NCBI GenBank assembly: GCA_030647435.1 | Contig: JAUSJX010000152.1 | Coordinates: forward strand, 1-64,000 | Length of the DNA stretch: 64,000 nucleotides | Reading direction: 5' to 3' | DNA from: Candidatus Rokuibacteriota bacterium | Lineage (GTDB): Bacteria; Methylomirabilota; Methylomirabilia; Rokubacteriales; CSP1-6 | In this document: piece after piece, positions 1-64,000 of the stretch | How the letters are laid out: each line of letters begins with the position of its first letter | Position numbering within the stretch: position 1 is the first letter of the stretch | Program-made: the position numbers and the translations under genes | Notes under the pieces: generated by a model | Told to the model about the DNA's origin: nothing | The model's input: only the letters and a program-made list of their open reading frames with translations | Databases searched by the model: none

Positions 1-1
1 G

Positions 2-160
2 CCCTACGCCATCGCGTACGTGACGCTCGACGAAGGCGTGACGATGATGACCAACCTCGTCGACTGCGATCTCGACGCCATCCGGATCGGCCAGCGCGTC
101 AGGCTCGTGTTCAAGCCCACCGAAGGCGGGCCGCCCGTACCCACCTTCACGCCCGCCTGA
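2..160 (+). CDS. DUF35-type OB-fold protein, C-terminal part
   Basis: The reading frame is open from the left edge and stops at 158-160, leaving the last 52 residues. The visible motif TMMTNLVDCD followed by a short basic/hydrophobic strand and a PxFTPA end is typical of the OB-fold half of DUF35 proteins. These usually have an N-terminal zinc ribbon and sit next to thiolase or acetyl-CoA acetyltransferase genes, acting as partner subunits in acyl-CoA pathways. The zinc ribbon would lie outside the window. The assignment rests on a short stretch but fits the acyl-CoA-rich surroundings. Confidence 0.7.
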   Translation, partial: PYAIAYVTLDEGVTMMTNLVDCDLDAIRIGQRVRLVFKPTEGGPPVPTFTPA

Positions 161-203
161 TCGGCGGGCGCCGCTCCCCGCCCTCTATCAAGCTCGGGCA
201 TAG

Positions 204-1388
204 TCAGAACTTCTCCCCAGCTCCGCCGCCGCCGAACTTCCCTCCGCCGCCGGTGAAGTCTTTCTCTTGAGCGGCGGGCCGAGACGCCGCCGACGTGAAG
301 GCGGCGACTACCGGGACGACCTGGAGCGCGTGCTGCCGCCGCTCGTCCGAGAACAGGGGGTCGGCTGTGAAGCCCGCGATGTCTCCCGCCGGCGCGCGCC
401 GGAGCGCCCGCTCAACGGCCAGGGTGAGGATGACGAGCGCCGCGCCGGAGAGAATCAGCATCGCCCAGAGCGGCGCGATGTGGACGTAGTGTCGCAGCGT
501 GACGAGCGACAGGGCGAGGAGCACGATTCCGGTGTCGAGGAGGAAGGTCCTCCTCGATCTTGCGCCCCACGCCAAGATCGCCAGCGGGCCGGCGGCGGTC
601 GCGAGGGCCGATAGAGCGACAAGGCCCCGCGATGGGGCGATGCGCCTCGCGGCGAATCGCCCGAGATCCTCCAGAAGATGCTTATCGAGGGAGTACACGT
701 TGACGGCAGCGTACGCGGCCACGATCCCTGCGACGACGAGGACTGCCGCCGCGCGCCGATGAGACGGCGCCCAGGAGGCCTCGTCCAACCGACGAGCGGC
801 CAAGCCGGCCAGCGCCGCGCCGACCAGAACCCAAAGAACGCGCCCGTACGGCAGCCGTCCGAGGAAGAGGAACAGCGAGACGGCCGACAACGCGGCAAAG
901 AGCGGACTCCCCCATCGCCGGCAGCCCGCGGCCCACGCGAGAAAAGTCGCGATGAGGATCGCGTCGATAGCGTCGTCGAAACGCATCATCATGGTCTCGA
1001 GGAGGAAAAGCCCGAACCCGACGATGAGGAAGCCAACTCCCAGGAACGACGCCGCCCCAGCCGCGCCCCGCCTTGCGAACCGTGGCGATGCCTCCAGCCA
1101 GTCAGCCGCGACGAGCGCCGCGCCGGCGAACAGGAACAGCAAGGCCTGGTGCCCGATCTTGCCCGGTCGGAACGCGATCGAGAAAGCCTCAAAGGCGCAG
1201 AGGATGACGGCCGTGACCACGCAGGCGGTCAGCACGCGCCACACCGCCGACGGCGTGACGCAAGGATCGGGGAATGCCCTGCGGATCGCATGGTCGGTCG
1301 GCTCGTCGATGGCCCCGACCCGCAGCCAGCCCTGCGCGGCTTCGTGCACCTCCGCGGCCCGCTCCCAAGCGGCCGAGTTCTGCCTCAT
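204..1388 (-). CDS. polytopic membrane protein of unknown function
   Basis: Predicted protein of 394 residues. I chose the start at 1388 because its ATG overlaps the stop codon of the upstream membrane protein (ATGA). A longer frame reaches 1628 but would run deep into that gene. The first 45 or so residues are soluble and acidic; about ten hydrophobic segments follow. The C-terminus is a glycine/phenylalanine-rich tail (GGGGKFGGGG), seen on some uncharacterised bacterial membrane proteins encoded beside DUF2157 proteins. Translational coupling suggests the two work together in the inner membrane. No catalytic motif is visible and the function is unknown. Confidence 0.7.
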   Translation of the reverse strand: MRQNSAAWERAAEVHEAAQGWLRVGAIDEPTDHAIRRAFPDPCVTPSAVWRVLTACVVTAVILCAFEAFSIAFRPGKIGHQALLFLFAGAALVAADWLEASPRFARRGAAGAASFLGVGFLIVGFGLFLLETMMMRFDDAIDAILIATFLAWAAGCRRWGSPLFAALSAVSLFLFLGRLPYGRVLWVLVGAALAGLAARRLDEASWAPSHRRAAAVLVVAGIVAAYAAVNVYSLDKHLLEDLGRFAARRIAPSRGLVALSALATAAGPLAILAWGARSRRTFLLDTGIVLLALSLVTLRHYVHIAPLWAMLILSGAALVILTLAVERALRRAPAGDIAGFTADPLFSDERRQHALQVVPVVAAFTSAASRPAAQEKDFTGGGGKFGGGGAGEKF

Positions 1389-2359
1389 CGCTCCTTCATC
1401 CTTCGATGAGCGGCGAAGATGAAAGCGAGCACTCCTAAGCCCAGGAGAGCGGCGAGAAGGAATGGGAGGCCGCTCACCTTTCCGCCGTAGCGAAACGGCT
1501 CGAAGAGGACCCGCAGGAGGCCGATATACGCCGCCACGACTCCTTGCGCGAAGTAGAGGGAGCGGCCGAGATGGAAGGAGAGCCACATGACGACGCCCGC
1601 CACCACGAGAAGCGCGGCGAGCCACCAACCCCAGGCAGACCCGTCATCGAGGACTCCGGAGAGAAGCGCGCCGAGGAGCAAAAGGAGTCCCGCATTGGCG
1701 AAGACTTCCTCGAAGTGGAGCTTCCGCTTCAGCAGAACGGAGAGCGCCGCTGCCGCCACGTAAAGCGCGCCCAGCGCGATGGCGTTCCTACGCAAGCGGC
1801 CCGCATCGGCCGCCCAGAGCGAGCCGGATATCAGACTGAGCGAGACGCCCCGCCAGGCGGCGAGCGTCGTGAGGGCGAGGCCGAGGACAGTCCGCGAATC
1901 CCACACGTACGCCGCCGCGAGATAGACCGCCCCGACGACCAGGAGGTGGTGCGCCCAATTGGGCCCCAGCACCGTGAACTGCACCTCGACGTACGCCACT
2001 TCCGAAGCGAAGAGGAGGAGGCCCAGGAGGAGGATGTAGTCGAAGGCCACGTTCGGGGACTGGACCTCTCCCCACGAAAAGGGCGCCGCCTTGCGAATCA
2101 CCCAGACGAGACAGGCGGCCGCGGCAAGGCCGATTCCGATGGCGACGGCCCACGGCCCGATCTCGCGGTGGTGCTCCTTGACGAGGAGCCCGACTCCTGT
2201 CGTCAGGAGGAGGACGCCGACGTAGAGGAGCGCCCTGATCTCGAGGCGGATGGAGACGAGCTTCCGCTGGGCCACGCGGTCGAAGAGGGCGGCCTGCCCG
2301 CCGGAGAGGACATTCTCCGCTCTCAGGCGGGCGATCGCGCTCACGACATCCGGGTTCAT
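1385..2359 (-). CDS. DUF2157-like membrane protein
   Basis: Protein of 324 residues. The N-terminal 45 residues are soluble and helical (start MNPDVVSAIARLRAE), as in DUF2157 proteins. About eight to nine hydrophobic membrane segments follow, beginning with the stretch around ALLYVGVLLLTTGVG. Its stop overlaps the start of the next membrane protein by four bases, so the pair is probably one transcript. DUF2157 has no established function. The call rests on overall architecture. Confidence 0.65.
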   Translation of the reverse strand: MNPDVVSAIARLRAENVLSGGQAALFDRVAQRKLVSIRLEIRALLYVGVLLLTTGVGLLVKEHHREIGPWAVAIGIGLAAAACLVWVIRKAAPFSWGEVQSPNVAFDYILLLGLLLFASEVAYVEVQFTVLGPNWAHHLLVVGAVYLAAAYVWDSRTVLGLALTTLAAWRGVSLSLISGSLWAADAGRLRRNAIALGALYVAAAALSVLLKRKLHFEEVFANAGLLLLLGALLSGVLDDGSAWGWWLAALLVVAGVVMWLSFHLGRSLYFAQGVVAAYIGLLRVLFEPFRYGGKVSGLPFLLAALLGLGVLAFIFAAHRRMKER

Positions 2360-2379
2360 ATCTCGGCCTTATCTACCGT

Positions 2380-3243
2380 CTAGGCAAGGCGCAGGGCTCC
2401 ACCGCTCAGCACGAATGCGCCGTCCTGGCCTCTCGCATCGAAGGCGAAGGCCTTGCCCTCCGCAGCTTCGGCCACGCGCAGGGTGAAGTGTCCGGGCAGG
2501 GGCACCATGCCCGTGAAGCGCGCGCTCAGTCGTCGCACCGCGCGGGGGTCGGCGGCCAGATGCCCGAGGACTCGCGAGACGGCGAGGGCGAGGGTGGCGG
2601 TGCCGTGCAAGATGATATCCGGGAGCCCGGCGGCGCGGGCGACGGCGACGTCGGTGTGGATCGGGTTCCAGATGCGCGCGCACTCCGTGTAGACGTGGGC
2701 GAGCGCGGCAGGCACCGCCACGGGAAGCTCGACGGCGCCTGCCGGCATCTCGAGTCCGCCGCGCACTTCAGGCCGGAAGCCGGAGTCCTCTCCCTCGAAC
2801 CCGACGTCGCGATAGACACTCCCGTAGTCCGTGGTGCTGACCGGCCGCCCCTCGGCGTCGACGGTCTCCTGGCGGACGGTCATGAGCGTGCCCGCGCGCC
2901 GGTGCGCGAGCCCCGTCACACGCGCGCAGGTGGAGAGCCTGTCCCCCGCGCGCGGCGGGCGATGCAGGGTGAGGTCGTGGGTGGCGTGGACACCGCGGAT
3001 CGCGATCTCCTCCTGGGTAGCCCGCTCGCGGAGGGCGAGCATCGCCGGCCACTCGTAGCAGACGGGGAAGAGCGGGTGGGCGGCCGGCCCACCGGAAGCG
3101 AGCGTGTCGTAGTAGCGCGCGTCCGTCTCGCCGAGGCCCGCCGCGTAAGCCATGAGCCACCGGGCGTCGATGTCGTGCGCGATGGGTCCAACGGTGACGC
3201 CGACGATGTCGCGGGAGAGCGCGAGCGATCTCGCCATGGTCAT
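2380..3243 (-). CDS. MaoC-family double-hotdog protein
   Basis: Protein of 287 residues, the usual size for a two-hotdog MaoC-like hydratase of the mesaconyl-CoA hydratase/HTD2 type. Residues 1-145 match an N-terminal FAS1-type hotdog and 165-287 the C-terminal one. In the latter the hydratase signature appears as RIWNPIHTD followed by DIILHGT. The catalytic histidine is present, but the aspartate that normally lies two residues before Asn-Pro is replaced by Ile. The start at 3243 is supported by a four-base overlap with the upstream CoA-transferase stop, which also suggests the two act on the same acyl-CoA. Whether it is an active hydratase is uncertain. Confidence 0.8.
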   Translation of the reverse strand: MTMARSLALSRDIVGVTVGPIAHDIDARWLMAYAAGLGETDARYYDTLASGGPAAHPLFPVCYEWPAMLALRERATQEEIAIRGVHATHDLTLHRPPRAGDRLSTCARVTGLAHRRAGTLMTVRQETVDAEGRPVSTTDYGSVYRDVGFEGEDSGFRPEVRGGLEMPAGAVELPVAVPAALAHVYTECARIWNPIHTDVAVARAAGLPDIILHGTATLALAVSRVLGHLAADPRAVRRLSARFTGMVPLPGHFTLRVAEAAEGKAFAFDARGQDGAFVLSGGALRLA

Positions 3244-4436
3244 CGCGCCTGTGCCGTGGCGCCCGAGGCGAGCATGTCGTCAATCTCGGGCTGGTTGAAC
3301 CCGGCCTCGCGCAGCACCTCGACGCTGTGCTCGCCCAAGCGCGGCTGGAGGCGCCGGATCTCGCCGGGCGTCCGGCTGTACGTCGTGGGGATGTCGGGCA
3401 TGCGCAGCGTGCCCTCGCTCGGATGCTCGACGACCTTCCAGAAGCCGGTTGCCTCGAGCTGCGGGTCGGCGAGAAGAGACTCGAGCGTGTTCACGACGGT
3501 CGCCGGCACGCTCGCGCGCTCGAGCGCCTGGAGCCACTCGGCCGACGTGCGCGTGGCGACGATCTTGCCCAGCTCCTCGTATAGCACCTTGATGTTCGCC
3601 AGCCGCGATTCGAGCGTCGTGAAGCGCGGGTCGTCCTGCAGCTCGGGGCGCCCCGCGATCTGGAAGAACGTCCGCCAGTGCGCGTCGGTGTAGGGCACCA
3701 CGGCGAGATGGCCGTCCTTCGTGCGGAACGGGCGCCGCCAGCGGCTGAGGATGCGCTTGTAGCCGGCGCTCTCGAGCGGCGGGATGAACGTCTCGCCGTA
3801 GAGATGCTCGACCATGACGTACGCGGCGACGGTTTCCATCATCGGCACCTCGATGGCCTGCCCCAGGCCGGAGCGCTCGCGCTCGAACAGGCCCGCCAGG
3901 ACCGAGGAGAGCACGGCGAGCGAGCTGGTCTTGTCTGCGACGATCGTCGGGACGTAGCGCGGCTCGCCCGCGATGAAAGCCTGGAGCGACGCGAGGCCGG
4001 CGGCCGCCTGGATGACGTCGTCGTAGGCGGGCTTGTTGCCGTACGGGCCACGCGCCCGGAAGCCGTACGTCGCGCAGTAGACGAGCCGCGGGTTGACGGC
4101 CCGGAACGCCTCGTAGTGGAGGCCGAGGCGCGCCGCCGGCTCGGGGCGGAAGTTGTGCAGCATCGCGTCCGCCGTGGACGCGAGCCGCAGCAGTGCGGCG
4201 CGGCCGGCGTTCTGCTTGAGGTCGAGGACGAGGCTGCGCTTGTTGCGGTTGCAGGCGAGGAAGAACGCCGCCATGCCCGGGTGGCGCGCGGGTCCCAGCC
4301 GGCGGGTCGTGTCGCCTTCGGGCGGCTCGACCTTGATGACGTCGGCGCCCAGGTCGCCCAGCGTCTGGGTCGCCCATGGGCCCAGCACGACCGTGGTGAC
4401 GTCGAGAACGCGAACGCCCGCGAGAGGTCCTGGCAT
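3240..4436 (-). CDS. CaiB/BaiF family III CoA-transferase
   Basis: Protein of 398 residues, typical family length. The start at 4436 gives the conserved N-terminus MPGPLAGVRVLDV; an upstream in-frame extension is not conserved-looking. Family features are the GADVIKVEPPEGD loop, the RNKRSLVLDLK stretch and Asp139 in KPAYDDVIQA, the position of the acyl-anhydride-forming aspartate. It should move CoA between organic acids. The four-base overlap with the MaoC gene downstream marks a two-gene unit. The substrate cannot be read from sequence. Confidence 0.9.
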   Translation of the reverse strand: MPGPLAGVRVLDVTTVVLGPWATQTLGDLGADVIKVEPPEGDTTRRLGPARHPGMAAFFLACNRNKRSLVLDLKQNAGRAALLRLASTADAMLHNFRPEPAARLGLHYEAFRAVNPRLVYCATYGFRARGPYGNKPAYDDVIQAAAGLASLQAFIAGEPRYVPTIVADKTSSLAVLSSVLAGLFERERSGLGQAIEVPMMETVAAYVMVEHLYGETFIPPLESAGYKRILSRWRRPFRTKDGHLAVVPYTDAHWRTFFQIAGRPELQDDPRFTTLESRLANIKVLYEELGKIVATRTSAEWLQALERASVPATVVNTLESLLADPQLEATGFWKVVEHPSEGTLRMPDIPTTYSRTPGEIRRLQPRLGEHSVEVLREAGFNQPEIDDMLASGATAQAR

Positions 4437-4555
4437 GAGGAGTCCTTGGAACGGCGGGGTGAGCTTAGACGAACGCGGCCCGTCGTGTCCATCCGAAATC
4501 GCTTCGCCTCCCGGTTCCGTCATGTCCGCGCGCGGAGGTGCTACCATCTGGCGCT

Positions 4556-5803
4556 GTGCCGCCCGACCTCCGCGACGCGCCCGCGCCGCCGCGCCGATGG
4601 CTCCTCCTCGCGCTATTGACCGTGGCGTACGGGATGGGCGCCTTCGGCATTCTCGGTGTCTCGCCGCTCTTGCCGAGCCTCGTCGAGGGCTTCCGCCTCA
4701 CGCGCCTCGACGTCGCGTTCGTCGTGCCGTCCGTCTACCTCGGCGGCCTGCTCTTCTCGCTCCCGGCGGGGCATCTCGCCGATCGCTGGGGCGTGCGGCC
4801 GACCTTCCTCGGCGGCCTCGCCCTGGGCTCAGCAGGGCTCGCGCTGGCCGCGGCGGCGCCGCGCTTCGGGATATTCCTCGCCTGTATCTTCCTGGCCGGC
4901 GTCGGCTGGAGTGTGGTCAACCCCGTGCTGGGCAAGGCCATCGTCGATCTCTTCCCGGCGGGCGAACGCGGCGTCGCGATGGGGATCAAGCAGATGGGGC
5001 TGACGGTGGGCGGCGTCATCTCCGCGCTCGTGCTGCCGCGCATCGCCGCCGTCCTCGGCTGGCGCGCCGCCGTCGTTGCCTGCGCGGTCATGATGGGCGC
5101 GCCCGTGCTCGCGAGCTGGCGGCCGCTCGCGCCCCTGGCCGTCGCGCGCCCGGGCGAGGGTGGGGAATCGAGCGCCGCGCCGGCGGGTAATTGGTGGTGG
5201 CTCCGGCGGCCCGCGCTTCTGATGCTGTTCGGCGCCGGCGTCGCGCTCGGGATGGTGCAATCGGCGGTGCTGAGCTACCTGCCGCTCTACGGTGTGGAGG
5301 CGCTGGGCTTCACGGCGATCGCGGCGGGCGCGCTCGTGGCCTCGGCGCAGGCGGGCGGCGCCGCGGCGCGCCTGGGGCTGGGCGCGGCGAGCGACCGGTG
5401 GCTGGGGGGGCGCCGGCCTCTGTGGCTCGTGCTCTCCTCGGTGATCGCCGCCGTCATTTTCACCTCGTACGCCGTGGCGCCCACGCCCCGGCCCGCGGCG
5501 GCGATGGCGCTGGCGTTTCTGGCGGGCATCGGCGCGCACGGATGGGTGGGGATCTACTTCATCGCGAGCGCCGAGGCCGGCGGGCCGCGCCAGTCGGGTC
5601 TGCTCAGCGGCGTGGCGTTCACGGCGATCGTGGTGGGCCTGATGCTGGGGGCGCCGGTCTTCGGCGTGGTGCTGGAGGCGCGCGATTCCTACGGCGCAGC
5701 GTGGGCGGTCTTCGCCGCGCTCTCTGCGCTGGTGGCCCTGCTCATGGCGCTGGCGGGCGGCGCGATCCATCGCGAGTGCGAGCGCGCGAGGGGCGGGGCC
5801 TGA
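4556..5803 (+). CDS. MFS transporter
   Basis: About 415 residues with twelve apparent transmembrane segments. The major-facilitator loop 2-3 motif appears as [11 protein letters not shown]. The frame opens at a GTG at 4538. I prefer the GTG at 4556 because a GGAGG lies just upstream (4534-4538), though its spacing is long, so the start is uncertain. It is divergent from the CaiB/MaoC pair and is followed by catabolic enzymes, so it may carry an organic anion or amide substrate. MFS specificity cannot be inferred from this sequence. Confidence 0.85.
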
Positions 5804-5881
5804 TCGCCCGGCTGCGCCGAGCGGGCGCTTGCGCCGGAACGCAGTTAGGCTACAATCGCCCGGAAACGCAAGGAGGAGACA

Positions 5882-7342
5882 GTGCCCATGCCCACCACAC
5901 CGTTCCGTTCGGCGAAGGAGCTGGCGGCCGAGATCCGCCGGAAGAAGATCGGCTGCCTCGAGCTGCTGGATCTCTACCTCTCGCGCGTCGAGAAGCACAA
6001 TCCGGCGCTCAACGCCATCATCGCCACCGACGTCGAGGGCGCGCGCAAGCGGGCCCGGGCCGCCGACCGCGCGCTCGCGCGCAAGCAGGTGTGGGGGCCG
6101 CTCCACGGCGTGCCGATGACGATCAAGGAGTCCTACGACGTCGTCGGCATGCCGACCACGTGGGGCGTGCCCGAGCTGAAGGACAACTTCCCGCCGCGCA
6201 ACGCGCTTGCCGTCGACCGCCTCCTCGGCGCGGGCGTGGTGCTCTTCGGCAAGACGAACGTGCCGATCTACCTCGCCGACTGGCAGAGCTACAACGCGAT
6301 CTACGGCACGACCAACAACCCGTGGGACCTGTCGAAGGTGCCGGGGGGATCCTCGGGCGGCTCGGCGGCGGCGCTCGCCGCGGGGCTGACCGGCATCGAC
6401 GCGGGCAGCGACATCGGCTCGTCCATCCGGAACCCCGCCCACTACTGCGGCGTCTACGGCCACAAGCCGACATTCGGCGTCGTCCCGCCGCGGGGCCAGG
6501 CGCTGCCTGGGCGTCTCGCGCAGGGCGACATCTCCGTCATCGGCCCGCTGGGGCGGAGCGCCGAGGATCTCGAGATCGGGCTCGCGGTCATGGCGGGGCC
6601 CGACGAGATCGACGCGGCCGGGTACAGGCTCACGCTGCCGGCGCCCCGGCAGAAGGCGCTCCGCGACTTCAAGGTCGCCGTCATGCTGACCGACCCCAAC
6701 TCCGAGGTGGACGCCGAGGTGCAGGCGAGGGTCCAGGCGGTGGCGGACTTCCTTGCGAAGAAGAAGGCGCGCGTCAGCGACAGGGCGCGGCCGGACATCG
6801 ACACGAGCGAGGCCCAGCGCGTCTACATCCACCTGCTGCGCGCTGCGACGTCCGGCCGCCAGACGCAGGAGGAGTTCGACAAGAACGTCCAGGCCGTGCG
6901 CGGCTTGAGCGCGAACGACGCGAGCTACTACGCGCGCATGCTCCGCGGCAATACCGGCTCGCACCGCGACTGGCTCGCGGCCAACGAGGCGCGGCACAAG
7001 ATGCGCTGGAAGTGGGCCGAGTTCTTCAAGCAGTACGACCTGCTCCTCTGCCCGGCGGCGGCGTCGGCGGCTTTCCCGCACGACCAGCAGGGCGAGCGCT
7101 GGGAGCGGACCATCGAGGTCAACGGCCACCGCGTGCCCACCACCGACCAGCTCTTCTGGGCCGGCTACTCGGGCATGGCGTATCTGCCATCCACGGTGGC
7201 ACCGGCCGGTTTCACCAAGGCGGGGCTGCCGGTGGGCGTGCAGATCATCGGCCCGCAGTACGGCGACCGCGTGTGCATCCACATGGCGCGGCTGCTCGAG
7301 CGCGAGTACCAGGGTTTCGTTCCCCCGCCGGACTACGCATGA
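5882..7342 (+). CDS. amidase signature family hydrolase
   Basis: Protein of 486 residues with the full amidase-signature core: Lys82 (GVPMTIKES), the Gly/Ser-rich loop PGGSSGGS with cis-Ser157, and nucleophile Ser181 in GSDIGSSIR. This Ser-cisSer-Lys triad hydrolyses amide bonds. An AGGAGG at 5871-5876 precedes two possible starts, GTG 5882 and ATG 5888. The protein has no signal peptide and should be cytoplasmic. Its stop lies next to the aldo/keto reductase start, so the genes are probably co-transcribed. It could be a GatA-like amidase by family, but no gatB or gatC neighbours exist, so a catabolic role is more likely. Confidence 0.9.
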
Positions 7343-7356
7343 GCGAGGATCGTCCA

Positions 7357-8343
7357 ATGGAACATCGCACGCTTGGGAAGAGCGGACTCCGCGTCTCGGC
7401 CATGGGGCTCGGCCTGATGTCCATGTCCGGCACCTACGGCAAGAGCGACGACGAGCAGTCCATCCGCGTCATCCACGCCGCCCTCGACCGTGGCGTCGAC
7501 TTCCTCGACTCCTCGGACATGTACGGCTGGGGGCAGAACGAGACGCTGCTCGGTCGCGCCCTCAAGGGACGGCGGAAGGGCGTCGTGGTCGCCACCAAGT
7601 TCGGCAATGTCCAGAACCCGGACGGCAAGGGCAACCTCGTGGACGGCAGGCCAGGGTATGTGGCCCAAGCCTGCGACGCGAGCCTCAAGCGGCTCGGCGT
7701 TGACGTCATCGATCTCTACTACCAGCATCGCGTGGACCCCAAGGTGCCCATCGAGGAGACCGTCGGCGCCATGGCGCGGCTCATCGAGCGTGGGAAAGTC
7801 CGGCACCTGGGTCTGTCAGAAGCCGCGCCCGAGACGATACGGCGAGGGCATGCCGTCCACCCGATCGCCGCCGTGCAGAGCGAGTACTCGTTGCTCTACC
7901 GCCAGCCGGCGGAGGACAGCATCGCCACCTGCCGCGCGCTCGGCATCGGCTACGTCGCCTACTCGCCGCTGGGGCGCGGACTCCTCTCCGCGACGATCAA
8001 GCGCACGGCCGACATCCCGGAGGACGACCGCCGCCGGCAGCACCCGCGCTTCCAGGACGCCAACCTCGACCACAACATGGCGCTGGTGGCCCGCATCGCG
8101 GAGATCGCTTCGAGCAAAGGCTGCACGCCCTCCCAGCTCGCGCTGGCGTGGCTGCTCGCGCAGGGCGCGGACATCGTGCCCATCCCCGGAACCAAGCGCC
8201 TCGAGTATCTCGAAGAGAACCTGGGCGCGCTCGCGGTGGCGCTGACCCGCGACGACCTGGCGCGCCTCGACGAGGCCATGCCGCCCGGCGCGGCCAAGGG
8301 CACGCGCTACCCCGAGGCACAGATGAAAGCCGTCCAGCTCTAG
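7357..8343 (+). CDS. aldo/keto reductase
   Basis: Protein of 328 residues from ATG 7357, which has a GAGGA site eight bases upstream. An earlier ATG at 7339 overlaps the amidase stop and is the alternative. The catalytic tetrad is visible: Asp51, Tyr56 (DSSDMYGWG), Lys81 (VVATKFGN) and His124 (YYQHRVD). The late [13 protein letters not shown] motif is typical of the AKR13-like bacterial group. It should reduce or oxidise a carbonyl/alcohol with NADPH. It is in line with the amidase and the downstream dehydrogenase. Confidence 0.92.
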
Positions 8344-8359
8344 GAGGGCGATCCCGACC

Positions 8360-9223
8360 ATGGCCAAGCGGCGCGTGGTGTTGACCGGGGCGGCGGGTTA
8401 CGTCGCCCAGCGCATGTTCAAGGAACTGGGCGAGCGGTGGGACCTCGTGCCGATCGACGTCCGCCCGACCACGCGCGACGGCAAGCCGGTGCCCGGCCTC
8501 GTGGTCGCCGACCTCACGAATCCCGACCGTAACGCGTACCGGCAGCACTTCAAGGGCGCCGACGCCGTCATCCACTGCGGCTTCGTCAGCGCCCCGGGCC
8601 TGGACGCGACCACCTGGCAGGATAACGGCGACGCCAAGTTCTGGGCCGAGCACAAGAACATCGCACTCGCCTACAACGTGTACCGGACGGCGCTCGAGGA
8701 GGGCGTCCGCCGCGTCGTCGTCGCCTCCTCCAATCACGCCGCCGACTACTACGAGCGGCTGATCTGGGCGGGCAAGATGGAGATGGTGACGCCGGACATG
8801 CCGCACCGGTCGGACAACTGGTACGGCTGGGCCAAGGCGGCCTACGAGCTGCTGGGCTTCGTCTTCGCCACCGGCAAGGTAGACGGCCGCAAGCTCGAGA
8901 TCGTCCAGTGGCGCATCGGCGGCCCGCGCGACGACGACATCGACCAGGTCAAGCCGGGCGACATCAAGGTCATGCACCGGGCCCTCGGCGCCTATCTCTC
9001 GCGCCGGGATCAAATCCAGCAGGCCATCCGCATGGTCGAGGCGGAGAACATCGCCGACGCGCACGGCGTGCCGTTTCTCATCGTCTACGGCATCAGCGGC
9101 AACACGCACCGCTTCTGGAGCATCGCCAACGCGCGCGAGAAGATCGGCTACGCGCCGGAAGACGACAGCCAGGTCAACTTCGCCGACAAGATCGCCGCGA
9201 TCGCGCGCGCCGCGAAGCGATAG
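8360..9223 (+). CDS. NAD-dependent epimerase/dehydratase family protein
   Basis: Protein of 287 residues with an N-terminal Rossmann motif (VLTGAAGYVA, residues 7-16) and an extended-SDR active site Tyr155-x3-Lys159 (NWYGWAKAAYE). An AGGAGG lies ten or so bases before the ATG. The serine around VVASSN completes the triad. Extended SDRs act on nucleotide sugars or other hydroxy compounds. The substrate here is unknown. It closes the four-gene rightward unit begun by the transporter. Confidence 0.88.
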   Translation: MAKRRVVLTGAAGYVAQRMFKELGERWDLVPIDVRPTTRDGKPVPGLVVADLTNPDRNAYRQHFKGADAVIHCGFVSAPGLDATTWQDNGDAKFWAEHKNIALAYNVYRTALEEGVRRVVVASSNHAADYYERLIWAGKMEMVTPDMPHRSDNWYGWAKAAYELLGFVFATGKVDGRKLEIVQWRIGGPRDDDIDQVKPGDIKVMHRALGAYLSRRDQIQQAIRMVEAENIADAHGVPFLIVYGISGNTHRFWSIANAREKIGYAPEDDSQVNFADKIAAIARAAKR

Positions 9224-9245
9224 CGGCCGGGCCCCGGAAGGCACC

Positions 9246-10027
9246 ATGACGAGCCCGAGCCACCGCGACATGATCCTCGATCAGTTCAGCCGCCAGGCCG
9301 ACCGTTCTCGACCGCCCCCGGGATCATGGACGAGCAGGCGCTGCGGCAGATCGTCGAGTTCACCGACGCGGGCCCCTAGGACACCGTCCTCGACGTCGTC
9401 TGCGGCGGCGGCATCATCGTCTGCGCGCTCGCCAAAGTCGTCCGCCACGCGACGGGCATCGATCTCACGCCGGCGATGCTCGTGCGCGCGCGAGCGCTCG
9501 CCGCGGAGAAGAAGCTCACGAACGTCAGCTGGAAGCAGGGCGACGTCCTGCCGCTGCCGTACGCCGACGGCTCCTTCTCCCTCGTGACCTCACGCTTCGC
9601 CTTCCGCCACTTCCTCGACCCCAAGGCCCCGCTCGCCGAGATGAAGCGCGTCTACGCGCCGGGCGGGAGGGTGGCCGTGATCGACACCGAGGCCTCGCCC
9701 GACGCCGCCAAGGCCGCCGAGTTCAACCGGATGGAAAAGCTCCGCGACCCCTCGCACGTGCGCGCCATGCCGCTCACGGAGCTCACGGGCCTGTTCGCCC
9801 CGGCGGGGCTGCCGGCCCCGCGCGTGAGCGGCTACGGCCTCGAGAGCAACCTGGAGAGCCTGCTCGGGCGCTCCTTCCCGCTGCCGGGCGACGCCGACAA
9901 GATCCGCGAGATCTTCACCGCCTCGCTCGGCGACGACCGCCTCGGCATCCCGCTGGCGCGCGCCGGCGAGCGCCTCCGCTATGCCTACCCCGTCGCCATC
10001 CTGGTGGCCGACAAGCCCGCCGCGTAG
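9246..10027 (+). pseudogene. class I SAM methyltransferase, frameshifted with internal stop
   Basis: A UbiE-like methyltransferase is spread over two frames. It begins at ATG 9246 (TSPSHRDMILDQFSRQA). One base appears lost near 9302, after which the reading continues as GIMDEQALRQIVEFTDAGP. A TAG stop at 9377-9379 then interrupts it where a Glu codon is expected before DTVLDV. The SAM motif CGGG and the later GGRVAVIDTE motif follow in the second frame through 10027. Two independent lesions suggest a real pseudogene rather than a single sequencing error. It lies just left of the cassette-like region. Confidence 0.8.
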
Positions 10028-10366
10028 AGCGGTCACCGTAGCTGCCCCGCCACAGCCTTGAGGAGGTCGCGGGCAGGGGTTATCCTCCAGACCGTGATTC
10101 TCGGGGCGACTGCCGACACGCACGTTCTCAATCGGGGTCCCGCCGGTGTCCAGAGCCCCGCAGATCGGATGACGACCCTTTGATCCCGCGCCGGGACCCC
10201 CTCCCGATACGCAGACCTCGCATATCGAATATCCTAGGTCTGCATAGCAAGGCGCCCGGCCGCCTAACCTTGCCGGCGAAGCCAGCGTTTCCACAACCCA
10301 ACCGCGCCACAACTATGATGCCTAGGGCCGTGCTAGGCTGTCGGCCCGGGCTCGGTCGGTGGCGCT
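10028..10366. other. intergenic stretch with two small inverted repeats
   Basis: I see no intact gene here. A weak reading from GTG 10094 (VILGATADTHV) resembles the start of a calcineurin-like phosphoesterase but is lost after about 14 residues. Two perfect inverted repeats are present: eight bases at 10211-10218/10236-10243 around an AT-rich loop, and six bases at 10320-10325/10333-10338, just before the first cassette-like gene. Their role is unknown. They could be part of a leader or a decayed recombination site. Confidence 0.4.
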
Positions 10367-11014
10367 ATGCAGTTCAGCCGAATTTCACTTAGCGAGACAT
10401 GGCGCATGGATAAAATGTTGGGGCGGCTTACGACGACGCGCAAGACAGGAGCGGGCCGCTTCCACGAGCATGGCAAGGAGATCGGCTTCGACCTGCTCAG
10501 CTTCTGGCAATGGAGCACGTCGGATCTCGTCAGCAACGTCACCCGGGGACGCTTGGCCGAGTATGTTGTCGCTCGTGCCCTGGGCATGGCATCAGAAGGA
10601 GTCCGCGACGAATGGGCCGCGTTCGATCTCGTGACTCCATCGGGCATCAAGGTGGAGGTGAAGTCGGCCGCGCACGTTCAGAGTTGGCACCAACGGGCAC
10701 TGTCGCCTGTGAGCTTTGTGGTTCCTAAAACGTTGGCGTGGGACGCAGACACGAACGTGCAGGCTCGGGAAGCACGCCGTCAGGCCGACGTCTACGTCTT
10801 CGCGCTATTGGCGCATGTCGACAAGGCGACGATCGATCCCCTCGACCTCGGCCAGTGGCGATTCTACGTGCTTCCCACCTCGGTTCTCGACGGTAGGAGT
10901 CGAAGTCAGCACTCAATCACACTCAAATCACTGGAGCGATTGGCCGGACTACCGGTGGAATACTCGCGCGTCAGCGATGCGGTCGAGCGGGCGGCGGGAA
11001 GAGCGGCTCGCTAA
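10367..11014 (+). CDS. PD-(D/E)XK-like hypothetical protein (cassette-like gene 1)
   Basis: Protein of 215 residues. Residues 61-100 contain a nuclease-fold pattern: Glu65 in GRLAEYVVARAL, Asp87 in AAFDLVTPSG, then Glu97-Val-Lys99 in IKVEVKSA. This arrangement is typical of PD-(D/E)XK enzymes, including restriction-like nucleases, but the family is not one I can name. Base composition is visibly less GC-rich than the flanking metabolic genes. No ribosome site is obvious; starts at 10367 or at the later Met codons are possible. It is followed at once by an attC-like hairpin. Function could be DNA cleavage or a degenerate relative. Confidence 0.6.
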   Translation: MQFSRISLSETWRMDKMLGRLTTTRKTGAGRFHEHGKEIGFDLLSFWQWSTSDLVSNVTRGRLAEYVVARALGMASEGVRDEWAAFDLVTPSGIKVEVKSAAHVQSWHQRALSPVSFVVPKTLAWDADTNVQAREARRQADVYVFALLAHVDKATIDPLDLGQWRFYVLPTSVLDGRSRSQHSITLKSLERLAGLPVEYSRVSDAVERAAGRAAR

Positions 11015-11080
11015 GCCCGCGGTCGAGCGGACCGCTGGCTCGCATTCGCTCGCGGCGGCCGCTCACCGCGGGCGTTAGGC
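11010..11080 (+). repeat. attC-like imperfect hairpin 1
   Basis: Starting at the stop codon of the preceding gene, 11015-11023 pairs perfectly with 11065-11073 (9 bp). After a bulged C (11024), 11025-11030 pairs with 11059-11064. After a bulged A (11031), 11032-11035 pairs with 11055-11058. The right arm ends in GTTAGGC (11074-11080), the canonical integron R' core site. The expected left core seems to have lost one base (CTAAGCCC instead of CTAACGCCC). Unpaired bases on one arm only are a hallmark of attC. Confidence 0.7.
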
Positions 11081-11096
11081 GTCAGCAGGAGAAGAG

Positions 11097-11588
11097 ATGG
11101 AGCCCGCATGGTTCAAGTTGCTCAAGCACTGGCAGCGCTCGAACCGCTTCGCACTCACGATTCCGTTCCTGTTCGGCGCCCTACGGAACTGGCCAAGCCA
11201 GCCGTTGGGTACGGGGCTGAGCGATAGCGAGCAAATGCGAGCGCTGATCGGGTCACTTCGCGACGATGCACCCGACGGCGTCATCCTCCGCTTGTACAAG
11301 TGCGATAGATTTCAGGAACTCGCTTTGGCACCTGTCTATGGGATCCCGGGTTATTGCATACCTGTACCTTCGACAAGTCGAGCCCAGACGGCGCTCTATG
11401 TTCAACAAGGCATGGTGCCCAGCGCGGAGGCTCTGTTCGAAGGACTCGTAGATGAGCTCCTACAACGGTACGGTGACGCAATTCGAGTTCAGCGGTTCTC
11501 GTTTCGCGCCGGTAAGTTCCAGACGTTCAACGACGCGGACTATGCGCAAATCGCGAGCGCATTGACGCTTCCCGATGAAGACGCCTAA
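11097..11588 (+). CDS. hypothetical protein (cassette-like gene 2)
   Basis: Protein of 163 residues with an AGGAGAAG site just before ATG 11097. I do not recognise the family. It is soluble, with no signal peptide, and has mixed alpha/beta character. The gene fills the space between two attC-like hairpins almost completely, the compact layout expected of a single-gene cassette. Codon use is less GC-rich than in neighbouring metabolic genes. Confidence 0.6.
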   Translation: MEPAWFKLLKHWQRSNRFALTIPFLFGALRNWPSQPLGTGLSDSEQMRALIGSLRDDAPDGVILRLYKCDRFQELALAPVYGIPGYCIPVPSTSRAQTALYVQQGMVPSAEALFEGLVDELLQRYGDAIRVQRFSFRAGKFQTFNDADYAQIASALTLPDEDA

Positions 11589-11685
11589 CCCTTCCATCGA
11601 ACGGACCCACAACGGCGGGGCACGTTTGCTCGCTTCGTCACGGGCAGCGGCACCGTTGCGGTCCGCTCATGTCAAACGGTTCGGC
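11583..11685 (+). repeat. attC-like imperfect hairpin 2
   Basis: The left core GCCTAAC (11583-11589) overlaps the stop codon of cassette-like gene 2. It pairs, apart from one mismatch, with GTTCGGC at 11679-11685. Inner stems are 11602-11607 with 11660-11665 (CGGACC/GGTCCG) and 11611-11615 with 11653-11657 (AACGG/CCGTT), separated by unpaired bases. The loop is about 37 nt. The right core departs from GTTRRRY at one position. Confidence 0.6.
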
Positions 11686-11745
11686 GGACTGGTTTGTTGG
11701 TTGAAATCCGTGGATTTGCAACTCTTTGGCATGGAGGAATAGAGC

Positions 11746-13068
11746 GTGTCAACGGTCTTCGTTTTGGGTGCCGGCGCGTCAATCGGGGCAAAGCCCGGAG
11801 GCAGGACAAAGTTCCCTGGTACAAACGAACTAGTCGAGCGGATCAGAGAGATCGTTTGCGAAAGGGAGGATTCCTACCTCCCGGCGTTGGCCCTTTACCT
11901 GGCTCGGTTCGCGCCCGTTCGGGATATCACTCTAAAGGCTGGCAGACTTCACGCCGACTGGGACCGGACCAATGTCGAAGAGCTTTACGCAGCGATCGAG
12001 TTCGAGAGCCGCATCACCGATCACCTAATGCTAGCGAGCGGGGACCGGGGTTCGGGCACCCAATTCTTTCAGGAGTATTTCTCCGGGCCTTACCGGGATG
12101 CCGTCACGCAGTTGCTGCGCGGTCCGTATCAAGATTGGATGCGTGCGTGCTACTCGGCTTCTTACGGCAGCGAGCCTTTCCCCCACCTCCATGAGAACTT
12201 CCTGCGGATCGTCAAGATGGAGTTACTCGACGCCATCGCCCATACACTTGGGGTGTTGTCGGAGGAAGAGGACACGTCGAACTTTTCTCGCCTGGCACGG
12301 CACTTTGAAAAGGGCGACACCGTCATCACGTTCAACTACGACCTCCTGGTCGAACAGCACCTGACCCGGGAGCGCCCAGCGGACTGGTCCTACCTTACGG
12401 GGTACGGATTTCGACCGACCTCGGAGAAGTGTGATTTGCGTTTTGCCGGGGATGCTCCCAACCATCCCTCAACGTTTAAGGTGCTGAAGCTTCACGGCTC
12501 CAGCAACTGGCACTTTCGGTTCGTCCAGGGTACGGGGGATGGTCCCCCCGGTTTCGTCGAGGGTTACCGCACTGTCCCGGAACCCATTGGTGTAGGGAAC
12601 CGCATTCGCGACGTTCGTCCAGCGTTCTTCCAAGCTACTGACAACTTCTTCAAACGAGTGGTCGTGGAAGGGGAACCCGGAGGGTACTACGAGCGGTTTA
12701 TGATCCCGCCCAGCACGTACAAGGCAGAATACAACTTCTCTGCCCAGTTCCTCCACGACCCAACGGGAAGTCCTCTACCGCTCGGCAGTTCAACCATGTG
12801 GCTACCGCAATTGCTGTACCGACTCGCGCTGCAAGCCCTCGCGGCTGCGGAGAGGATCGTGTTCATTGGCTTCAGCATGGCACCTGCCGACACGTCGATT
12901 CGGATGCTCTTCCGCGCGGCAGCGGATGCAAATTCGGCCCTGCGGCTTGTTGAAATCGCAGACCCGTGTGCTAACGTAGCTAGCCGCATCAAAGCCGTTC
13001 TTCCGAGGGCGCAGAGCTATAAGCGTGTGAGGTCTTTCGGGGAACTCCTGGATGAATGGAAGGTGTAG
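11746..13068 (+). CDS. SIR2-domain protein, candidate NAD-hydrolysing defence factor (cassette-like gene 3)
   Basis: Protein of 440 residues from GTG 11746, with GGAGGA seven bases upstream. SIR2-like features are the N-terminal GAGAS motif (residues 8-12), TFNYD with Asn197 and Asp199, and LHGSSNW with catalytic-position His250. Near the C-terminus is FIGFSMAPADT. Stand-alone SIR2-like proteins of this kind occur in prokaryotic antiphage systems, where they deplete NAD, and cassette arrays often carry such genes. The role here is inference. The gene has no partner beside it, so it would act alone or be part of a scrambled system. Confidence 0.75.
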   Translation: MSTVFVLGAGASIGAKPGGRTKFPGTNELVERIREIVCEREDSYLPALALYLARFAPVRDITLKAGRLHADWDRTNVEELYAAIEFESRITDHLMLASGDRGSGTQFFQEYFSGPYRDAVTQLLRGPYQDWMRACYSASYGSEPFPHLHENFLRIVKMELLDAIAHTLGVLSEEEDTSNFSRLARHFEKGDTVITFNYDLLVEQHLTRERPADWSYLTGYGFRPTSEKCDLRFAGDAPNHPSTFKVLKLHGSSNWHFRFVQGTGDGPPGFVEGYRTVPEPIGVGNRIRDVRPAFFQATDNFFKRVVVEGEPGGYYERFMIPPSTYKAEYNFSAQFLHDPTGSPLPLGSSTMWLPQLLYRLALQALAAAERIVFIGFSMAPADTSIRMLFRAAADANSALRLVEIADPCANVASRIKAVLPRAQSYKRVRSFGELLDEWKV

Positions 13069-13089
13069 GCAGCGATGCCAAGAAGTTTG

Positions 13090-13190
13090 CCGAACTAGGT
13101 GCTGCACCTGACCGGGGCCGCCCTACTGGGTTTGCGCGACATCAAACTCTTGCAGCGGCCCCGGCAGGTGAGCTTGGTCGTTCGACGGCA
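13090..13190 (+). repeat. attC-like imperfect hairpin 3
   Basis: A 16-bp stem with a single bulged A (13112) is formed by 13106-13111 with 13166-13171 and by 13113-13122 with 13156-13165. Flanking it, GCCGAAC (13090-13096) can pair with GTTCG...GGC (13181-13190), which carries a two-base insertion. The loop holds GTTTG/CAAAC (13131-13135/13144-13148). It lies 21 bases after the SIR2 gene, the same position as the two hairpins before it. Confidence 0.6.
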
Positions 13191-13272
13191 CCAAGACGGT
13201 GGAGGCCTGAACGCGATGAGCGAGACACTCGGACTACGGCAGGCAAAATAGGACACCCAGGAGGGCTCTCTC

Positions 13273-13671
13273 ATGTTCAAGAGGATCGACCACGTGGAGA
13301 TTGTCACGGACCAGCCGGAGCGAACCGTGGAGTTCTTCACCGGGGTACTCGGGTTCAAGATCAGATCACGCGACCGGATCGACGGCTCGCCTCTTGGCGT
13401 GCCGATGAGCCTTGTGTACCTGGACCTGGGTGGCACGACAGTCGAGCTCATTTCGTACGAGGGCGCTTCCGTCGAGCCCGCCCCACGAAACGAGCACCTT
13501 GGATACCGTATGATGGCGCTCGAAGTCGACGACATGCAGACAACGGTCGAGTACCTGAGAACGAAGGGGATCGAGATCGTCTGGGGGCCGAAAGTTCGGG
13601 AGAAGTACGCCAGAGCGGAGATCTGCGATCCCAACGGCTACCACATCGAGCTCAGGCAGTGGTTCCCCTGA
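13273..13671 (+). CDS. VOC-family (glyoxalase-like) protein
   Basis: Protein of 132 residues with AGGAGG eight bases before the ATG. It has the single-domain vicinal-oxygen-chelate fold, two beta-alpha-beta-beta-beta repeats. Candidate metal ligands are His7 (RIDHVEIV), Glu58 (TTVELIS), His75 (NEHLGYRM) and Glu126 (YHIELRQW). Such proteins include glyoxalase I, methylmalonyl-CoA epimerase and dioxygenases. With no partner gene the reaction cannot be told. It lies beyond the last attC-like hairpin and has none of its own. Confidence 0.88.
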   Translation: MFKRIDHVEIVTDQPERTVEFFTGVLGFKIRSRDRIDGSPLGVPMSLVYLDLGGTTVELISYEGASVEPAPRNEHLGYRMMALEVDDMQTTVEYLRTKGIEIVWGPKVREKYARAEICDPNGYHIELRQWFP

Positions 13672-13675
13672 GTGA

Positions 13676-13840
13676 TCGGGGTTGACCCGCCCCCAGTTTC
13701 GCCTCCGGGTTGGAGAGGTGAGAGTGTTCTATGACGTCACGCGCGAAGCGGTTGAAGTCCTCGCCATCGTCACGAAAGCTGAAGCGGCGCGTTGGCTTGC
13801 CGACCGCGGGACGCCGGGTGCGCCAGGCGGCGCTGGCTGA
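13676..13840 (+). pseudogene. RelE/ParE-type toxin, C-terminal remnant
   Basis: In the frame starting at 13676 the translation contains RPQFRLRVGEVRVFYDV and AVEVLAIVTKAEAARWLA, the C-terminal half of a RelE/ParE-superfamily mRNA interferase. It stops at 13838-13840. An in-frame TGA at 13673 and the adjacent VOC stop mean the first half of the toxin is missing. The remnant overlaps the antitoxin reading frame, as in intact toxin-first modules. The sequence match is short but distinctive. Confidence 0.75.
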
Positions 13841-14063
13841 GGTCAAGGACGACCTCTCGCGATTCCTGCGCCTGGCGGAGTCCGAGGAGATCCTCATCAC
13901 GCGGCACGGAAGGCCTGCCGGCGTCCTGATCGGATTCGGGACGGAGGATGACTGGTTCGACTATCGTTTGGAGCATCATCCGGAGTTCCTCCGGCGAGTC
14001 GCGGAAGCGCGGGCAGCCTTCAGGAGTGGGCGCGGTGTCCGGCTCGAGGATCTCCCGTCATGA
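13818..14063 (+). CDS. Phd/YefM-type antitoxin
   Basis: The conserved part is ALAEVKDDLSRFLRLAES followed by ITRHGRPAGVLIGF and DDWFDYRLE, typical of type II Phd/YefM antitoxins. I prefer GTG 13818, giving 81 residues, the normal family length, and the usual overlap with the toxin end. The ATG at 13731 would add an unrelated arginine-rich leader read through the toxin remnant. With the toxin decayed, this antitoxin is an orphan that may still bind DNA or neutralise a related toxin elsewhere. Confidence 0.8.
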   Translation: MRQAALAEVKDDLSRFLRLAESEEILITRHGRPAGVLIGFGTEDDWFDYRLEHHPEFLRRVAEARAAFRSGRGVRLEDLPS

Positions 14064-14090
14064 TTGACAGCGCGAGCTGGTAGCCTCGGC

Positions 14091-14864
14091 TCACTCGCCG
14101 CGGAAGATTGGCCGGCGCTTCTCCAGCATGGCGCGGCGGCCCTCGCTCGCGTCGGCGCTCTGCCGCGCGCGCGCGGACGCCTCGTCGAGGTCGGCGTGCG
14201 GGATGCTCTCGCGGAGCGACACCGCGCGGAGGATCGTCGCCTTGATTCCCGCGAGGGCCAGCGGCGCGTTGCGGGCGATGCTCTGCGCCAGCTGATAGGT
14301 CGCAGCTTCCAGCTCCGCTGACCCGACGACCTGGTGGACCATGCCGATCTCCAGCGATCGCTTGGCGTCGATGGGCTGGCCGGTGAAGAGGAGGTGCCGC
14401 GTGTGGGCCGGGCCGATCACCTCGACCAGCTTCTGGCCGAGCGTGAAGGGGACGACGAGGCCGATCCGCGCCAGCGGCATGCCGAAGCGCGCAACTTCCG
14501 AGGCGACGCGCAGGTCGCAGTGGAGCGCGAGCTCGCAGCCGCCAGCGATCGCGTCGCCGTGGACCATGGCGATCGTCGGATGTCTCGAGCGCTCGACGCG
14601 CTGGAGGACCTCGATGACGCCGCTCTCGGGGTCGCCCGGAACGCCGCGCCGCTCCTCCATCTCCTTGAGGTCCATGCCGGAGCAGAAGGCGGAGCCGGCA
14701 CCTCGCACGACCACGACGCGGACGTCGCGGTTGCCGTCCAGCTCCTCGAAGCGGGCGCGCAGCGCTGCCAGGAGCGCCATGTTCATGGCGTTGCGCTGGC
14801 CGGGGCGATTGAGCGTGACAGTGGCGACGCCGCCGTCTACCGCGCAGAGCACCTCGTCTGACAT
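14091..14864 (-). CDS. enoyl-CoA hydratase/isomerase family protein
   Basis: Protein of 257 residues from ATG 14864, ten bases after the upstream gene's stop. A longer frame to 14951 is not conserved-looking. Crotonase features are the oxyanion-hole segment SAFCSGMDLKEM and AGGCELALHCD with Glu111. The second catalytic glutamate of true hydratases, expected 20 residues later, is Leu131 in FGMPLARIG. It is therefore a crotonase fold but may be an isomerase, hydrolase or other variant. It is co-directional with the luciferase-like gene. Confidence 0.88.
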   Translation of the reverse strand: MSDEVLCAVDGGVATVTLNRPGQRNAMNMALLAALRARFEELDGNRDVRVVVVRGAGSAFCSGMDLKEMEERRGVPGDPESGVIEVLQRVERSRHPTIAMVHGDAIAGGCELALHCDLRVASEVARFGMPLARIGLVVPFTLGQKLVEVIGPAHTRHLLFTGQPIDAKRSLEIGMVHQVVGSAELEAATYQLAQSIARNAPLALAGIKATILRAVSLRESIPHADLDEASARARQSADASEGRRAMLEKRRPIFRGE

Positions 14865-14874
14865 GGCGTGTCTC

Positions 14875-15888
14875 CTAGGAGCGGGTGGATGGCGCCAGCC
14901 CGCGCATGGCGTCGAGCACGAGAGCGCGCCGGCGCGCCGGGTCGGGGTCATTGGTCTGGAACTGAAGGAAGGCCGTGTCGATGCCGTGGTCGAGGTAGCG
15001 CTGTACCCGCGCCCGGATCGCGGGCAGGGGGCCGCGCACGATCAGCTCCTCGACAACCGTCGACGGGATGGCCGCGACGGCGCCCTTGCGATCCCCGGCC
15101 GCCCACTTGTCCCACATCGGCTGGAGCGCGGGCGTGCGGCCGAGCCATTCCTGGTAGGCGCGGTAGACGGGCACGTTCATGTAGGCGGCGATATGCCGCC
15201 GGATGATTTGGTCCGACTCGGGGCCGAGCGTGTCCAGGTTGACGACGAGACGGGCGGTCACCTCGATGGCTTCGGGGTCGCGGCCGGCCTTCTGCGCCGC
15301 ATCGCGCACGATCGCGACGGACTTCGGGACATCCTCGGGCGAGTTCCAGTTGAGGATGACGCCGTCGCCGACCTCGCCGGCGACCCTGAGCATGCCGGGG
15401 CGGAGGGCCGCGATGTAGATGGGGACGGGGCTCGAAGGCACGCGCGTCAGCCTGAAGCCGTCCACCGAGATGGTCTGGCCCTTGAAGACGACGCGCTCGC
15501 CCGCCAGCATCGATCGGAGCACCTGCGCCGTCTCACGCACGCGGGTGGCGGGCTTGACGAAGGCGCCGCCGTTCCACGACTCCACGATCAGCTGGGAGCC
15601 CGAGCCGATGCCGAGGATGAAGCGGCCGGGGGCAAGATCCGCGAGCCCGGCGGCCGTGTTGGCGAGCGTGGCGGGCCCTCGCGTGTAGACGTTGACGATC
15701 GCGGTGCCGAGCCGCATGCCGGTGGCCGTCCCGATCACGGCAAGCGGGGTGAAGCCGTCCACGCCGTCCACCTCGAACGACCATGCGTCCGTGTAGCCCA
15801 GGCGCTCCGCCTCGCGGGCGACATCCGCTAGTTCCGGGAGCGGAAAGCCGTCCATCGGCACCGACAGCGACCATCGCTTCTTTCCCAT
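14875..15888 (-). CDS. LLM-class flavin/F420-dependent oxidoreductase
   Basis: Protein of 337 residues with bacterial-luciferase-like TIM-barrel motifs: AREAERLGYTDAWSFE near the start, DLAPGRFILGIGSGS around residue 90, and VPIYIAALRPGMLRVAGEVGDG in the middle. Members use FMN or F420 to oxidise or reduce diverse substrates. This subclass, with ALRPGMLR, resembles F420-dependent methylene-H4MPT-reductase-like and monooxygenase proteins common in actinobacteria and Rokubacteria. It is probably transcribed with the crotonase after it. Confidence 0.85.
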   Translation of the reverse strand: MGKKRWSLSVPMDGFPLPELADVAREAERLGYTDAWSFEVDGVDGFTPLAVIGTATGMRLGTAIVNVYTRGPATLANTAAGLADLAPGRFILGIGSGSQLIVESWNGGAFVKPATRVRETAQVLRSMLAGERVVFKGQTISVDGFRLTRVPSSPVPIYIAALRPGMLRVAGEVGDGVILNWNSPEDVPKSVAIVRDAAQKAGRDPEAIEVTARLVVNLDTLGPESDQIIRRHIAAYMNVPVYRAYQEWLGRTPALQPMWDKWAAGDRKGAVAAIPSTVVEELIVRGPLPAIRARVQRYLDHGIDTAFLQFQTNDPDPARRRALVLDAMRGLAPSTRS

Positions 15889-15947
15889 AGACCCGGAGTC
15901 TAGCCGCTTTCGCCGCGCGCCGCTCGATGGTGATAGAATTCCCGCCC

Positions 15948-17111
15948 ATGACGCTGTTTCCCGGATTCACGCTGCCCGACGAGCTCCGCATCCTCCGCGA
16001 GCAGATCCGCCGCTTCATCCAGGAGGAGATCATCCCGCTCGAGCAGCGGCTGGACCCCGACGCGCCCGATATCCCCGACGAAGACTTCGCGCGCCTGTCT
16101 GCCAAGACCAAGGCGGCGGGGCTCTGGGCCCTCGGCGCCAAGGAAGAGTATGGCGGCGGCGGGCTCGACACCTTCAGCATGTGCGTGGCGCTCGAGGAGA
16201 TGTCCCAGCACCGCATGGGCCTCTACAACCCCGGCTGCGGTGTCTTCGGCCGCTACCCGCCGCCCGCGATCTGGGCCGGGAGCAAGGCGCAGATCGAGAA
16301 GTACGCGGTGCCGGCCATCCGCGACGGGGCAAAGACCTTCTTCGCGATCACCGAGCCGTCGGGCGGCTCCGATCCCGCGGGCGCTATCCAGACGCGCGCC
16401 GAGAAGCGCGGCGACCGCTGGGTGCTGAACGGGCGCAAGGTGTTCATCTCGCGCGCCCACGACGCGCCGTGGGGGATCGTGTGGGCCCGCACCGACAAGG
16501 CCAAGGGGCGCGCCGGCATCTCGTGCTTCATTCTCGAGCGCGGCGCTCCCGGCTTCACCGCGCGGCCCATCCGCACGATCCGGACCTCGGCCATTCCCAA
16601 CGACGTCGTCTTCGAGGACTGCGAGATCCCGGCGGAGAACCTCATCGGCGAGGAAGGGCAGGGGCTCGACCTGGCTTTCGATCTCCTCGTGAAGCAGCGC
16701 TTCCCCTACGCGGCCTGTAACCTGGGCGTGGCCGTCGCCGCGCACCGGATGGCCGTGGCGCACGCCAAGCAGCGCTCGACCTTCGGCGCTCCGCTCTCCC
16801 AGCGCCAGTCGATCCAGTGGATGCTCGCCGACGCCGAGGTGGAGATTCGCGCGGCGCGCTGGCTCACGTGGGAGGGCGCGTGGAAGGCCGACCGCGGCGA
16901 GGACGCGCGCGTCGAGGCCTCCATCGCCAAGCTCTACTCGAGCGAGGTGCTCGGGCGCGTGATCGACGCCGCGGTGCAGATCCACGGCGGCTACGGCGTC
17001 AGCAAGGAGTTCCCGCTCGAGCGCTGGTACCGAGAGGCCCGCGTGCGCCGCATCGGCGAGGGCCCGTCCGAAGTGCACCGCATGGTCATCGCCCGGTCTC
17101 TCTTCCGGTAG
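15948..17111 (+). CDS. acyl-CoA dehydrogenase
   Basis: Protein of 387 residues from ATG 15948; an upstream ATG at 15927 adds seven residues. No ribosome site is seen, but TAGAAT lies ten bases ahead of the ATG, which would suit a near-leaderless start. ACAD motifs are FFAITEPSGGSDPAG, the RxTFGAPL-like KQRSTFGAPLSQRQ, and QIHGGYGVSKE followed by RIGEGPSEVHR. That last stretch keeps the glutamate used as catalytic base by medium-chain-type enzymes. It should oxidise an acyl-CoA to enoyl-CoA with FAD and pass electrons to ETF. First of a three-ACAD run. Confidence 0.92.
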   Translation: MTLFPGFTLPDELRILREQIRRFIQEEIIPLEQRLDPDAPDIPDEDFARLSAKTKAAGLWALGAKEEYGGGGLDTFSMCVALEEMSQHRMGLYNPGCGVFGRYPPPAIWAGSKAQIEKYAVPAIRDGAKTFFAITEPSGGSDPAGAIQTRAEKRGDRWVLNGRKVFISRAHDAPWGIVWARTDKAKGRAGISCFILERGAPGFTARPIRTIRTSAIPNDVVFEDCEIPAENLIGEEGQGLDLAFDLLVKQRFPYAACNLGVAVAAHRMAVAHAKQRSTFGAPLSQRQSIQWMLADAEVEIRAARWLTWEGAWKADRGEDARVEASIAKLYSSEVLGRVIDAAVQIHGGYGVSKEFPLERWYREARVRRIGEGPSEVHRMVIARSLFR

Positions 17112-17122
17112 GAGGACGCTCC

Positions 17123-18271
17123 GTGGCCACGTTCAACTTCCAGCTGGGCAAGCTTCCCCCGGAAGCCCAGAAGGTCCGCGCGGAGATCCGCGATTTCCTC
17201 GCCCGCACGCTCGGCGGGACGAGCGCGACCAAGCGCGCGCTCTCCTGGGGCGGTTTCGACCGCGACTTCTCGCGCAGGCTGGGCGAGGCCGGCTTCATCG
17301 GCATGACGTGGCCGAAGAAGTACGGCGGCCACGAGCGGAGCGCGCTCGAGCGCTACGTCGTCCTCGAGGAGACGCTCGCCGCGGGCGCCCCCACCTCCGC
17401 GCACTGGGTTGCCGACAGGCAGAGCGGCCCGCTGCTGCTCCGCTTCGGGACGGAAGAGCAGCGCCAGCGCTTCCTGCCGAGGATCACGAAAGGCGAGCTG
17501 GCCTTCGCCATCGGGATGAGCGAGCCCGACTCGGGCTCGGACCTGGCCTCGATACGGACGCGGGCCGAGCGCGTCGAGGGCGGCTACCGCGTCAACGGCA
17601 CCAAGATCTGGACGAGCAACGCGCACATCTCCGATTACGCGATCGCGCTCTTCCGCACCAAGGTGGTCCCGGACAAGAAGCACGAGGGTCTCTCGCAGTT
17701 CCTGGTCGACCTCAAGTCCGAGGGCATAGGCATCCGGCCGATCATCGACCTGGCCGGCGGGCACGACTTCAACGAGGTGCACTTCCAGAACGCCTTCGTG
17801 CCGGACGACATGCTGGTCGGCAAGGACGGCGACGGGTGGAAGCAGGTGACGACCGAGCTCGCCTTCGAGCGGAGCGGCCCAGAGCGGTACCTCTCCTCCA
17901 TCCGGCTCATCATCGAGCTGATCCGCGAGGTAGGTGCCGAGCCCGGCGAGCGCGCGGCGGTCGTCATCGGACGGCTGACCGCGCACATGGCGACGCTCAG
18001 GCAGATGTCCCTGTCCGTGGCGGGCATGCTCCAGGCCGGTCAGAATCCGAACCTCGAGGCCGCGGTGGTCAAGGACGTCGGCACGAGCTTCGAGCAGGAA
18101 ATCCCCGAGGTGGTCCACGCGCTCCTCGGGGTCGAGCCGCGCCTGGGCTCGGGCAGCCAGTTCGAGCGCGTCTTCGGCTACCTCGTCGAACACGCGCCGT
18201 CCTTCTCGCTTCGCGGCGGCACGCGCGAGGTCCTGCGCGGCATCATCGCCCGCGGCCTGGGGCTCCGGTGA
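17123..18271 (+). CDS. acyl-CoA dehydrogenase, likely alpha-type subunit
   Basis: Protein of 382 residues from GTG 17123, with AGGAGGA six bases upstream. Motifs are AFAIGMSEPDSGSDLAS for FAD/substrate binding and the WTSNAHISDYAI strand. In the C-terminal SFSLRGGTREVLRGIIAR the usual E-G-T of the catalytic base is G-G-T, so this chain may lack that base. Its stop overlaps the start of a second, shorter ACAD by GTGA. Adjacent unequal ACAD pairs are known as alpha2beta2 enzymes in actinobacterial steroid side-chain degradation, and that arrangement is plausible here. Confidence 0.88.
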   Translation: MATFNFQLGKLPPEAQKVRAEIRDFLARTLGGTSATKRALSWGGFDRDFSRRLGEAGFIGMTWPKKYGGHERSALERYVVLEETLAAGAPTSAHWVADRQSGPLLLRFGTEEQRQRFLPRITKGELAFAIGMSEPDSGSDLASIRTRAERVEGGYRVNGTKIWTSNAHISDYAIALFRTKVVPDKKHEGLSQFLVDLKSEGIGIRPIIDLAGGHDFNEVHFQNAFVPDDMLVGKDGDGWKQVTTELAFERSGPERYLSSIRLIIELIREVGAEPGERAAVVIGRLTAHMATLRQMSLSVAGMLQAGQNPNLEAAVVKDVGTSFEQEIPEVVHALLGVEPRLGSGSQFERVFGYLVEHAPSFSLRGGTREVLRGIIARGLGLR

Positions 18272-19335
18272 CCGACATGAACGACACGCGCACGCTTCTC
18301 GCCGACACCTGCGCCCGCCTCTTCACCGACCAGGTCACCCCCGCGCTCATCGAATCCGCCGAGAAAGGTGCATGGCCCGCCGCGCTCTGGCAGATGCTCG
18401 AGGAGAACGGGCTGACCCTGCCGCAGATCCCCGAGTCGCGCGGCGGCGCGGGCGGCGCGTGGGGTGACGCGCAGGTCGTGCTCGCCGCCTGCGGCCGCTT
18501 CGCCGTGCCGCTGCCCGTGGCCGAGACGATGATCGGAGCCTGGCTTCTTTCCGAGAGCGGCCTCGACGTGCCGCTTGGGCCGCTCACCGTCGCGCCCGTT
18601 CGTCCTGCCGATCGGCTCTCGCTCACGAGGGCCGGTGCGGGCTGGGTGCTGGACGGCGTCGCGGGACGGGTGCCGTGGGGAGCGGCGGCGGGGCACGTCG
18701 TGGTCGCCGCCGACAGCGACGATGGGCCCATGATCGGCCTCGTCGCACGCGGGTCGGCGAAGTGCGAGCCCGACGTCAACCTCGCCCTCGAGCCCCGCGA
18801 CACGCTTGGGTGGTCCGGCGCGCCCGTGGTTACCGCAGCCCTCGTTGGCGCGGGCCTTCCCACCGACGCGTTGAGGTCGGCCGGAGCGCTCGCGCGTTCG
18901 GCGCAGATGGCCGGCGGCCTCGAATTCCTGCTCTCGCAGTCGGTCAAGTACGTGACGGAGCGCGTCCAGTTCGGCCGCCCGCTGGCATCCTTCCAGGTGA
19001 TCCAGCACCAGCTGGCGCTCCTGGCCGGCCACACCGCCGCCGCCGGCATGGCGGCGCAGCGCGCCTTCGCGGCGATGGATGAGGGAGACGCGGGGTTCGA
19101 GATCGCCTGCGCCAAGATCCGCACGGGCGAAGCATCCGGGCTCGGCGCCGGCATCGCGCACCAGTGCCACGGCGCCATCGGCTTCACGTACGAGCACTCG
19201 CTGCACTTCGTCACGCGGCGGCTCTGGTCCTGGCGAGCGGAGTTCGGCGCCGAGGTCTACTGGGCCGCCCTCCTCGGCCGGGAGGTCGCTGCGCGCGGCG
19301 CCGACGCCCTCTGGCCTTATCTCACTTCGCGCTAA
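18268..19335 (+). CDS. acyl-CoA dehydrogenase, short divergent partner
   Basis: Protein of 355 residues. GTG 18268 overlaps the previous stop; ATG 18277 is the alternative. The N-terminal domain is short, and the FAD-binding SEPDSGSD-type motif is absent, replaced by a loop around VAADSDDGPMIG. The C-terminal helical domain is well kept: VTERVQFGRPLASFQVIQHQ and HQCHGAIGFTYEHSLH. These are features of the partner subunit in heterotetrameric ACADs. It probably needs the upstream chain for activity. Confidence 0.85.
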   Translation: MTDMNDTRTLLADTCARLFTDQVTPALIESAEKGAWPAALWQMLEENGLTLPQIPESRGGAGGAWGDAQVVLAACGRFAVPLPVAETMIGAWLLSESGLDVPLGPLTVAPVRPADRLSLTRAGAGWVLDGVAGRVPWGAAAGHVVVAADSDDGPMIGLVARGSAKCEPDVNLALEPRDTLGWSGAPVVTAALVGAGLPTDALRSAGALARSAQMAGGLEFLLSQSVKYVTERVQFGRPLASFQVIQHQLALLAGHTAAAGMAAQRAFAAMDEGDAGFEIACAKIRTGEASGLGAGIAHQCHGAIGFTYEHSLHFVTRRLWSWRAEFGAEVYWAALLGREVAARGADALWPYLTSR

Positions 19336-19349
19336 CCCGGAAAAGAGAG

Positions 19350-20471
19350 ATGCTTCCACTGCAAGGCATTACGGTCGTCGAGATCGCGCAGAACCTGGCC
19401 GGGCCCATCGCCGCCGAGATCCTGGCGCACATGGGCGCCGACGTCATCAAGATCGAGCGGCCGGAGGGCGACGACGCACGGCGCTGGGGCCCGCCATTCT
19501 GGAAGGGCGTATCGCCGGGCTTTCTCGCCGTCAACGCGAACAAGCGCAGCGTCACGCTGGATCTCAAGAAGCCCGCCGACGTGGAGTGGCTCGTGGACTT
19601 CATCGGCCGGGCCGACGTCCTCGTCCAGAACCTGCGACCCGGCTCGCTCGAGGAGCAGGGGCTGGGCGCCGCGGCGCTCACGGCCAAACACCCGCGGCTC
19701 GTGTACTGCTCGGTGTGGGCCTTCGGCGCCACGGGGCCTCTCAGGCTCAAGCCCGGCTATGAGCCCATGGTCCAAGCGTTCTCGGGGCTCATGATGATGA
19801 ACGGCGACGAGGGCGGGCCACCGACGCGCATCGGCACCTCCATCCTGGACTACGGCACCGGCATGTGGACCGCGATCGGCGCGCTGGCCGGGCTCGTCCA
19901 GCGCCAGCAGACAGGGCGCGGCTGTATCGTGGACGCCTCGCTCTTCGAGACTGGGCTCGCCTGGCTCAAGGGCCACTTCGCGTCCTTCCGCGCTTCGGGT
20001 GAGATCCCGGAGCGTCACAGGACGGGCAGCCACCGCGTCGTGCCGTTCCAGGGCTTCGAAACGAAGACGGGGCCCCTCATCATCGCCGCGGGCAACGACC
20101 GGCTCTTCGCGAAGCTGGCGCAGGTGCTGGGCCATCCCGAATGGGCGACGGACCCACGCTTCGCGACCAACGCGGCGCGCGTCGCGAGCAAGTTCCTTCT
20201 CCTGCCGGAGATCGAGCGCATCCTTATGACGCGCTCCAAGGGCGAGTGGATCGACCTCCTCGAGGCGGCCGGTGTGCCCTGCGCGCCCATCCACACCCTG
20301 CCGGAAGCCGTGGCCCAGCCGCAGACCGCCGCCATCGGGATGATCCAACCGATGCCGGGCGACGACTACGAGCTGGTGGCCCTGCCGCTGTCCTTCGACG
20401 GCGCGCGGCCGGGGATCCGCCTCGCGCCGCCCAAGGCCGGCGAGCACACCCGCGAAATCCGCGGCGGCTGA
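19350..20471 (+). CDS. CaiB/BaiF family III CoA-transferase
   Basis: Protein of 373 residues from ATG 19350, 14 bases after the last ACAD, so it probably shares its transcript. Family motifs are GADVIKIERPEGDDARRWGP, NANKRSVTLDL and NLRPGSLEEQGLG. At the position of the catalytic aspartate the sequence is KPGYEPMVQAFSG, with Glu138 in place of Asp. Several CaiB relatives show this change, and its effect is unknown. It probably supplies the CoA thioester oxidised by the dehydrogenases. Confidence 0.9.
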   Translation: MLPLQGITVVEIAQNLAGPIAAEILAHMGADVIKIERPEGDDARRWGPPFWKGVSPGFLAVNANKRSVTLDLKKPADVEWLVDFIGRADVLVQNLRPGSLEEQGLGAAALTAKHPRLVYCSVWAFGATGPLRLKPGYEPMVQAFSGLMMMNGDEGGPPTRIGTSILDYGTGMWTAIGALAGLVQRQQTGRGCIVDASLFETGLAWLKGHFASFRASGEIPERHRTGSHRVVPFQGFETKTGPLIIAAGNDRLFAKLAQVLGHPEWATDPRFATNAARVASKFLLLPEIERILMTRSKGEWIDLLEAAGVPCAPIHTLPEAVAQPQTAAIGMIQPMPGDDYELVALPLSFDGARPGIRLAPPKAGEHTREIRGG

Positions 20472-20527
20472 CCCGCGCCTGCGGATCCCCTATCGGCTGT
20501 CGCGAATCGTCGGTCTGACACCATTGG

Positions 20528-20544
20528 CTGTCAGCCGCTGACAG
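20528..20544. repeat. 7-bp inverted repeat after the CoA-transferase
   Basis: CTGTCAG (20528-20534) and CTGACAG (20538-20544) form a perfect seven-base stem with a three-base spacer, about 57 bases after the CoA-transferase stop. No T-run follows. It may be an operator or a weak transcription barrier in the otherwise empty stretch 20472-20767. Confidence 0.4.
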
Positions 20545-20656
20545 TGACCGAGCCGCCTGCGTGCGCCGGGGCGAGGACCCGGGCCGCTAATTCCCCTTCC
20601 TGAGTCGTTCACGGCTGCCGTGTCCTCTCAAAGGTAGCAAGACCTCGCCGGAGTGA

Positions 20657-20672
20657 CGGCATGCGGGTTGCA
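20657..20672 (+). promoter_or_regulatory. sigma-54 type promoter candidate for the prepilin gene
   Basis: The sequence CGGCATGCGGGTTGCA has the GG-N10-GC spacing of sigma-54 promoters (GG at 20658-20659, GC at 20670-20671), with one mismatch in each half against TGGCACG-N4-TTGCA. It lies 96 bases before the prepilin start. Type IV major pilin genes are often sigma-54 dependent, which supports the reading. No activator site was identified. Confidence 0.5.
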
Positions 20673-20767
20673 AATTACTGGCATTCCCCATGCGTGAGTG
20701 ATCATTGGAATCGACCGCTTTGTCTACGCGCATGACGGGCCTACACAGGCCCAAAAGAAAGAACGTC

Positions 20768-21183
<416 letters not shown>

Positions 21184-21268
21184 CCCCCCGTCCTGCGCGC
21201 GCCGGAGGGGCAGAGGAAGTCCCTCGGGCGGCCCGTTTAATCCCCTCGCTCCCCCCGCCCACCCAGGC

Positions 21269-22724
21269 GTGTCGCTGTCCAGTGAAAATGTCACCCCCCG
21301 GCTCGGGGTGCGTTGGGGGTGGTGTGGCGCGCCACGGGTGCGTGGGGCTCGGCGTGCGGGCAGCCGCAGCCGAGCGCGGGCGAGGCGCGCGAGGAGAAGA
21401 AGGGGGGTTTCGGGACGTAGGGGGATCGCGGTCCCCCTCGGCACCGAGGCTTTGCGAGGCGCGGAGGCGCTGGCTGCGGTCTGCACTCGGCGAGTGGCGG
21501 GGCCGAAGGACGAAGTCGGCGGCGGGGCCGGGTTGCACGACGACACAGGCGCCGTCGGTGAAGACGAACAGGCGGCCATCCAGGCCCTCGCGCAGCTCGA
21601 CGCGGCGGCCGCCGTAGGTGCGCTGCCGGGGCCGCGGCACCCGGCGGGGGCCGCGGCGGACGGTATTGTCCTGGGCGACCGTGCGCGTGGACCGGCAGCT
21701 GAGCACCGCCGCCAGATCGCGCGGCGCGGGGCGCCAGGCCGCCGCGGCCTCAGCAGGGGCGCGGGCGAAGCGGGGGTTGAGGGCGGCGAGAAACGCAGGC
21801 AGGAAGGCATTGGCCACCTCCGGCGTACTGATCCCGCGCAAGCGCAGCTCGCTCACGAGGCGATCTTGCAGGGTGTGCTAGACGCGTTCGATGCGGCCCG
21901 TGGCTTGCGGGGAGTGGGCGGCGCTGTCGCCGATGCCGAGCGCCTGCAGGATGCGCCCGAAGTGGGTAGGGTCCTGCGTGCCCCGCAGCTCTTCCTCGAG
22001 GGTCCAGTGGGGATCGTTGCGCACGACGACGTCGAAGCGATCGCCATAGAGGGCTCGGGGCAGGCCGTCGGTGGTGCAGAGCGTGTGGAGCAGGACGCCG
22101 TAGCCGTGCAGATCCTCGGCGGGGCGGAAGGTCAAGGCCAGGCCCGTGCCGGTGGCGTCGTCGATGGCGCCATGCAGGGCCAGCGCCGGGCCGCGGGCTT
22201 TCAGCCACGCGAAGGGGCTCGCGTCGAGTGGCACGAGGGCGCCCATCTGCGCCTCCGGCGTCCGCCGGGTGCGGACCTGGCGCCCCCGGCGACGGCGCGT
22301 GGCGGGCAGGCCGAGCGTGCGGCGGAGGCGCCGCACCGCGCTCCGGCTGAGCGGCAGGCCCTCCACCTCCTGTAGCTTCTCGGTGAGGTGGCAGTCGTTC
22401 AGCCCGGCGTCGGGGCCTTGCACGAGCGCGGCCGCGCACGCACGTCGGCGGCCAGGCGGCGGGGGGACGCCTGGCCCCGCCGGCGATGCCGCAGGCCGGC
22501 CGCCCCCTCGGCGGCGAAGCGGACCGTGACCCGGTGAAACTGCCGGACGCTCGCCTGCCGAGCCAGGGCGCCGTCGGCATTGGTGATCTTCCCGGCCAGG
22601 GCGGCCTTGCGCAGCCCCGCCCGCGGCCCTTCCTTTCGGCTCATCGTGCATGTCTCCCATGTCTTCATGGAGTGACATGCTTACTGAACAGTTACGGGGT
22701 GACATTTTCATAGAACAGCAGCGC
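21269..22724 (-). mobile_element. ISNCY-type insertion sequence, decayed
   Basis: TGAAAATGTCACCCC at 21283-21297 and its exact complement GGGGTGACATTTTCA at 22696-22710 form 15-bp perfect ends. Weaker matching continues outwards for about 14 bases on each side. The enclosed 1.4 kb encodes one leftward transposase of the IS1202/ISNCY kind, with a frameshift and a nonsense codon. The element lies between the broken prepilin and the peptide ABC operon. I could not find a convincing target duplication. A lone copy of the right end occurs at 31923. Confidence 0.65.
21298..22644 (-). pseudogene. ISNCY-type transposase, frameshift plus nonsense codon
   Basis: Starts at 22644 (MSRKEGPRAGLRKAALAGK) with a helix-turn-helix-like N-terminus. 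Near 22420 the frame must shift to continue with LNDCHLTEKLQEVEGLPLSR. The DDE-type core follows: Asp in VPLDASPFAWLK, Asp in VVVRNDPHWTLEE and Glu in ATGRIERV. A TAG at 21878-21880 replaces the expected Trp just after that Glu, and the protein continues in frame with HTLQDRLVSELRLRGISTP. The combination marks it as inactive unless supplied in trans. Confidence 0.72.
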
Positions 22725-22740
22725 CTCGCCCGCGCAGGGC

Positions 22741-22769
22741 TTGACGGTGCGCGGGCGCCGGGGCAGTAT
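22741..22769 (+). promoter_or_regulatory. sigma-70-like promoter candidate
   Basis: TTGACG (22741-22746), a 17-base spacer and CAGTAT (22764-22769) lie between the ISNCY right end and the solute-binding protein gene. The -35 box matches five of six consensus bases, the -10 only three. It is the best candidate for transcription of the peptide transporter operon. Confidence 0.35.
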
Positions 22770-22886
22770 CTTCCCCTGGCACGATGGTGGCCCGCAGGAG
22801 GCCATGACTTGCCTGGCCGGGGCAGGGCGCCGTGGTCAGAGCACGTAGCAACGCCGAGGCGAGCATCTTAAAAGGGGGGACGCGTC

Positions 22887-24941
22887 ATGATCGACCACTG
22901 GCGTACGCCGCGGACACGCACGATCCGGAGCCGACTGACGATTGCCCTTGTGGTGGGGGCGCTCGGCACCGTGGTCGCCGCGGGGGCCCTTGCCCAGGTG
23001 GGCAAGAGCGCGCTGATCGGCAAGCTGGAGGGGCCGGAGGTCGTCACCGACCCCGCGAAGTTCCCCAAGACCTTGCACGAGGCCCCGCAGCTGGCGGCGC
23101 TGGTCAAGGCCGGCAAGCTGCCGCCGGTGGCGGAGCGCATCGGGCAGGATCCGCTGGTCATCAAGCCCCTCCATGAGATCGGCAAGTACGGCGGCACGTG
23201 GCGGGCCGGCTTCACGGGCCCGGCCGACTTCTGGAACGGCTACCGGTGCTGCTCGGGGCCCGACCACCTGCTGTTCTGGGACTACACGGGCGACAAGGTC
23301 ACGCCCAACATCGCCAAGGGCTACGAGATGCAGGACGGCGGGCGCGCGCTCGTCTTGCACCTGCGCCGGGGCATGAAATGGAGCGACGGCAAACCGTTCA
23401 CCGCGGATGACTTCGTCTTCTGGTTCGAGGACATCTACCGGAACAAGGACCTGGTTCCGACACCCTCCGCGGCCATGGCGATCAACGGCAAGCAGGGCGT
23501 GGTCGAGAAGGTCGACACCTACACGGTGAAGTTCAAGTTCCCCGATCCGTACTTCATGCTTCCCGACGTGCTGGCGGGCTCCACGGACCTCGGCGGACAG
23601 GCCTGGCGGGGGGCGCTCGGGCTGGGCGGGTATGCGCCCGCCCACTACCTGAAACAGTTCCACCCGAAATACGTCGCGCAGGCCGACCTGGACAAGAAGG
23701 TCAAGGACGCGAAGTTCGACAGCTGGGTCCGGATGTTCCTGTTCAAGAACGACTGGGCGTTCAATCCGGAGCTGCCGGTCATCACACCGTGGAAGACCGT
23801 GACGCCCATCAACACGCCCACGTGGACGCTGGAGCGGAATCCCTACAGCGTCTTCGTGGACACGGCGGGCAACCAGCTTCCCTACATCGATCGGGTCGTG
23901 CTGACGCTCGGCGAGAACCTCGAGGTCATCAACCTGCGCGCGATCGCGGGCGAATACGACCACCAGGCCCGACACCTCGACCTCGCCAAGGTGCCGGTGT
24001 TCATCGAGAACCAGCAGAAGGGCGGCTACAAGCTTTACCTCGACCCGGGCGACTACGGCGGCGACATGATCATCAAGTTCAATCTGAGCTACGAGGCGGA
24101 CCCGGAGATCGCGAAGTGGATGAACACGGCTGACTTCCGGCGCGCGCTGTCGCTCGGGATCGACCGGGACCAGATCAACGAGACCTTCTGGCTGGGGACC
24201 GGCACCCCGAGCTCGGTGGTGCCCGCCGACGGCAACAAGTACAACCCGGGGCCGCAGTACCGGAAGCTCTGGTCCACGCTCGACGTCAAGAAGGCCAACG
24301 AGATGCTGGACAAGGTCGGCCTCGCCAAGAAGGACGCCGAAGGCTATCGCCTCCGCACCGACGGGAAGGGGCGTCTACGCATCGAGATCATGACGCTGGG
24401 AGGCCAGTTCCTCCAGTTCACGCAGATCTCGGAGATGATCCGGGAGCAGTGGAAGAAGATCGGCATCGACCTCACCGTGCAGGAGGTGGAGCGGAGCCTG
24501 GCGCTCAAGCGCACCGGGGCCAACGAGCAACAGCTCGGCGCGTGGAACAACGACGGCAGCGAGCACCTGTTCACCTTCCCGCTCCACGTGTTCCCCTTCG
24601 ACCTCGGCGGCGTCGCGACCTCGGGGCCGCTCTACGGGCGGTGGTTCCAGTCCGCGGGCACGCAGGGGAAAGAGCCTCCCGCGCGCATGAAGGAGCTGAT
24701 GGAGAAGTTCAAGCGCGCGTACGGGGTGCCGGAGAAGGAGCGGATCGAGCTCGGCAAGGAGGTCTGGAAGATCGCCGCCGAGGAGGTCTACATCATCGGC
24801 GTGATCGGCATGGGCCCGGCCTCCATGGGCGTGCGCGTGGTCAAGACGAACATGGGCAACATTCCGTCGCGTCAATACAACAGCCCGGACGGCAAGACCC
24901 CGACGATCTCCCGCCCGGTGACGTTCTTCTGGAAGAAGTAA
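22887..24941 (+). CDS. ABC transporter substrate-binding protein, family 5
   Basis: Protein of 684 residues, long for SBP family 5. A basic N-terminus and hydrophobic stretch TIALVVGALGTVVAAGALA (residues about 18-37) form a signal peptide. The SBP_bac_5 body follows, including LVLHLRRGMKWSDGKPFTA and FRRALSLGIDRDQINE. It would bind oligopeptides or other larger solutes in the periplasm. It heads an operon with two permeases and two ATPases. A 16-bp hairpin directly after it probably raises its expression over the membrane genes. The signal-peptide part recurs as a fragment at 34686. Confidence 0.9.
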   Translation: MIDHWRTPRTRTIRSRLTIALVVGALGTVVAAGALAQVGKSALIGKLEGPEVVTDPAKFPKTLHEAPQLAALVKAGKLPPVAERIGQDPLVIKPLHEIGKYGGTWRAGFTGPADFWNGYRCCSGPDHLLFWDYTGDKVTPNIAKGYEMQDGGRALVLHLRRGMKWSDGKPFTADDFVFWFEDIYRNKDLVPTPSAAMAINGKQGVVEKVDTYTVKFKFPDPYFMLPDVLAGSTDLGGQAWRGALGLGGYAPAHYLKQFHPKYVAQADLDKKVKDAKFDSWVRMFLFKNDWAFNPELPVITPWKTVTPINTPTWTLERNPYSVFVDTAGNQLPYIDRVVLTLGENLEVINLRAIAGEYDHQARHLDLAKVPVFIENQQKGGYKLYLDPGDYGGDMIIKFNLSYEADPEIAKWMNTADFRRALSLGIDRDQINETFWLGTGTPSSVVPADGNKYNPGPQYRKLWSTLDVKKANEMLDKVGLAKKDAEGYRLRTDGKGRLRIEIMTLGGQFLQFTQISEMIREQWKKIGIDLTVQEVERSLALKRTGANEQQLGAWNNDGSEHLFTFPLHVFPFDLGGVATSGPLYGRWFQSAGTQGKEPPARMKELMEKFKRAYGVPEKERIELGKEVWKIAAEEVYIIGVIGMGPASMGVRVVKTNMGNIPSRQYNSPDGKTPTISRPVTFFWKK

Positions 24942-24952
24942 GCTCGGGGGGC

Positions 24953-24989
24953 GCCCGGGTCACCGCCGTCCGTCGGCGGTGACCCGGGC
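24953..24989 (+). repeat. 16-bp intercistronic stem-loop
   Basis: 24953-24968 pairs perfectly with 24974-24989 around a five-base loop, between the binding-protein stop and the first permease start. There is no T-run, so it is more likely an mRNA-stabilising hairpin or partial attenuator than a full terminator. Its right arm ends five bases before the next ATG and could also mask that start. Confidence 0.7.
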
Positions 24990-24994
24990 CCGTC

Positions 24995-25984
24995 ATGCTG
25001 GCGTACATCGGCCGTCGCGCCCTGCTCGCGATCTTTACCGTCTGGGCGATCTCCGTCCTCTCATTCGCCATCATCCAGCTGCCGCCGGGCGACTACGTCA
25101 CCTCCTACGTCGCGCAGATGGCGTCGATGGGCAGCGTCGTCACCGACGAGGAGGCGCAGAACCTCCGGATCCAGTACGGCCTTGGGCAGCCTATCTACGT
25201 CCAGTACCTGAAGTGGATGCGCCTGATCGCTCAGGGCAACTTCGGCACGTCCATGGAGTGGCGACGCCCGGTCACCGAGGTGATCGGCGAGCGCCTGTGG
25301 CTGACGGTGGTGGTCTCGGTGGCCGCCTTGTTCCTCACCTGGGTGCTCGCCCTGCCCATCGGGATCTATTCCGCGGTCCGGCAGTACTCCGTGGGTGACT
25401 ACGTCGCCACCTTCGTGGGCTTCATCGGCCTCGCCGTCCCGAACTTCCTCCTCGCGCTGGTGCTGCTCTATCTGGGCTTCACGCTGTTCAATGCCAATAT
25501 CGGGGGACTGTTCTCCGTGGAGTTCCAGGACGCGCCGTGGAGCCTGGCGCGGGTCTGGGACCTGCTCAAGCATCTGCCGATCCCGGCGCTGATCCTGGGT
25601 CTCGCGGGAACCGCGCAGCAGATCCGGATCATGCGGGCCAATCTGCTGGACGAGCTGCGTAAGCCGTACGTGGTGACGGCGCGCTCCAAGGGCCTTCCTG
25701 AGCTCACCGTGATCCTGAAGTACCCGGTGCGGGTGGCGCTCAACCCCTTCGCGAGCACCATCGGCTACACCCTGCCGTACATCGTGTCGGGGAGCATCAT
25801 CGTGTCCATCGTGCTGGGACTGCCGACGGTGGGGCCGCTCCTGCTGAAGGCCCTCATCGCGCAGGACATGTTCCTGGCGGGCACCATCGTGCTGCTGCTG
25901 GGGGTCATGACGGTGATCGGCACCCTGGTCTCGGACATCCTGCTCGTGTGGATCGACCCGCGCATCCGACTCGAGGACACGTGA
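24995..25984 (+). CDS. ABC transporter permease, DppB/OppB type
   Basis: Protein of 329 residues with six transmembrane segments. It has the family N-terminus IGRRALLAIFTVWAISVLSF and the EAA-loop region LRKPYVVTARSKGLPE that contacts the ATPase. It forms the import channel with the DppC-type subunit. Its stop overlaps the next start (TGATG), so translation is coupled. The ATG lies only five bases beyond the strong intercistronic hairpin and no clear ribosome site is visible. Confidence 0.93.
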   Translation: MLAYIGRRALLAIFTVWAISVLSFAIIQLPPGDYVTSYVAQMASMGSVVTDEEAQNLRIQYGLGQPIYVQYLKWMRLIAQGNFGTSMEWRRPVTEVIGERLWLTVVVSVAALFLTWVLALPIGIYSAVRQYSVGDYVATFVGFIGLAVPNFLLALVLLYLGFTLFNANIGGLFSVEFQDAPWSLARVWDLLKHLPIPALILGLAGTAQQIRIMRANLLDELRKPYVVTARSKGLPELTVILKYPVRVALNPFASTIGYTLPYIVSGSIIVSIVLGLPTVGPLLLKALIAQDMFLAGTIVLLLGVMTVIGTLVSDILLVWIDPRIRLEDT

Positions 25985-27147
25985 TGGCCAAGCCCGAGGT
26001 GGCCCTCGATCCCACGAGCGCTCCCGTACACGGGCCGGGCGCGGCGGCCGCGACCGACCAGCGCATCTTCGTGGCCTCGCAGTGGCAGCTCATGTGGTGG
26101 CGGTTCCGCAAGCACAAGGTGGCGGTGGCGAGCGCGTTCGTCGTCGTCGGCTTCTACCTGGCCGTCCTGGGCGCGGACTTCCTCGCGTATGCCGACCCCA
26201 ACGCGTCCGAGGCGCAGCGCTCGCTCATGCCCCCGCAGCGCGTCTACTGGTTCGACGGCGGGCGATTCGGCCCCTACGTCCACGCGGTCAAGGGCGCCCG
26301 CGACCCCCAGAGCTTCAAGCGCGTCTATCGTGCCGACCCCAGCGAGAAGATCCCCATCCGGTTCTTCGCCGAGGGGTTCGAGTATCGGGTCCTGGGCCTG
26401 GTCCCGACGACGCGACACCTGATCGGCGTCGACGGGGGCCGCGACGCCGCCAAGACGGTCTTCCTGCTGGGCACGGACGTGCAAGGGCGCGATCTGTGGT
26501 CGCGGCTGATGTACGGCACGCGCATCTCGCTCATCATCGGCCTGGTCGGGGTGACGATGAGCCTGGTCCTGGGCGTGGTCCTCGGCGGGTTCTCGGGCTT
26601 CTACGGCGGGAGCGTCGACACGCTGATCCAGCGGGTCATCGAGATTCTCCGCTCGATCCCGACGATCCCGCTGTGGATGGGACTGGCGGCGGCGCTCCCC
26701 CGGGACTGGTCAGTTCTACAAATCTATTTCGCCATCACGATCATCATCTCCCTCCTGGGCTGGACGGAGCTGGCCCGGGTCGTTCGGGGACGCTTTCTCG
26801 CCCTGCGCGAGGAGGACTTCGTCGTCTCCGCGCGGCTGGTGGGGTGCAGCCAGATGCGGACCATCTTCGTGCACATGGTCCCGTCGTTCATGAGCCATAT
26901 CATCGCGGCGACGACGCTCGCGCTGCCCGCGATGATCGTCAGCGAGACCTCGCTGAGCTTCCTGGGCCTGGGCCTGCGCCCGCCCGCGATCAGCTGGGGG
27001 GTCTTACTGCAGCAGGCCCAGAACGTCCAGACGGTGGCCATCTCGCCGTGGCTGATGCTCCCGGCGGTGCCCGTGATCATCGCGGTCATGGCGTTCAACT
27101 TTCTCGGCGACGGGCTTCGGGATGCCGCGGACCCTTATGGCCGCTGA
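25984..27147 (+). CDS. ABC transporter permease, DppC/OppC type
   Basis: Protein of 387 residues from ATG 25984. It has a cytoplasmic N-terminus of about 45 residues, a first membrane helix (VASAFVVVGFYLAVLGADF), and a long periplasmic insert of about 120 residues before the core. The core has RDLWSRLMYGTRISL and the EAA loop REEDFVVSARLVGCSQ. This is longer than typical DppC because of the insert, as in some Opp-like systems for larger solutes. It pairs with the upstream permease. Confidence 0.93.
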   Translation: MAKPEVALDPTSAPVHGPGAAAATDQRIFVASQWQLMWWRFRKHKVAVASAFVVVGFYLAVLGADFLAYADPNASEAQRSLMPPQRVYWFDGGRFGPYVHAVKGARDPQSFKRVYRADPSEKIPIRFFAEGFEYRVLGLVPTTRHLIGVDGGRDAAKTVFLLGTDVQGRDLWSRLMYGTRISLIIGLVGVTMSLVLGVVLGGFSGFYGGSVDTLIQRVIEILRSIPTIPLWMGLAAALPRDWSVLQIYFAITIIISLLGWTELARVVRGRFLALREEDFVVSARLVGCSQMRTIFVHMVPSFMSHIIAATTLALPAMIVSETSLSFLGLGLRPPAISWGVLLQQAQNVQTVAISPWLMLPAVPVIIAVMAFNFLGDGLRDAADPYGR

Positions 27148-28156
27148 GGTTCGGCCGACGCTCCTGTCCGTCCGGGATCTGAAGACCTACTTTCCCCAGG
27201 ACGAGGGGACGGTGAAGGCGGTCGATGGGGTGAGCTTCGACCTCTACCCCGGGGGGACGCTCGGCATCGTGGGGGAGAGCGGCTGCGGCAAGAGCGTCAC
27301 CGCCCGATCGATCCTGGGGATCGTCGACCGGCCGGGCCGGATCGTCGGCGGCGAGATCCGGTTCCGCCGGCAGGCCGCCGCCGGCGCCACCGACCCGGTG
27401 GTGGACCTGGCGAAGCTCGCGCCGAACGGCCGCGAGATGCGGGCGATCCGCGGGGCGGAGATCGCGCTCATCTTCCAGGAGCCGATGTCCTCGTTCAGCC
27501 CCGTCCACACGGTGGGCAGCCAGATCGTCGAGGCGATCATGCTCCATCAACAGATGAGCCGGCGCCAGGCGCGGGAGAAGACGATCGAGATCCTGCGGCG
27601 GGTCGGCGTGTCGTTACCGGAGCAGCGGGTCGATCAGCTCTCAAACCAGCTGAGCGGGGGCCTGCGCCAGCGGGCGATGATCGCGATGGCGCTGTCCTGC
27701 CATCCCACCCTGCTGATCGCGGACGAGCCCACGACGGCGCTCGACGTGACCACGCAGAGCCAGATCCTTGCGCTCCTGCGCCAGCTGCAGCGCGAAGACG
27801 GGATGGCGATCATGCTCATCACCCATGACCTGGGGGTGATCGCCGAGATGGCCACCGACGTCGCCGTGATGTATCTCGGCCGGGTGGTCGAGCAGGCGAC
27901 GGTCGACCAGATCTTCCACGCTCCAAAGCACCCGTATACCAGGGCCCTCCTGCGATCCATCCCACGCATGCGCTCGAGATCGCGAGAGCGGTTGACGCCG
28001 ATCGCGGGCACGGTGCCGCACCCCTATGACCGGCCATCCGGCTGCCCCTTCCACCCGCGCTGCCCGGATTTCATGGCGGGGCGCTGCGACAAGGAGGAGC
28101 CGACCCTGCGGCCGGTCGGGGACCAGCACACGGTGAGCTGCTTCCTCTACCCGTGA
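27137..28156 (+). CDS. ABC transporter ATP-binding protein, DppD/OppD type
   Basis: Protein of 339 residues from ATG 27137; ATG 27122 would add five residues. Either start overlaps the permease gene. Walker A is [11 protein letters not shown], the signature is [15 protein letters not shown], Walker B with D-loop is [14 protein letters not shown], and the switch His is in LITHDLGV. The C-terminal cysteine-rich [10 protein letters not shown] tail is typical of peptide-transporter ATPases, where it can hold an Fe-S cluster. It energises import with the DppF-type partner. Confidence 0.94.
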
Positions 28157-29172
28157 ACGTCCTCCCTCCCGAGGTCTTGCTGCGGGTCACCGGGCTCCAG
28201 AAGCTCTTTCCGATCCGGAAGGGTTTCTTGAGACGGACGGTGGGCCACGTCCGCGCGGTGGACGGCGTCGATTTTCACATCGACGAAGGGGAGACGCTGG
28301 GCCTCGTCGGGGAGAGCGGCTGCGGCAAGACCACCACCGCGCGGTGCATCGTGCGGGCCATCGAGCCGACCGGCGGGGAGATGCTCATGCGGGTCACCGA
28401 CGGCTCCGTGGTCGAGATCGGCCGGCTGGGCCGGACGGAGCTGCGGGCGCTGCGCCGTGAGATGCAGATGATCTTCCAGGATCCCTTCTCCTCGCTCAAT
28501 CCCCGCATGACGCTGCTCGACCTCGTGGGAGAGCCGCTGCTGGTCCACGGCGTGAAGAGCCGGCGGGAGCGCGAGGACCGCGTAGCCGAGCTCCTCCGCC
28601 GCGTCGGGCTCCGGCCCGAGTACATGCGTCGATTCCCCCATGCCTTCAGCGGCGGTGAGCGCCAGCGGATCGGCATCGCCCGCGCGCTGGCGCTGCGACC
28701 CCGCCTGGTGGTTGCCGATGAGCCGGTTTCCGCCCTGGATGTCTCCGTACAGGCCCAGATCCTGAACCTGCTCCAGGATCTGCAGGCCGAGTTCCGGCTG
28801 ACCTACCTCTTCGTGGCGCACGACCTGAGCGTGGTGCGGCATATCAGCGACCGCGTGGCGGTGATGTACGTCGGGCGCATCGTGGAGCTGGCGGAGACCG
28901 AGCGGATCTTCACGGCGCCCAAGCATCCCTACACCGCGGCGCTCCTATCTGCGGTTCCCGAGCCGGATCCACGCACGCGTTCGCGGCGCATCGTCCTGCA
29001 AGGGGAAGTGGCGAATCCCGCCTCACCTCCGGACGGCTGCTATTTCCACCCCCGCTGCCCGCACGCGATCGAGGTGTGCCGGACGCAGGCGCCGGCCTGG
29101 CAGGAGATCTCCCCCGCGCATTTCGTCGCCTGTCACCGCGCCCGCGAGCTCCAGCTCGCCGGGGTCGACTGA
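28153..29172 (+). CDS. ABC transporter ATP-binding protein, DppF/OppF type
   Basis: Protein of 339 residues from GTG 28153, overlapping the previous stop by GTGA. Walker A is [11 protein letters not shown], the signature is [15 protein letters not shown], Walker B is [14 protein letters not shown] and the switch is FVAHDLSV. The C-terminal [10 protein letters not shown] motif matches the upstream ATPase. It completes a five-gene oligopeptide/dipeptide-type importer. The operon seems intact despite insertion sequences on both sides. Confidence 0.94.
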
Positions 29173-29210
29173 CGCGCCACGCGGCCCCTGCCGAGGGAGA
29201 GGAGACGACC

Positions 29211-29366
29211 ATAGGAGAGAAGATCGCGGTCCTGAGCCCGACGGGCTTCGCCCCGAAGGGGACCCGCAAGACGCGGGCCCCGCGCCTGCCCACGCTCGAG
29301 GGCCGGACGGTCTACCTGAGGGATTGCCGCTTCGACGACTCCGACCTCTTCTGTGACAAGGCAGAT
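29211..29366 (+). pseudogene. UGSC-type protein, N-terminal fragment
   Basis: The translation GEKIAVLSPTGFAPKG followed by TLEGRTVYLRDCRFDDSD matches the start of UGSC-family (seleno)proteins as I know them. It is lost after about 47 residues. A good GAGAGGAG site lies upstream, but the start codon reads ATA instead of ATG. The homology runs into an 8-bp perfect hairpin with a four-base loop (29367-29374/29379-29386) and then a CoA-transferase fragment. It is a truncated relic. Confidence 0.55.
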
Positions 29367-29416
29367 CCCGAGGGAGGACCCTCGGGCGAGGCGGGCCATG
29401 ACTGAGAACGGGTTTT

Positions 29417-29878
29417 ATGTTATCTACGCTCTTCGGCCAGACGGGGCCTTACGCGCCGCGCCCGGGCTTCGGCACGCTCGCCGAGGCCATGAGCGGATTC
29501 GCCCACGTGACGGGCCAGCCGGACACGCCGCCCACGCTGCCGCCGCTGGCCCTGGCCGACGGCATCGCGGCGGCCTTCGGCACCTATGCGGTGATGATCG
29601 CGCTCTACCACCGGGACCATCACGGCGGGGAGGGCCAGGAGATCGACCTCGCGCTCTACGACGGGCTGATGCGCTTCATGGAGCCCATGCTGCTCGAGTA
29701 CGATCAGCTCGGCACGGTGCGCGGCCGCACGGGCAACCGCATCGCCGACTCGGCGCCGCGCAACACCTACAGGACCGCCGACGGGCACTGGGTGGTGCTG
29801 TCGGGCAGCGCCCAGTCCATCGCCGAGCGGATCCTGGAGGCGGTGGAGCGCCCCGAGCTGATCCACGATCCGCGCTGA
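29417..29878 (+). pseudogene. CaiB/BaiF CoA-transferase, central fragment
   Basis: The frame encodes FGQTGPYAPRPGFGTLAEAM, then GQEIDLALYDGLMR and NTYRTADGHWVVLSGSAQS. This is the middle third of a family III CoA-transferase. The N-terminal 110 or so residues are missing, and the C-terminal part ends at the left end of the IS1380 element, whose first bases supply the stop. I found no continuation beyond the element. A relic of a gene cut by insertion and deletion. Confidence 0.7.
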
Positions 29879-29881
29879 ACA

Positions 29882-31354
29882 GTTAAGCCCACATTTTCGT
29901 TTTGAGACGTGAATGGACCAGGCCATAATTGCTCAACATCCGCAAGAAACGCGGCTCTCGGGGGCTCCTCGCTGACGCGGAGGGCACCACCCAATGGGTG
30001 ACGCGACATCTGGCCCGGTTCGCCTCTCGTTTAATCCTCAACTCCGCGTCGAGTTCCATGGCGCGACGGTGACCTCCGACGCAGGGCTGCTGTTGTCACG
30101 CGAGTTGGACGAACGACTTGGTCTGGGCGCCCTGATCGAACGGCACCTCACCGACCCCCGCACCGGGCACAATCGTCAATTTCCGTTACCGGACCTCTTC
30201 CGCCAGTCCATCTACAACCGCCTGGCGGGCTACGAGGACACCAACGACGCCGAGCGGCTGGCCGAAAACCCGGCCTTTCGGATGCTGGCCTCGCGCGAGC
30301 GGAGGGAGACCAGTGTCGCCCTCACCTCTACCCTGCACTGGTTCGAGACGGACGTCCTCGCTGAGGAGCGGAACTACCAAGGACTCGCTCGCCTCAATAC
30401 GACATTGATCTAGCACGCCGCGACGCGATCACCGACCCGGCGCGTGATCCTCGATATCGATAGCTCCGAGAGTCCGGTCCACGGGGCCCAAGAGCAGTCC
30501 GCCTACAACGGCCACTTCGAGTCCGTCTGCTATCCCCCCCCCCTCGTTTTCAATCAAGACGGCGATTGCCTGGCCGCCACGCTCCGGCCTGGCAACGTCC
30601 ACAGTGCTGACGGGTGGGATAAGGTCCTCCTCCCCGTCATTGATCGCTGCCAAGCCGGAGGGCCAACCATCGTCGTCCGCGCCGACGCGGCGTTTGCCCT
30701 GCCCGCCCTCTACGAGGCGCTGGAACGCCGGGGGGTGAAGTATGCGATCCGCCTCCCGGCGAACGACGTCCTGGAGCGGGCCATCGAAGATCTGCTCGTC
30801 CGGCCCCGCGGCAGACCAAGTTACGCTCCGCTTGTCCGGTATCGCAGCGTCCAGTATCAGGCCGCTTCCTGGGACCGGCCGCGGCGGGTGATCGCCAAGG
30901 TCGAGCATCACCTGGGCGAACTCTTTCCCCGGGTGGGCTTCATCGTCACCACCCTGACCGGGACGAACCGGGCCGTCGTTCACTTCTACAACCAGCGCGG
31001 GACGGCGGAGCAGTGGATCACGGAGGGCAAAGAAGCCGCCCGGTGGACGCGTCTCTCGTGCCACGGCTTCCGGGCCGACGAGGTGCGGTGGCTCCTCGGG
31101 GTCATCACCGACAATCTCGGCACCCTCCTGCGTCGGCTCGCTCTCCCCCTGACCATGCAGAGTTGGTCGCTGACGAGCTTGCAGCAGCGGCTGTTCAAGA
31201 CCGGCGGGCGCCTCCTCCGGCATGCGCGGTACTGTATCCTCCAGCTGGCCGAACGCGCTCGCCGAAAGCCACTGTCGCCGAAAGCCACTTGACCAGGACC
31301 CTCTTTGGGCAGATCCTCGGGCGCATCGAGCGACTCGCGTGGCACCCCACGTGA
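29882..31354 (+). mobile_element. IS1380-family insertion sequence, decayed
   Basis: The left end appears to be near 29882 (TTAAGCCCACATTTTCG), where the CoA-transferase fragment stops. The element encodes one IS1380-type transposase. I searched 31355-31920 for a matching right end (AAAATGTGGGC) and did not see one, so the right terminus is lost or strongly diverged. The right boundary given here is only the transposase end. Confidence 0.55.
29994..31354 (+). pseudogene. IS1380-family transposase, nonsense codon and 3' frameshift
   Basis: Begins at 29994; FHGATVTSDAGLLLSRELDE is characteristic of IS1380. A TAG at 30411-30413 replaces a probable Gln (LNTTLI stop HAATRS). The frame then continues with RVILDIDSSESPVHG, the first catalytic Asp region, and with RADAAFALPALYEALE and RFYNQ-type HFYNQRGTAEQWI. 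Near 31262-31292 a 16-base sequence (GCCGAAAGCCACTGTC) is nearly duplicated in tandem. This throws the end out of frame; the true terminus LTRTLFGQILGRIERL is in another frame, ending at 31354. Confidence 0.78.
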
Positions 31355-32041
31355 TCGAGAGCCCCACAGCAGGAGCGGGGCCGATGAGCAGCAGGGGTCG
31401 AAGCAGCGGAGGTGTCTCTGAACAGGGCCGTCGGATTGACCAAACTCACAAGCGCGAGGCCGCGGACGGTCCATGCGTCGCGAGCATGACTTCCCTCAAC
31501 CTGCCGGAAAGGATGAACGAGCTGAGCGACGGGGTGATCCGCCCGTTCAACGCCACCAGGGAGAGGAGACGTGGGTCCATATCGGAAATCTCGGCTAAGA
31601 CCCTCTTCAGGCCCTACCTCGAGACCCCTGCGTGGGCCCCGTCGGAGAACCTCCCGAACACCTCATTGAGCCGCTCCCCAAGTCTGGTCCGGGCTTCGGC
31701 CATGGCGCCTAGGCTGTGAGCCGCTCCGGACCTCAAGGCTTGCCGGAACATTCCCACTGCCGGCGGGCCAGTTTCCCGGGGTGACGTCAAAGTCGACATG
31801 CCCCACTCCCTCCCGATTGGCCCATAAAAATGATGCGCATGGCTCATTGGACCCGGCGCGAGCGCCGCCTAGCATACCGCAATGCAGCCTTACCGGATGG
31901 TAGATTGGCTATAGCGATTAGAGGGGTGGCATTTTCATAGAACAACAGCACGACTGTCTCATTCGACTTGACAACTTCCGGCGCGGAGGGCATCTCCTAA
32001 GCGGACTGGCCACGCATACCGGACCAGGGAGGGGGGTCGAG
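31355..32041. other. gene-poor stretch with a possible minus-strand relic
   Basis: No convincing gene. On the minus strand, 31440-31847 reads as two helical-looking segments (EARTRLGERLNEVFGRFSDG and, after a TAG, RVLAEISDMDPRLLSLVALN) that could be one protein with a nonsense codon. I do not recognise the family. A lone ISNCY-like end lies at 31923-31949, followed by TTGACA at 31968-31973 with no good -10 box. Confidence 0.35.
31923..31949 (+). repeat. solo copy of the ISNCY-type element right end
   Basis: These 27 bases differ at only two positions from 22696-22722, the right end of the decayed ISNCY element; the core GGCATTTTCATAGAACA is shared apart from G/A. No transposase or opposite end is nearby. 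It suggests a second insertion whose body was deleted, or an end mobilised on its own. Confidence 0.6.
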
Positions 32042-32869
32042 ATGTACAAATACGCTCTTTACGAGAAGCGAGGGCGCACGGCCTTCGTGACCATCAATCG
32101 CCCCGAAGTGATGAATGCGCTGCACTACCCGGCCCACGAGGAGCTCTACGACATCTGGACGAATTTCCTCGAAGACAGGGAGGTGTGGACGGCCATCGTG
32201 ACGGGCGCAGGGGAGCGGGCGTTCTGCGCCGGGGCCGACATCAAGCACATGGCCACGCTGCCGGAGAAGGACCGGGTGCCTAACTCCGTGAGAGAGGCGA
32301 GCGGCTCCCGCATCCAGTTCGGGGGCCTGGTCCACCGGGAGATCTGGAAGCCGGTGATCGCGGCCGTCAACGGCTATTGCCTGGGGGGCGGGCTGGAGAT
32401 CGCGATGGCCTGCGACATCATCATCGCCGCCGCCCACGCCCGCTTCGGGACGCCCGAGGTCAAGAACATCGGAGGGTATCCGGGTTCTGGCGGGATTCAC
32501 CGTCTTCCCAGACATGTCCCGCTCAAGGTTGCGATGCAGATGCTCCTCACGGGAGAGCCCATCACGGCGGAGGAAGCCTATCGGTGGGGGCTGGTCAACA
32601 AGGTTGTTCCCTCCGCCCAGCTCATGGCCGAGGCCATCTCCGTGGCCGATCAGATCAATGAAAGGCCGCCCGTGGCCGTGCGGGTCATCAAGGAGATGGT
32701 CGCCAAGAGCCTGGACTTACCGCTCGAATATCCGGATGACCAGGGGCGACACGCCTGGGAGCTGGAGGAGATCGTGGGGACCAAGCTCCGCGAGTCGGAG
32801 GACTGGAAATCCCGGGAGGGGCCGCGGGCGTTCGTGGAGAAACGAAAGCCGGTCTGGAAAGGCCGCTGA
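32042..32869 (+). CDS. enoyl-CoA hydratase/isomerase family protein
   Basis: Protein of 275 residues; GGGAGGGGG lies just before ATG 32042. The crotonase fold has the oxyanion-hole motif AFCAGADIKHM and both hydratase glutamates: Glu119 in GGGLEIAMACD and Glu139 in GTPEVKN. The C-terminus SREGPRAFVEKRKPVWKGR is nearly identical to that of the crotonase at 36834, and the two are clear paralogues. It begins a rightward catabolic run with a flavoprotein next. Confidence 0.92.
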   Translation: MYKYALYEKRGRTAFVTINRPEVMNALHYPAHEELYDIWTNFLEDREVWTAIVTGAGERAFCAGADIKHMATLPEKDRVPNSVREASGSRIQFGGLVHREIWKPVIAAVNGYCLGGGLEIAMACDIIIAAAHARFGTPEVKNIGGYPGSGGIHRLPRHVPLKVAMQMLLTGEPITAEEAYRWGLVNKVVPSAQLMAEAISVADQINERPPVAVRVIKEMVAKSLDLPLEYPDDQGRHAWELEEIVGTKLRESEDWKSREGPRAFVEKRKPVWKGR

Positions 32870-32917
32870 TATTGGCAGCGGGCCCGAGCGTTGAACGGGA
32901 CGCGAGGAGGAGAGCGG

Positions 32918-34624
32918 ATGGCCGAGCTCCTTGAAACCGATGTGCTGGTCGTGGGCGCGGGTGGCGCCGGCATGCGGGCGGCCTATGAGGCCCATCTGGC
33001 GGGGGCCAAGGTCGTGCTTGCCGTCAAGGGCCGGTTCGGCGCGATCGGGGTCAGGGGAGGAGGCGCGACGGCCGTCGGGGTCTCCGAGACCGGGTCCATG
33101 CGTCCGGTCGGCCTGCCGCAGAGGACGCCCGGCGACCGACTCGACCCGGACCAAGCGTACGAAGATATCCTCCAGTGCGGTCTCGGCATGGCCGACCCCC
33201 GACTCGTCCGTGTCCTGGTGGATCAGGCCCTTGAGACGCGCCGCGCCCTCGAGGAGTGGGGCATGGTGCCGACGTTCGCCGAGGGCTACGGCGTCAGGAC
33301 GCATGGCGTCCCCATCGTAGTGACGTTGCAGAGCGTTGTTCGCAGAAGCGACATCGCGGTGCGGGAAAGAACCGTGGTCACCGATCTCCTGGTCAGAGAC
33401 GGCACCTGCGTAGGCGCGCTGGCCGTGGACGAGGAGAGCGGCAAGGTGCTGGCCATCAAGGCGGCTTCAACCATTCTGGCCACGGGGGGACTCGGCCGAT
33501 TGTTCTCGCTCAACTTCCATCCTTCCTGCGTCACCGGGGATGGTTACGCGGTGGGTTACGAAGCCGGGGCTGAGCTGTTCAATATGGAGTTCCATCAAAT
33601 CTTCATCGGCACCGTTTCCCCGACGGTCAATCTCGTCCACAGCTGGATGTGGGAGTCCTATCCACGTGTGACCAACGTCCGGGGCGAGGAGTTCCTGGCG
33701 CGATACGCACCCGCGGGCGCCACGGTCAAGGCGTGCATAGATCAGAGACGCCTGCACCATCCCTTCAGCACTCGGGATCGCCTTTCGCGCTACATCGATC
33801 TCGCCATCGTCAGCGAAGCCAAAGCGGGCCGTGGGACCCCCAGGGGCGGGGTGTTTGTGGAGGTGCATGACCCCGGCTACCAGATCCGGCCCGAGCTTCT
33901 CGAGTGGTACCGCTACCGGGGCATTCAATGGGACCGTGGTCCCGTTGAGATTGGCGTCTGTCATCACTGCTGTAACGGTGGCTTGCGGATCGATGCGGCC
34001 GGAGAGACGACCGTGTCGGGCCTCTTTGCAGTGGGCGAGGTGGCGGCGGGCCCGCATGGGGCCGACCGCATGGGCGGCAACATGCTGCTGGCCTCGCAGG
34101 TGTTCGGGGCTCGCGCCGGTCGCCGGGCAGCGCGTCGGGCGGCGGAGGCGGACCATCTGTCCATTGATCAGGACCAGGTGGCCAGGTTGGAGAGCGCCTT
34201 GCGGTGCCCACGGCCAGGGGGGGTGCACGTGGGGCAAGCCGTGGAGGCGCTCGCGGCACTGGCCTGGAATGAACTGTTGCTGCCACGCTCACGCGAAGGG
34301 ATCGAGGGAGCCTTGCGGGAGATCGGTCGCGTGCGCCATGAGGACCTTCCCCGCCTCGACATTCGGACGCCGCTGGAGCTGGCACGAGCGGTGGAGCTCC
34401 GTAACGGTCTCCGCGCCGCGGAGATGGTGGCCCGCGCCTGCGTCGTGCGCGAGGAGAGCCGAGGAGGCCATTACCGGTCGGAGTTCCCAGACCAGGACGA
34501 TTCGCGCTGGCTGAAGGTCGTCTCGATCAGCAGGCGAGACGGGCAGATGCGCACTGACACGCGGGCCATCGATCCCGAGTGGAAGCCCAGGACGACTGAC
34601 ATGTGGGGGCGCCGGTGGGGCTAA
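32918..34624 (+). CDS. FAD-dependent oxidoreductase, fumarate reductase/succinate dehydrogenase flavoprotein-like
   Basis: Protein of 568 residues from ATG 32918, with GAGGAGGAGAG upstream. The N-terminal dinucleotide-binding motif is VLVVGAGGAGMRAAYEA. GARGGG-like VRGGGATAVGV, the ATGGLG motif at ILATGGLGRLF, and DRMGGNMLLASQVFG near residue 390 are the hallmarks of the FRD/SDH/AspO flavoprotein family. No iron-sulfur or membrane subunit follows, so it is likely a soluble alpha,beta-dehydrogenase or oxidase acting on an organic acid or its CoA ester. It lies between two crotonase genes. Confidence 0.9.
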   Translation: MAELLETDVLVVGAGGAGMRAAYEAHLAGAKVVLAVKGRFGAIGVRGGGATAVGVSETGSMRPVGLPQRTPGDRLDPDQAYEDILQCGLGMADPRLVRVLVDQALETRRALEEWGMVPTFAEGYGVRTHGVPIVVTLQSVVRRSDIAVRERTVVTDLLVRDGTCVGALAVDEESGKVLAIKAASTILATGGLGRLFSLNFHPSCVTGDGYAVGYEAGAELFNMEFHQIFIGTVSPTVNLVHSWMWESYPRVTNVRGEEFLARYAPAGATVKACIDQRRLHHPFSTRDRLSRYIDLAIVSEAKAGRGTPRGGVFVEVHDPGYQIRPELLEWYRYRGIQWDRGPVEIGVCHHCCNGGLRIDAAGETTVSGLFAVGEVAAGPHGADRMGGNMLLASQVFGARAGRRAARRAAEADHLSIDQDQVARLESALRCPRPGGVHVGQAVEALAALAWNELLLPRSREGIEGALREIGRVRHEDLPRLDIRTPLELARAVELRNGLRAAEMVARACVVREESRGGHYRSEFPDQDDSRWLKVVSISRRDGQMRTDTRAIDPEWKPRTTDMWGRRWG

Positions 34625-34685
34625 GCATTGCCGTGCTGGAGCGACGGGTACCTCGGGCAGAGACAGCATGAAAGGGGGAAGCGTC

Positions 34686-34844
34686 ATGATCCAGCATTGG
34701 CGTACGCCGCGGACACGACCGCTCCGGTCCCGATTCACGGTCGCCCTCATCGTGGGGATGATCAGTGGTGTGATCACACCGGGGGCACTAGCGACGATGG
34801 GGGCCAAGAACACCTTAAGAAACAGACGAGAACGTCGCTCATGA
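34686..34844 (+). pseudogene. solute-binding protein signal-peptide relic
   Basis: A 52-codon frame starts IQHWRTPRTRPLRSRFTVAL, matching the start of the binding protein at 22887 (IDHWRTPRTRTIRSRLTIAL). It continues similarly through the signal peptide to GALATMGAKNTL before diverging and stopping. The upstream bases around AAAGGGGGAAGCGTC also match those before 22887. It is the stump of a second family-5 binding protein, lost by deletion. Confidence 0.75.
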
Positions 34845-34944
34845 CAGGGGGTGGCCTCGACAAGACATAGACACGCCGGAGCTCGCGTCCGCCGGGAACC
34901 GGAATATCCGAGGGCAATGGCCGCAGCCGATGGGAGGAGAACGC

Positions 34945-35397
34945 ATGAGCACCGGACGACGGCACTACGAAGATGTTCAAGTGGGTGAGGCCCATGTCTC
35001 GCCCTCGATCACGATCACCGAGGCGCATATCGTGCAGTTCGCGGGGATATCCAGCGATTTCAGTCGGCTCCATATGGACGAGGAGTATGGAAAGACCAGC
35101 ATTTTTGGGACGCGGGTTGCCCATGGTCTGTTGGGACTGGCGATTACCGACGGGCTCAAGGGGCGGACAGATGCGTTTCGCGTGGAGGGGCTCGCCTCCT
35201 TGGGCTGGACCTGGGACTTCGCCGGCCCGATCCGGATCGGAGACACGGTGACCGTGCACTTCAAGGTGGCCAGGAAGCGGGAAACCCGGAAGCCAGACCA
35301 GGGTATCGTGTATCTCGCCTGCGAGTTGATGAATCAGCGCGGAGAGGTCGTCCACCGAGGGGAACATCGCCTCATGGTGAAACGCAAGTGCGAGTGA
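34945..35397 (+). CDS. MaoC-family dehydratase, single hotdog
   Basis: Protein of 150 residues from ATG 34945, with GGAGGAG in the preceding bases. The hydratase-2 motif appears as FAGISSDFSRLHMD with both catalytic Asp and His, then GTRVAHGLLG. It should hydrate an enoyl-CoA with R specificity. It lies 18 bases before a CoA-transferase gene and is likely co-transcribed with it. Confidence 0.9.
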   Translation: MSTGRRHYEDVQVGEAHVSPSITITEAHIVQFAGISSDFSRLHMDEEYGKTSIFGTRVAHGLLGLAITDGLKGRTDAFRVEGLASLGWTWDFAGPIRIGDTVTVHFKVARKRETRKPDQGIVYLACELMNQRGEVVHRGEHRLMVKRKCE

Positions 35398-35415
35398 TTC
35401 GGGAGGCTCCCTGCG

Positions 35416-36633
35416 ATGACCCTACCCTTGGCGAACGTCAGAATTACGGATTTCACCATCATGATGCAGGGGCCTCACGCGACGCAGATGCTCGCGGACC
35501 TGGGAGCCGAGGTCATCAAAGTAGAAAGACCCCATCTGCCCGGCAGCCGTCCGGATGTGCGCTACGGCCTACATGGCGGCTATGGCAAGACGCAGGAGGA
35601 CAGTACCTTCATGGCCGCCACCTTCCTGGCTCACAATCGGAACAAGAAGAGCATCAGAGTCGACCTGAGACAGGAAAAAGGCAAAGCGATCGTCCGTCGA
35701 CTGCTCAAAACGTCCGACGTGGTCTACCAGAACTTTCGGCCCGGCGTGATGGCGCGCCTTGGCTTCGGCTACGACGATTGCTGCAAGATCAATCCCTCGA
35801 TCATCTATGCCTCGGCCACGGGTTATGGACCGGATGGCCCTTACGTTCACAAACCGGGACAGGACCTGCTGGCGCAAGCTCTGGGTGGATTCGATGCCGT
35901 CAACGCCACCGCGGACGGGCGTCCGATGGCCATCGGGTTTTCCATCTCAGACCTCATGGGAGCCGTGTATGGGGCCGTTGGGGTGCTGGCCGCCCTGTAT
36001 CATCGACAGCTCACGGGTGAGGGACAGCAAGTCGACGTGAGTCTCCTGGACGGCACCATCGCGGCGCTCTCAGAGGTGGCAGTGCATTTCCTGAATACAG
36101 GCATCGAGCCCCAACGCGGCACCCCCATGCACGCCTGTCCCTACCTTCCGACCCCTTACGGCATCTATAGGACGAAGGACGGCTATATCACCATATCCGG
36201 TGGCCACAAGACGCCGGCCTTGTCGAAGGTATTGGGGCTCCCGAATCTGGCTGACGATCCGCGCTTTGATACGGACTGGAAGCGTGACCAGAATCGCGCC
36301 GAGATGGAGCGCATCATCGAGCAGGCGTTGAGCCGGAAGACAACTGCCGAGTGGTTATCACTGATGGAGAAAGAGGACCTGTGGGTGGCACCGGTCAGGC
36401 GTCTTCCCGAAGTCTTCAACGATCCGCAGGTCTTGCACAATGACATGGTCGTGACGGTGCAAAGCCCGATCGGGCCCCTGAAGTTGCCGGGCGTACCCTA
36501 TAAGCTCTCCAAGACTCCCGCGCAAGTCCGCACGGCCCCACCTACGCTAGGGCAGCATACCGAGGAGATCTTGAAGTCTATCGGCTACAGCCAGGAAGAG
36601 ATCGCGGCATTGGAGAAAGAACACGTCGTCTAA
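35416..36633 (+). CDS. CaiB/BaiF family III CoA-transferase
   Basis: Protein of 405 residues with a GGGAGG site before ATG 35416. Motifs are GAEVIKVERPHLPG, HNRNKKSIRVDLRQ, NFRPGVMARLGFGYD and the catalytic-position Asp150 in KPGQDLLAQALGG. It is most similar in architecture to the CoA-transferases at 41355 and 53557. It probably activates the acid that the neighbouring hydratases and flavoprotein process. Confidence 0.93.
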   Translation: MTLPLANVRITDFTIMMQGPHATQMLADLGAEVIKVERPHLPGSRPDVRYGLHGGYGKTQEDSTFMAATFLAHNRNKKSIRVDLRQEKGKAIVRRLLKTSDVVYQNFRPGVMARLGFGYDDCCKINPSIIYASATGYGPDGPYVHKPGQDLLAQALGGFDAVNATADGRPMAIGFSISDLMGAVYGAVGVLAALYHRQLTGEGQQVDVSLLDGTIAALSEVAVHFLNTGIEPQRGTPMHACPYLPTPYGIYRTKDGYITISGGHKTPALSKVLGLPNLADDPRFDTDWKRDQNRAEMERIIEQALSRKTTAEWLSLMEKEDLWVAPVRRLPEVFNDPQVLHNDMVVTVQSPIGPLKLPGVPYKLSKTPAQVRTAPPTLGQHTEEILKSIGYSQEEIAALEKEHVV

Positions 36634-36833
36634 ACGCACGTCGGTATACGACCGCGCCTGGGTGGGAAACCACCGGCCGACGACTTCGACGCGTCGGGGG
36701 TGACGTCGCCGCGACCTACTCTTGCGCGCCAGAGGTTAGGGACACCGGGTCACCTGGGCAGACAAAGGGACCGAAACCCGGCTGCTCACAACGTCGCAGC
36801 CCCGGCAACGTTTGGGGAAGGACGGAGGTTACC

Positions 36834-37667
36834 ATGGCATACGAGTACGCCCTCTACGAGAAGAAGGGAAGGATCGCGTTTGTGACCATCAATCGCCCCC
36901 AGGTGATGAACGCGGTGAACTACGCCGCCAACGCGGAGCTCTATGACATCTGGACGGACTTCATGGCGGATCCCGAGGTGTGGAGCGCCATATTGACCGG
37001 CGCGGGTGATAAGGCCTTCTGTGCCGGGTCTGACATCAAGGCCATGGCCTCGCTGACGGAAGAGCAGCGGGCGATGACCAACTCAAAGAGAGAGGCCAGC
37101 GATTCCCGTTTCCAAGAAGGCGGGATGGTCCACCGGGAGATCTGGAAACCTATCATCGCAGCCGTCAACGGCTACTGCCTGGGCGGCGGGTTGGAGATCG
37201 CCATGGCCTGCGATATGGCCATCGCATCGCACACGGCCAGCTTCGGGATGCCGGAAATCAGAAACATCGGCGGCTATCCCGGGTCCGGTGGGGTCCATCG
37301 TCTGCCGCGGCACATTCCTCCCAAGCTAGCCATGCAGATGCTCCTCACGGGGGAACACATCACCGCCGAGGAATCCCTGAGGATGGGGCTGATCAACAAG
37401 ATGGTGCCCCCCGCCCAGCTCATGCAGGAAGCGATAGCGATGGCGGACAAGGTCAACGAGAACTCGCCGGTCGCAGTGCGGATTATTAAGGAGATGGTGA
37501 CCAAGAGCCTGGATCTGCCCCTTGAATACCCGGACACCCAGGGGATACGGGCGTGGGACCTCGACGATCGAGTGGGGGCCAAGCTGCGCGAATCAGAGGA
37601 CTGGAAGTCGAGGGAGGGGCCGCGGGCGTTTGTGGAGAAGCGGAAGCCAGTTTGGAAAGGGCAATAA
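36834..37667 (+). CDS. enoyl-CoA hydratase/isomerase family protein (paralogue)
   Basis: Protein of 277 residues with GGAGG before the ATG. Glu121 (GGGLEIAMACD) and Glu141 (GMPEIRNIGG) are the hydratase pair. By eye it is roughly three-quarters identical to the crotonase at 32042, with the same SREGPRAFVEKRKPVWKG end. Two paralogues flanking a flavoprotein, MaoC and CoA-transferase suggest duplication within the cluster, perhaps with different acyl specificity. The 200-base gap before it holds no gene. Confidence 0.92.
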   Translation: MAYEYALYEKKGRIAFVTINRPQVMNAVNYAANAELYDIWTDFMADPEVWSAILTGAGDKAFCAGSDIKAMASLTEEQRAMTNSKREASDSRFQEGGMVHREIWKPIIAAVNGYCLGGGLEIAMACDMAIASHTASFGMPEIRNIGGYPGSGGVHRLPRHIPPKLAMQMLLTGEHITAEESLRMGLINKMVPPAQLMQEAIAMADKVNENSPVAVRIIKEMVTKSLDLPLEYPDTQGIRAWDLDDRVGAKLRESEDWKSREGPRAFVEKRKPVWKGQ

Positions 37668-38045
37668 TGTTACTGGCCTCCTCCTCCGGCCGCTGACGGG
37701 CGATGTCCGAATCGGCCGATTTTCCTGTGGACAATACGCTGCTTTTCCTGTACGCAAGAGGTGCTTTCGTGCGGGTAGAGATCGAATCGAGTCGGAATCG
37801 AGTCCGGAACCAGATGAAGAGCGATCGCAGGACGCCAAGTGAGGTCCTCGCCTGTTCGCAATCGCGCGCGGTGGCCGCGGAGAGGCCGCCGGCAACGGCT
37901 CGCGCAGCCACCGAGGACTCAGGAAGAACACCAGGCGCCTGGGGACAGAGGAGGACCCCGGTGTCGAAGAGCAAGATCATTTCTATCGTCAGAGGAGAGC
38001 GGAGAGAGGTATGTGCGTACGATGGTGTCGCAAAGGAGAACCGAC
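37668..38045. other. intergenic region before the sugar-type ABC genes
   Basis: No coding sequence is supported. The stretch contains a short direct repeat (AATCGAGTC-type units near 37788-37811) but no confident promoter. A purine-rich AAAGGAGAA at its right end is the ribosome site of the next gene. A promoter for the sugar-type ABC importer must lie here if the importer is not read through from the crotonase gene. Confidence 0.3.
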
Positions 38046-39344
38046 ATGACGAGTAACGTCCGAGTGATGGGAAAGAACGCGGCCATTGTTGCCTTGTGTA
38101 TTCTCTGCCTCGGCGTGTGGGGAGCGACCGCCGAGGCGGCACAAAAGACCAAGATCGAGTTTTGGACCTATTACACCGGACCGGATGGAAAGGTCATGGC
38201 CTCGGTGGTGGAGGCTTTCAACAAGCAGAGCCCCGATGTCGAAGTCGCGTTTCGCGTGCCCGGATGGGGAGCTGACCTCACCACCAAAGTGGCGACCGCG
38301 ATGGTTGCCGGGGCACCACCGGCTCTCCTCGCGCTCCATGACTGGGAGGTCCCGGCCTTCAAGGGCAAAATCCACCGTCTGACGGATGAGGAACTCGCCA
38401 AGCTTGGCATTAAGAAGGCGGATTTCTACGAGACGCCCTGGAACCTGGGGGTATTTGAGGGTGAGCGACTCGGCATTGCTGAATCCACCGGTACCGTGAA
38501 TCTTTATTACAACAGGGACATGTTCAAGGCCGCCGGGTTGGATCCGAATAAGCCCCCGACCAACCGGGAGGAGTTCGTCAGCGCCGCTGTGAAGCTCACC
38601 AGGGATCTAGATGGTGACGGCAAGATCGATCAGTGGGGGTTTTGTCCCCGAACACGAACCCATCCCGACTATCATACTTGGATCTGGCAGAACGGAGGAC
38701 AGTATCTGACCTCCGATCGCAAAAAGGCGGCGTTCAATACGCCGGAAGCGGAAGCGGCGCTTCAGTTCGGACGAGACCTCATCTTCAAGTATAAAGTCTG
38801 TCCCCCCGACCCAGGACGGGGAACGGCCCCCCAGGACGAATTCTATGCCGGCCGCCAGGCGATGCACATCAATGGCCCCTGGGAAGTCAGCAAGATGTTG
38901 CAGCAGAATGCAGAGAAGGGAACCCATTTCGATGTGGCCAAGATTCCCTGGATCTTTGACAAAGTGAAGAGCATCTACGGCAGCAACCATGTCTGGATCT
39001 ACCCGATTCGGAGATCGGAAGACAAAGCGCAGTTTCAAGCGGCCTTGAAGTTCACCGCCTGGTTCTTCAAAGAGGGCAATAAGCTCTGGTTCCCCGCGTA
39101 TGGCACCATCAGTAAGCCGATCGAGGCCTGGGCACGCGAACAGCGTGACCCGAAGATCACGACATTGGTTCTCTGGACGGAACAACAGAAATATATCCGC
39201 TTCCTGCCAGCCGTAGAAGCAATGCGTGAGGCAGAGGATATCTTCTTCGCCGAGTTCTCCAAGGCTATCTGGCGGAACGATATCCCCATCAAAGAGGTGT
39301 TAACCACCGCCGAGAAACGCGTAAACGCCGCTCTGGCAAAATAA
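38046..39344 (+). CDS. ABC transporter substrate-binding protein, family 1 (sugar type)
   Basis: Protein of 432 residues from ATG 38046, with AAAGGAGAA seven bases upstream. A signal peptide covers residues 1 to about 31 (IVALCILCLGVWGATAEA). The mature part begins KIEFWTYYTGPDGKVM and has the SBP_bac_1 features YYNRDMFKAAGLDPNKPPT and MHINGPWEVSKM. Such proteins bind oligosaccharides, polyols or glycerol phosphates. Two sugar-type permeases follow. No ATPase gene is present, so a shared MsmX-like ATPase encoded elsewhere is expected. Confidence 0.92.
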   Translation: MTSNVRVMGKNAAIVALCILCLGVWGATAEAAQKTKIEFWTYYTGPDGKVMASVVEAFNKQSPDVEVAFRVPGWGADLTTKVATAMVAGAPPALLALHDWEVPAFKGKIHRLTDEELAKLGIKKADFYETPWNLGVFEGERLGIAESTGTVNLYYNRDMFKAAGLDPNKPPTNREEFVSAAVKLTRDLDGDGKIDQWGFCPRTRTHPDYHTWIWQNGGQYLTSDRKKAAFNTPEAEAALQFGRDLIFKYKVCPPDPGRGTAPQDEFYAGRQAMHINGPWEVSKMLQQNAEKGTHFDVAKIPWIFDKVKSIYGSNHVWIYPIRRSEDKAQFQAALKFTAWFFKEGNKLWFPAYGTISKPIEAWAREQRDPKITTLVLWTEQQKYIRFLPAVEAMREAEDIFFAEFSKAIWRNDIPIKEVLTTAEKRVNAALAK

Positions 39345-39381
39345 CCTCAGGAGACACTAGCCGCGCTGATGACGCGGACGC

Positions 39382-39416
39382 GAAGGGGGAGAGCCCCGCT
39401 GGGCCCTTCCCCCTTC
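39382..39416 (+). repeat. 9-bp intercistronic stem-loop
   Basis: GAAGGGGGA (39382-39390) pairs with TCCCCCTTC (39408-39416) across a 17-base loop, between the binding-protein stop and the first permease. As with the peptide operon, a hairpin here would stabilise the upstream binding-protein message. Confidence 0.6.
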
Positions 39417-39438
39417 CGCCCGCTTTCAGGGGTCGACT

Positions 39439-40377
39439 ATGGCACAGCATCGTGACGTCACTCTGCCGATGACCGGAGACAAGATCGAGCGACGAAGAAT
39501 CAAGCTCCGCACGACAGACATCCTCCCCTTTCTCTTCCTACTTCCCTTCGCTATCCCCTTCTTGCTTCTCTTCGTCTGGCCTCTCCTGCACGGGTTCTAT
39601 CTCAGCTTCACCGATTATCACCTCATAAAGGGGACCAGTAATTTCGTGGGATTCAGAAACTATATTAACCTCTTTCTCCATGACCCTGTGTTTCTCACCA
39701 GCCTAAAAAACACACTCCTTTTCGTCGCTCTCAATGTCCCGGTGGTCGTGATCGTCGCCCTCGGCCTTGCCCTCTTGTTGAGTTATCCCCTCAAAGGGAA
39801 AGCTCTCTTTCGAGCCGTCTTCGTCACCCCTTACTTCATCAGCGGTGCGGCAACGGCCATACTCTTTCAATTTATCTTTTTGCCTTCTGGACTCGTCAAT
39901 TACTACCTTGGCAAGCTCGGGATTCAGTCGTTTTCCTTGGAAACGAGCACCGTCGTCGCCATCTGTGTCATTGTTCTCATCACCGTCTGGTGGCGTGTGG
40001 GACTCGCCACGGTGGTCTTCTTAGCTGGCATAGAGGATATCCCGGATCAATTCTATGAGGCCGCCCGTGTCGACGGAGCCGGATCCTGGCAATGCTTTCG
40101 CTATATCACCCTTCCCCTTCTCCGCCCGGTGATGGTATTTGTGATCATCATCCGACTCATCGCCACTTTCAGCATGTTCGACCAAGTATATCTGGTCACC
40201 CAAGGGGGCCCCTACGGCAGCACTCGGGTGTTGCTCCAGTATTTGTATGAAACGGCGTTTTCCTATTACAACCTCGGGTCGGGCTCGGCTATCGGCTGGA
40301 TTCTGTTCTTTCTTATTCTCTCTTTCTCCCTGTTTCAGCTCAGATATCTCCGTCTCTCGAGCGCCTATGACCGATAA
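39439..40377 (+). CDS. sugar ABC transporter permease, MalF/UgpA type
   Basis: Protein of 312 residues with six transmembrane helices. The first is long (ILPFLFLLPFAIPFLLLFVWP). The EAA loop is DQFYEAARVDGAGSWQCFRYITLPLLRP-like (residues about 204-231), the MalF-class signature. Codon use is less GC-rich than in the CoA-transferase genes. It works with the permease 18 bases downstream. Confidence 0.93.
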   Translation: MAQHRDVTLPMTGDKIERRRIKLRTTDILPFLFLLPFAIPFLLLFVWPLLHGFYLSFTDYHLIKGTSNFVGFRNYINLFLHDPVFLTSLKNTLLFVALNVPVVVIVALGLALLLSYPLKGKALFRAVFVTPYFISGAATAILFQFIFLPSGLVNYYLGKLGIQSFSLETSTVVAICVIVLITVWWRVGLATVVFLAGIEDIPDQFYEAARVDGAGSWQCFRYITLPLLRPVMVFVIIIRLIATFSMFDQVYLVTQGGPYGSTRVLLQYLYETAFSYYNLGSGSAIGWILFFLILSFSLFQLRYLRLSSAYDR

Positions 40378-40395
40378 CCCGTAAGGGGACCCACC

Positions 40396-41289
40396 ATGCT
40401 GCACCTCCGGCGTCAAGGACTCGGCCGCGTGTCAACCACCACTGCGCGCAGCAAGGCGCTCAAAGGGATAAAAGCGACTCCCTTCTTCGTCCTCCTGGTC
40501 TTGCTGGCTCTGCTGTGGGGAGCGCCGCTCCTCTGGATGCTCGTGACCTCGCTGAAGCATGAATGGACGATCCTCACGCCCCGGGTGAGCTGGATACCCA
40601 ACCCACCCACGCTAGCGAATTACCATGAGTTAATCGACCCGGCACGAGCAGTCAACATCTTCAACTCCTTCAAGACCAGCCTGATTGCGGCCGTGTCCTA
40701 TACATTGTTGGTCCTCACCACGAGCTCCTTTGCCGCGTTTGTCTTTGCCCGGCTCGAGTTTAGAGGCAGAAATTTTCTGTTCCTTGTGGTCCTTTCCAGC
40801 ATCATGGTGCCTTCTGACACGCTTATGGTCCCGCTATATCTTCTCATGTACAAGATGAACTGGTTGGACACCTATATGGCGCTCGTGCTACCAGGTATCG
40901 GCAACGCGTTTGGGGTATTTCTTCTTCGGCAGTTTATGGTCAGTATTCCCAAGGAACTGCAGGAAGCCGCGCTCGTCGATGGGGCGGGCTACTTCTATAT
41001 CTTCCTGCGGATCATCATTCCTCTCAGCAAGCCAGCCTTGGCAACATTGGCCATATTCTCCTTCATCACGAACTGGAATTCCTTTCTTTGGCCGTTGATA
41101 GTGGTCTCGAGCGACGATATGATGACGTTGCCCATGGCTCTGGTGCAATTTCGTTCGTCGTACGCGTCTATGGACTACGGAGTGGTCATGGCCTCCGTGA
41201 TGGTGGCAGTTCTCTTTCCTCTGCTGGTCTTCTTCTTTGCCCAGGACTTTATTATCAAGGGGATGAGCAGGACCGGGTTGAAAGGATGA
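40396..41289 (+). CDS. sugar ABC transporter permease, MalG/UgpE type
   Basis: Protein of 297 residues, six helices, with the EAA loop PKELQEAALVDGAGYF followed by RIIIPLSKPALATLAIF. The C-terminal FFAQDFIIKGMSRTGLKG is typical of the MalG class. It is the second channel subunit. Its stop lies 65 bases from the converging CoA-transferase gene. Confidence 0.94.
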   Translation: MLHLRRQGLGRVSTTTARSKALKGIKATPFFVLLVLLALLWGAPLLWMLVTSLKHEWTILTPRVSWIPNPPTLANYHELIDPARAVNIFNSFKTSLIAAVSYTLLVLTTSSFAAFVFARLEFRGRNFLFLVVLSSIMVPSDTLMVPLYLLMYKMNWLDTYMALVLPGIGNAFGVFLLRQFMVSIPKELQEAALVDGAGYFYIFLRIIIPLSKPALATLAIFSFITNWNSFLWPLIVVSSDDMMTLPMALVQFRSSYASMDYGVVMASVMVAVLFPLLVFFFAQDFIIKGMSRTGLKG

Positions 41290-41354
41290 CTCCGAGCGTT
41301 AGTGAACGGCACACGGGTACACCAGAGCGAAGCTTCGCCACGGTGACCCGCGAG

Positions 41355-42599
41355 TCAGGCGGCGGCGCCGTGGGGTGCCGACTTGAGGTGTTCGGAGCCG
41401 ACCACACCCCGGGCTTGCAGAGCTCGGATCTCCTCGCCAGAGTACCCGCACTCGCGCAAGACCTCCAGGTTGTGCTCACCCACGGTGGGTGGCGGTAGGC
41501 GCAAGGTGGCCGGAGTCTCGGAGAGCTTGACGGGGAATCCGGTCAGGTTGACGCGTCCATAGGCCGGGTGCGAGGCCGTGAGCACCATATCGTTGTGCAC
41601 CACCTGTGGATCCTGGAAGACCTCGTCGAGATCGTACACACGGCCGGGAGGTAGATCGTGCTCCGCAAATCGTTTCTCGACTTCCTCCCGGGTGAACTGT
41701 TTGAACGCCTTCTCCAAAAGGGGCCTGAGCTGCCACGCTTCGTCGCTTCTCATGTCAACGCCCTTCCAGCGTGGATCCTCGGCGAGCGAGGGCTGGATAT
41801 CAAGGGCTTTGCTGAGCTGGTCGAGGGGGTTGTCGACGAATACACCCATGAGGGCGTAGTACTTGCCGGCTTTGCACTCGTAGACGCCGTACAACGGGCC
41901 GCTTCCCGCATGCCCGCCGCCGCGCGGGGGTCTTGGGTACTTCTGGCCCACATTGAGAACGGCAGCGTTCTCCTGGAGGTGGCTGGCGATCATGCCGTTC
42001 AGGAGGTTAGAGTCGACGATCTGGCCACGCCCGGTCTTTTCCCGGGCAGCCAACGCCACCATCATGCCCTGCGCGAACAACATGGCACCCAGATAGTCCG
42101 CTATCCAGGTACCGGTCGCGGTGGGGGGACCGTCCGGTTCGCCCGTCATCGACATCAGTCCCCCCATAGCTTGGGCCAGCAGATCCTGTCCAATACGCTT
42201 CGCATACGGACCTGTCAGGCCATAGCCGGAGGCAGCAGCCCAAATGATCCGGGGATTGATCGCCTTCAACTTCTCGTAACCGAGTCCCAGGCGATCCATG
42301 ACTCCTGGGCGAAAGTTGGACGCGACAATATCAGCGGCTTTGACGAGCTTGTAGATAATCGCCTTGGCTTCTGGCTGCTGGAGGTCGAGGCTCAGGCTGC
42401 GCTTGTTACGGTTGTTGGCCAAGAAGTAGAAACTCATGCCGTGAATCTGCGGCATCTGTCGGCGGCCAATCTCTCCGGCATCGATGCGCTCTACCTTGAT
42501 CACGTCTGCCCCGAAATCCGCCATGACCTGAGTGGCGGAAGGACCTTGCTCCAACTGTGTAAAGTCAAGCATGCGCACGCCTTCGTATGGCAGTGCCAC
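41355..42599 (-). CDS. CaiB/BaiF family III CoA-transferase
   Basis: Protein of 414 residues from GTG 42599, chosen because GGAGGAG lies just upstream on this strand; ATG 42617 is the alternative but would lie over that site. Motifs are GADVIKVERIDAGE, NNRNKRSLSLDLQQ, NFRPGVMDRLGLGYEK and catalytic-position Asp139 in RIGQDLLAQAMGG. It converges on the sugar permease genes and lies downstream of MaoC, flavoprotein and aldolase genes on the same strand. Confidence 0.93.
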   Translation of the reverse strand: MALPYEGVRMLDFTQLEQGPSATQVMADFGADVIKVERIDAGEIGRRQMPQIHGMSFYFLANNRNKRSLSLDLQQPEAKAIIYKLVKAADIVASNFRPGVMDRLGLGYEKLKAINPRIIWAAASGYGLTGPYAKRIGQDLLAQAMGGLMSMTGEPDGPPTATGTWIADYLGAMLFAQGMMVALAAREKTGRGQIVDSNLLNGMIASHLQENAAVLNVGQKYPRPPRGGGHAGSGPLYGVYECKAGKYYALMGVFVDNPLDQLSKALDIQPSLAEDPRWKGVDMRSDEAWQLRPLLEKAFKQFTREEVEKRFAEHDLPPGRVYDLDEVFQDPQVVHNDMVLTASHPAYGRVNLTGFPVKLSETPATLRLPPPTVGEHNLEVLRECGYSGEEIRALQARGVVGSEHLKSAPHGAAA

Positions 42600-42749
42600 G
42601 CGCGCTCCTCCTTCCATTACTGGGCCACTATGCCCAGGACTGTCTGCTTATAATAGGATGATTCCCACGGGTCCCTGCGTCGATGCTCGGGCAATCGTTG
42701 ATTCGGACCTGCCGCCCGACCATATTGTGCCTCCACGGCGCCTCGTCGG

Positions 42750-43784
42750 TCACCTTTCGCGTGCGGGCAGGCTGACCACTGCTTGTCCAATCGTCACCTT
42801 ACGGCCGTACTGGTTTTCGGCCCAGACATCGCATGCCACAAGGTTGTCGCCATGCTCCTGTAGCTTACTGGTCACCACGCCTTTGGTGGTTAACACGTCT
42901 CCCGGAAAGCTGTAGTGCCGGTACTGGACACTGAGCTTTTTCAGAAAGCCGTCCGGGGTACACCAATTCGTCACCATGTTGGCAATGTACGCCGCGCTCA
43001 ACGCGCCCTGTCCTATGACGTCGGGCATCCCGCGCGACCGCATAAGTTTATAGTCATAGTGGATGTCTGAAAGATCATTGCTGGCCTGGGCATACCGAAC
43101 AAAACGCTTCTGCGTTTGCAGTCTGCTCAGCGATGGCAGCTCACATCCCTCCTTCACATCTTCGAAAGACTCTTGCGCGGCCCATTGCTCTTCCGTCTCG
43201 ATGGTGGGCGAGACAGGGTTGACGATGGCGGGCGCGCGCGCTGGCGTTTGGGACGTGTCAGGAATCTGTTCTCCCTCGGGCGGGCCCTCGTAACACACGG
43301 ACGTCCATCGACACACCGACACGACCTCGTTCCGCTGGTTTCGGTACGCCTTGACATATCTCAGCAACAGCATGCGGCCTATGCCTGGGCGGCTCTGCTT
43401 TTCAAAGACGTCATCCAGCCTGGTGGTGAGCGTGATGAAATCGCCGGGCCGCACAGGTCTGAAGCTCTCGTATTCGTCACCAGCGCTGAAGCCATGCTTG
43501 AAGGGCCGCGTGATGGGGAGCGGCCCTCCTAGATAGCCCTGGGAATTATCATCGGCCAAGACATAGAACGGCGTGAAGCGATCGACGAAAGTCGGTGGTG
43601 CGATGATGCCTCGCCAGCGCGTTCCCATGGCGTAGTCCACGTCGAGCCAGAGAGGGTTGTTATCGCCAACCGCTTTGGCGAACCTGCGGATATCGTCCAG
43701 GTGGACCTGGCCGCCGACATGTGGTTCTCCCTGCCACCTCCCGATCATATCCCGCATGGCGTCGGTGATTAATGAGCCATCCAT
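42750..43784 (-). CDS. MaoC-family double-hotdog dehydratase
   Basis: Protein of 344 residues from ATG 43784, preceded by AAGAGGGGG; a longer frame to 43886 looks non-coding. The N-terminal hotdog (FAKAVGDNNPLWLDVDYA) matches the FAS1 dehydratase-like domain. The C-terminal hotdog has a complete hydratase motif, YAQASNDLSDIHYD, with Asp and His, then GQGALSAAY. It is probably an R-specific enoyl-CoA or beta-hydroxyacyl-CoA dehydratase with a structural N-terminal half. Confidence 0.88.
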   Translation of the reverse strand: MDGSLITDAMRDMIGRWQGEPHVGGQVHLDDIRRFAKAVGDNNPLWLDVDYAMGTRWRGIIAPPTFVDRFTPFYVLADDNSQGYLGGPLPITRPFKHGFSAGDEYESFRPVRPGDFITLTTRLDDVFEKQSRPGIGRMLLLRYVKAYRNQRNEVVSVCRWTSVCYEGPPEGEQIPDTSQTPARAPAIVNPVSPTIETEEQWAAQESFEDVKEGCELPSLSRLQTQKRFVRYAQASNDLSDIHYDYKLMRSRGMPDVIGQGALSAAYIANMVTNWCTPDGFLKKLSVQYRHYSFPGDVLTTKGVVTSKLQEHGDNLVACDVWAENQYGRKVTIGQAVVSLPARER

Positions 43785-44070
43785 CCGTGCCCCCTCTTCT
43801 TGAGCTGGGATATCCAGTGATGACACGCCTGCGGTCCACTCCCGCTCGGCGATTGCAGGCCAGCGCGCTCGGTGTGCGCTAGACATGGGCGAGTTGGCTG
43901 GTCTGGTCGGCGCGTCCCGCTGGAGACCGTAGTCGCCATGGTGGAGGCGCGGGGCCGTCGGCTGGACATCGCCTCAACGTGTGCGGTGCTGGCGCAACAG
44001 AGCGGCGGGCGGAGTGCTCGCATCCTCCCCCGGGCGGCGAGAGCCAGGGGATGACTCATGAGAGCTCTGC

Positions 44071-45465
44071 TCACAAACCTCCCATGGCGACGACTTGATT
44101 CGTGACAACGTCCGCCCGGCGAATCGAGCCTCCCACTTCCTTGTGCAGCGCCACACCCTCTCTCACTAACTGGCGTTGCACCGCATGCACATCAACGTCG
44201 CGCACGCGCACCCCGGCGCTGACGGCAACGGCCGCAGCAACCCCGGCGGCCTGCCCCATAGCCCAGCAATTGGGCACCTCGCGCATAAAGATGTGCGTGA
44301 CCGGATCACACGACAGGTTCCGGCCTGCAGCCAGAAGGTTGTCGAGACTCGCGGGTATCATGCATCCCAGCGGGATTGATACGTTGGGATGGCGGGGATT
44401 GGGAGGCGGGGAGAGAGCAATTTCATCATCGTAGAGCTTGCCCGTCATCCAATCGTCGCGCGTCATTTTGGCCACTCCCCTCAGCCTGCGGCTGTGGCGT
44501 ACACCCATCTGCGGAGCTGTCTGCATGACCCGGGCATTTTCAAAGCCCGGCACGTGGCGCCGATAGAAGTCGAGCATGGTCAACATGCGCTTACGAGACT
44601 CGATCTCGACGGTGGTCAAGTCTTCAATATCGAGGCAGCTGTACCCCTTCAAGCGGGGCCCCATGAACAAGGCCATATCGTTGCGTGGCATGGCATGGGG
44701 CCGATCGTGCACGGCGAACTCCTGTCCGCGTTGCATAATGGCGCGAAACTCCTCTGGGTGCTCACGGCGGAAGTCCAGATAGCGCTGCATATCCGTACCA
44801 TCCCAGAGAAACGCCACGTTCATCATGTGGTGAATGTCTTCTTCGACGACGTCGGTGGCGAACTCTGAACCGGCCAGGGCAAAGATATCGCCGTCGCCGG
44901 TCGCATCAATCACGACCTTCGCGAGGAGCGCCTGCCGCCCAGCCTTGCTCTCGAAGATCACGCCACGCAGCGCATGGCCCTCCTGTATCGGGGCGACGGC
45001 CCAAGAGTGCATGAGCAGCTTGACGCCCCGCTGCCCCAACAGATCAAACGAGGCAATCTTGAGCATTTCAGGATCGATGGTCGGCGACCAGGTGATGGTG
45101 CCGTGAAACGCGGCATGGCGATCTTGCCAGTACTCGACGAGCTGCGGGTCCTTTGAGCCCCAGATATTGGCCGGAGGACCCAGCAACGCCTCCCCCTGCA
45201 GACGGTCAAGCAAGTCGTTGGCAAATCCCGCGATCACCTGCTGCCCATCCCAGCCGGTCATCCGATCAATCCAGAGGCAAAATCCCCCTGTAGACATACC
45301 ACCTAGGTGACCGTACCGTTCAACCAGGACAGTATCTGCACCCATGCGGGCTGCCGAAGCGGCGGCGGCGCTGCCCGCGGGGCCACCACCAACGACCAAC
45401 ACGTCGCACTTCCGAAAGACCGGGATTTCCCTGGCCGGTTCAGTGATTGTTTCCCGCTCGGACAT
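44071..45465 (-). CDS. FAD-dependent oxidoreductase, FAD_oxidored type
   Basis: Protein of 464 residues from ATG 45465, with AGGAG upstream on this strand. The N-terminal motif is VLVVGGGPAGSAAAASAARMG, followed by ERYGHLGGMSTGG. VVIDATGDGDIFALAG and late CDPVTHIFMREVPNCWAMGQAAG are characteristic of the FAD-dependent oxidoreductases in PF12831, often in sugar-acid or aromatic catabolic clusters. It lies between a MaoC gene and a DapA-family aldolase on one strand. The substrate is unknown. Confidence 0.88.
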   Translation of the reverse strand: MSERETITEPAREIPVFRKCDVLVVGGGPAGSAAAASAARMGADTVLVERYGHLGGMSTGGFCLWIDRMTGWDGQQVIAGFANDLLDRLQGEALLGPPANIWGSKDPQLVEYWQDRHAAFHGTITWSPTIDPEMLKIASFDLLGQRGVKLLMHSWAVAPIQEGHALRGVIFESKAGRQALLAKVVIDATGDGDIFALAGSEFATDVVEEDIHHMMNVAFLWDGTDMQRYLDFRREHPEEFRAIMQRGQEFAVHDRPHAMPRNDMALFMGPRLKGYSCLDIEDLTTVEIESRKRMLTMLDFYRRHVPGFENARVMQTAPQMGVRHSRRLRGVAKMTRDDWMTGKLYDDEIALSPPPNPRHPNVSIPLGCMIPASLDNLLAAGRNLSCDPVTHIFMREVPNCWAMGQAAGVAAAVAVSAGVRVRDVDVHAVQRQLVREGVALHKEVGGSIRRADVVTNQVVAMGGL

Positions 45466-45578
45466 GTCGTGACTCCTGTGTGAGGGGGTTCCCCGCCCGA
45501 TGTGGAGCCGTGATGGACCCTGTCCCCCTCCGAGAGGGGGGCACACGCAACATCAACGCTAGTACGCCCAGCCTGGCT

Positions 45579-46478
45579 CTAGTGAGCACCGACAGTGGCT
45601 CGGGCCAGGCCCAGCTCGGCGGCTCTCGTGAGCACTTGTTGGCATTGTTCAGCCGTCAGTGGCAGCCCTGGAGGACGCGGATTACCGCAGTCGATACCAA
45701 GTCGCGCGCTCAGCACCACCTTGGTGGTGGCATGGAGGCCAAACCGTCGTACCAGATTCGTCACTTCGGTGGCCCGGTCCTGCGCATCTTCGGCTCGTTT
45801 GAGATCGCCGGCCTGATACGCATGCCAGATCTCGATCCAGAACTCAGGCGCCATATTAGGCGGACCATCGATGCAGCCAGTGGCGCCCAGCGTCAAGGCC
45901 GGGAGCATGAGCGCACTGTTCCCGATGATGCAGGCCAGCCCCATCTTGGTGAAGTCGCGCACGTACGAGAGAGTCAAGGCCGAATGCTTCAAACCAGCTA
46001 ATTGAGGAACACGCTCTTGAATCTTCCGCATTAACTCTGGGGTGATCTCCGTGCCAGTGCACTGTGGCAGATTGTAGACGAAGAAAGGCAGGTTGGCCGC
46101 CGCGGCAATGACCCGATAATGCTCGACAACCGCCGCGTCGCTGGGCTTGTAAAAGAAGGGCGGCACGCAACAGATGGCATCGATATTCACCCGCGCGGCA
46201 TGTTCTGCCATCCTGGCCGCCCGGGCCGTGGTCAGCGCCCCAACATGCATGATATTGGTTATTCGGCCACGCGCTTGGTCAGCCGCGATCTCAGCAATGC
46301 GCATGTTCTCTTCATCGTCCAGCAGCACGCTCTCCCCGGTGCCACCGGCAACCCAGAAACCATGCACACCGGCCTGGATGTTAAACTCCATCACCTCGCG
46401 AAGGACCGCTTCGTTCAGCTTGCCCTCCGGCGTCATAGGCGTAATGATGGCGGGGAAGACGCCATGAAATGCGATCAT
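45579..46478 (-). CDS. dihydrodipicolinate synthase/N-acetylneuraminate lyase family aldolase
   Basis: Protein of 299 residues from ATG 46478. The DapA-family TIM barrel has GGTGES at residues 45-50, Tyr135 in PFFVYNLPQC and Schiff-base Lys164 in LAGLKHSA. Family members cleave or form 2-keto acids via pyruvate. The flavoprotein, sugar-type importer and CoA genes nearby favour a catabolic keto-acid aldolase or dehydratase over lysine biosynthesis. It is the first gene of the leftward group, with a promoter candidate about 190 bases upstream. Confidence 0.9.
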   Translation of the reverse strand: MIAFHGVFPAIITPMTPEGKLNEAVLREVMEFNIQAGVHGFWVAGGTGESVLLDDEENMRIAEIAADQARGRITNIMHVGALTTARAARMAEHAARVNIDAICCVPPFFYKPSDAAVVEHYRVIAAAANLPFFVYNLPQCTGTEITPELMRKIQERVPQLAGLKHSALTLSYVRDFTKMGLACIIGNSALMLPALTLGATGCIDGPPNMAPEFWIEIWHAYQAGDLKRAEDAQDRATEVTNLVRRFGLHATTKVVLSARLGIDCGNPRPPGLPLTAEQCQQVLTRAAELGLARATVGAH

Positions 46479-46667
46479 CGTGATGCTCCCTCTCTCTCGG
46501 TGAAGCAAGAAGTCAGCGTAGCTCTCATTTGGCGATTGATGTTTATCAGCGTGCAGCGCCGCCGCATGGGGGCGCGACGGTAACTGATGCACGGCCGCCG
46601 GGAAGTGGCCGAGGCATCGGATGCCAGAAACCCCGCTTGCGACGGTATGGGGTCGTCCTTTTCAGCT

Positions 46668-46695
46668 ATTATAAGACACCACTCAAGCATGACAG
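46668..46695 (-). promoter_or_regulatory. sigma-70-like promoter candidate for the leftward operon
   Basis: On the minus strand, TATAAT (46668-46673, perfect consensus) is preceded by a 16-base spacer and CTGTCA (46690-46695; four of six matches to TTGACA). It reads toward the aldolase/flavoprotein/MaoC/CoA-transferase genes. A similar CTTATAATAG occurs at 42648-42657 on the other strand without an obvious target. Confidence 0.45.
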
Positions 46696-46921
46696 ATCAC
46701 AGGACCTCGAAAATCTTCATCGATTCAAGCCCACGCTAGTACAGCATGAGAGGCCTTGTCAAGGAGGCGTGGAAACAAACTGAGATTCGGAGTAGGTCCG
46801 CGGGCGAGACCAACGGGCTAGGCGCCAGGCAGCAAGAAGGCTGTAGGACCCTATAATTCCTATGGGCCAGGGCCTCGACGCGGGGCCGGGTAGCCGCGGG
46901 GCCTCGTAGAGAATCGGTCTG

Positions 46922-47063
46922 GCATGGTGGCCGTCAGGATAGCATGCGCGCCCGCCGCCGGCGGCTGCTCAGCGAGCGCGGCGATCATCAGGGGCACGTG
47001 GTACTCGCGCGCGAGCTCAGTGGCCAGGCCCACGTCCTTGCGCAGGGGCTTGAGCGCGAAGCT
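46922..47063 (-). pseudogene. beta-hydroxyacid dehydrogenase (HIBADH-like) C-terminal fragment
   Basis: On the minus strand the reading SFALKPLRKDVGLATELARE followed by VPLMIAALAEQ matches the C-terminal helical domain of 3-hydroxyisobutyrate-dehydrogenase-like proteins (Lys of the KDxxLA helix present). Only about 47 residues remain, with no N-terminal Rossmann domain. It is the only recognisable coding trace in 46479-47115. Confidence 0.55.
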
Positions 47064-47115
47064 GCCGTGCCGCGGGTGGGGCCGTCCTCATCGCAGCCAC
47101 GCCTGAGACCCGGAT

Positions 47116-47655
47116 TCAGGTCCCATTCTTGCCGTTCGAGGGCAGCACCCGGCGCGCGCGGCGGGATCCGGGCGCCGCGAGTGGACGGCGCGGGGTGGCT
47201 GGTAGGCGGAACTCGATGGTGCGCTTGACGACGTCGACGATGTTCGCCGTCGTCGTCCGCACGATCCCGGGAATCCCGGCGAGCCGGCGCGTCATGAAGT
47301 CCACGAGCTCGTGGTTCGAACGGAACACAGCAGCGGCGAAGACGTTGTAGTTGCCGGTGGTGACACCCACGAAATAGATCTCTGGCACGGCGGCGAGACG
47401 GTTCGCGACGGACCGGATCTTCGGGATTTGCGCCTCGATCTCGAGGATGACCCAGATCTGAAACCCGAGCCGGAGCGGGTTGGTCATGGCCACGAACTCG
47501 ATGAGGCCATGCCGGAGGAGCGCATTGAGACGATGGCGCACCGTCGACTCCGGCATGCGGAGCCGCCCGGCGAGCTTCGCCACGGAGCTCCGTGCGTCAT
47601 CCTGCAGGCAACGGATTATCTGGATGTCGGTGTCTGACACCTGGAGGCTGTCCAC
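47116..47655 (-). CDS. Lrp/AsnC-family transcriptional regulator
   Basis: Protein of 179 residues from a GTG at 47655, with AGGAGGGG upstream on this strand. The N-terminal AsnC helix-turn-helix runs DTDIQIIRCLQDDARSSVAK to MPESTVRHRLNALLRHGLI. The C-terminal RAM ligand-binding domain has IYFVGVTTGNYNVFAAAVF and a basic tail. Such regulators form octamers that sense amino acids or other small molecules. It is divergent from the GH105/ABC/CoA operon, whose 227-base control region contains symmetric sites, so it probably regulates that operon. Confidence 0.88.
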   Translation of the reverse strand: MDSLQVSDTDIQIIRCLQDDARSSVAKLAGRLRMPESTVRHRLNALLRHGLIEFVAMTNPLRLGFQIWVILEIEAQIPKIRSVANRLAAVPEIYFVGVTTGNYNVFAAAVFRSNHELVDFMTRRLAGIPGIVRTTTANIVDVVKRTIEFRLPATPRRPLAAPGSRRARRVLPSNGKNGT

Positions 47656-47703
47656 GCGGTTCCCCTCCTTGTTGAACGCCGTAATATGGCTGACACCACA
47701 AAA

Positions 47704-47777
47704 AATCAGCGTCTCATTGCTGATTCAACAATATCACGCCACCACAATGGTGGAACCAGCCAAAATATGGCTTGACA
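47704..47777. promoter_or_regulatory. operator-like inverted repeats in the divergent control region
   Basis: Two perfect inverted repeats stand out in this AT-rich stretch: AATCAGC/GCTGATT (47704-47710/47719-47725) and CCACCA/TGGTGG (47739-47744/47748-47753). A TTGACA box at 47772-47777 overlaps the palindrome TGACATGTCA. Related ATATGGCT-TGACA units occur about 80 bases apart. These are plausible binding sites for the divergent Lrp/AsnC protein. A clear -10 box was not found. Confidence 0.5.
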
Positions 47778-47882
47778 TGTCAGGATGTCTGCCGGCATGG
47801 TGTACGCGCGAAGGTCCCTGCGGCAGGGAGGGACCGGGGCGCGGTGACCCGATCAGCGCTGTGTCGCGATTAGGAGGAACCG

Positions 47883-48932
47883 ATGCGGGCCGACGAGTTG
47901 GACGGCGTCGTCAAGCGAGTCATCCGCTACACCATCACGCACCCGTACGAGCGCGACTGCTGGGAGAAGGCGCCGGCGATCACTGGGGTCCTCGCATCGG
48001 AAGACTCCGATTCGATCGCCGCTGTCGGTCGGTGGATCGACCGGGCCGTCGACACGCAGACGTCTGAAGGGCACCTCAGCTACAGCGACCGGCTCGAGCT
48101 GAGCGTCGGCCACGTGGCGACGTTCACGCCAACGGCGCCGCTCTCGAGCAGCCTGGGCTATCCGCTGCTCGCGTTCTACGAGCGCACGAAGGAGCCTCGC
48201 TACCTCACGGCCGCCCAGCGCCAGGCGGACGCGTTGCTCAGGACGCCACGCACAAGTGACGGCGGTTTCTGGGCGCGGAAGGAGGGGCCCGAGCTCTGGA
48301 TCGACTTCATCTACATGATGTGCCCCTTCTTGGCGCGCCTGGGCCGCATCACGGGCAGCGCCAAGTACATCGACGAGGCCTTCACGCAGTTCGAGGTCCA
48401 CGTCAAACACCTCGTGGACCCCTACAAGCATCTCGCCCGCCACGCGTGGCGGGAAGTGCCCGACTCGTACCCCCAGTCCACGCTCTGGGCGCGCGGCAAC
48501 GGCTGGCTCATCGCGACCGTCGTCGATCTCCTGGATCTCGTCCCCGAGCATACGCGGGCGAAGGCCGCGTCGGAGGTGGGGCAGAGGGCGCTGGCGGCGA
48601 TGCGGTCGCGCCAGGACAGCTCGGGCTATCTTCGCCACATCCTCGACGACCCCGACTCGAAGGTCGAAGCCTCGGCGAGCCTGATGTACGCCTACGCGGT
48701 TGGACGGGGCGTCAGGCAGAAAGTGGTCGACGCGGACTACATCCCGTCGGCCCTCCGCGCGTTCGAAGTGGTCGCTGGCTCCGTCGACGAGGATGGCGCC
48801 GTGCCCGGAGTTGCCGTGCCGCCGGGTGGGCCCGGCGTGCCGTTTGGTACCACGCTTTTCGGACAGGGTTTCTTCCTGCAGGCGGCGGCTGTGCTCCGCG
48901 AACATCTCGTGGCCGCGCCGCAACGCCGCTGA
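47883..48932 (+). CDS. GH88/GH105-like unsaturated glucuronyl/galacturonyl hydrolase
   Basis: Protein of 349 residues with AGGAGGAA before ATG 47883. It shows the (alpha/alpha)6-barrel features of family GH105: LWIDFIYMMCPFLARLG, the DPYKHLARHAWRE segment and STLWARGNGWLIATVVDLL. No signal peptide is seen, so it acts in the cytoplasm on small unsaturated uronic-acid disaccharides, as YteR-like enzymes do. Linkage to a Liv-type importer and CoA genes is unusual for such an enzyme. The reaction is inferred from fold only. Confidence 0.82.
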   Translation: MRADELDGVVKRVIRYTITHPYERDCWEKAPAITGVLASEDSDSIAAVGRWIDRAVDTQTSEGHLSYSDRLELSVGHVATFTPTAPLSSSLGYPLLAFYERTKEPRYLTAAQRQADALLRTPRTSDGGFWARKEGPELWIDFIYMMCPFLARLGRITGSAKYIDEAFTQFEVHVKHLVDPYKHLARHAWREVPDSYPQSTLWARGNGWLIATVVDLLDLVPEHTRAKAASEVGQRALAAMRSRQDSSGYLRHILDDPDSKVEASASLMYAYAVGRGVRQKVVDADYIPSALRAFEVVAGSVDEDGAVPGVAVPPGGPGVPFGTTLFGQGFFLQAAAVLREHLVAAPQRR

Positions 48933-48957
48933 CACCGGCGGTCGCAGAGCCACTCCG

Positions 48958-49815
48958 ATGGATCTGATCCTTGAGTTCATCATCGCCGGCGTCTTCCTCG
49001 GTGGCATCTATGCGCTGATGGCTGTGCCGATGAGTGTCGTCTGGCTCACCACGGACGTCATCGATGTCTCGACGGGGGCGTATGCCGTGACGGCCGGGAT
49101 GATCGCGGCCATGCTCGGACTACCGCTCGGGGCGGTCGTTGGTATCCTTGCCGCTGCAGGCTTGGGGCTTATCGTCGGGACGACGTTCGTCGGGTTCCAT
49201 GCCCTGCGGCCCCAAAAGGACGCGATCCTGATCGTGCTTGCCACGTTCGGCTTCCTGATCGTCATCGAGTCGGCGCTCCTGACCGTGGCGGGTAGCGACA
49301 GCCGCTTCCTGCCCCGTATCGAGGGCAGCTGGAAGCTCGGCAGCGGCGTGATCCCCTACCAGGGCGCCTTCAACCTGGCCGTCAGCCTCATCCTCATGGC
49401 GAGCCTGGCCGTGCTCCTCAAGTACACGCCGTTGGGCCTGCAGATGCGGGCCTGCGCGATCTCCGACCGGGCGGCTGGGTTGGTGGGGATCGCCGTGCGA
49501 CGCACTCAGCTGTTCACATTCGTCGTCGGTGCGACGACCGCCGGCGTGGCGGGGGTCCTCGCCGTCATGACCGTCGGGCTCGCCTACTTCTCAACCTTCG
49601 CCTTCACGACCATCGCGTTCAGCGCGGCCGTCGTCCTGGGTCGCAAGGGGCCGGCGGCAGCCTTTGCCGGAAGCATGCTGCTCGGCGTGGTGGAGGCGAT
49701 CAGTCAAGCGTACCTGCCCAGCGGTTGGGCGGCCGCGGTGCCGTCGGCGCTCATCGTCATCGTGCTGGCCAGTGGCCGGATGCCGAGCGCGGCGTTCACG
49801 GGCTTACGGCCGTGA
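48958..49815 (+). CDS. branched-chain amino acid-type ABC permease, LivH type
   Basis: Protein of 285 residues from ATG 48958, with eight or so membrane segments. Typical LivH motifs are GGIYALMAVPMSVVW, DVSTGAYAVTAGMI and MRACAISDRAAGLVGIAVRR in the ATPase-contact loop. Its stop overlaps the LivM-type start (GTGA). It forms the channel of a HAAT-family importer for amino acids or other small carboxylates. Confidence 0.92.
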   Translation: MDLILEFIIAGVFLGGIYALMAVPMSVVWLTTDVIDVSTGAYAVTAGMIAAMLGLPLGAVVGILAAAGLGLIVGTTFVGFHALRPQKDAILIVLATFGFLIVIESALLTVAGSDSRFLPRIEGSWKLGSGVIPYQGAFNLAVSLILMASLAVLLKYTPLGLQMRACAISDRAAGLVGIAVRRTQLFTFVVGATTAGVAGVLAVMTVGLAYFSTFAFTTIAFSAAVVLGRKGPAAAFAGSMLLGVVEAISQAYLPSGWAAAVPSALIVIVLASGRMPSAAFTGLRP

Positions 49816-50837
49816 TCCACGATAGCGGCCCCCGTGGCTTCCTTCGGCGGCATCGCTCGGCGCTGGCCCTCGTGGTTGGCGTTATGCTCGTCACCGTCCT
49901 CGCGCAGGCTCGACCTTCTCTGTACAGCACGTCGGCGACGGTCGGGATCCTCGCCCTGATCGCCTTGCCGCTCGGCCTCATGTACGGACAGGGCGGCACT
50001 ATCTCCATCGCCCAGGGAACGTTTGCGGCCATGGGCGGATACACGAGCGCGATCTTGGCCAGCCACTTCGGGTGGTCACCACTCACATCGGTGTTCCCCG
50101 CCATCTTGATGCCGGCCGCCTTCGCGTTTGCCATCGCCCGGCCGATCCTTCGACTACCCGAACTGTCGCTGGCACTCGCAACACTGGCCCTCAATACGGT
50201 GTTCCTGGTCGGCGTGGAGCGGGGCGGGTGGCTCACCGGCGAGTATGTCGGACTGTCTGGCATCCCGCGGCTCCCCGGCATCGAGACGTCGCGGTTCTGG
50301 TCACACGTCGCGATCTGGCTGCTGGTACTCATCGCCGTCGTCCTCTACAGCACCTTCCTCGGTACGGCTCGGGGGCGCGCGCTCAACACCGTGAGAGTTG
50401 ACCGCATCTTGGCCGAGTCCATGGGCGTGAGTGTCGCAATGGACCTGGCGATTCTCTTTGCCGTCACTGCCGGCGTGGCCGGACTGGCCGGATGGTTCTA
50501 CGTCCATTACGTCGGCTACGTCGCGCCGGACTCGCTCGGCATCCACGTATCAGCGAACGCCCTCTTCATGGTGGTCATCGGTGGTCGCAAGACCGTACTC
50601 GGGCCCGTCGTGGGCGCTGCCATTTTCATTCTGGCCAGCGACTTTCTGCCGGGCACTGAGACGCAAGGCATCTTTTTCGGTGCCATCCTCGTGCTCGTCC
50701 TGCTCCTCTTCCCCGACGGCCTGCTGTCACTCCGTTTCCGGCGCAACGGGCCGAGGGGGCTGGCGCCGGCCCCACTGACTGTCGGTGGAGCCGACAATCA
50801 GGCATCGGACACGGTCAGGAGCGGGAGATGGCGCTGA
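49812..50837 (+). CDS. branched-chain amino acid-type ABC permease, LivM type
   Basis: Protein of 341 residues from GTG 49812, chosen for its overlap with the LivH-type stop; the open frame begins earlier at 49725. LivM features are MYGQGGTISIAQGTFAAMGGY and the conserved GGRKTVLGPVVGAAIF near the end. Its end overlaps the LivG-type start by ten bases. It pairs with the LivH-type permease. Confidence 0.92.
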   Translation: MIHDSGPRGFLRRHRSALALVVGVMLVTVLAQARPSLYSTSATVGILALIALPLGLMYGQGGTISIAQGTFAAMGGYTSAILASHFGWSPLTSVFPAILMPAAFAFAIARPILRLPELSLALATLALNTVFLVGVERGGWLTGEYVGLSGIPRLPGIETSRFWSHVAIWLLVLIAVVLYSTFLGTARGRALNTVRVDRILAESMGVSVAMDLAILFAVTAGVAGLAGWFYVHYVGYVAPDSLGIHVSANALFMVVIGGRKTVLGPVVGAAIFILASDFLPGTETQGIFFGAILVLVLLLFPDGLLSLRFRRNGPRGLAPAPLTVGGADNQASDTVRSGRWR

Positions 50838-51592
50838 CTGTCGACCGAGTCGGAGTGCAATTCGGCGGGCTGCGAGCGCTCGAGGACGTCGAGATCAGCG
50901 TCGAGGCAGGCCGGATCGTCGGCCTGGTTGGGCCCAACGGTGCAGGCAAGACAACCCTATTCAACTCCATCACGGGCATCCTCCGCCCGCAGGACGGCCG
51001 GGTCTTCATTGACGGGGAGGACATCTCCGATCTGCGGCCCGACCAGCGGGTACGCCTTGGCATCGGCCGCACCTTCCAGACCCCGCGCCTCGATCTCGAT
51101 GCCAGCGCCCTCGATGCTGTCCTCGTCGGTTTCTACCCGACGATCCGGCAGGGCTTCGTCGGTGCCTTTCTGGGCTTACCCGAGGTCCGGCAGCAGGAGG
51201 CGCGTATACGGACCCAAGCCAGGCACCTGATCGAGGAGTTCGAGCTGGTGGCCGACCCGCATGTGCGCGCGGGGGAGTTGTCTCTGGCTCGGCTACGGCT
51301 TCTGGAAGTGGCGCGCGCGCTCGCCGGCAACCCCAAGTATCTGCTCCTTGACGAACCGGCAGCCGGGCTTGACGATCACGACCGGCTGCTGCTTGCGGCG
51401 GCCATTCGAGCTGCCGCGAAGCGAGGCATCGGCGTGCTCTTGGTCGAGCATAACGTCCCGTTTGTGGCCGATCTTGGCGAAGAGCTGATCGCGCTGGTCA
51501 ACGGGCGGGTGATCGCAAGTGGCCGGCCCTCCGTCGTGGTCGCTGATGAACGCGTCATCGCTGCTTACCTGGGAGCGCACAGCGTTGCCTGA
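50828..51592 (+). CDS. branched-chain amino acid-type ABC ATPase, LivG type
   Basis: Protein of 254 residues with a GGAG-containing stretch before ATG 50828. Walker A is GPNGAGKTTLFNS and Walker B is YLLLDEPAAGLD. The signature region reads ELSLARLRLLEVARAL, where family members usually have LSYGxxR or LSGGxxR, so the small residues contacting ATP are replaced. The switch His is in VEHNV. It should drive transport with the LivF-type ATPase. The altered signature may lower its own turnover. Confidence 0.9.
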   Translation: MALTVDRVGVQFGGLRALEDVEISVEAGRIVGLVGPNGAGKTTLFNSITGILRPQDGRVFIDGEDISDLRPDQRVRLGIGRTFQTPRLDLDASALDAVLVGFYPTIRQGFVGAFLGLPEVRQQEARIRTQARHLIEEFELVADPHVRAGELSLARLRLLEVARALAGNPKYLLLDEPAAGLDDHDRLLLAAAIRAAAKRGIGVLLVEHNVPFVADLGEELIALVNGRVIASGRPSVVVADERVIAAYLGAHSVA

Positions 51593-52355
51593 ACCCGCGA
51601 TCGAATCGCCCCCCGTGTCGGAGTCGAACTTGCGGTGCGAGAACATCACGGCGCAGTACGGGCCGCTTATCGTCTGCCGACGCATCAGCATCACGGTCAA
51701 CCCCGGCGAAATCGTCGCCCTCATCGGACCCAACGGTGCCGGGAAGACGAGTTTCCTGCACTCCATCGGCGGGGTGATCAACGGCACAGGGGACGTCTAC
51801 CTCGGCCCCCGGCGCTTGACCGGCAAGCCCGCCTATCAGCGGGCGCGCATCGGCTTGGCGACCGTCCCCGACAATCGCGGCCTTTTCCCGACCCTGACCG
51901 TGGCGGAGAACATCCGGCTGGGCGCTCGCCTGTCGCCCGAGGCCCAGCGGGCGGCAGCGATCGAAGAGGCGCTCGAGCTCTTCCCGATCCTCCGCGAGCG
52001 ATGGCGCATGGCGGCCGGCTCGATGAGCGGGGGCGAACAGCAGATGCTCGCGATCGCCAAGGGCCTCGTGGGGCGCCCGTTGGCTTTGCTGCTCGACGAG
52101 CCCGCACAGGGCCTCGCGCCGAAGGTGGTGGAGGCGCTGGCATCCGTGCTGCTCGGGCTGCGCGCCGGCCGGCTGCCAGTGCTTCTCGTCGAGCAAAACC
52201 ACACGCTGGTCGAGCAGGTTGCCGACCGCTTCGTGCTGATCGTGGCGGGCCAGACGGCGCTGGAGGGTGGCCGTGAGGCGCTTCGGGACCGGGAACGGAT
52301 CGGCAAGACGTACCTCACCCGCAGCAGGGGCCCAGAGGCCCCGGAAAAGGAGTAG
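51585..52355 (+). CDS. branched-chain amino acid-type ABC ATPase, LivF type
   Basis: Protein of about 256 residues. TTG 51585, overlapping the previous stop by eight bases and preceded by GGGAG, is my preferred start; GTG 51615 is the alternative and begins nearer to the conserved region. Walker A is GPNGAGKTSFLHS, the signature is a normal MSGGEQQMLAIAKGL, and Walker B is LLLDEPAQGLAP. It is the partner of the LivG-type ATPase. Confidence 0.9.
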   Translation: MPEPAIESPPVSESNLRCENITAQYGPLIVCRRISITVNPGEIVALIGPNGAGKTSFLHSIGGVINGTGDVYLGPRRLTGKPAYQRARIGLATVPDNRGLFPTLTVAENIRLGARLSPEAQRAAAIEEALELFPILRERWRMAAGSMSGGEQQMLAIAKGLVGRPLALLLDEPAQGLAPKVVEALASVLLGLRAGRLPVLLVEQNHTLVEQVADRFVLIVAGQTALEGGREALRDRERIGKTYLTRSRGPEAPEKE

Positions 52356-52357
52356 TC

Positions 52358-53506
52358 ATGACGAACACTGTTCGCACGCTCCTGGCCGTGACGACGGCCC
52401 TCCTCGTGACGGCTGCTGTCGTAGCGCCGACGCAGCCGGTCGCCGCCGCGGCGGAGCCACTGAAGATCGGAGTGCTCATCGCCCTGTCGGGGCCGGCCGC
52501 CGCGTACGGCTCCGAAGAGCGCCGCGCTATCGAGGCGGTTGCGAAGCGCGTCAATGCTGCAGGCGGCATCAAGGGCCGGCCCATCCAGTTGATCGTTCGT
52601 GACACGAAGACGAACCCCACCGAGGCTGCGCGGCTGGCCAACCAGGTCATTCTCGACGACCGGGTGATCGCCATCATCGGGGCCACGACGGGCTCGGAAA
52701 CGCTTTCCTTCGCAGAGCTCGCGATGCGGGAGAAAGTGCCGGTCTTCCCGATGGTCGGTACGCAGTCGGTGACCGACCCCAACGAACCGTTCTCGAAGTG
52801 GGTGTTCCGGATGTCGGTGCCGATCGCCGTCGATTTGCCGGCCAGCCGCAGCCGGATGGTGGCTGATGGTCACAAGCGCGCGGCGATCTTCTCGGAAGAG
52901 GACGCCTACGGCAAGCAGGCCTCCGAGATGTTCGCTCAACTGTCGCATGACAAGGGCGACCTTCAGATCGTCGCGAACGTGTCGGCCCCCAAAGCCGCCA
53001 CCGACCTGACGGCTGTCGCCACGACGATCCGCAACGCGAAGCCGGATGCCATCTTCCTGGCCACGGCATCCACCGGCTCGGCGGGCGCCTTCCTGCGCAA
53101 GGTCCAGGAGGTCGGGCTGAACGTGCCGGTCTATGGACTGGCGGGCATCGTCCAGAGCCAGATCATCAAGAACGCCGGCAAGGCGGCGGAGAGCTTGATT
53201 GCCCCGGCGCTCGTGAACCCCGATGAGCCGGGCCCCCTCGCCGAGCTCTTCGCGCTGATGAAGGACCACGGGGGGGTGACGGGCTTCGGCGCTCTGCTGG
53301 GGGCCAACGCGATGGCCGGCGTGGTGGCGGCTCTGCAGAGCGGAGCGACCACCGGCGCGGCGCTGCGAGACGCGATGGAGAGCATCGGCCCCGTGAAAGG
53401 CTACGCGGCGGGTCCGATCCAGTTCTCCAAGACCGACCACGACGGCTGGGGCCCGGGGACGCTATTCTTCGTGACCATCCGTAACGGGACATTCAAGAAT
53501 CTCTAG
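52358..53506 (+). CDS. branched-chain amino acid-type ABC substrate-binding protein
   Basis: Protein of 382 residues, two bases after the LivF-type stop, with GGAG before the ATG. The signal peptide covers about residues 1-33 (VTTALLVTAAVVAPTQPVAAAA). The mature type I periplasmic fold begins LKIGVLIALSGPAAAYG and has NAAGGIKGRPIQLIVRDTK and VIAIIGATTGS. Ligands of this family include amino acids, aromatic acids and small carboxylates. It completes the importer. Confidence 0.93.
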   Translation: MTNTVRTLLAVTTALLVTAAVVAPTQPVAAAAEPLKIGVLIALSGPAAAYGSEERRAIEAVAKRVNAAGGIKGRPIQLIVRDTKTNPTEAARLANQVILDDRVIAIIGATTGSETLSFAELAMREKVPVFPMVGTQSVTDPNEPFSKWVFRMSVPIAVDLPASRSRMVADGHKRAAIFSEEDAYGKQASEMFAQLSHDKGDLQIVANVSAPKAATDLTAVATTIRNAKPDAIFLATASTGSAGAFLRKVQEVGLNVPVYGLAGIVQSQIIKNAGKAAESLIAPALVNPDEPGPLAELFALMKDHGGVTGFGALLGANAMAGVVAALQSGATTGAALRDAMESIGPVKGYAAGPIQFSKTDHDGWGPGTLFFVTIRNGTFKNL

Positions 53507-53527
53507 CCGCCGCCCATGACTGGCGGC
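53506..53527 (+). repeat. 6-bp GC hairpin after the binding-protein gene
   Basis: GCCGCC (53506-53511) pairs with GGCGGC (53522-53527) immediately after the stop codon of the binding-protein gene and 30 bases before the CoA-transferase start. No T-run is present, so read-through into the CoA genes is expected. It mirrors the hairpins after the other two complete binding-protein genes. Confidence 0.4.
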
Positions 53528-53556
53528 CGCGAACGATCCCGGAGAAAGCGAGCCAA

Positions 53557-54750
53557 GTGAGCACGTCGTCCCTTCCACTGAGCGGCATTAGGGTGATCGA
53601 TTTTACGCAGGTTGAGTTCGGCCCGTGTGCCACGCAGATTCTCGGTGATTTCGGCGCCGACGTCATCAAGGTTGAGCGGCCCGGCGTGGGTGACATCAGC
53701 CGCACCACCGATCCCTTCATCGCCGAGGCCCACGGCGAGAGCGCATACTTCATGAGCCTCAACCGCAATAAGAGGAGCATCGCGCTCGATCTTCGCAGGC
53801 CGTCGGCGATCGAGGCCGTCCGCCGGCTCATTCGCGGAGCCGATGTGTTCGTTCACAACTACCGGCCAGGCGTCGCGGAGCGGCTGGGACTCGGCTATGA
53901 GACGTTACGGCAGGACAACCCACGGTTGATCTACGCCTGCGGCTCCGGTTTTGGCGATTCGGGCCCGCTCATGCGCAAGGCCGGCCAGGACCTGCTCTCC
54001 CAGTCGCTGTCGGGCGCCGTCTCGCGAAACCCGGATGCGGACGGCCGCCCGCAGCTCTATCCCACGGCCCTCGGCGACTTCTCGGCGGGCATGATTCTCG
54101 CTCAGGGTATTCTCCTCGCGCTCTTTCACCGCGAGCGCACAGGCCAGGGGCAGAAACTGCACGTCTCGCTGCTCGACACGATGGTGGCGATGCAGATGCA
54201 AGAGGCGACCCAGTGGCTGTTGCGGAAGCGCGAGGTCAACTGGGTGACGCAGTACCTGATCGGAACGTTCCAGACGACCGACGGTGCGGTGACCGTCGTG
54301 GGTGTGTTTCGCCCCAACCCTCTTGCCGACATCTGCCGGGCTCTCGGCCTCGAAGACCTGTCAGCGCGTGCTGAGTTCGACGGCCTCGCGAATCAAATGC
54401 GGAACCGGCATCTGCTCTGGCCCCTGCTCGAGGCGGGCTTCGCGCGGCTCAGCACCGACGAGTGCCTGAAGCGGCTCGACGAGCAGGACGTGCTCTGTGC
54501 GCCAGTCCTGACGCTGGACGAGGCGCTCCGCCACCCGCAGCTGGAAGCAAACGGCACGCTCGTGGAGTTCACGCATCCGGTCCACGGAAAGGTCAAAACC
54601 GTCGGGAACCCTCTGCGGCTCTCGGCCGTCAAGACGATCGCGCTGCGGTCGGCACCGCTGCTCGGGGAGCAGACGGAGGAGATTCTGCGGGAAGCAGGAT
54701 ACCAGGATGAAGAGATCTTTGCGCTTCGAGCGGACGGGTCGCTCGGATAA
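53557..54750 (+). CDS. CaiB/BaiF family III CoA-transferase
   Basis: Protein of 397 residues from GTG 53557 with GGAGAAAG upstream. Motifs are GADVIKVERPGVGD, LNRNKRSIALDLRR, NYRPGVAERLGLGYE and catalytic-position Asp144 in KAGQDLLSQSLSG. It is 50 bases after the binding-protein gene and is followed closely by MaoC and crotonase genes. Import, CoA activation and beta-oxidation-like processing of one carboxylate seem to be combined here. Confidence 0.93.
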   Translation: MSTSSLPLSGIRVIDFTQVEFGPCATQILGDFGADVIKVERPGVGDISRTTDPFIAEAHGESAYFMSLNRNKRSIALDLRRPSAIEAVRRLIRGADVFVHNYRPGVAERLGLGYETLRQDNPRLIYACGSGFGDSGPLMRKAGQDLLSQSLSGAVSRNPDADGRPQLYPTALGDFSAGMILAQGILLALFHRERTGQGQKLHVSLLDTMVAMQMQEATQWLLRKREVNWVTQYLIGTFQTTDGAVTVVGVFRPNPLADICRALGLEDLSARAEFDGLANQMRNRHLLWPLLEAGFARLSTDECLKRLDEQDVLCAPVLTLDEALRHPQLEANGTLVEFTHPVHGKVKTVGNPLRLSAVKTIALRSAPLLGEQTEEILREAGYQDEEIFALRADGSLG

Positions 54751-54762
54751 GGGAGGCTGAAC

Positions 54763-55230
54763 ATGGTCGCGGAAAGCCCAGACAGTGTCCGCGCATCGAT
54801 CGACGACATCAAGGTCGGCGATGGCGTGACCCTCGAGAAGACGATCAGTGAGAGTGACGTGTACCTGTTCGCCGGCATCACCGGTGACTTCTCACCGAAC
54901 CATGTCAATGAGCGGTACATGCAGGCATCGGTATACGGCCGGCGTATTGCGCAAGGCGCCCTGATCGTCGGCTTCACCTCTGCCGCGGCCGCCATGTTCG
55001 GCATTAAGCACAAGATCGACGGCGTGGCCGCCGGCTACGACCGCCTTCGCTTCGTCAAGCCGGTATTCTTCGGCGACACGATCCGCGTGATCTACGAGAT
55101 CGTCCGCATCGATCGCGAACGCCAGCGGACACACGCAAGCCTCAAGGTGCTGAACCAGAACGGCGAGGTGGTCCTCGTGGGCGACCATCTGATCAAGTTC
55201 CTGCCGTACGGTGCCGGCGTGCAGTCATGA
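54763..55230 (+). CDS. MaoC-family dehydratase, single hotdog
   Basis: Protein of 155 residues with GGGAGG before the ATG. The hydratase motif is FAGITGDFSPNHVN, which keeps the catalytic Asp and His, then YGRRIAQGAL. Its stop overlaps the crotonase start (ATGA). Together they could hydrate successive or alternative enoyl-CoA intermediates. Confidence 0.91.
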   Translation: MVAESPDSVRASIDDIKVGDGVTLEKTISESDVYLFAGITGDFSPNHVNERYMQASVYGRRIAQGALIVGFTSAAAAMFGIKHKIDGVAAGYDRLRFVKPVFFGDTIRVIYEIVRIDRERQRTHASLKVLNQNGEVVLVGDHLIKFLPYGAGVQS

Positions 55231-56003
55231 GCGTCGTCAGGCTCGAGCGAGCCGGCCAGATCGCGACGATCACCGTCAATCGGCCAGGGCGTCTCAACGC
55301 GCTCAACGCCGAGGTCATCGAGACGTTCGATGGCTATCTGGGCGAGCTTGCTGCCGACCCGGGCATACGTGTCGTCTTGGTAGGCGGCGCTGGCGAGCGG
55401 GCGTTCGCTGCGGGGGCCGACATCGAGGAGCTCCGGACGGTACGCGGTCCCGCTGGCCTCGACCTGTGCCAGCGTGGCCAGGCGTGGCTCAGCCGGCTCG
55501 AGACGCTGCCGCAGCCGACGATCGCCGTCATCGACGGGTGGGCACTGGGCGGGGGCTGCGAGCTGGCCCTGGCGTGCACCCTGCGCGTGGCTTCGACCCG
55601 GGCCAGGTTCGGGGTCCCGGAGATCAAACTCGGAGTCATCCCGGGTTATGGCGCGACGCAACGGCTTGCCAGGATCGCCGGCGAGGGGCTGGCCATGGAG
55701 ATGGTCTTGACCGGTGAGCCGATCTCAGCCGCGCGGGCATACGAGATCGGCCTTCTCAATCGGGTCGTGCCGCCGGACAAGCTCTGGGAGACCGCCCGGG
55801 AGCTTGCTGAGGTGCTGGCATCGCGGGCGCCGTTGGCCGTCCGCTACGGTAAACGGGCCGTTCACGAGGGCCTGAAGATGCCGCTCGAGGAAGGGCTGGC
55901 CCTGGAGGCGACGTACGGAGCGATCCTCACGACGACCGAAGACAAAGCCGAAGGGATGGACGCATTTCTCGCCAAGCGAGAGCCGAGCTGGAAGGGGCGA
56001 TAA
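55227..56003 (+). CDS. enoyl-CoA hydratase/isomerase family protein
   Basis: Protein of 258 residues translationally coupled to the MaoC gene. Crotonase motifs are AFAAGADIEELR for the oxyanion hole and both hydratase glutamates: Glu112 in GGGCELALACT and Glu132 in GVPEIKLG. The C-terminus EGMDAFLAKREPSWKGR is standard. Last intact gene of the island before the mobile-element nest. Confidence 0.93.
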   Translation: MSVVRLERAGQIATITVNRPGRLNALNAEVIETFDGYLGELAADPGIRVVLVGGAGERAFAAGADIEELRTVRGPAGLDLCQRGQAWLSRLETLPQPTIAVIDGWALGGGCELALACTLRVASTRARFGVPEIKLGVIPGYGATQRLARIAGEGLAMEMVLTGEPISAARAYEIGLLNRVVPPDKLWETARELAEVLASRAPLAVRYGKRAVHEGLKMPLEEGLALEATYGAILTTTEDKAEGMDAFLAKREPSWKGR

Positions 56004-56061
56004 CCACCGGCGTGATCGTCAGCCAGCCAAAGGCCATGCCGCCGCCGGCGATCCACCAGCT

Positions 56062-56124
56062 CGCCTCGCTTTCACCCATCCCGTGTGCTCCTCCCGTGAT
56101 GATTGCCATCTTGCCGCTGAGCCT
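56062..56124 (-). pseudogene. short-chain dehydrogenase N-terminal fragment
   Basis: On the minus strand RLSGKMAIITGGAHGMGESEA matches the NAD-binding start of classical SDRs (TGGxxGxG). The match ends after about 21 residues, next to the crotonase gene end. No catalytic YxxxK region follows. It is a gene stump left at the border of the rearranged region. Confidence 0.45.
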
Positions 56125-56414
56125 CCTAGGGTCTTCTTCAGTGACATCGTGTCGGTTCGCCCGCTGGACCTCCGATCGGCCGCCGCAGTGCTGGGGCGCT
56201 TGCCGCGCGCGGGACCGGGTCGTCTAGCGGGAATGGTGTATCTCGCCCACCCGCCCGTGCTCATCACCGCGGGTAACCGGGGCGAGCTGCTGGCGGCCCA
56301 GTTCGACTGCCTTGGCGGGCGTGGGGAAGGGATCATCACGACCTACGTGCACGCCGAGGAATGCCGGCTCATCCGTGAGCGCGCTGACGAGGCCCTCGCG
56401 CGGTACCGCCGAGT
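56125..56414. other. unassigned stretch with a possible gene fragment
   Basis: A rightward frame here reads VYLAHPPVLITAGNRGELLA and then GIITTYVHAEECRLIRERAD, which looks protein-like and is cut off where the IS91 transposase fragment begins. I do not recognise the family. No start signal is convincing. Confidence 0.3.
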
Positions 56415-56450
56415 TCCAACGACCGGGCGCGCCTGGAGCAGGTCTGCCGG
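56415..56450 (+). pseudogene. IS91-type transposase, first fragment
   Basis: Twelve codons read SNDRARLEQVCR, the segment that in IS91-like transposases directly precedes Y-x-LRPPLAQDRL. The frame stops where the palindromic left end of the two-recombinase element begins. The continuation is found at 59005. The rest of the transposase N-terminus is absent upstream. Confidence 0.6.
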
Positions 56451-56474
56451 TTATGCGGAGCTCCGCATAAGCGG

Positions 56475-56504
56475 CACTATGCGGACCGGGGAGTTATGCG
56501 GACC
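56475..56504 (+). repeat. left 30-bp inverted repeat
   Basis: Exact reverse complement of 58977-59006. It contains two TATGCGGA units 16 bases apart, likely recombinase-binding sites. The palindrome TTATGCGGAGCTCCGCATAA lies just outside at 56451-56470, and its half-site is the same unit. Confidence 0.9.
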
Positions 56505-56635
56505 CGGCGCCCACGTGGTCGGGAGGAACGCTGAGAATGCCGCGGCTTCGGCCACCTCGGAGGGGATGACCCGGGCCGCATAATTCGGGCACGCTGGGGT
56601 CCCCATTCACCGGGCTTCGGCCCAAGGCGGACACC

Positions 56636-57930
56636 GTGCTCGAGCGCTGCTTCAAGAACCCCCTCACTCTGCACCGTCTCCGCAGCGGGCCTGCGGGGCC
56701 GTTTCTCGACGGCTTCGCGGAGTCCATGTGCGCCGACGGCTACTCGTCCGAGACGGGCGGCGTCTACCTGTACGCCGCCGACCACCTGGGCCAGTGGGCC
56801 GCGCGGCGGGGCGTTGCCATCGTGGATCTCGACGAGGATCTGCTCGCGCGTTTTGTGCGTCATCTGCCCCGGTGCCGATGCCGCGGCAGCAAGCGCAGGG
56901 GCCACAAGCGGGTGCCGTTCCGCATCCACGCGTTCCTGCGGTACCTGCGCGACACGGACGTCGTGACCACGTCCGCGCCGGAGGCGACCCGTCCGCCGCT
57001 GGTGACCGAGTACGGCGTGTGGATGCGCGACCGGCGCGGCCTGGCCGCCACGACGATGGCCCGCTCGGTGCCGGTGGTCCAGGCCCTGCTCGCCACCGTG
57101 GGCGACGATCCCACCGGGCTCGATGCCGCGGGCGTGCGCCGGTTCGTGCTCGAGTACATCCGGCAGCACGCGCCCGCGTCGGCCGGCTGGGTCACGACCA
57201 TCGTCCGATGCTTCCTGCGGTGGCTCGTCGCGCACGGTCGGTGCTCGCCAGACCTCGTCGATGCCGTTCCCACGATGCCCACGTGGCGGCTGGCCACGCT
57301 CCCCCGCGACCTCCCGGATGCCGATGTGGAGCGCATCCTCGAGGCCTGTGATCGCCCCAGCCCCGTGGCGCGGCGCGATCGCGCTATGCTGCTGCTGCTC
57401 GCCCGCCTGGGTCTGCGCGCGGGTGACGTCGTCGCGCTCCGGCTCGGCGACATTGAGTGGGGGCGGGGACGTCTCCGCGTCGTCGGCAAGAGGCGGCGCG
57501 AGACACGGCTGCCGCTGCCTCAGGACGCGGGCGATGCGCTGCTCGATTATCTCACGGCCGAGCGTCCCGCCGCCGCCACGGACCACGTCTTCCTGACCGC
57601 ACGCCCTCCCATCCACCCGATTCGCTCGAGCGGCGTGCGCGATGTCGTCTGTCGCGCGATCGGGCGCGCCGGCGTTCGGGCGCCGTCCCGGGGGACCCAC
57701 GTCCTGCGCCATAATGCCGGGCCCGGCATAACCGCCACACCTTTGCCGTGCGGGCCCTGGAGGCGTGTCCGCACGGCGGGAGCCCCGTCGGCTGGCGCAT
57801 GCGCGTGCTGTCGATCGACCTCGGCCACCGCAACCTCGCCGACACGTGCTGGTACCTGCACGCGACGCCGCAGCTGATGCAGGGCGTCGCCCATGCGTGT
57901 GAGCGGTTCCTCGAAGGAGGTGTCCGATGA
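56636..57930 (+). pseudogene. tyrosine recombinase 1, broken by palindromic insertion
   Basis: Starts at GTG 56636. The N-terminal SAM-like domain, then catalytic Arg in LGLRAGDVVALRLGDI and Lys in VVGKRRRETRLPL, are intact up to HVLRH (the H-x-x-R box). There a 26-base insertion shifts the frame. The natural C-terminus continues in another frame as TFAVRALEACPHGGSP to LGHRNLADTCWYLHATPQ, with the catalytic His and nucleophile Tyr, ending at 57930 and overlapping the next gene by ATGA. Without the insertion it would be an intact recombinase of about 420 residues. Confidence 0.8.
57707..57737 (+). repeat. 21-bp palindromic insertion with 5-bp flanking duplication
   Basis: CGCCA (57707-57711) is repeated at 57733-57737. 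Between them, 57712-57732 holds the 16-base perfect palindrome ATGCCGGGCCCGGCAT with TA/AA edges. The insertion splits the His-x-x-Arg box codon of the recombinase. Its TTATGC/GCATAA-like ends resemble the palindrome at the element's left end. Confidence 0.75.
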
Positions 57931-58952
57931 CGCCGATCGCTCCACACATCACCGCGTTCCTCCAGCAGCGGCTCGCCGTGGACCGGCGGGCCAGCCCGCA
58001 CACGTGCGACACCTACGCCTACGCCTTTCAGCTCCTCTTCCAGTTCATGAGCCGAGCGCTCGGCGTGGCGCCCGCCGACCTCGCGCTGGAGCAACTCGAC
58101 GCGCCCCTCGTGCTGCAGTTCCTCGACCATCTCCAGCAGGAGCGGCACAACGCCCCGCGCACGAGGAACGCCCGGCTGGCCGCCGTCCGCTCCTTCATGC
58201 GGTTCGTCGAGTACCGCGTGCCGTCGACGCTCGATCAGGTCCGACGCGTTCGGGCCATCCCCGCGCAGAGGACCGACACGCGGATCGTGCGGCACCTCAG
58301 CGTCGAGGAGCACCGCGCGCTCCTCGATGCGCCGGAGCCGACCACGCGCCTCGGCCTCCGCGACCGCGCCATGCTGCTGCTGGGGCTCGCGGGCGGCCTG
58401 CGCGTCTCAAAGCTCGTCGGCCTGCGCCTGGACGAGGTGCAGTTCACCGGCCGCTACGTCGACGTGCGTGTGCGCGGCAAGGGACGCCGCGAGCGCGCCC
58501 TGACGCTGTGGAAGTCGGTGGGCGACACGATCCGCGCCTGGCTTGCCGTGCGCGGCGACGCGCCCGCCCCGGAGCTGTTCCTCAACGCCTGGGGCCAGCC
58601 CATGACGCGCTCCGGCTTCGAGCGCGTGCTCACCAAGCACGTCGCAGCGGCCGCCGCGCGCTGCCCGTCGCTCCGGGCCAAGCGTGTCTCGCCGCACGTG
58701 CTGCGGCACACCTGCGCGCTCAACACGCTGCAGGCGACGCGCGACCTGCGCAAGGTCTCGCTGTGGCTCGGCCACGCCAGCACGCAGACCACCGACATCT
58801 ACTTGCAGGCCGACCCGACGGAGAAGCTCGAGGCGCTCGCGGCGATGACGCCGCCGGCGCTGCGGCCGGGGAAGTTCCGGCCGCCCGACCGACTGATCGC
58901 CGCCCTGCGCACCCCCACGGTTATGCGGAGTCCCGACGCGGTCAACCCATGA
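57927..58952 (+). CDS. tyrosine recombinase 2
   Basis: Protein of 341 residues with GGAGG before ATG 57927, overlapping the first recombinase. The full catalytic set is visible: Arg159 (GGLRVSKLVGL), Lys185 (RGKGRRER), His257 and Arg260 (PHVLRHTCAL), His283 (LWLGHAS) and Tyr292 (TTDIYLQ). The N-terminal core-binding domain runs from residue 6 to about 100. It should cut and join DNA at the TATGCGGA repeats, probably together with the first recombinase. The gene ends 24 bases before the right inverted repeat. Confidence 0.9.
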   Translation: MTPIAPHITAFLQQRLAVDRRASPHTCDTYAYAFQLLFQFMSRALGVAPADLALEQLDAPLVLQFLDHLQQERHNAPRTRNARLAAVRSFMRFVEYRVPSTLDQVRRVRAIPAQRTDTRIVRHLSVEEHRALLDAPEPTTRLGLRDRAMLLLGLAGGLRVSKLVGLRLDEVQFTGRYVDVRVRGKGRRERALTLWKSVGDTIRAWLAVRGDAPAPELFLNAWGQPMTRSGFERVLTKHVAAAAARCPSLRAKRVSPHVLRHTCALNTLQATRDLRKVSLWLGHASTQTTDIYLQADPTEKLEALAAMTPPALRPGKFRPPDRLIAALRTPTVMRSPDAVNP

Positions 58953-58976
58953 AGGCGACGACCAAATGGTCCCGGA

Positions 58977-59006
58977 GGTCCGCATAACTCCCCGGTCCGC
59001 ATAGTG
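58977..59006 (-). repeat. right 30-bp inverted repeat
   Basis: Perfect complement of 56475-56504, closing the two-recombinase element. An additional TTATGCGGAG unit lies inside the element at 58920-58929. The IS91 transposase sequence resumes at 59005, overlapping the last two bases. Confidence 0.9.
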
Positions 59007-59057
59007 TCGGTATCTCCTGCGCCCGCCCCTCGCCCAGGATCGGCTCCACCTCCGCAC
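59005..59057 (+). pseudogene. IS91-type transposase, middle fragment
   Basis: The frame reads CRYLLRPPLAQDRLHLR, the conserved IS91-family block that follows LEQVCR of the first fragment. It breaks at TCCGCAC (59051-59057), the left copy of the IS21 target duplication. The next residues TDGRVLVTLK are found at 61857. Confidence 0.75.
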
Positions 59058-59204
59058 TGTCGGTTTTCAGAAGGTAGGGACCCTTTCGGCCTGAATTGTT
59101 CAGAAGCATGGGACCCCGGGACCTGAGGGGTTTTCAAAAGCTTTCCCCCCTTGCGTGACCTCGGGCTATGACCCTCTCGGCCCCCGCTGGGCCAGAAGGG
59201 GTGC

Positions 59205-60785
59205 ATGGCCTATCGCGAGGTCACGATGCTCGAGGTCAAAGAGGTCCTGCGGCTCTGGCTGACCGGCGTCCGCAAGAAGCGGATCGCCGCCCAGCTGGGC
59301 CTGAACGTCAAGACGGTCCGGCGGTACCTGGGCGCCGCGCAGGCGCACGGGCTGACGATCGTCGCCAGTCCCGACCAGCTGGACGACGGCCTGCTCGCCG
59401 CGGTCGTCAGCGCCGTCCAGCCGGGCACGGGGCGCCCCCATGGCGACGGCTGGGCCGCGTGCGTGGCCCACCGCGACGTCATCGAGCGGTACCTGCGCGC
59501 CGACGTGCGGCTGTCCAAGATCCGCACGCTGCTCCGGCGCCAGGGTGTGCTCATCAGTTACCCCACGCTCCGACGCTTCGCCCTGGAGGCACTCGACTGG
59601 GGCCGCGCCGCGCCGACGATCCCGCTGGCTGACTGCGGCCCCGGGGAAGAGGTCCAGCTCGACACCGGCTGGATGACGCACCTGGCGCCCGACGCGCTGG
59701 GCCGGCGCCGACGCTTCCGGGCCTGGATCTTTACCCCGGTCCTGTCCCGCTACCGTTTCGTCTTCCCTGTGTTCCGCGAAACCACCGAGACGGCGATCGA
59801 GGCCTGTGAAGCCGCCTGGGCGTTCTTCCACGGCGTCTTCCGCGTCCTGATCCCCGACAACACGAAGACGATCGTCCAGCGCGCGGATCCCCTCGAGCCC
59901 CGGCTGCCGGCGGCCTTCCTGGAGTACGCCCAGGCGCGCGGCTTCGTCATCGACCCCACGCGCGTGCGCCGGCCGCGGGACAAAGCGCGCGTGGAGCGCG
60001 CCGTGCCCATCGTCCGCGACGACTGCTTCGCCGGGGAGGTCTTGCTGGACCTCGCTCACGCGCGGACGCACGCCGTGCAGTGGTGCCGCGAGGACTATGG
60101 CGTGCGGCGCCACCGTCGCACGCTGCGCCCCCCGCGCGAGCACTTCGAGGCCGTCGAGCAGCCGGCCCTGCGCCCGGCCCCCACCACGCCCTACGACATC
60201 CCGCTCTGGTGCGAATCCAAGGTCGCCCGCGATCAGCATGCCCAGGTGGCCCGCGGGCTGTACTCGCTGCCGACCCCGTATGTCGGCCACACCCTGCGGG
60301 CCCGCGCCGACTCCACCACCGTCCGCTTTTATGCCGGCGCCGTCTGCGTCAAGGTCCACCCCCGCGTCGCGCCGGGCCAGCGCGCCTTCGATCGCGCCGA
60401 TTTCCCCGTCGACAAAACCATCTATGCCCTGCGCGACGTCGAGAGCCTGGCCCGCCGGGCCGAGGGCCATGGCCCTGCCGTCGGACAGTTCGCCCGCGCC
60501 CTGCTGGCCGGCGACTTGCCCTGGACCCGCATGCGCCAGGCCTACGCCCTGCTCGGCTTGGTTCGGCGCTATGGCGACGCCCGCGTCAACACGGCCTGCG
60601 AGACCGCGCTCGCCGCCGAGATGCTCAGCGTCCGTCGCCTTGCCCGGCTCCTCGCACTCGCGGCGCCGCCCGCCCCGCCGCCCCCCGCGCGCGTCCTGCC
60701 GCTCGCCCGATATCTGCGACCCGCCACCCACTACGCCCTGCCCCTGCCCTCCGCAGAGCGGCGGGAAGAAGGAGATCCCACATGA
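59205..60785 (+). CDS. istA: IS21-family transposase IstA
   Basis: Protein of 526 residues with AGAAGGGG before the ATG. The N-terminal helix-turn-helix is VKEVLRLWLTGVRKKRIAAQ to NVKTVRRYLG. The rve-type catalytic triad is Asp153 (VQLDTGWM), Asp218 (LIPDNTKTI) and Glu264 (KARVERAVP). The C-terminal Mu-like domain follows. It cuts and joins the element ends with the help of IstB. The stop overlaps istB by ATGA. No lesion is seen. Confidence 0.93.
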   Translation: MAYREVTMLEVKEVLRLWLTGVRKKRIAAQLGLNVKTVRRYLGAAQAHGLTIVASPDQLDDGLLAAVVSAVQPGTGRPHGDGWAACVAHRDVIERYLRADVRLSKIRTLLRRQGVLISYPTLRRFALEALDWGRAAPTIPLADCGPGEEVQLDTGWMTHLAPDALGRRRRFRAWIFTPVLSRYRFVFPVFRETTETAIEACEAAWAFFHGVFRVLIPDNTKTIVQRADPLEPRLPAAFLEYAQARGFVIDPTRVRRPRDKARVERAVPIVRDDCFAGEVLLDLAHARTHAVQWCREDYGVRRHRRTLRPPREHFEAVEQPALRPAPTTPYDIPLWCESKVARDQHAQVARGLYSLPTPYVGHTLRARADSTTVRFYAGAVCVKVHPRVAPGQRAFDRADFPVDKTIYALRDVESLARRAEGHGPAVGQFARALLAGDLPWTRMRQAYALLGLVRRYGDARVNTACETALAAEMLSVRRLARLLALAAPPAPPPPARVLPLARYLRPATHYALPLPSAERREEGDPT

Positions 60786-61567
60786 CCCCTGACCCGATCT
60801 CGGCCGACCTGAAGACCGTGCTGCGTCGCCTCCGGCTCTCCCGCGTGCTCGACACGCTCCCTGAGCGCCTGACCCTCGGGCGCCAGCAGCCGCTGCCCCA
60901 CCAGGACTTCCTCCTCCTCATCCTCACCGACGAGGTGACGCGCCGAGACAGCCTGGCCGCCACCCTGCGGGCGCAGCGGGCCGGCCTCGACCCCGGCGCC
61001 CAGCTCGAGCATTGGAACACCACGGCCCACGTCACCTTCGATCGCGCGCTCCTCAACGAGCTCGTCACGCTCCGCTTCCTGGAGGCGCATCACCACGTCG
61101 CCCTCGTCGGGCCCGTCGGCGTCGGCAAGAGCTTTCTCGCCCACGCCCTGGGCCACATCGCCTGTCGCCGCGGCCACTCTGTCCTCGCCCTCCGCACGGA
61201 CGCGATGCTCAAGACCCTCAAGCACGCCCGGCTCACCCAGAGTCATGAGGCCGAGCTCCGTAAGCTCCTCGCCGTGGACCTCCTGATCCTCGACGACTTC
61301 GCCCTCGATGCCATGGAGGCCCAGGAGAGCCGCGACGCCTATGAGGTCTTCCTCGAACGGGACCGCGCCGGCTCGCTGATCGTCGCCAGCAACCGCGGGC
61401 CCGATGAATGGCTCGCCACCTTCGCCGACCCCGTCCGCGCGCAGAGCGCCCTCGATCGCTTCACCAGCCGCGCCTTCGACCTCGTCATCGAGGGCGAGTC
61501 CTACCGCACCCGGCTCAAGCCCAGCCTGCCAGCCCCCGCGCGCAAGGGCCCGGCCGCCCATGGATGA
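60782..61567 (+). CDS. istB: IS21-family helper ATPase IstB
   Basis: Protein of 261 residues, the standard IstB size, with GGAGA before the ATG. It is a DnaC/DnaA-like AAA+ ATPase with Walker A GPVGVGKS (residues 110-117), Walker B LLILDDFAL at about 167-175, and SNRGPDEW in the sensor region. It assembles on target DNA and regulates IstA. It ends about 280 bases before the right terminus. Confidence 0.93.
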   Translation: MTPDPISADLKTVLRRLRLSRVLDTLPERLTLGRQQPLPHQDFLLLILTDEVTRRDSLAATLRAQRAGLDPGAQLEHWNTTAHVTFDRALLNELVTLRFLEAHHHVALVGPVGVGKSFLAHALGHIACRRGHSVLALRTDAMLKTLKHARLTQSHEAELRKLLAVDLLILDDFALDAMEAQESRDAYEVFLERDRAGSLIVASNRGPDEWLATFADPVRAQSALDRFTSRAFDLVIEGESYRTRLKPSLPAPARKGPAAHG

Positions 61568-61851
61568 TCCGGTCATCACCCGTGACCCGTCAGAAAGCGC
61601 CCCGCAGGGGGATACCGCACTATGGCCCGGCCTCTCGATCGCGCTCTCAGAGGCTCGTAGGCCCTGCCGCGCCTCACCGACTCCCGCTCACCAGCGGAGA
61701 AAGGAGTTGCATCACCCCGCGGTCCCGCCCTACAACCATCCTACGGCCGGCGCCCCCGGCCGGAGTCAACCCTAACTCGTCACGTGAGGGGACGGCCCCG
61801 AGGGTCCCATGTTTCTGAACAGGCCGGGTCCCATACTCCTGAAAATCGACA

Positions 61852-62330
61852 TCCGCACCGACGGGCGCGTCCTCGTGACGCTCAAGGCCGCCTGGCGCGA
61901 CGGCACGACGCATGTGCTCTTCGAGCCCATCGAGTTCCTCGAGAAGCTCGCGGCCCTCACACCGCGGCCCGCGATAAATTTGCTGCTCTACCACGCCGCC
62001 CTAGCCCCGCATGCCCGCTGGGGCTCACAGGTCGTTGGCTACGGCCGCACGGTGGCCGGAGATTCGGACGCCGGCCACGGCGCGGCCGGCCCGCGCGACG
62101 CCGGGGGCCAACGCCCCCCACGCTCCTGGGCCTGGGCGGCACTGATGCACCGGGCGTTCGCGCTCGACGTGTTGGCCTGCCCGCGCTGTGGCGGTCGCCT
62201 GCCTCTCCTCGCCCCCGTGCACGACCCCGGTGTCGGGCGCCCGATCCTCGCCCACCTTGGGCTGGCGCCGGGCCCCAGACCCCCCGGACCGGCCCCGCCC
62301 CAGCCCGACCACGCCGCGGCCGCCGGGTAA
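61852..62330 (+). pseudogene. IS91-type transposase, C-terminal fragment
   Basis: In frame from the target duplication, the reading TDGRVLVTLKAAWRDGTTHV, FEPIEFLEKLAALTP and LLLYHAALAPHARW is the C-terminal part of an IS91-family transposase. VLACPRCGGRL is its terminal zinc-binding piece. It stops at 62330. Joined with 56415-56450 and 59005-59057 it gives one continuous protein segment, proving the nested order. The 187 bases after it hold no gene but have TTGACA at 62449-62454, a weak promoter candidate. Confidence 0.8.
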
Positions 62331-62517
62331 CCCCCGCCCGGGGGCCAGGTCGGCCTCTCACGGTCCGCTCAGAGTTCTCCTCGATCGACGGCGACTGCCG
62401 CCAGGTCAGCCGTCTGCGCCGCTCACGCAGCACCCGCCCACCCGGGCGTTGACAAGGCTCCGGCCCCGGAGCAACATCCTACGCACTTGTCTCGACACCC
62501 CGTGGGGAGGTAATCGC

Positions 62518-64000
62518 ATGGCGCGTTCTGTGCCCGTCCGGAAGGCATTGGTTTCGGTGGTGGCAGTCCTGCTGGTCGTCGTCGGCGCGGCCCTCGCGGC
62601 CGACGCGCCGCGGAAAGGCGGCGTGCTCCGCGTCGGCAACCTGGGCGAGCCGCCGGCGCTCGACGCGCATTGGACCACCGCCAGCATCACCGAGACGCTG
62701 ACCAACCACATCTACGAGGGGCTCTACAGCCTCGACAGCGGCAACCGGCCGATCCCGATGCTCGCCGAAGGTGTGACGGTCAGCAAGGACGGCCTCGTGT
62801 ACACGTTCAAGCTCCGCCAGGGCGTCAAGTTCCACAACGGCAAGGAGATGACCTCCGAGGACGTCGTCGCCTCCCTCGGCCGCTGGGGCAAGCAGTCCGT
62901 CTACGGCAAGGCTCTCTTCGCCCAGGTGGCGGAGTTCAAGGCCCTGGACAAGTACGCGGTCGAGATGCGGCTCAAGGAGAAGTCGGCCATCGTGCTCATC
63001 TCGCTCGCCGTGCCGAACAACTTCGGCGCCATCTACCCCAAGGAGATCGCCGACAAGTTCCCGCCGGAGCAGAAGGTGACCGAGTACATCGGCACGGGAC
63101 CCTTCAAGCTTGCCGAGTGGAAGCCCGACCAGTACATCCGCATGGTGCGCTTCGACGACTACAAGTCCCGCAACGAGAAGCCGAACGGCTACGGTGGGGG
63201 CAAGACGGCGTACGTGGACGAGATCCGGTGGGTGCCGGTGCCCGAGGTCGCGACGCGCGTGGCGCAGGTGGAGACGGGCGAGCTCGATTTCGCCGACGAC
63301 CTGAACCTCGACGCCTACGACCGGCTGAAGAAGAATCCCAACGCCCGCGCCATCGTCTCGAAGCCCTACTACTGGCTGGTCGCGGTCATGAACAAGAAGG
63401 AAGGCCTGATGACGAACCAGAAGCTCCGCCAGGCCTGGCAGGCCGCGATCGACATCGAGCCAATCATGAAGAACGTGGCGGGGGGAAAGACGGAGTTCTA
63501 CCGGATGGACTCGAGCCTGGCGCCCGTGGAGATCACGGCGTGGCACACGAAGATCGCGGGGCTGCCGTGGAACGAGCACAACAAGGACAAGGCGAAGCGC
63601 CTGCTCCAGGAAGCCGGGTACAAGAAGGAGCCCATCCGCTTCATGACGACGCAGGAATACAAGTGGATGTACGACTTCGCGCTCCTGACCAAGCAGCAGC
63701 TCGAGGACGTCGGCTTCAACATCGACCTGCAGGTCGTGGACTGGGCGACGCTCGTCAAGCGGCGGAACAACTCCAAGGAATACGACGTCTTCACCACGGG
63801 CATGGGCGTTTTCTACGACCCGACGCATCACATCTATCTTACGGCCGGCTGGCCTGGCTGGACGACGGACGAGGGTATCCTCAAGCTCCAGGCCGACCTG
63901 GCGCGCGAAACGGACCCCAAGAAGCGCATGGCGCTCTGGGAGCAGCAGACCCGGCAGTTCTACGAGAAGGTGCCGGTCATCCGCTACGGCGACCTCTTCG
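62518..64000 (+). CDS. ABC transporter substrate-binding protein, family 5 (3' truncated by window)
   Basis: The frame opens at ATG 62518 with GGGGAGG eight bases upstream and is still open at the right edge (494 codons). The signal peptide covers about residues 1-28 (ALVSVVAVLLVVVGAALAA). The mature part has GGVLRVGNLGEPPALDAHW, LVYTFKLRQGVKFHNGKEM and LRQAWQAAIDIEPIM, typical of dipeptide/nickel-type SBP_bac_5 proteins. It is not closely similar to the 684-residue protein at 22887. Permease genes are expected beyond the window. Confidence 0.92.
   Translation, partial: MARSVPVRKALVSVVAVLLVVVGAALAADAPRKGGVLRVGNLGEPPALDAHWTTASITETLTNHIYEGLYSLDSGNRPIPMLAEGVTVSKDGLVYTFKLRQGVKFHNGKEMTSEDVVASLGRWGKQSVYGKALFAQVAEFKALDKYAVEMRLKEKSAIVLISLAVPNNFGAIYPKEIADKFPPEQKVTEYIGTGPFKLAEWKPDQYIRMVRFDDYKSRNEKPNGYGGGKTAYVDEIRWVPVPEVATRVAQVETGELDFADDLNLDAYDRLKKNPNARAIVSKPYYWLVAVMNKKEGLMTNQKLRQAWQAAIDIEPIMKNVAGGKTEFYRMDSSLAPVEITAWHTKIAGLPWNEHNKDKAKRLLQEAGYKKEPIRFMTTQEYKWMYDFALLTKQQLEDVGFNIDLQVVDWATLVKRRNNSKEYDVFTTGMGVFYDPTHHIYLTAGWPGWTTDEGILKLQADLARETDPKKRMALWEQQTRQFYEKVPVIRYGDLF

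Follow-up and report, generated by a model that had tools for sequence, protein, structure and literature searches.

Evidence for a decapitated chromosomal integron in a Candidatus Rokuibacteriota genome, with cassettes most likely exchanged in trans

Integron gene cassettes are interchangeable genetic units, best known for the spread of antibiotic resistance, and attC sites are known to have two unpaired bases on the L'' arm. According to established integron biology a cassette would enter as a circle and IntI would recombine the folded bottom strand of its attC with attI, from which a uniform orientation of the array would follow. In the class 1 integrons of plasmids intI is divergent from the cassettes, the cassettes carry resistance genes and the integrase is intact. 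In the sedentary chromosomal integrons of Treponema, by comparison, intI is transcribed toward attI (PMC3607928). IntegronFinder defines a cluster of attC sites that has no integron integrase as a CALIN (PMC9024848). The integrons of archaeal MAGs (PMC9668308) come from another domain but resemble those we describe here in being mostly CALINs, in having attI directly downstream of intI, and in sharing cassettes between distant hosts. The terms Rokubacteria, Methylomirabil- and NC10 are absent from the text of that paper, Rokuibacteriota is not among the integron-host phyla listed in PMC8618304, and full-text searches for integrons together with Rokubacteria or Methylomirabilota, with a scope short of subscription papers and preprints, returned nothing on point. 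The sequence-only reading of this DNA had spoken of a lineage in which integrons are little described; that is fair for the literature searched, and we provisionally regard the host lineage as new for integrons, but the lineage is rich in integrons and attC sites are close to universal in the class, with matches in 88 of its 95 genomes, although a genome is to be counted with caution where its matches are weaker and number no more than two.

We have found that positions 10118 to 13186 of the window (the whole stretch of 64,000 nucleotides analysed, from a soil bacterium whose MAG comprises 5.79 Mb in 176 contigs, is 98% complete with 2% contamination, and includes the window on contig C152) are best explained, with high confidence, as a decapitated chromosomal integron whose cassettes were most likely exchanged in trans. 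We refer to the present genome as G000 and to its sister species as G001 to G004, of which G001 is the closest; all genomes compared are MAGs. The features of the locus are as follows, with attC scores from our covariance model R1.

8360 to 10097, no strand assigned: left chromosomal flank, present in G001 and, piecewise, in G003, where the copy stops exactly at 10097
10118 to 10183, plus strand: intI remnant, the last 21 codons and stop (THVLNRGPAGVQSPADRMTTL); tblastn with the genome's complete IntI gives 94% over 18 aa, E 5e-5
10184 to 10388, plus strand: attI, 205 bases, from an alignment of 20 intI-tail/attI loci
10389 to 11074, plus strand: cassette 1; own-end complementarity 6/6, R1 match
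10406 to 11014, plus strand: gene 1, its start moved here from 10367; a possible nuclease of the PD-(D/E)XK type, with no family above cut-off
11009 to 11080, plus strand: attC1, R'' CGCTAAG and R' GTTAGGC, both unpaired L'' bases; 64.8 bits, E 5e-13
11075 to 11679, plus strand: cassette 2; own-end complementarity 6/6
11097 to 11588, plus strand: gene 2; its only relative in the class is 32% identical
11583 to 11685, plus strand: attC2, GCCTAAC ... GTTCGGC, inner stem weakened and partly degenerate; 22.7 bits, E 0.0044
11680 to 13180, plus strand: cassette 3; a 94% nucleotide-identical copy with exact cassette ends in another genus
11746 to 13068, plus strand: gene 3, SIR2-like domain; PF13289 at 1.5e-7, above cut-off, and PADLOC Aga_SIR2 at 6.9e-10
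13089 to 13186, plus strand: attC3, GCCGAAC ... GTTCGAC, both unpaired L'' bases; 48.6 bits, E 4e-9
13273 to 13671, plus strand: glyoxalase/VOC gene not followed by an attC; same-site copy in G003 (95%), absent there in G001
13678 to 14063, plus strand: 5'-truncated RelE-type toxin frame, then a Phd-type antitoxin gene; the toxin gene is complete in G001

That the three genes differ from their neighbours in composition, as had been noted from the sequence, is borne out: the G+C content of the array is 0.596 against 0.70 in either flank, and GC3 is 0.67–0.71 for genes 1 to 3 against 0.91–0.95 for the nearest flanking genes. Just left of the integron stub, at 9246–10027, lies a methyltransferase-like frame that is seemingly broken (9246–9587 and 9476–10027 overlap), and near the end of the window, at 57311–58817, is a pair of tyrosine recombinase genes, which belong to the Phage_integrase family and not to the integron integrases. 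In the RelE/Phd segment, whose gene names come from the translations as read rather than from a family search, the antitoxin gene is intact. The segment recurs at 85–86% identity in G002, G007 and G019, and the contigs that bear it in G007 and G019 also bear intI sequence and attC sites.

The same site in sister species holds other cassettes. G001 aligns with the window over 3.4 kb at 91% identity (window 7001–10384, comprising left flank, intI stub and attI) and again at 91% identity over window 13678–16999. Between the two alignments it carries dioxygenase-like and ABM-like monooxygenase genes, an attC (34.5 bits), and SnoaL-like and complete RelE-type toxin genes, in a segment with no match to the cassettes of the window, and the start of its first cassette coincides with the attI core. 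G003 lacks both the stub and the attI: its left flank breaks off at 10097 and is followed by a PIN-type toxin pair, then by an attC that scores 43.8 bits, a gene for an ABC-type binding protein and the VOC gene (gene names in G001, G003 and G094, a genome discussed below, are from translations as read, not from family searches). Because G000 and G001 have the stub in common, together with its junction on the left, the local intI was most simply cut away before these two separated. The cassettes behind the common attI would then have diverged after the loss of intI, and because intI would have been lost before the split, the cassettes differ and the G001 array begins exactly at the attI core, we infer that recombination most likely took place in trans, through an integrase encoded elsewhere.

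The main rival to action in trans, and one that we consider unlikely though well short of negligible, is differential loss, in which a long ancestral array contained every cassette, all of them older than the loss of intI, and deletions left G000 and G001 with different portions of that array. Degraded integrons do lose cassettes, the authors of PMC9024848 regard CALINs as degraded integrons, and both the attI core and attC2 of the window have decayed. Nevertheless, the first cassette of G001 sits at the exact attI core, and precise joins of this kind would again need an integrase from elsewhere. The sequence-only reading had named conservation of the three genes in fixed order in relatives without hairpins as a point against integron cassettes; this is not what we see, since none of the three is present in any of the four sister species searched (G001–G004), which also speaks against differential loss.

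On our preferred reading, exchange in trans behind a decapitated platform, the attI of this strain probably takes up no more cassettes, because its core is mutated (CTT) and attC2 is weak. Recombination between attC1 and attC3 might still remove cassettes 2 and 3 together, in a single block. A point against recognition in trans is that the attI subtype of the window differs from that of the complete integron of this genome, on contig C156.

The remnant at 10118–10183 aligns with 19 other loci and has a counterpart at the same site in G001, and the attI copies at the 20 loci are conserved up to the core, mostly GAATTCTAG^TTRG, past which the sequence differs at every locus. The core in the window reads CAC^TTAGCG where most other copies have TAG^TTRG (CTT, not GTT), and the four bases ahead of cassette 1 are TCAC as against CTAG in most other attI copies, a junction less clean than that of G001. 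In addition to this loss of the G at 10388, the R'' box of attC1 has AAG for AAC, such that pairing is preserved; the match may be a coincidence or may reflect a cassette-borne end. An extra degenerate attC considered at 10262–10338 (GCCTAAC...GCTAGGC) was rejected, as it falls inside attI by the alignment and is not among the R1 matches.

The array had been described from sequence as an integrase-less, CALIN-type cluster with no integrase nearby. A profile search does find no intI within 40 kb of the array on its contig, and there is no working integrase at the site, but the 21-codon remnant had been overlooked. The three attC sites all lie inside 2.2 kb, where a CALIN calls for two or more such sites with gaps under 4 kb between them, and with no functional integrase alongside, a profile-based program would very probably label the array a CALIN. 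It differs from one in keeping the end of intI, whose last 21 codons alone remain beside attI, and a conserved attI, which stands at the head of the array despite its mutated core triplet. Since the array lies directly behind these two elements it is, as far as its sequence can tell, a degraded ('decapitated') integron platform and not a free cassette cluster. We consider it very improbable that cassettes were dropped here off-target by an integrase elsewhere and that an integron never stood at this site. The empty result of the profile search would fit such an origin, and relatives may harbour off-target or single-cassette sites, for example a lone SIR2 cassette in G033, but the order and spacing of the intI 3' end, attI and array are as in intact integrons of the family.

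All attC calls were made with one covariance model, R1. Its training set consisted of 21 attC sites near integrase genes or integrase fragments, all in genomes of the class other than G000. In the training alignment the R and L stems covary strongly (89% of cells paired; covariation score 0.39 versus 0.11 shuffled), and two columns on the L'' arm are unpaired. A check of the array with an attC covariance model had been proposed on first reading, and R1, our own-trained model, returned the three matches listed above (64.8, 22.7 and 48.6 bits), whereas the top score is 15.4 bits in the rest of the 64 kb window and 19.2 bits in the negative control, 2.0 Mb of GC-rich Streptomyces and Mycobacterium plasmid DNA; as a positive control, class 1 integrons on plasmids have attC sites that score 16.6–50.7 bits. 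Taken alone, attC2 is only modestly above the negative-control level; its R boxes are good and its position is right. DNA folding gives z-scores of -3.3 for attC1, -1.7/-3.0 (top/bottom strand) for attC2, which folds better on the bottom strand than on the top, and -3.5/-3.8 for attC3. By the model scores and the fold z-scores, then, the long imperfect hairpins first noticed behind each of the three genes are real and specific. The unpaired bases ascribed to them are both present in attC1 and attC3, with attC2 partly degenerate, and the first hairpin does end in GTTAGGC, which is the R' box of attC1. Overlap with stop codons holds for genes 1 and 2, which stop within R'' boxes (11012–11014 and 11586–11588), and gene 3 stops 20 bases ahead of its hairpin. 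An Rfam search at a relaxed threshold returned nothing relevant.

The ends of a cassette provide a further line of evidence. The first bases of a cassette (TTRRRY) and its own R'' box derive from one circular molecule and are complementary. In the window the cassette starts pair with their own R'' boxes at 18 of 18 bases (TTAGCG/CGCTAA, TTAGGC/GCCTAA and TTCGGC/GCCGAA), compared with only 4, 5 and 5 matching bases between each R'' and the start of the next cassette; the means over 35 further cassettes from the family are 5.5 bases for the own end and 4.5 for the neighbour. Cassette 3, moreover, occurs on contig C86 of G033, which belongs to another genus of the same family, at 94% nucleotide identity over 11679–13182 only. 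The likeness runs from GTTCGGC in attC2 (11679) to the GTT in attC3 (13182), and nothing beyond these points aligns. In G094, a congener of G033, flanks like those of G033 enclose a different pair of cassettes, whose attC sites score 25.1 and 22.1 bits, so that G033:C86 (L201:5597–7101) and G094:C45 (L216:432–2590) hold different cassettes at one site with G^TT joins. That site has no recognisable intI, and its left side is without obvious likeness to the attI family found here.

The attC model, the own-end complementarity, the precise transfer of cassette 3 between genera and the different cassettes of G001 together make the identification of these genes as integron gene cassettes, which was inference when first proposed, strongly supported at the level of sequence. 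An ordinary operon or genomic island with transcription terminators would account for hairpins right after stop codons and for co-directional genes, but it is ruled out by the GTT-to-GTT homology of cassette 3, in which the hairpins bound exactly the transferred unit, and the hairpins have no T runs behind them and fit the attC covariance model including its two unpaired bases.

Gene 1 probably starts at the ATG at 10406 and not at 10367, as 10367 lies within attI and cassette 1 begins at 10389; the alignment with its best plasmid homologue begins at residue 13. A D...E-x-K pattern (FDLVTPSGIKVEVKSA) suggests a PD-(D/E)XK nuclease, for which family support is marginal, PHROGs and PADLOC giving marginal nuclease matches only. 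Relatives of gene 1 occur on actinobacterial, Bacillus-group and Pseudoalteromonas plasmids, and the only R1 match near the Pseudoalteromonas copy is about 6 kb off. The sole relative of gene 2 in the class, in G019, also lies between two attC sites. Pfam and NCBIfam returned no family for genes 1 and 2, plasmid searches returned no relatives of genes 2 and 3, IMG/VR scans returned none for the three array proteins, and AlphaFold single-sequence models (mean pLDDT 34 for gene 1 and 42 for gene 2) are too low in confidence to use. Gene 3, whose matches to defence SIR2 families reach 6.9e-10, probably encodes an anti-phage effector, such that its cassette, if expressed, would serve phage defence; that it acts by cleaving NAD is a fair guess from its family.

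Complete integrases are encoded elsewhere in these genomes, in G000 on contig C156 (472 bits) and in G001 on contig C123. The C156 IntI is 53.8% identical to IntI1 of class 1 integrons, whose attC sites R1 also recognises, and its nearest named integron integrases, at 76–90% identity, are from 'Candidatus Rokuibacteriota' MAGs, by which the host very probably belongs to that phylum. G000 has about 40 attC matches over about 18 contigs and ten loci at which an intI 3' end is followed by a conserved attI (C156, C79, C64, C134, C60, C96, two on C168, C48 and window 10118–10388). Only at C156 is intI full-length; the other nine copies are cut from the 5' side to varying extents, and the attI copies fall into at least three subtypes. 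We tentatively suggest, at somewhat less than an even chance, that these form a distributed integron, in which about ten attI platforms per genome, nearly all with a tail-only intI, would be fed in trans by one or a few complete IntI copies and exchange would be ongoing at many fixed sites simultaneously. Among 60 relatives, 18 have an intI above the family cut-off. In G003 (L101, contig C393, about 742–801) intI is nearly complete with a frameshift beside the catalytic tyrosine motif (IYTHV), and breaks occur in the same short stretch of intI in the C60 and C168 copies of G000 and in the window stub, either by chance or at a weak spot.

A single orientation is common to intI, attI and the attC sites in those intact integrons of the family that we examined, as in Treponema, which is of another phylum; here, in addition, many platforms occur per genome, mostly with an integrase tail only. 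A survey of layouts drew on 80 named integron loci (L121–L200). In 46 of these attC lies near a related intI, 36 being co-directional (intI toward attI) and 10 of the classical divergent type, and on a quick IntI tree two changes suffice to explain the layouts.

The kind of system described here is known. What is new is, provisionally, the lineage of the host, and also the number of platforms stripped of their integrase and the apparent turnover of cassettes at a platform that lacks an integrase of its own. Our findings place integrons in an uncultured phylum for which the literature searched held no earlier description, document the transfer of a single cassette with a probable defence gene between genera, and provide a platform at which cassettes differ between sister species though intI was, on the simplest reading, lost before their split. 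If action in trans is true, then counts of active integrons that rely on an adjacent intI would be underestimates, and many CALINs would be sites still in use and not dead ends.

Follow-up and report, generated by a model that had tools for sequence, protein, structure and literature searches.

A 26-bp insert in the catalytic box of a RIT recombinase gene, read as the end-palindrome of another RIT

In the 64,000-nucleotide stretch analysed here (the window; positions 1 to 64,000 of contig JAUSJX010000152.1, Candidatus Rokuibacteriota bacterium), a RIT (recombinase in trio) element is interrupted within the Leu-Arg-His codons of a tyrosine recombinase catalytic box by a 26-bp insert, which is very probably the end-palindrome of a second, TGCCGGG-armed RIT subtype, present without its RIT. 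We base this reading, together with the course of events proposed below, on the occurrence of the identical palindrome in another genome, on the palindromes found at the ends of RITs, and on a RIT in a third genome that stands between two Leu-Arg-His boxes.

The insert consists of a 20-bp palindrome, P (TAATGCCGGGCCCGGCATAA, 57712-57731), and 6 bp of copied target. Its flanks are the imperfect target copies GCGCCA (57706-57711, plus strand), at the Arg-His codons of ritA, and CCGCCA (57732-57737, plus strand), at the Arg-His codons of ritB, with five of six bases equal. A preliminary description of this DNA had counted a 21-bp palindrome and a 5-bp duplication; the total of 26 bases is right, the division is not. 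It had rightly placed the insert inside recombinase active-site codons, and its picture of an almost pure palindrome with TTATGC/GCATAA-like edges agrees with what we see, namely 9 of 10 complementary base pairs and a single mismatch at the left end (TAATGC, not TTATGC). P therefore fits the TTATGC-N8-GCATAA-like form, and as a 20-mer of this form adjoining a 6-bp target copy it belongs with the RIT end-palindromes; at 26 bp, and with neither recombinase genes nor inverted repeats of its own, it is part of a RIT and not a RIT element. The core ATGCCGGGCCCGGCAT, for which a genome-wide search had been suggested, occurs at a single place in the 5.79-Mb genome (both strands, the core being palindromic).

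The host element is itself a RIT, with inverted repeats at its ends and a palindrome at one of them. Between the left inverted repeat (TATGCGG-N9-TTATGCGG, 56478-56501, plus strand) and the right one (58980-59003, minus strand) lie, all on the plus strand, the 5' part of ritA, ending at the Arg-His codons (56636-57711), the 3' end of ritB (57732-57930) and an open ritC frame (57927-58952). To the left are the target hexamer T (TGCCGG, 56445-56450), the element's own end palindrome (TTATGCGGAGCTCCGCATAA, 56451-56470) and an inverted hexamer, T' (GCGGCA, 56471-56476), between palindrome and repeat; to the right is the hexamer TGTCGG (59005-59010), at which the frame of an IS91-type (Y2) transposase resumes, these three hexamers being given on the plus strand. 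The element was inserted in that transposase gene, for the reading frame stays open across the junction once its two flanks are joined, and two sister insertions have flanks that are matched by Pfam Y2_Tnp. Pfam Phage_integrase was matched in each type of rit gene, and the window ritC shares 61% identity with the third gene of a Microvirga plasmid trio. An earlier suggestion that P resembles this element's own end palindrome holds for the form and fails for the arms, which are TGCCGG in P and TGCGGA, those of another RIT subtype, in the host.

A second copy of the host element, on contig C139 of the same genome (91-92% identity, with the alignment split exactly at the insert), is intact. Its ritA, ritB and ritC are three adjacent tyrosine recombinase genes whose ends overlap by ATGTTGA and ATGA, within the 4-8 bp by which RITs are recognised, and its second gene is 50% identical to the second gene of the Microvirga trio. 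The C139 copy, as the kind of uninterrupted comparison that had been called for, has no palindrome at this place; its ritA carries the same hexamer as the left target copy, its ritB has GCGGCA where the window has CCGCCA, and CCGCCA is thus an exact match to neither. The window copy runs from ritA to its Arg-His codons, through the palindrome and into ritB from the latter's own Arg-His codons, and 872 bp that separate the two boxes in C139 are missing, apparently by deletion. Both genes are incomplete, fused and broken, and the reading frame is shifted by the insert. Removing the 26 bases does restore the box and the frame, as had been claimed, and the gene so restored is a ritA/ritB chimera, not ritA. 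A third copy, on contig C6, has an internal deletion.

A palindrome alone proves nothing here, because palindromes of P's quality are as common as expected: the window has 6, against 5.6 expected under a first-order Markov model (20 simulations), a difference that is not significant, and we rejected this count as evidence. The TTATGC-N8-GCATAA form, with up to two mismatches, occurs twice in the window, where 0.35 would be expected, and two is reached in 3 of 100 shuffles. What goes beyond chance is this form and, above all, the identical P at the same codons in a second genome. That genome, G003, belongs to another species of the same genus, and has the same 20-mer with the same asymmetric end at the Leu-Arg-His codons of a recombinase gene unrelated to the window's, between the hexamers GCGGCA and GCGTCA. 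Had all homologues contained these bases in frame, there would have been no insertion to explain; instead G003 has exactly 26 extra bases, which are absent from 13 of 13 aligned homologues (L138-L149 and L151, the last from the window's genome; G003 itself excluded, and L150 without coverage of the site). A search of 57 genomes of the family with a 22-mer, allowing up to three mismatches, returned only the window's genome and G003; the 20-mer was present in one record of genome_contigs, at the place of the G003 contig, and in none of IMG/VR. We rejected gene conversion from the window gene as the source of the G003 palindrome, the flanks matching over 51 bases only (box plus palindrome).

RITs from Rokubacteria, rhizobia, Robbsia and viral contigs are found with a palindrome of this form at one end, and plasmids of Sinorhizobium, Rhizobium, Bradyrhizobium, Microvirga and Robbsia show the same structure, in many cases inside IS66 tnpB. 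The recurrent order in integrated RITs is gene - T - P - T' - [inverted repeat - ritABC - inverted repeat] - T - gene, with a T of 6 bp; P itself is best read as two putative recombinase arm sequences back to back, and T' as an inverted hexamer that would derive from the present or an earlier target. Among 95 genomes of the phylum, 4 contain the form TTATGCNGNGCNCNGCATAA with one mismatch, at seven places in all; four of these places adjoin a RIT or its remnant (window P1, C6, G074 and G019:C331), two are the orphans of the window and G003, and one (G019:C103) has only short inverted arms beside it. The form is also found on 30 IMG/VR contigs, and on plasmids 14 of 15 palindromes in 12 records adjoin a RIT-like repeat, a proportion biased by the preselection of these records with a palindrome-plus-repeat query. 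Palindromes at L058, L071, L075/L086 and L083/L085 matched the pattern with no RIT arms beside them and were excluded as probably unrelated. We found no RIT with exactly P attached in the 57 family genomes, genome_contigs or IMG/VR. Three IMG/VR matches to further Leu-Arg-His insertions proved on reading not to lie in a recombinase gene, the G034-type repeat described below had no match there, and a plasmid search with the G003 site gave no recognisable palindrome insertion among the 30 matches listed of 41. Many IMG/VR RITs lie near the end of DUF3489-like genes, at TACNNN or a similar target (L064, L065, L069, L072, L074, L077, L080, L082, L084 and L087; DUF3489 confirmed by Pfam for L064 only).

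The hexamers around these elements are related to one another far more closely than in shuffled pairings. Across 30 distinct ends that fit the 7-bp spacing rule (C6, L059, L127 and L128 are among those dropped), 144 of 180 bases are shared between the left T and the reverse complement of T', with perfect agreement at 13 of 30 ends, against a shuffle mean of 73; the left and right T of 16 elements agree at 78 of 96 bases, 8 of 16 perfectly, against a mean of 43.4. None of 10,000 shuffles reached either value, in rows that are not fully independent, several having one target gene family in common. On a Microvirga plasmid, two 3,384-bp RITs that are 100% identical and oppositely oriented have the hexamers (left T / reverse complement of T' / right T) TTACGC/TTGCGC/TTCCTC and TTGCGG/TTACGC/TTGCGC, and either set can be derived from the other by the rule expected if the circle has two crossover sites. 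This rule also holds for a Robbsia pair (3,418 bp, 100% identity), although nearly all its hexamers are equal, and for L082 and L087 over the 123 bp that they have in common. Of eight near-identical RIT pairs, three fit at both hexamers, two at one (L084 with L087 and L084 with L082) and three at none; since misfits are expected after several hops, we regard the result as support for the rule and not as proof. These comparisons suggest that RITs move in circular form, with a 6-bp crossover site on either side of P, and the identical copies at different sites on two plasmids would be indirect evidence for mobility. Tn916-type elements offer a parallel in their coupling sequences, in which a short piece of the old target travels with the element, as with the RITs here, but they have one joint and no palindrome that would let either of two joints be used.

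A link between the orphan and its target comes from a third genome, G034, whose contig C9 holds a full RIT of the TGCCGGG type with outer arms CATGCCGGG. Both of its flanks are recombinase genes (Pfam Phage_integrase) cut at the Leu-Arg-His box and lying head to head, so that a RIT with arms like the orphan's uses the orphan's target. That the G034 RIT lacks P speaks against a simple one-to-one link with the orphan. Shortened RITs are represented by deletion derivatives of ~440 bp (L064) and ~100 bp (L059), a series of which T-P-T would be the end. Plasmid ZX09 has another palindrome without a RIT, with flanks from different loci: the left one shares 99.97% identity over 3,398 bp with plasmid M15, on which this palindrome is accompanied by a RIT with arsenic genes, and the right one is an inverted version of the same region, 72-87% similar. 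Joins like those of ZX09 and G034, and the ritA-ritB deletion, suggest that P-T junctions may recombine with one another.

As a side observation, L136 (NZ_CP031365.1 1000-14000) has a palindrome, at 5134, in the middle of a long inverted repeat that is imperfect (72-87% similar) and looks like the left halves of two related loci joined head to head. In L135 (NZ_CP048637.1 74000-100000), a RIT at ~3369-12590 has ~9.2 kb between its repeats with arsenic-resistance cargo, and RITs can therefore carry passenger genes; its left and right targets are both TCATGC and its inverted hexamer is GCATGA.

The course of events that we propose starts from P-T'-inverted repeat, which can be read as an ordinary tyrosine recombinase core site, with inverted arms around a 6-bp overlap. 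A circle of the form P - s1 - RIT - s2 would have two such core sites, within whose 6 bp the recombinases would exchange strands. As P is palindromic, either joint could be opened, leaving the RIT in either orientation to P, and each opening would place one of the stored hexamers at T' and the second in a flank. In the window, a TGCCGGG-type RIT with its P would have integrated at the Arg-His codons of the resident RIT's catalytic box; the RIT part would then have been lost by recombination of the right arm of P with the outer arm that corresponds to it in the far inverted repeat, either enzymatically or by slippage, leaving T-P-T and 26 bp. The 872-bp gap could have formed when the P-T junction recombined with the similar ritB hexamer, or by an earlier recombination between the two catalytic boxes; loss before or after the arrival of the palindrome would yield the same final sequence. 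The orphans are few (the window, G003 and plasmid ZX09), and loss of a RIT from such a site was never seen directly in our comparisons; both points count against the proposal. In a more general form it is tentative, and we lean slightly away from accepting all of it: RIT circles may hold P between two 6-bp crossover sites that store the last two targets, integrate in either orientation and leave P behind, orphans may then serve as recombination hubs, and one subtype may disarm rival recombinases, including those of a rival RIT, at their Arg-His codons, a pattern suggested by three genomes.

The suggestion of the preliminary description, a minimal mobile palindrome or a footprint of recombinase action, is supported, as P appears to be a RIT end-palindrome alone with a 6-bp target duplication. 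In a rival reading P would move by itself. As a 20-bp two-arm element, inserted in trans by RIT recombinases with a 6-bp duplication, it would have needed no RIT at the site beforehand. Both orphans consist of exactly P and 6 bp, with an identical P in two unrelated genes, and P has both arms that a substrate would need; we nevertheless think this rather unlikely, because a 26-bp circle is hard to imagine as an intermediate and the RIT-like palindromes of IMG/VR include no orphan, though RIT-attached ones are common there. It is a good deal less probable that the insert is the remnant of a whole element whose outer ends (10 bp + 10 bp) were fused by an internal deletion. The shortened RITs of ~440 bp (L064) and ~100 bp (L059) would lead towards such a product, and the G034 outer arms would yield a similar fused palindrome, but two separate origins would be needed for one 20-mer, asymmetric end included, and palindromes of P's form attached to RITs already exist.

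Explanations from outside the RITs fare worse. A footprint left on excision by an ordinary insertion sequence of the DDE-transposase kind, with ends TTATGCCGGG, would share a target duplication and inverted ends in a general way, but palindrome form, 6-bp hexamer pattern and target are all RIT-like, and our searches, none aimed specifically at such an element, encountered no DDE element with these ends; we hold this origin to be highly improbable. We give even less credence to a chance palindrome or an assembly error. Palindromes of this quality are numerous and both genomes are draft assemblies, yet two assemblies have the identical 20-mer, each time at these codons and beside a 6-bp target copy, in genes that are unrelated.

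Set against published accounts, the orphan end-palindrome adds to what is described for RITs, elements of ~3,500 bp whose mobility is given as unproven (PMC3414803), which have been found in radC and in an IS66 tnpA (PMC2864759) and whose RitA, RitB and RitC are classed as subgroups (PMC8138268). Our elements resemble those described in their three overlapping tyrosine recombinase genes, length of ~3.4 kb and end inverted repeats (PMC3414803, PMC2864759), in a palindrome overlapping the end region, and in insertion inside other genes, including IS66 and other transposases. The window insert differs in being the palindrome alone, without genes or inverted repeats, and 6-bp target copies, T' and orphan palindromes are absent from the portions of these two accounts available to us. 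As possible recombinase sites, the available part of PMC3414803 offers only a 28-9-bp inverted repeat with an overlapping palindrome and nothing else convincing; the present comparisons supply concrete candidates (arms, 6-bp overlap and palindrome), and a hexamer bookkeeping rule that can be checked by PCR of circle joints. Similar 6-bp bookkeeping is reported for SE elements (strand-biased circularizing integrative elements), which, like GInt islands, have several tyrosine recombinases and a 6-bp spacer between inverted motifs at the circle joint, with the spacer from the last donor site moving along with the element (PMC10214605) to its new location. Such carriage of a 6-bp donor spacer is what 3 of 8 pairs, the Microvirga pair among them, display at both hexamers. 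A fourth, small gene (srap / ginD) also characterises SE and GInt elements; our reading of C139 covered the three rit genes. SE elements are described there as having one joint, whereas RITs as read here would have a palindrome between two 6-bp sites, either of them usable. Neither orphan palindromes nor the hexamer rule turned up in the literature that we searched, which lacks most subscription journals. The orphan reading would explain a class of tiny insertions that would otherwise pass for random palindromes, and in the window the end-piece of one mobile element would have disrupted another at its active-site codons.

The window and its genome also hold some further RIT-related features. 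A third, inverted arm copy (CCGCATAA / TTATGCGG) is present at 56576-56583 and 58921-58928, lying 75-100 bp inward from one end of the host RIT and 60-80 bp inward from the other, and similar subterminal arms are visible in L064, L117, L118 and L119. Just to the right of the host RIT, an IS21-type element occupies 59205-61567 and seems to lie in the remainder of the same IS91-type gene; the C-terminal piece at 61809-62327 had no Pfam match. Elsewhere in the genome a further full RIT (L117; G000:C69:57959-61303), with TATGCCGAG arms and the imperfect end palindrome TTATGCCGATATCGGCATGA, stands between two pieces of an apparent transposase gene, which we take to be IS256-like.
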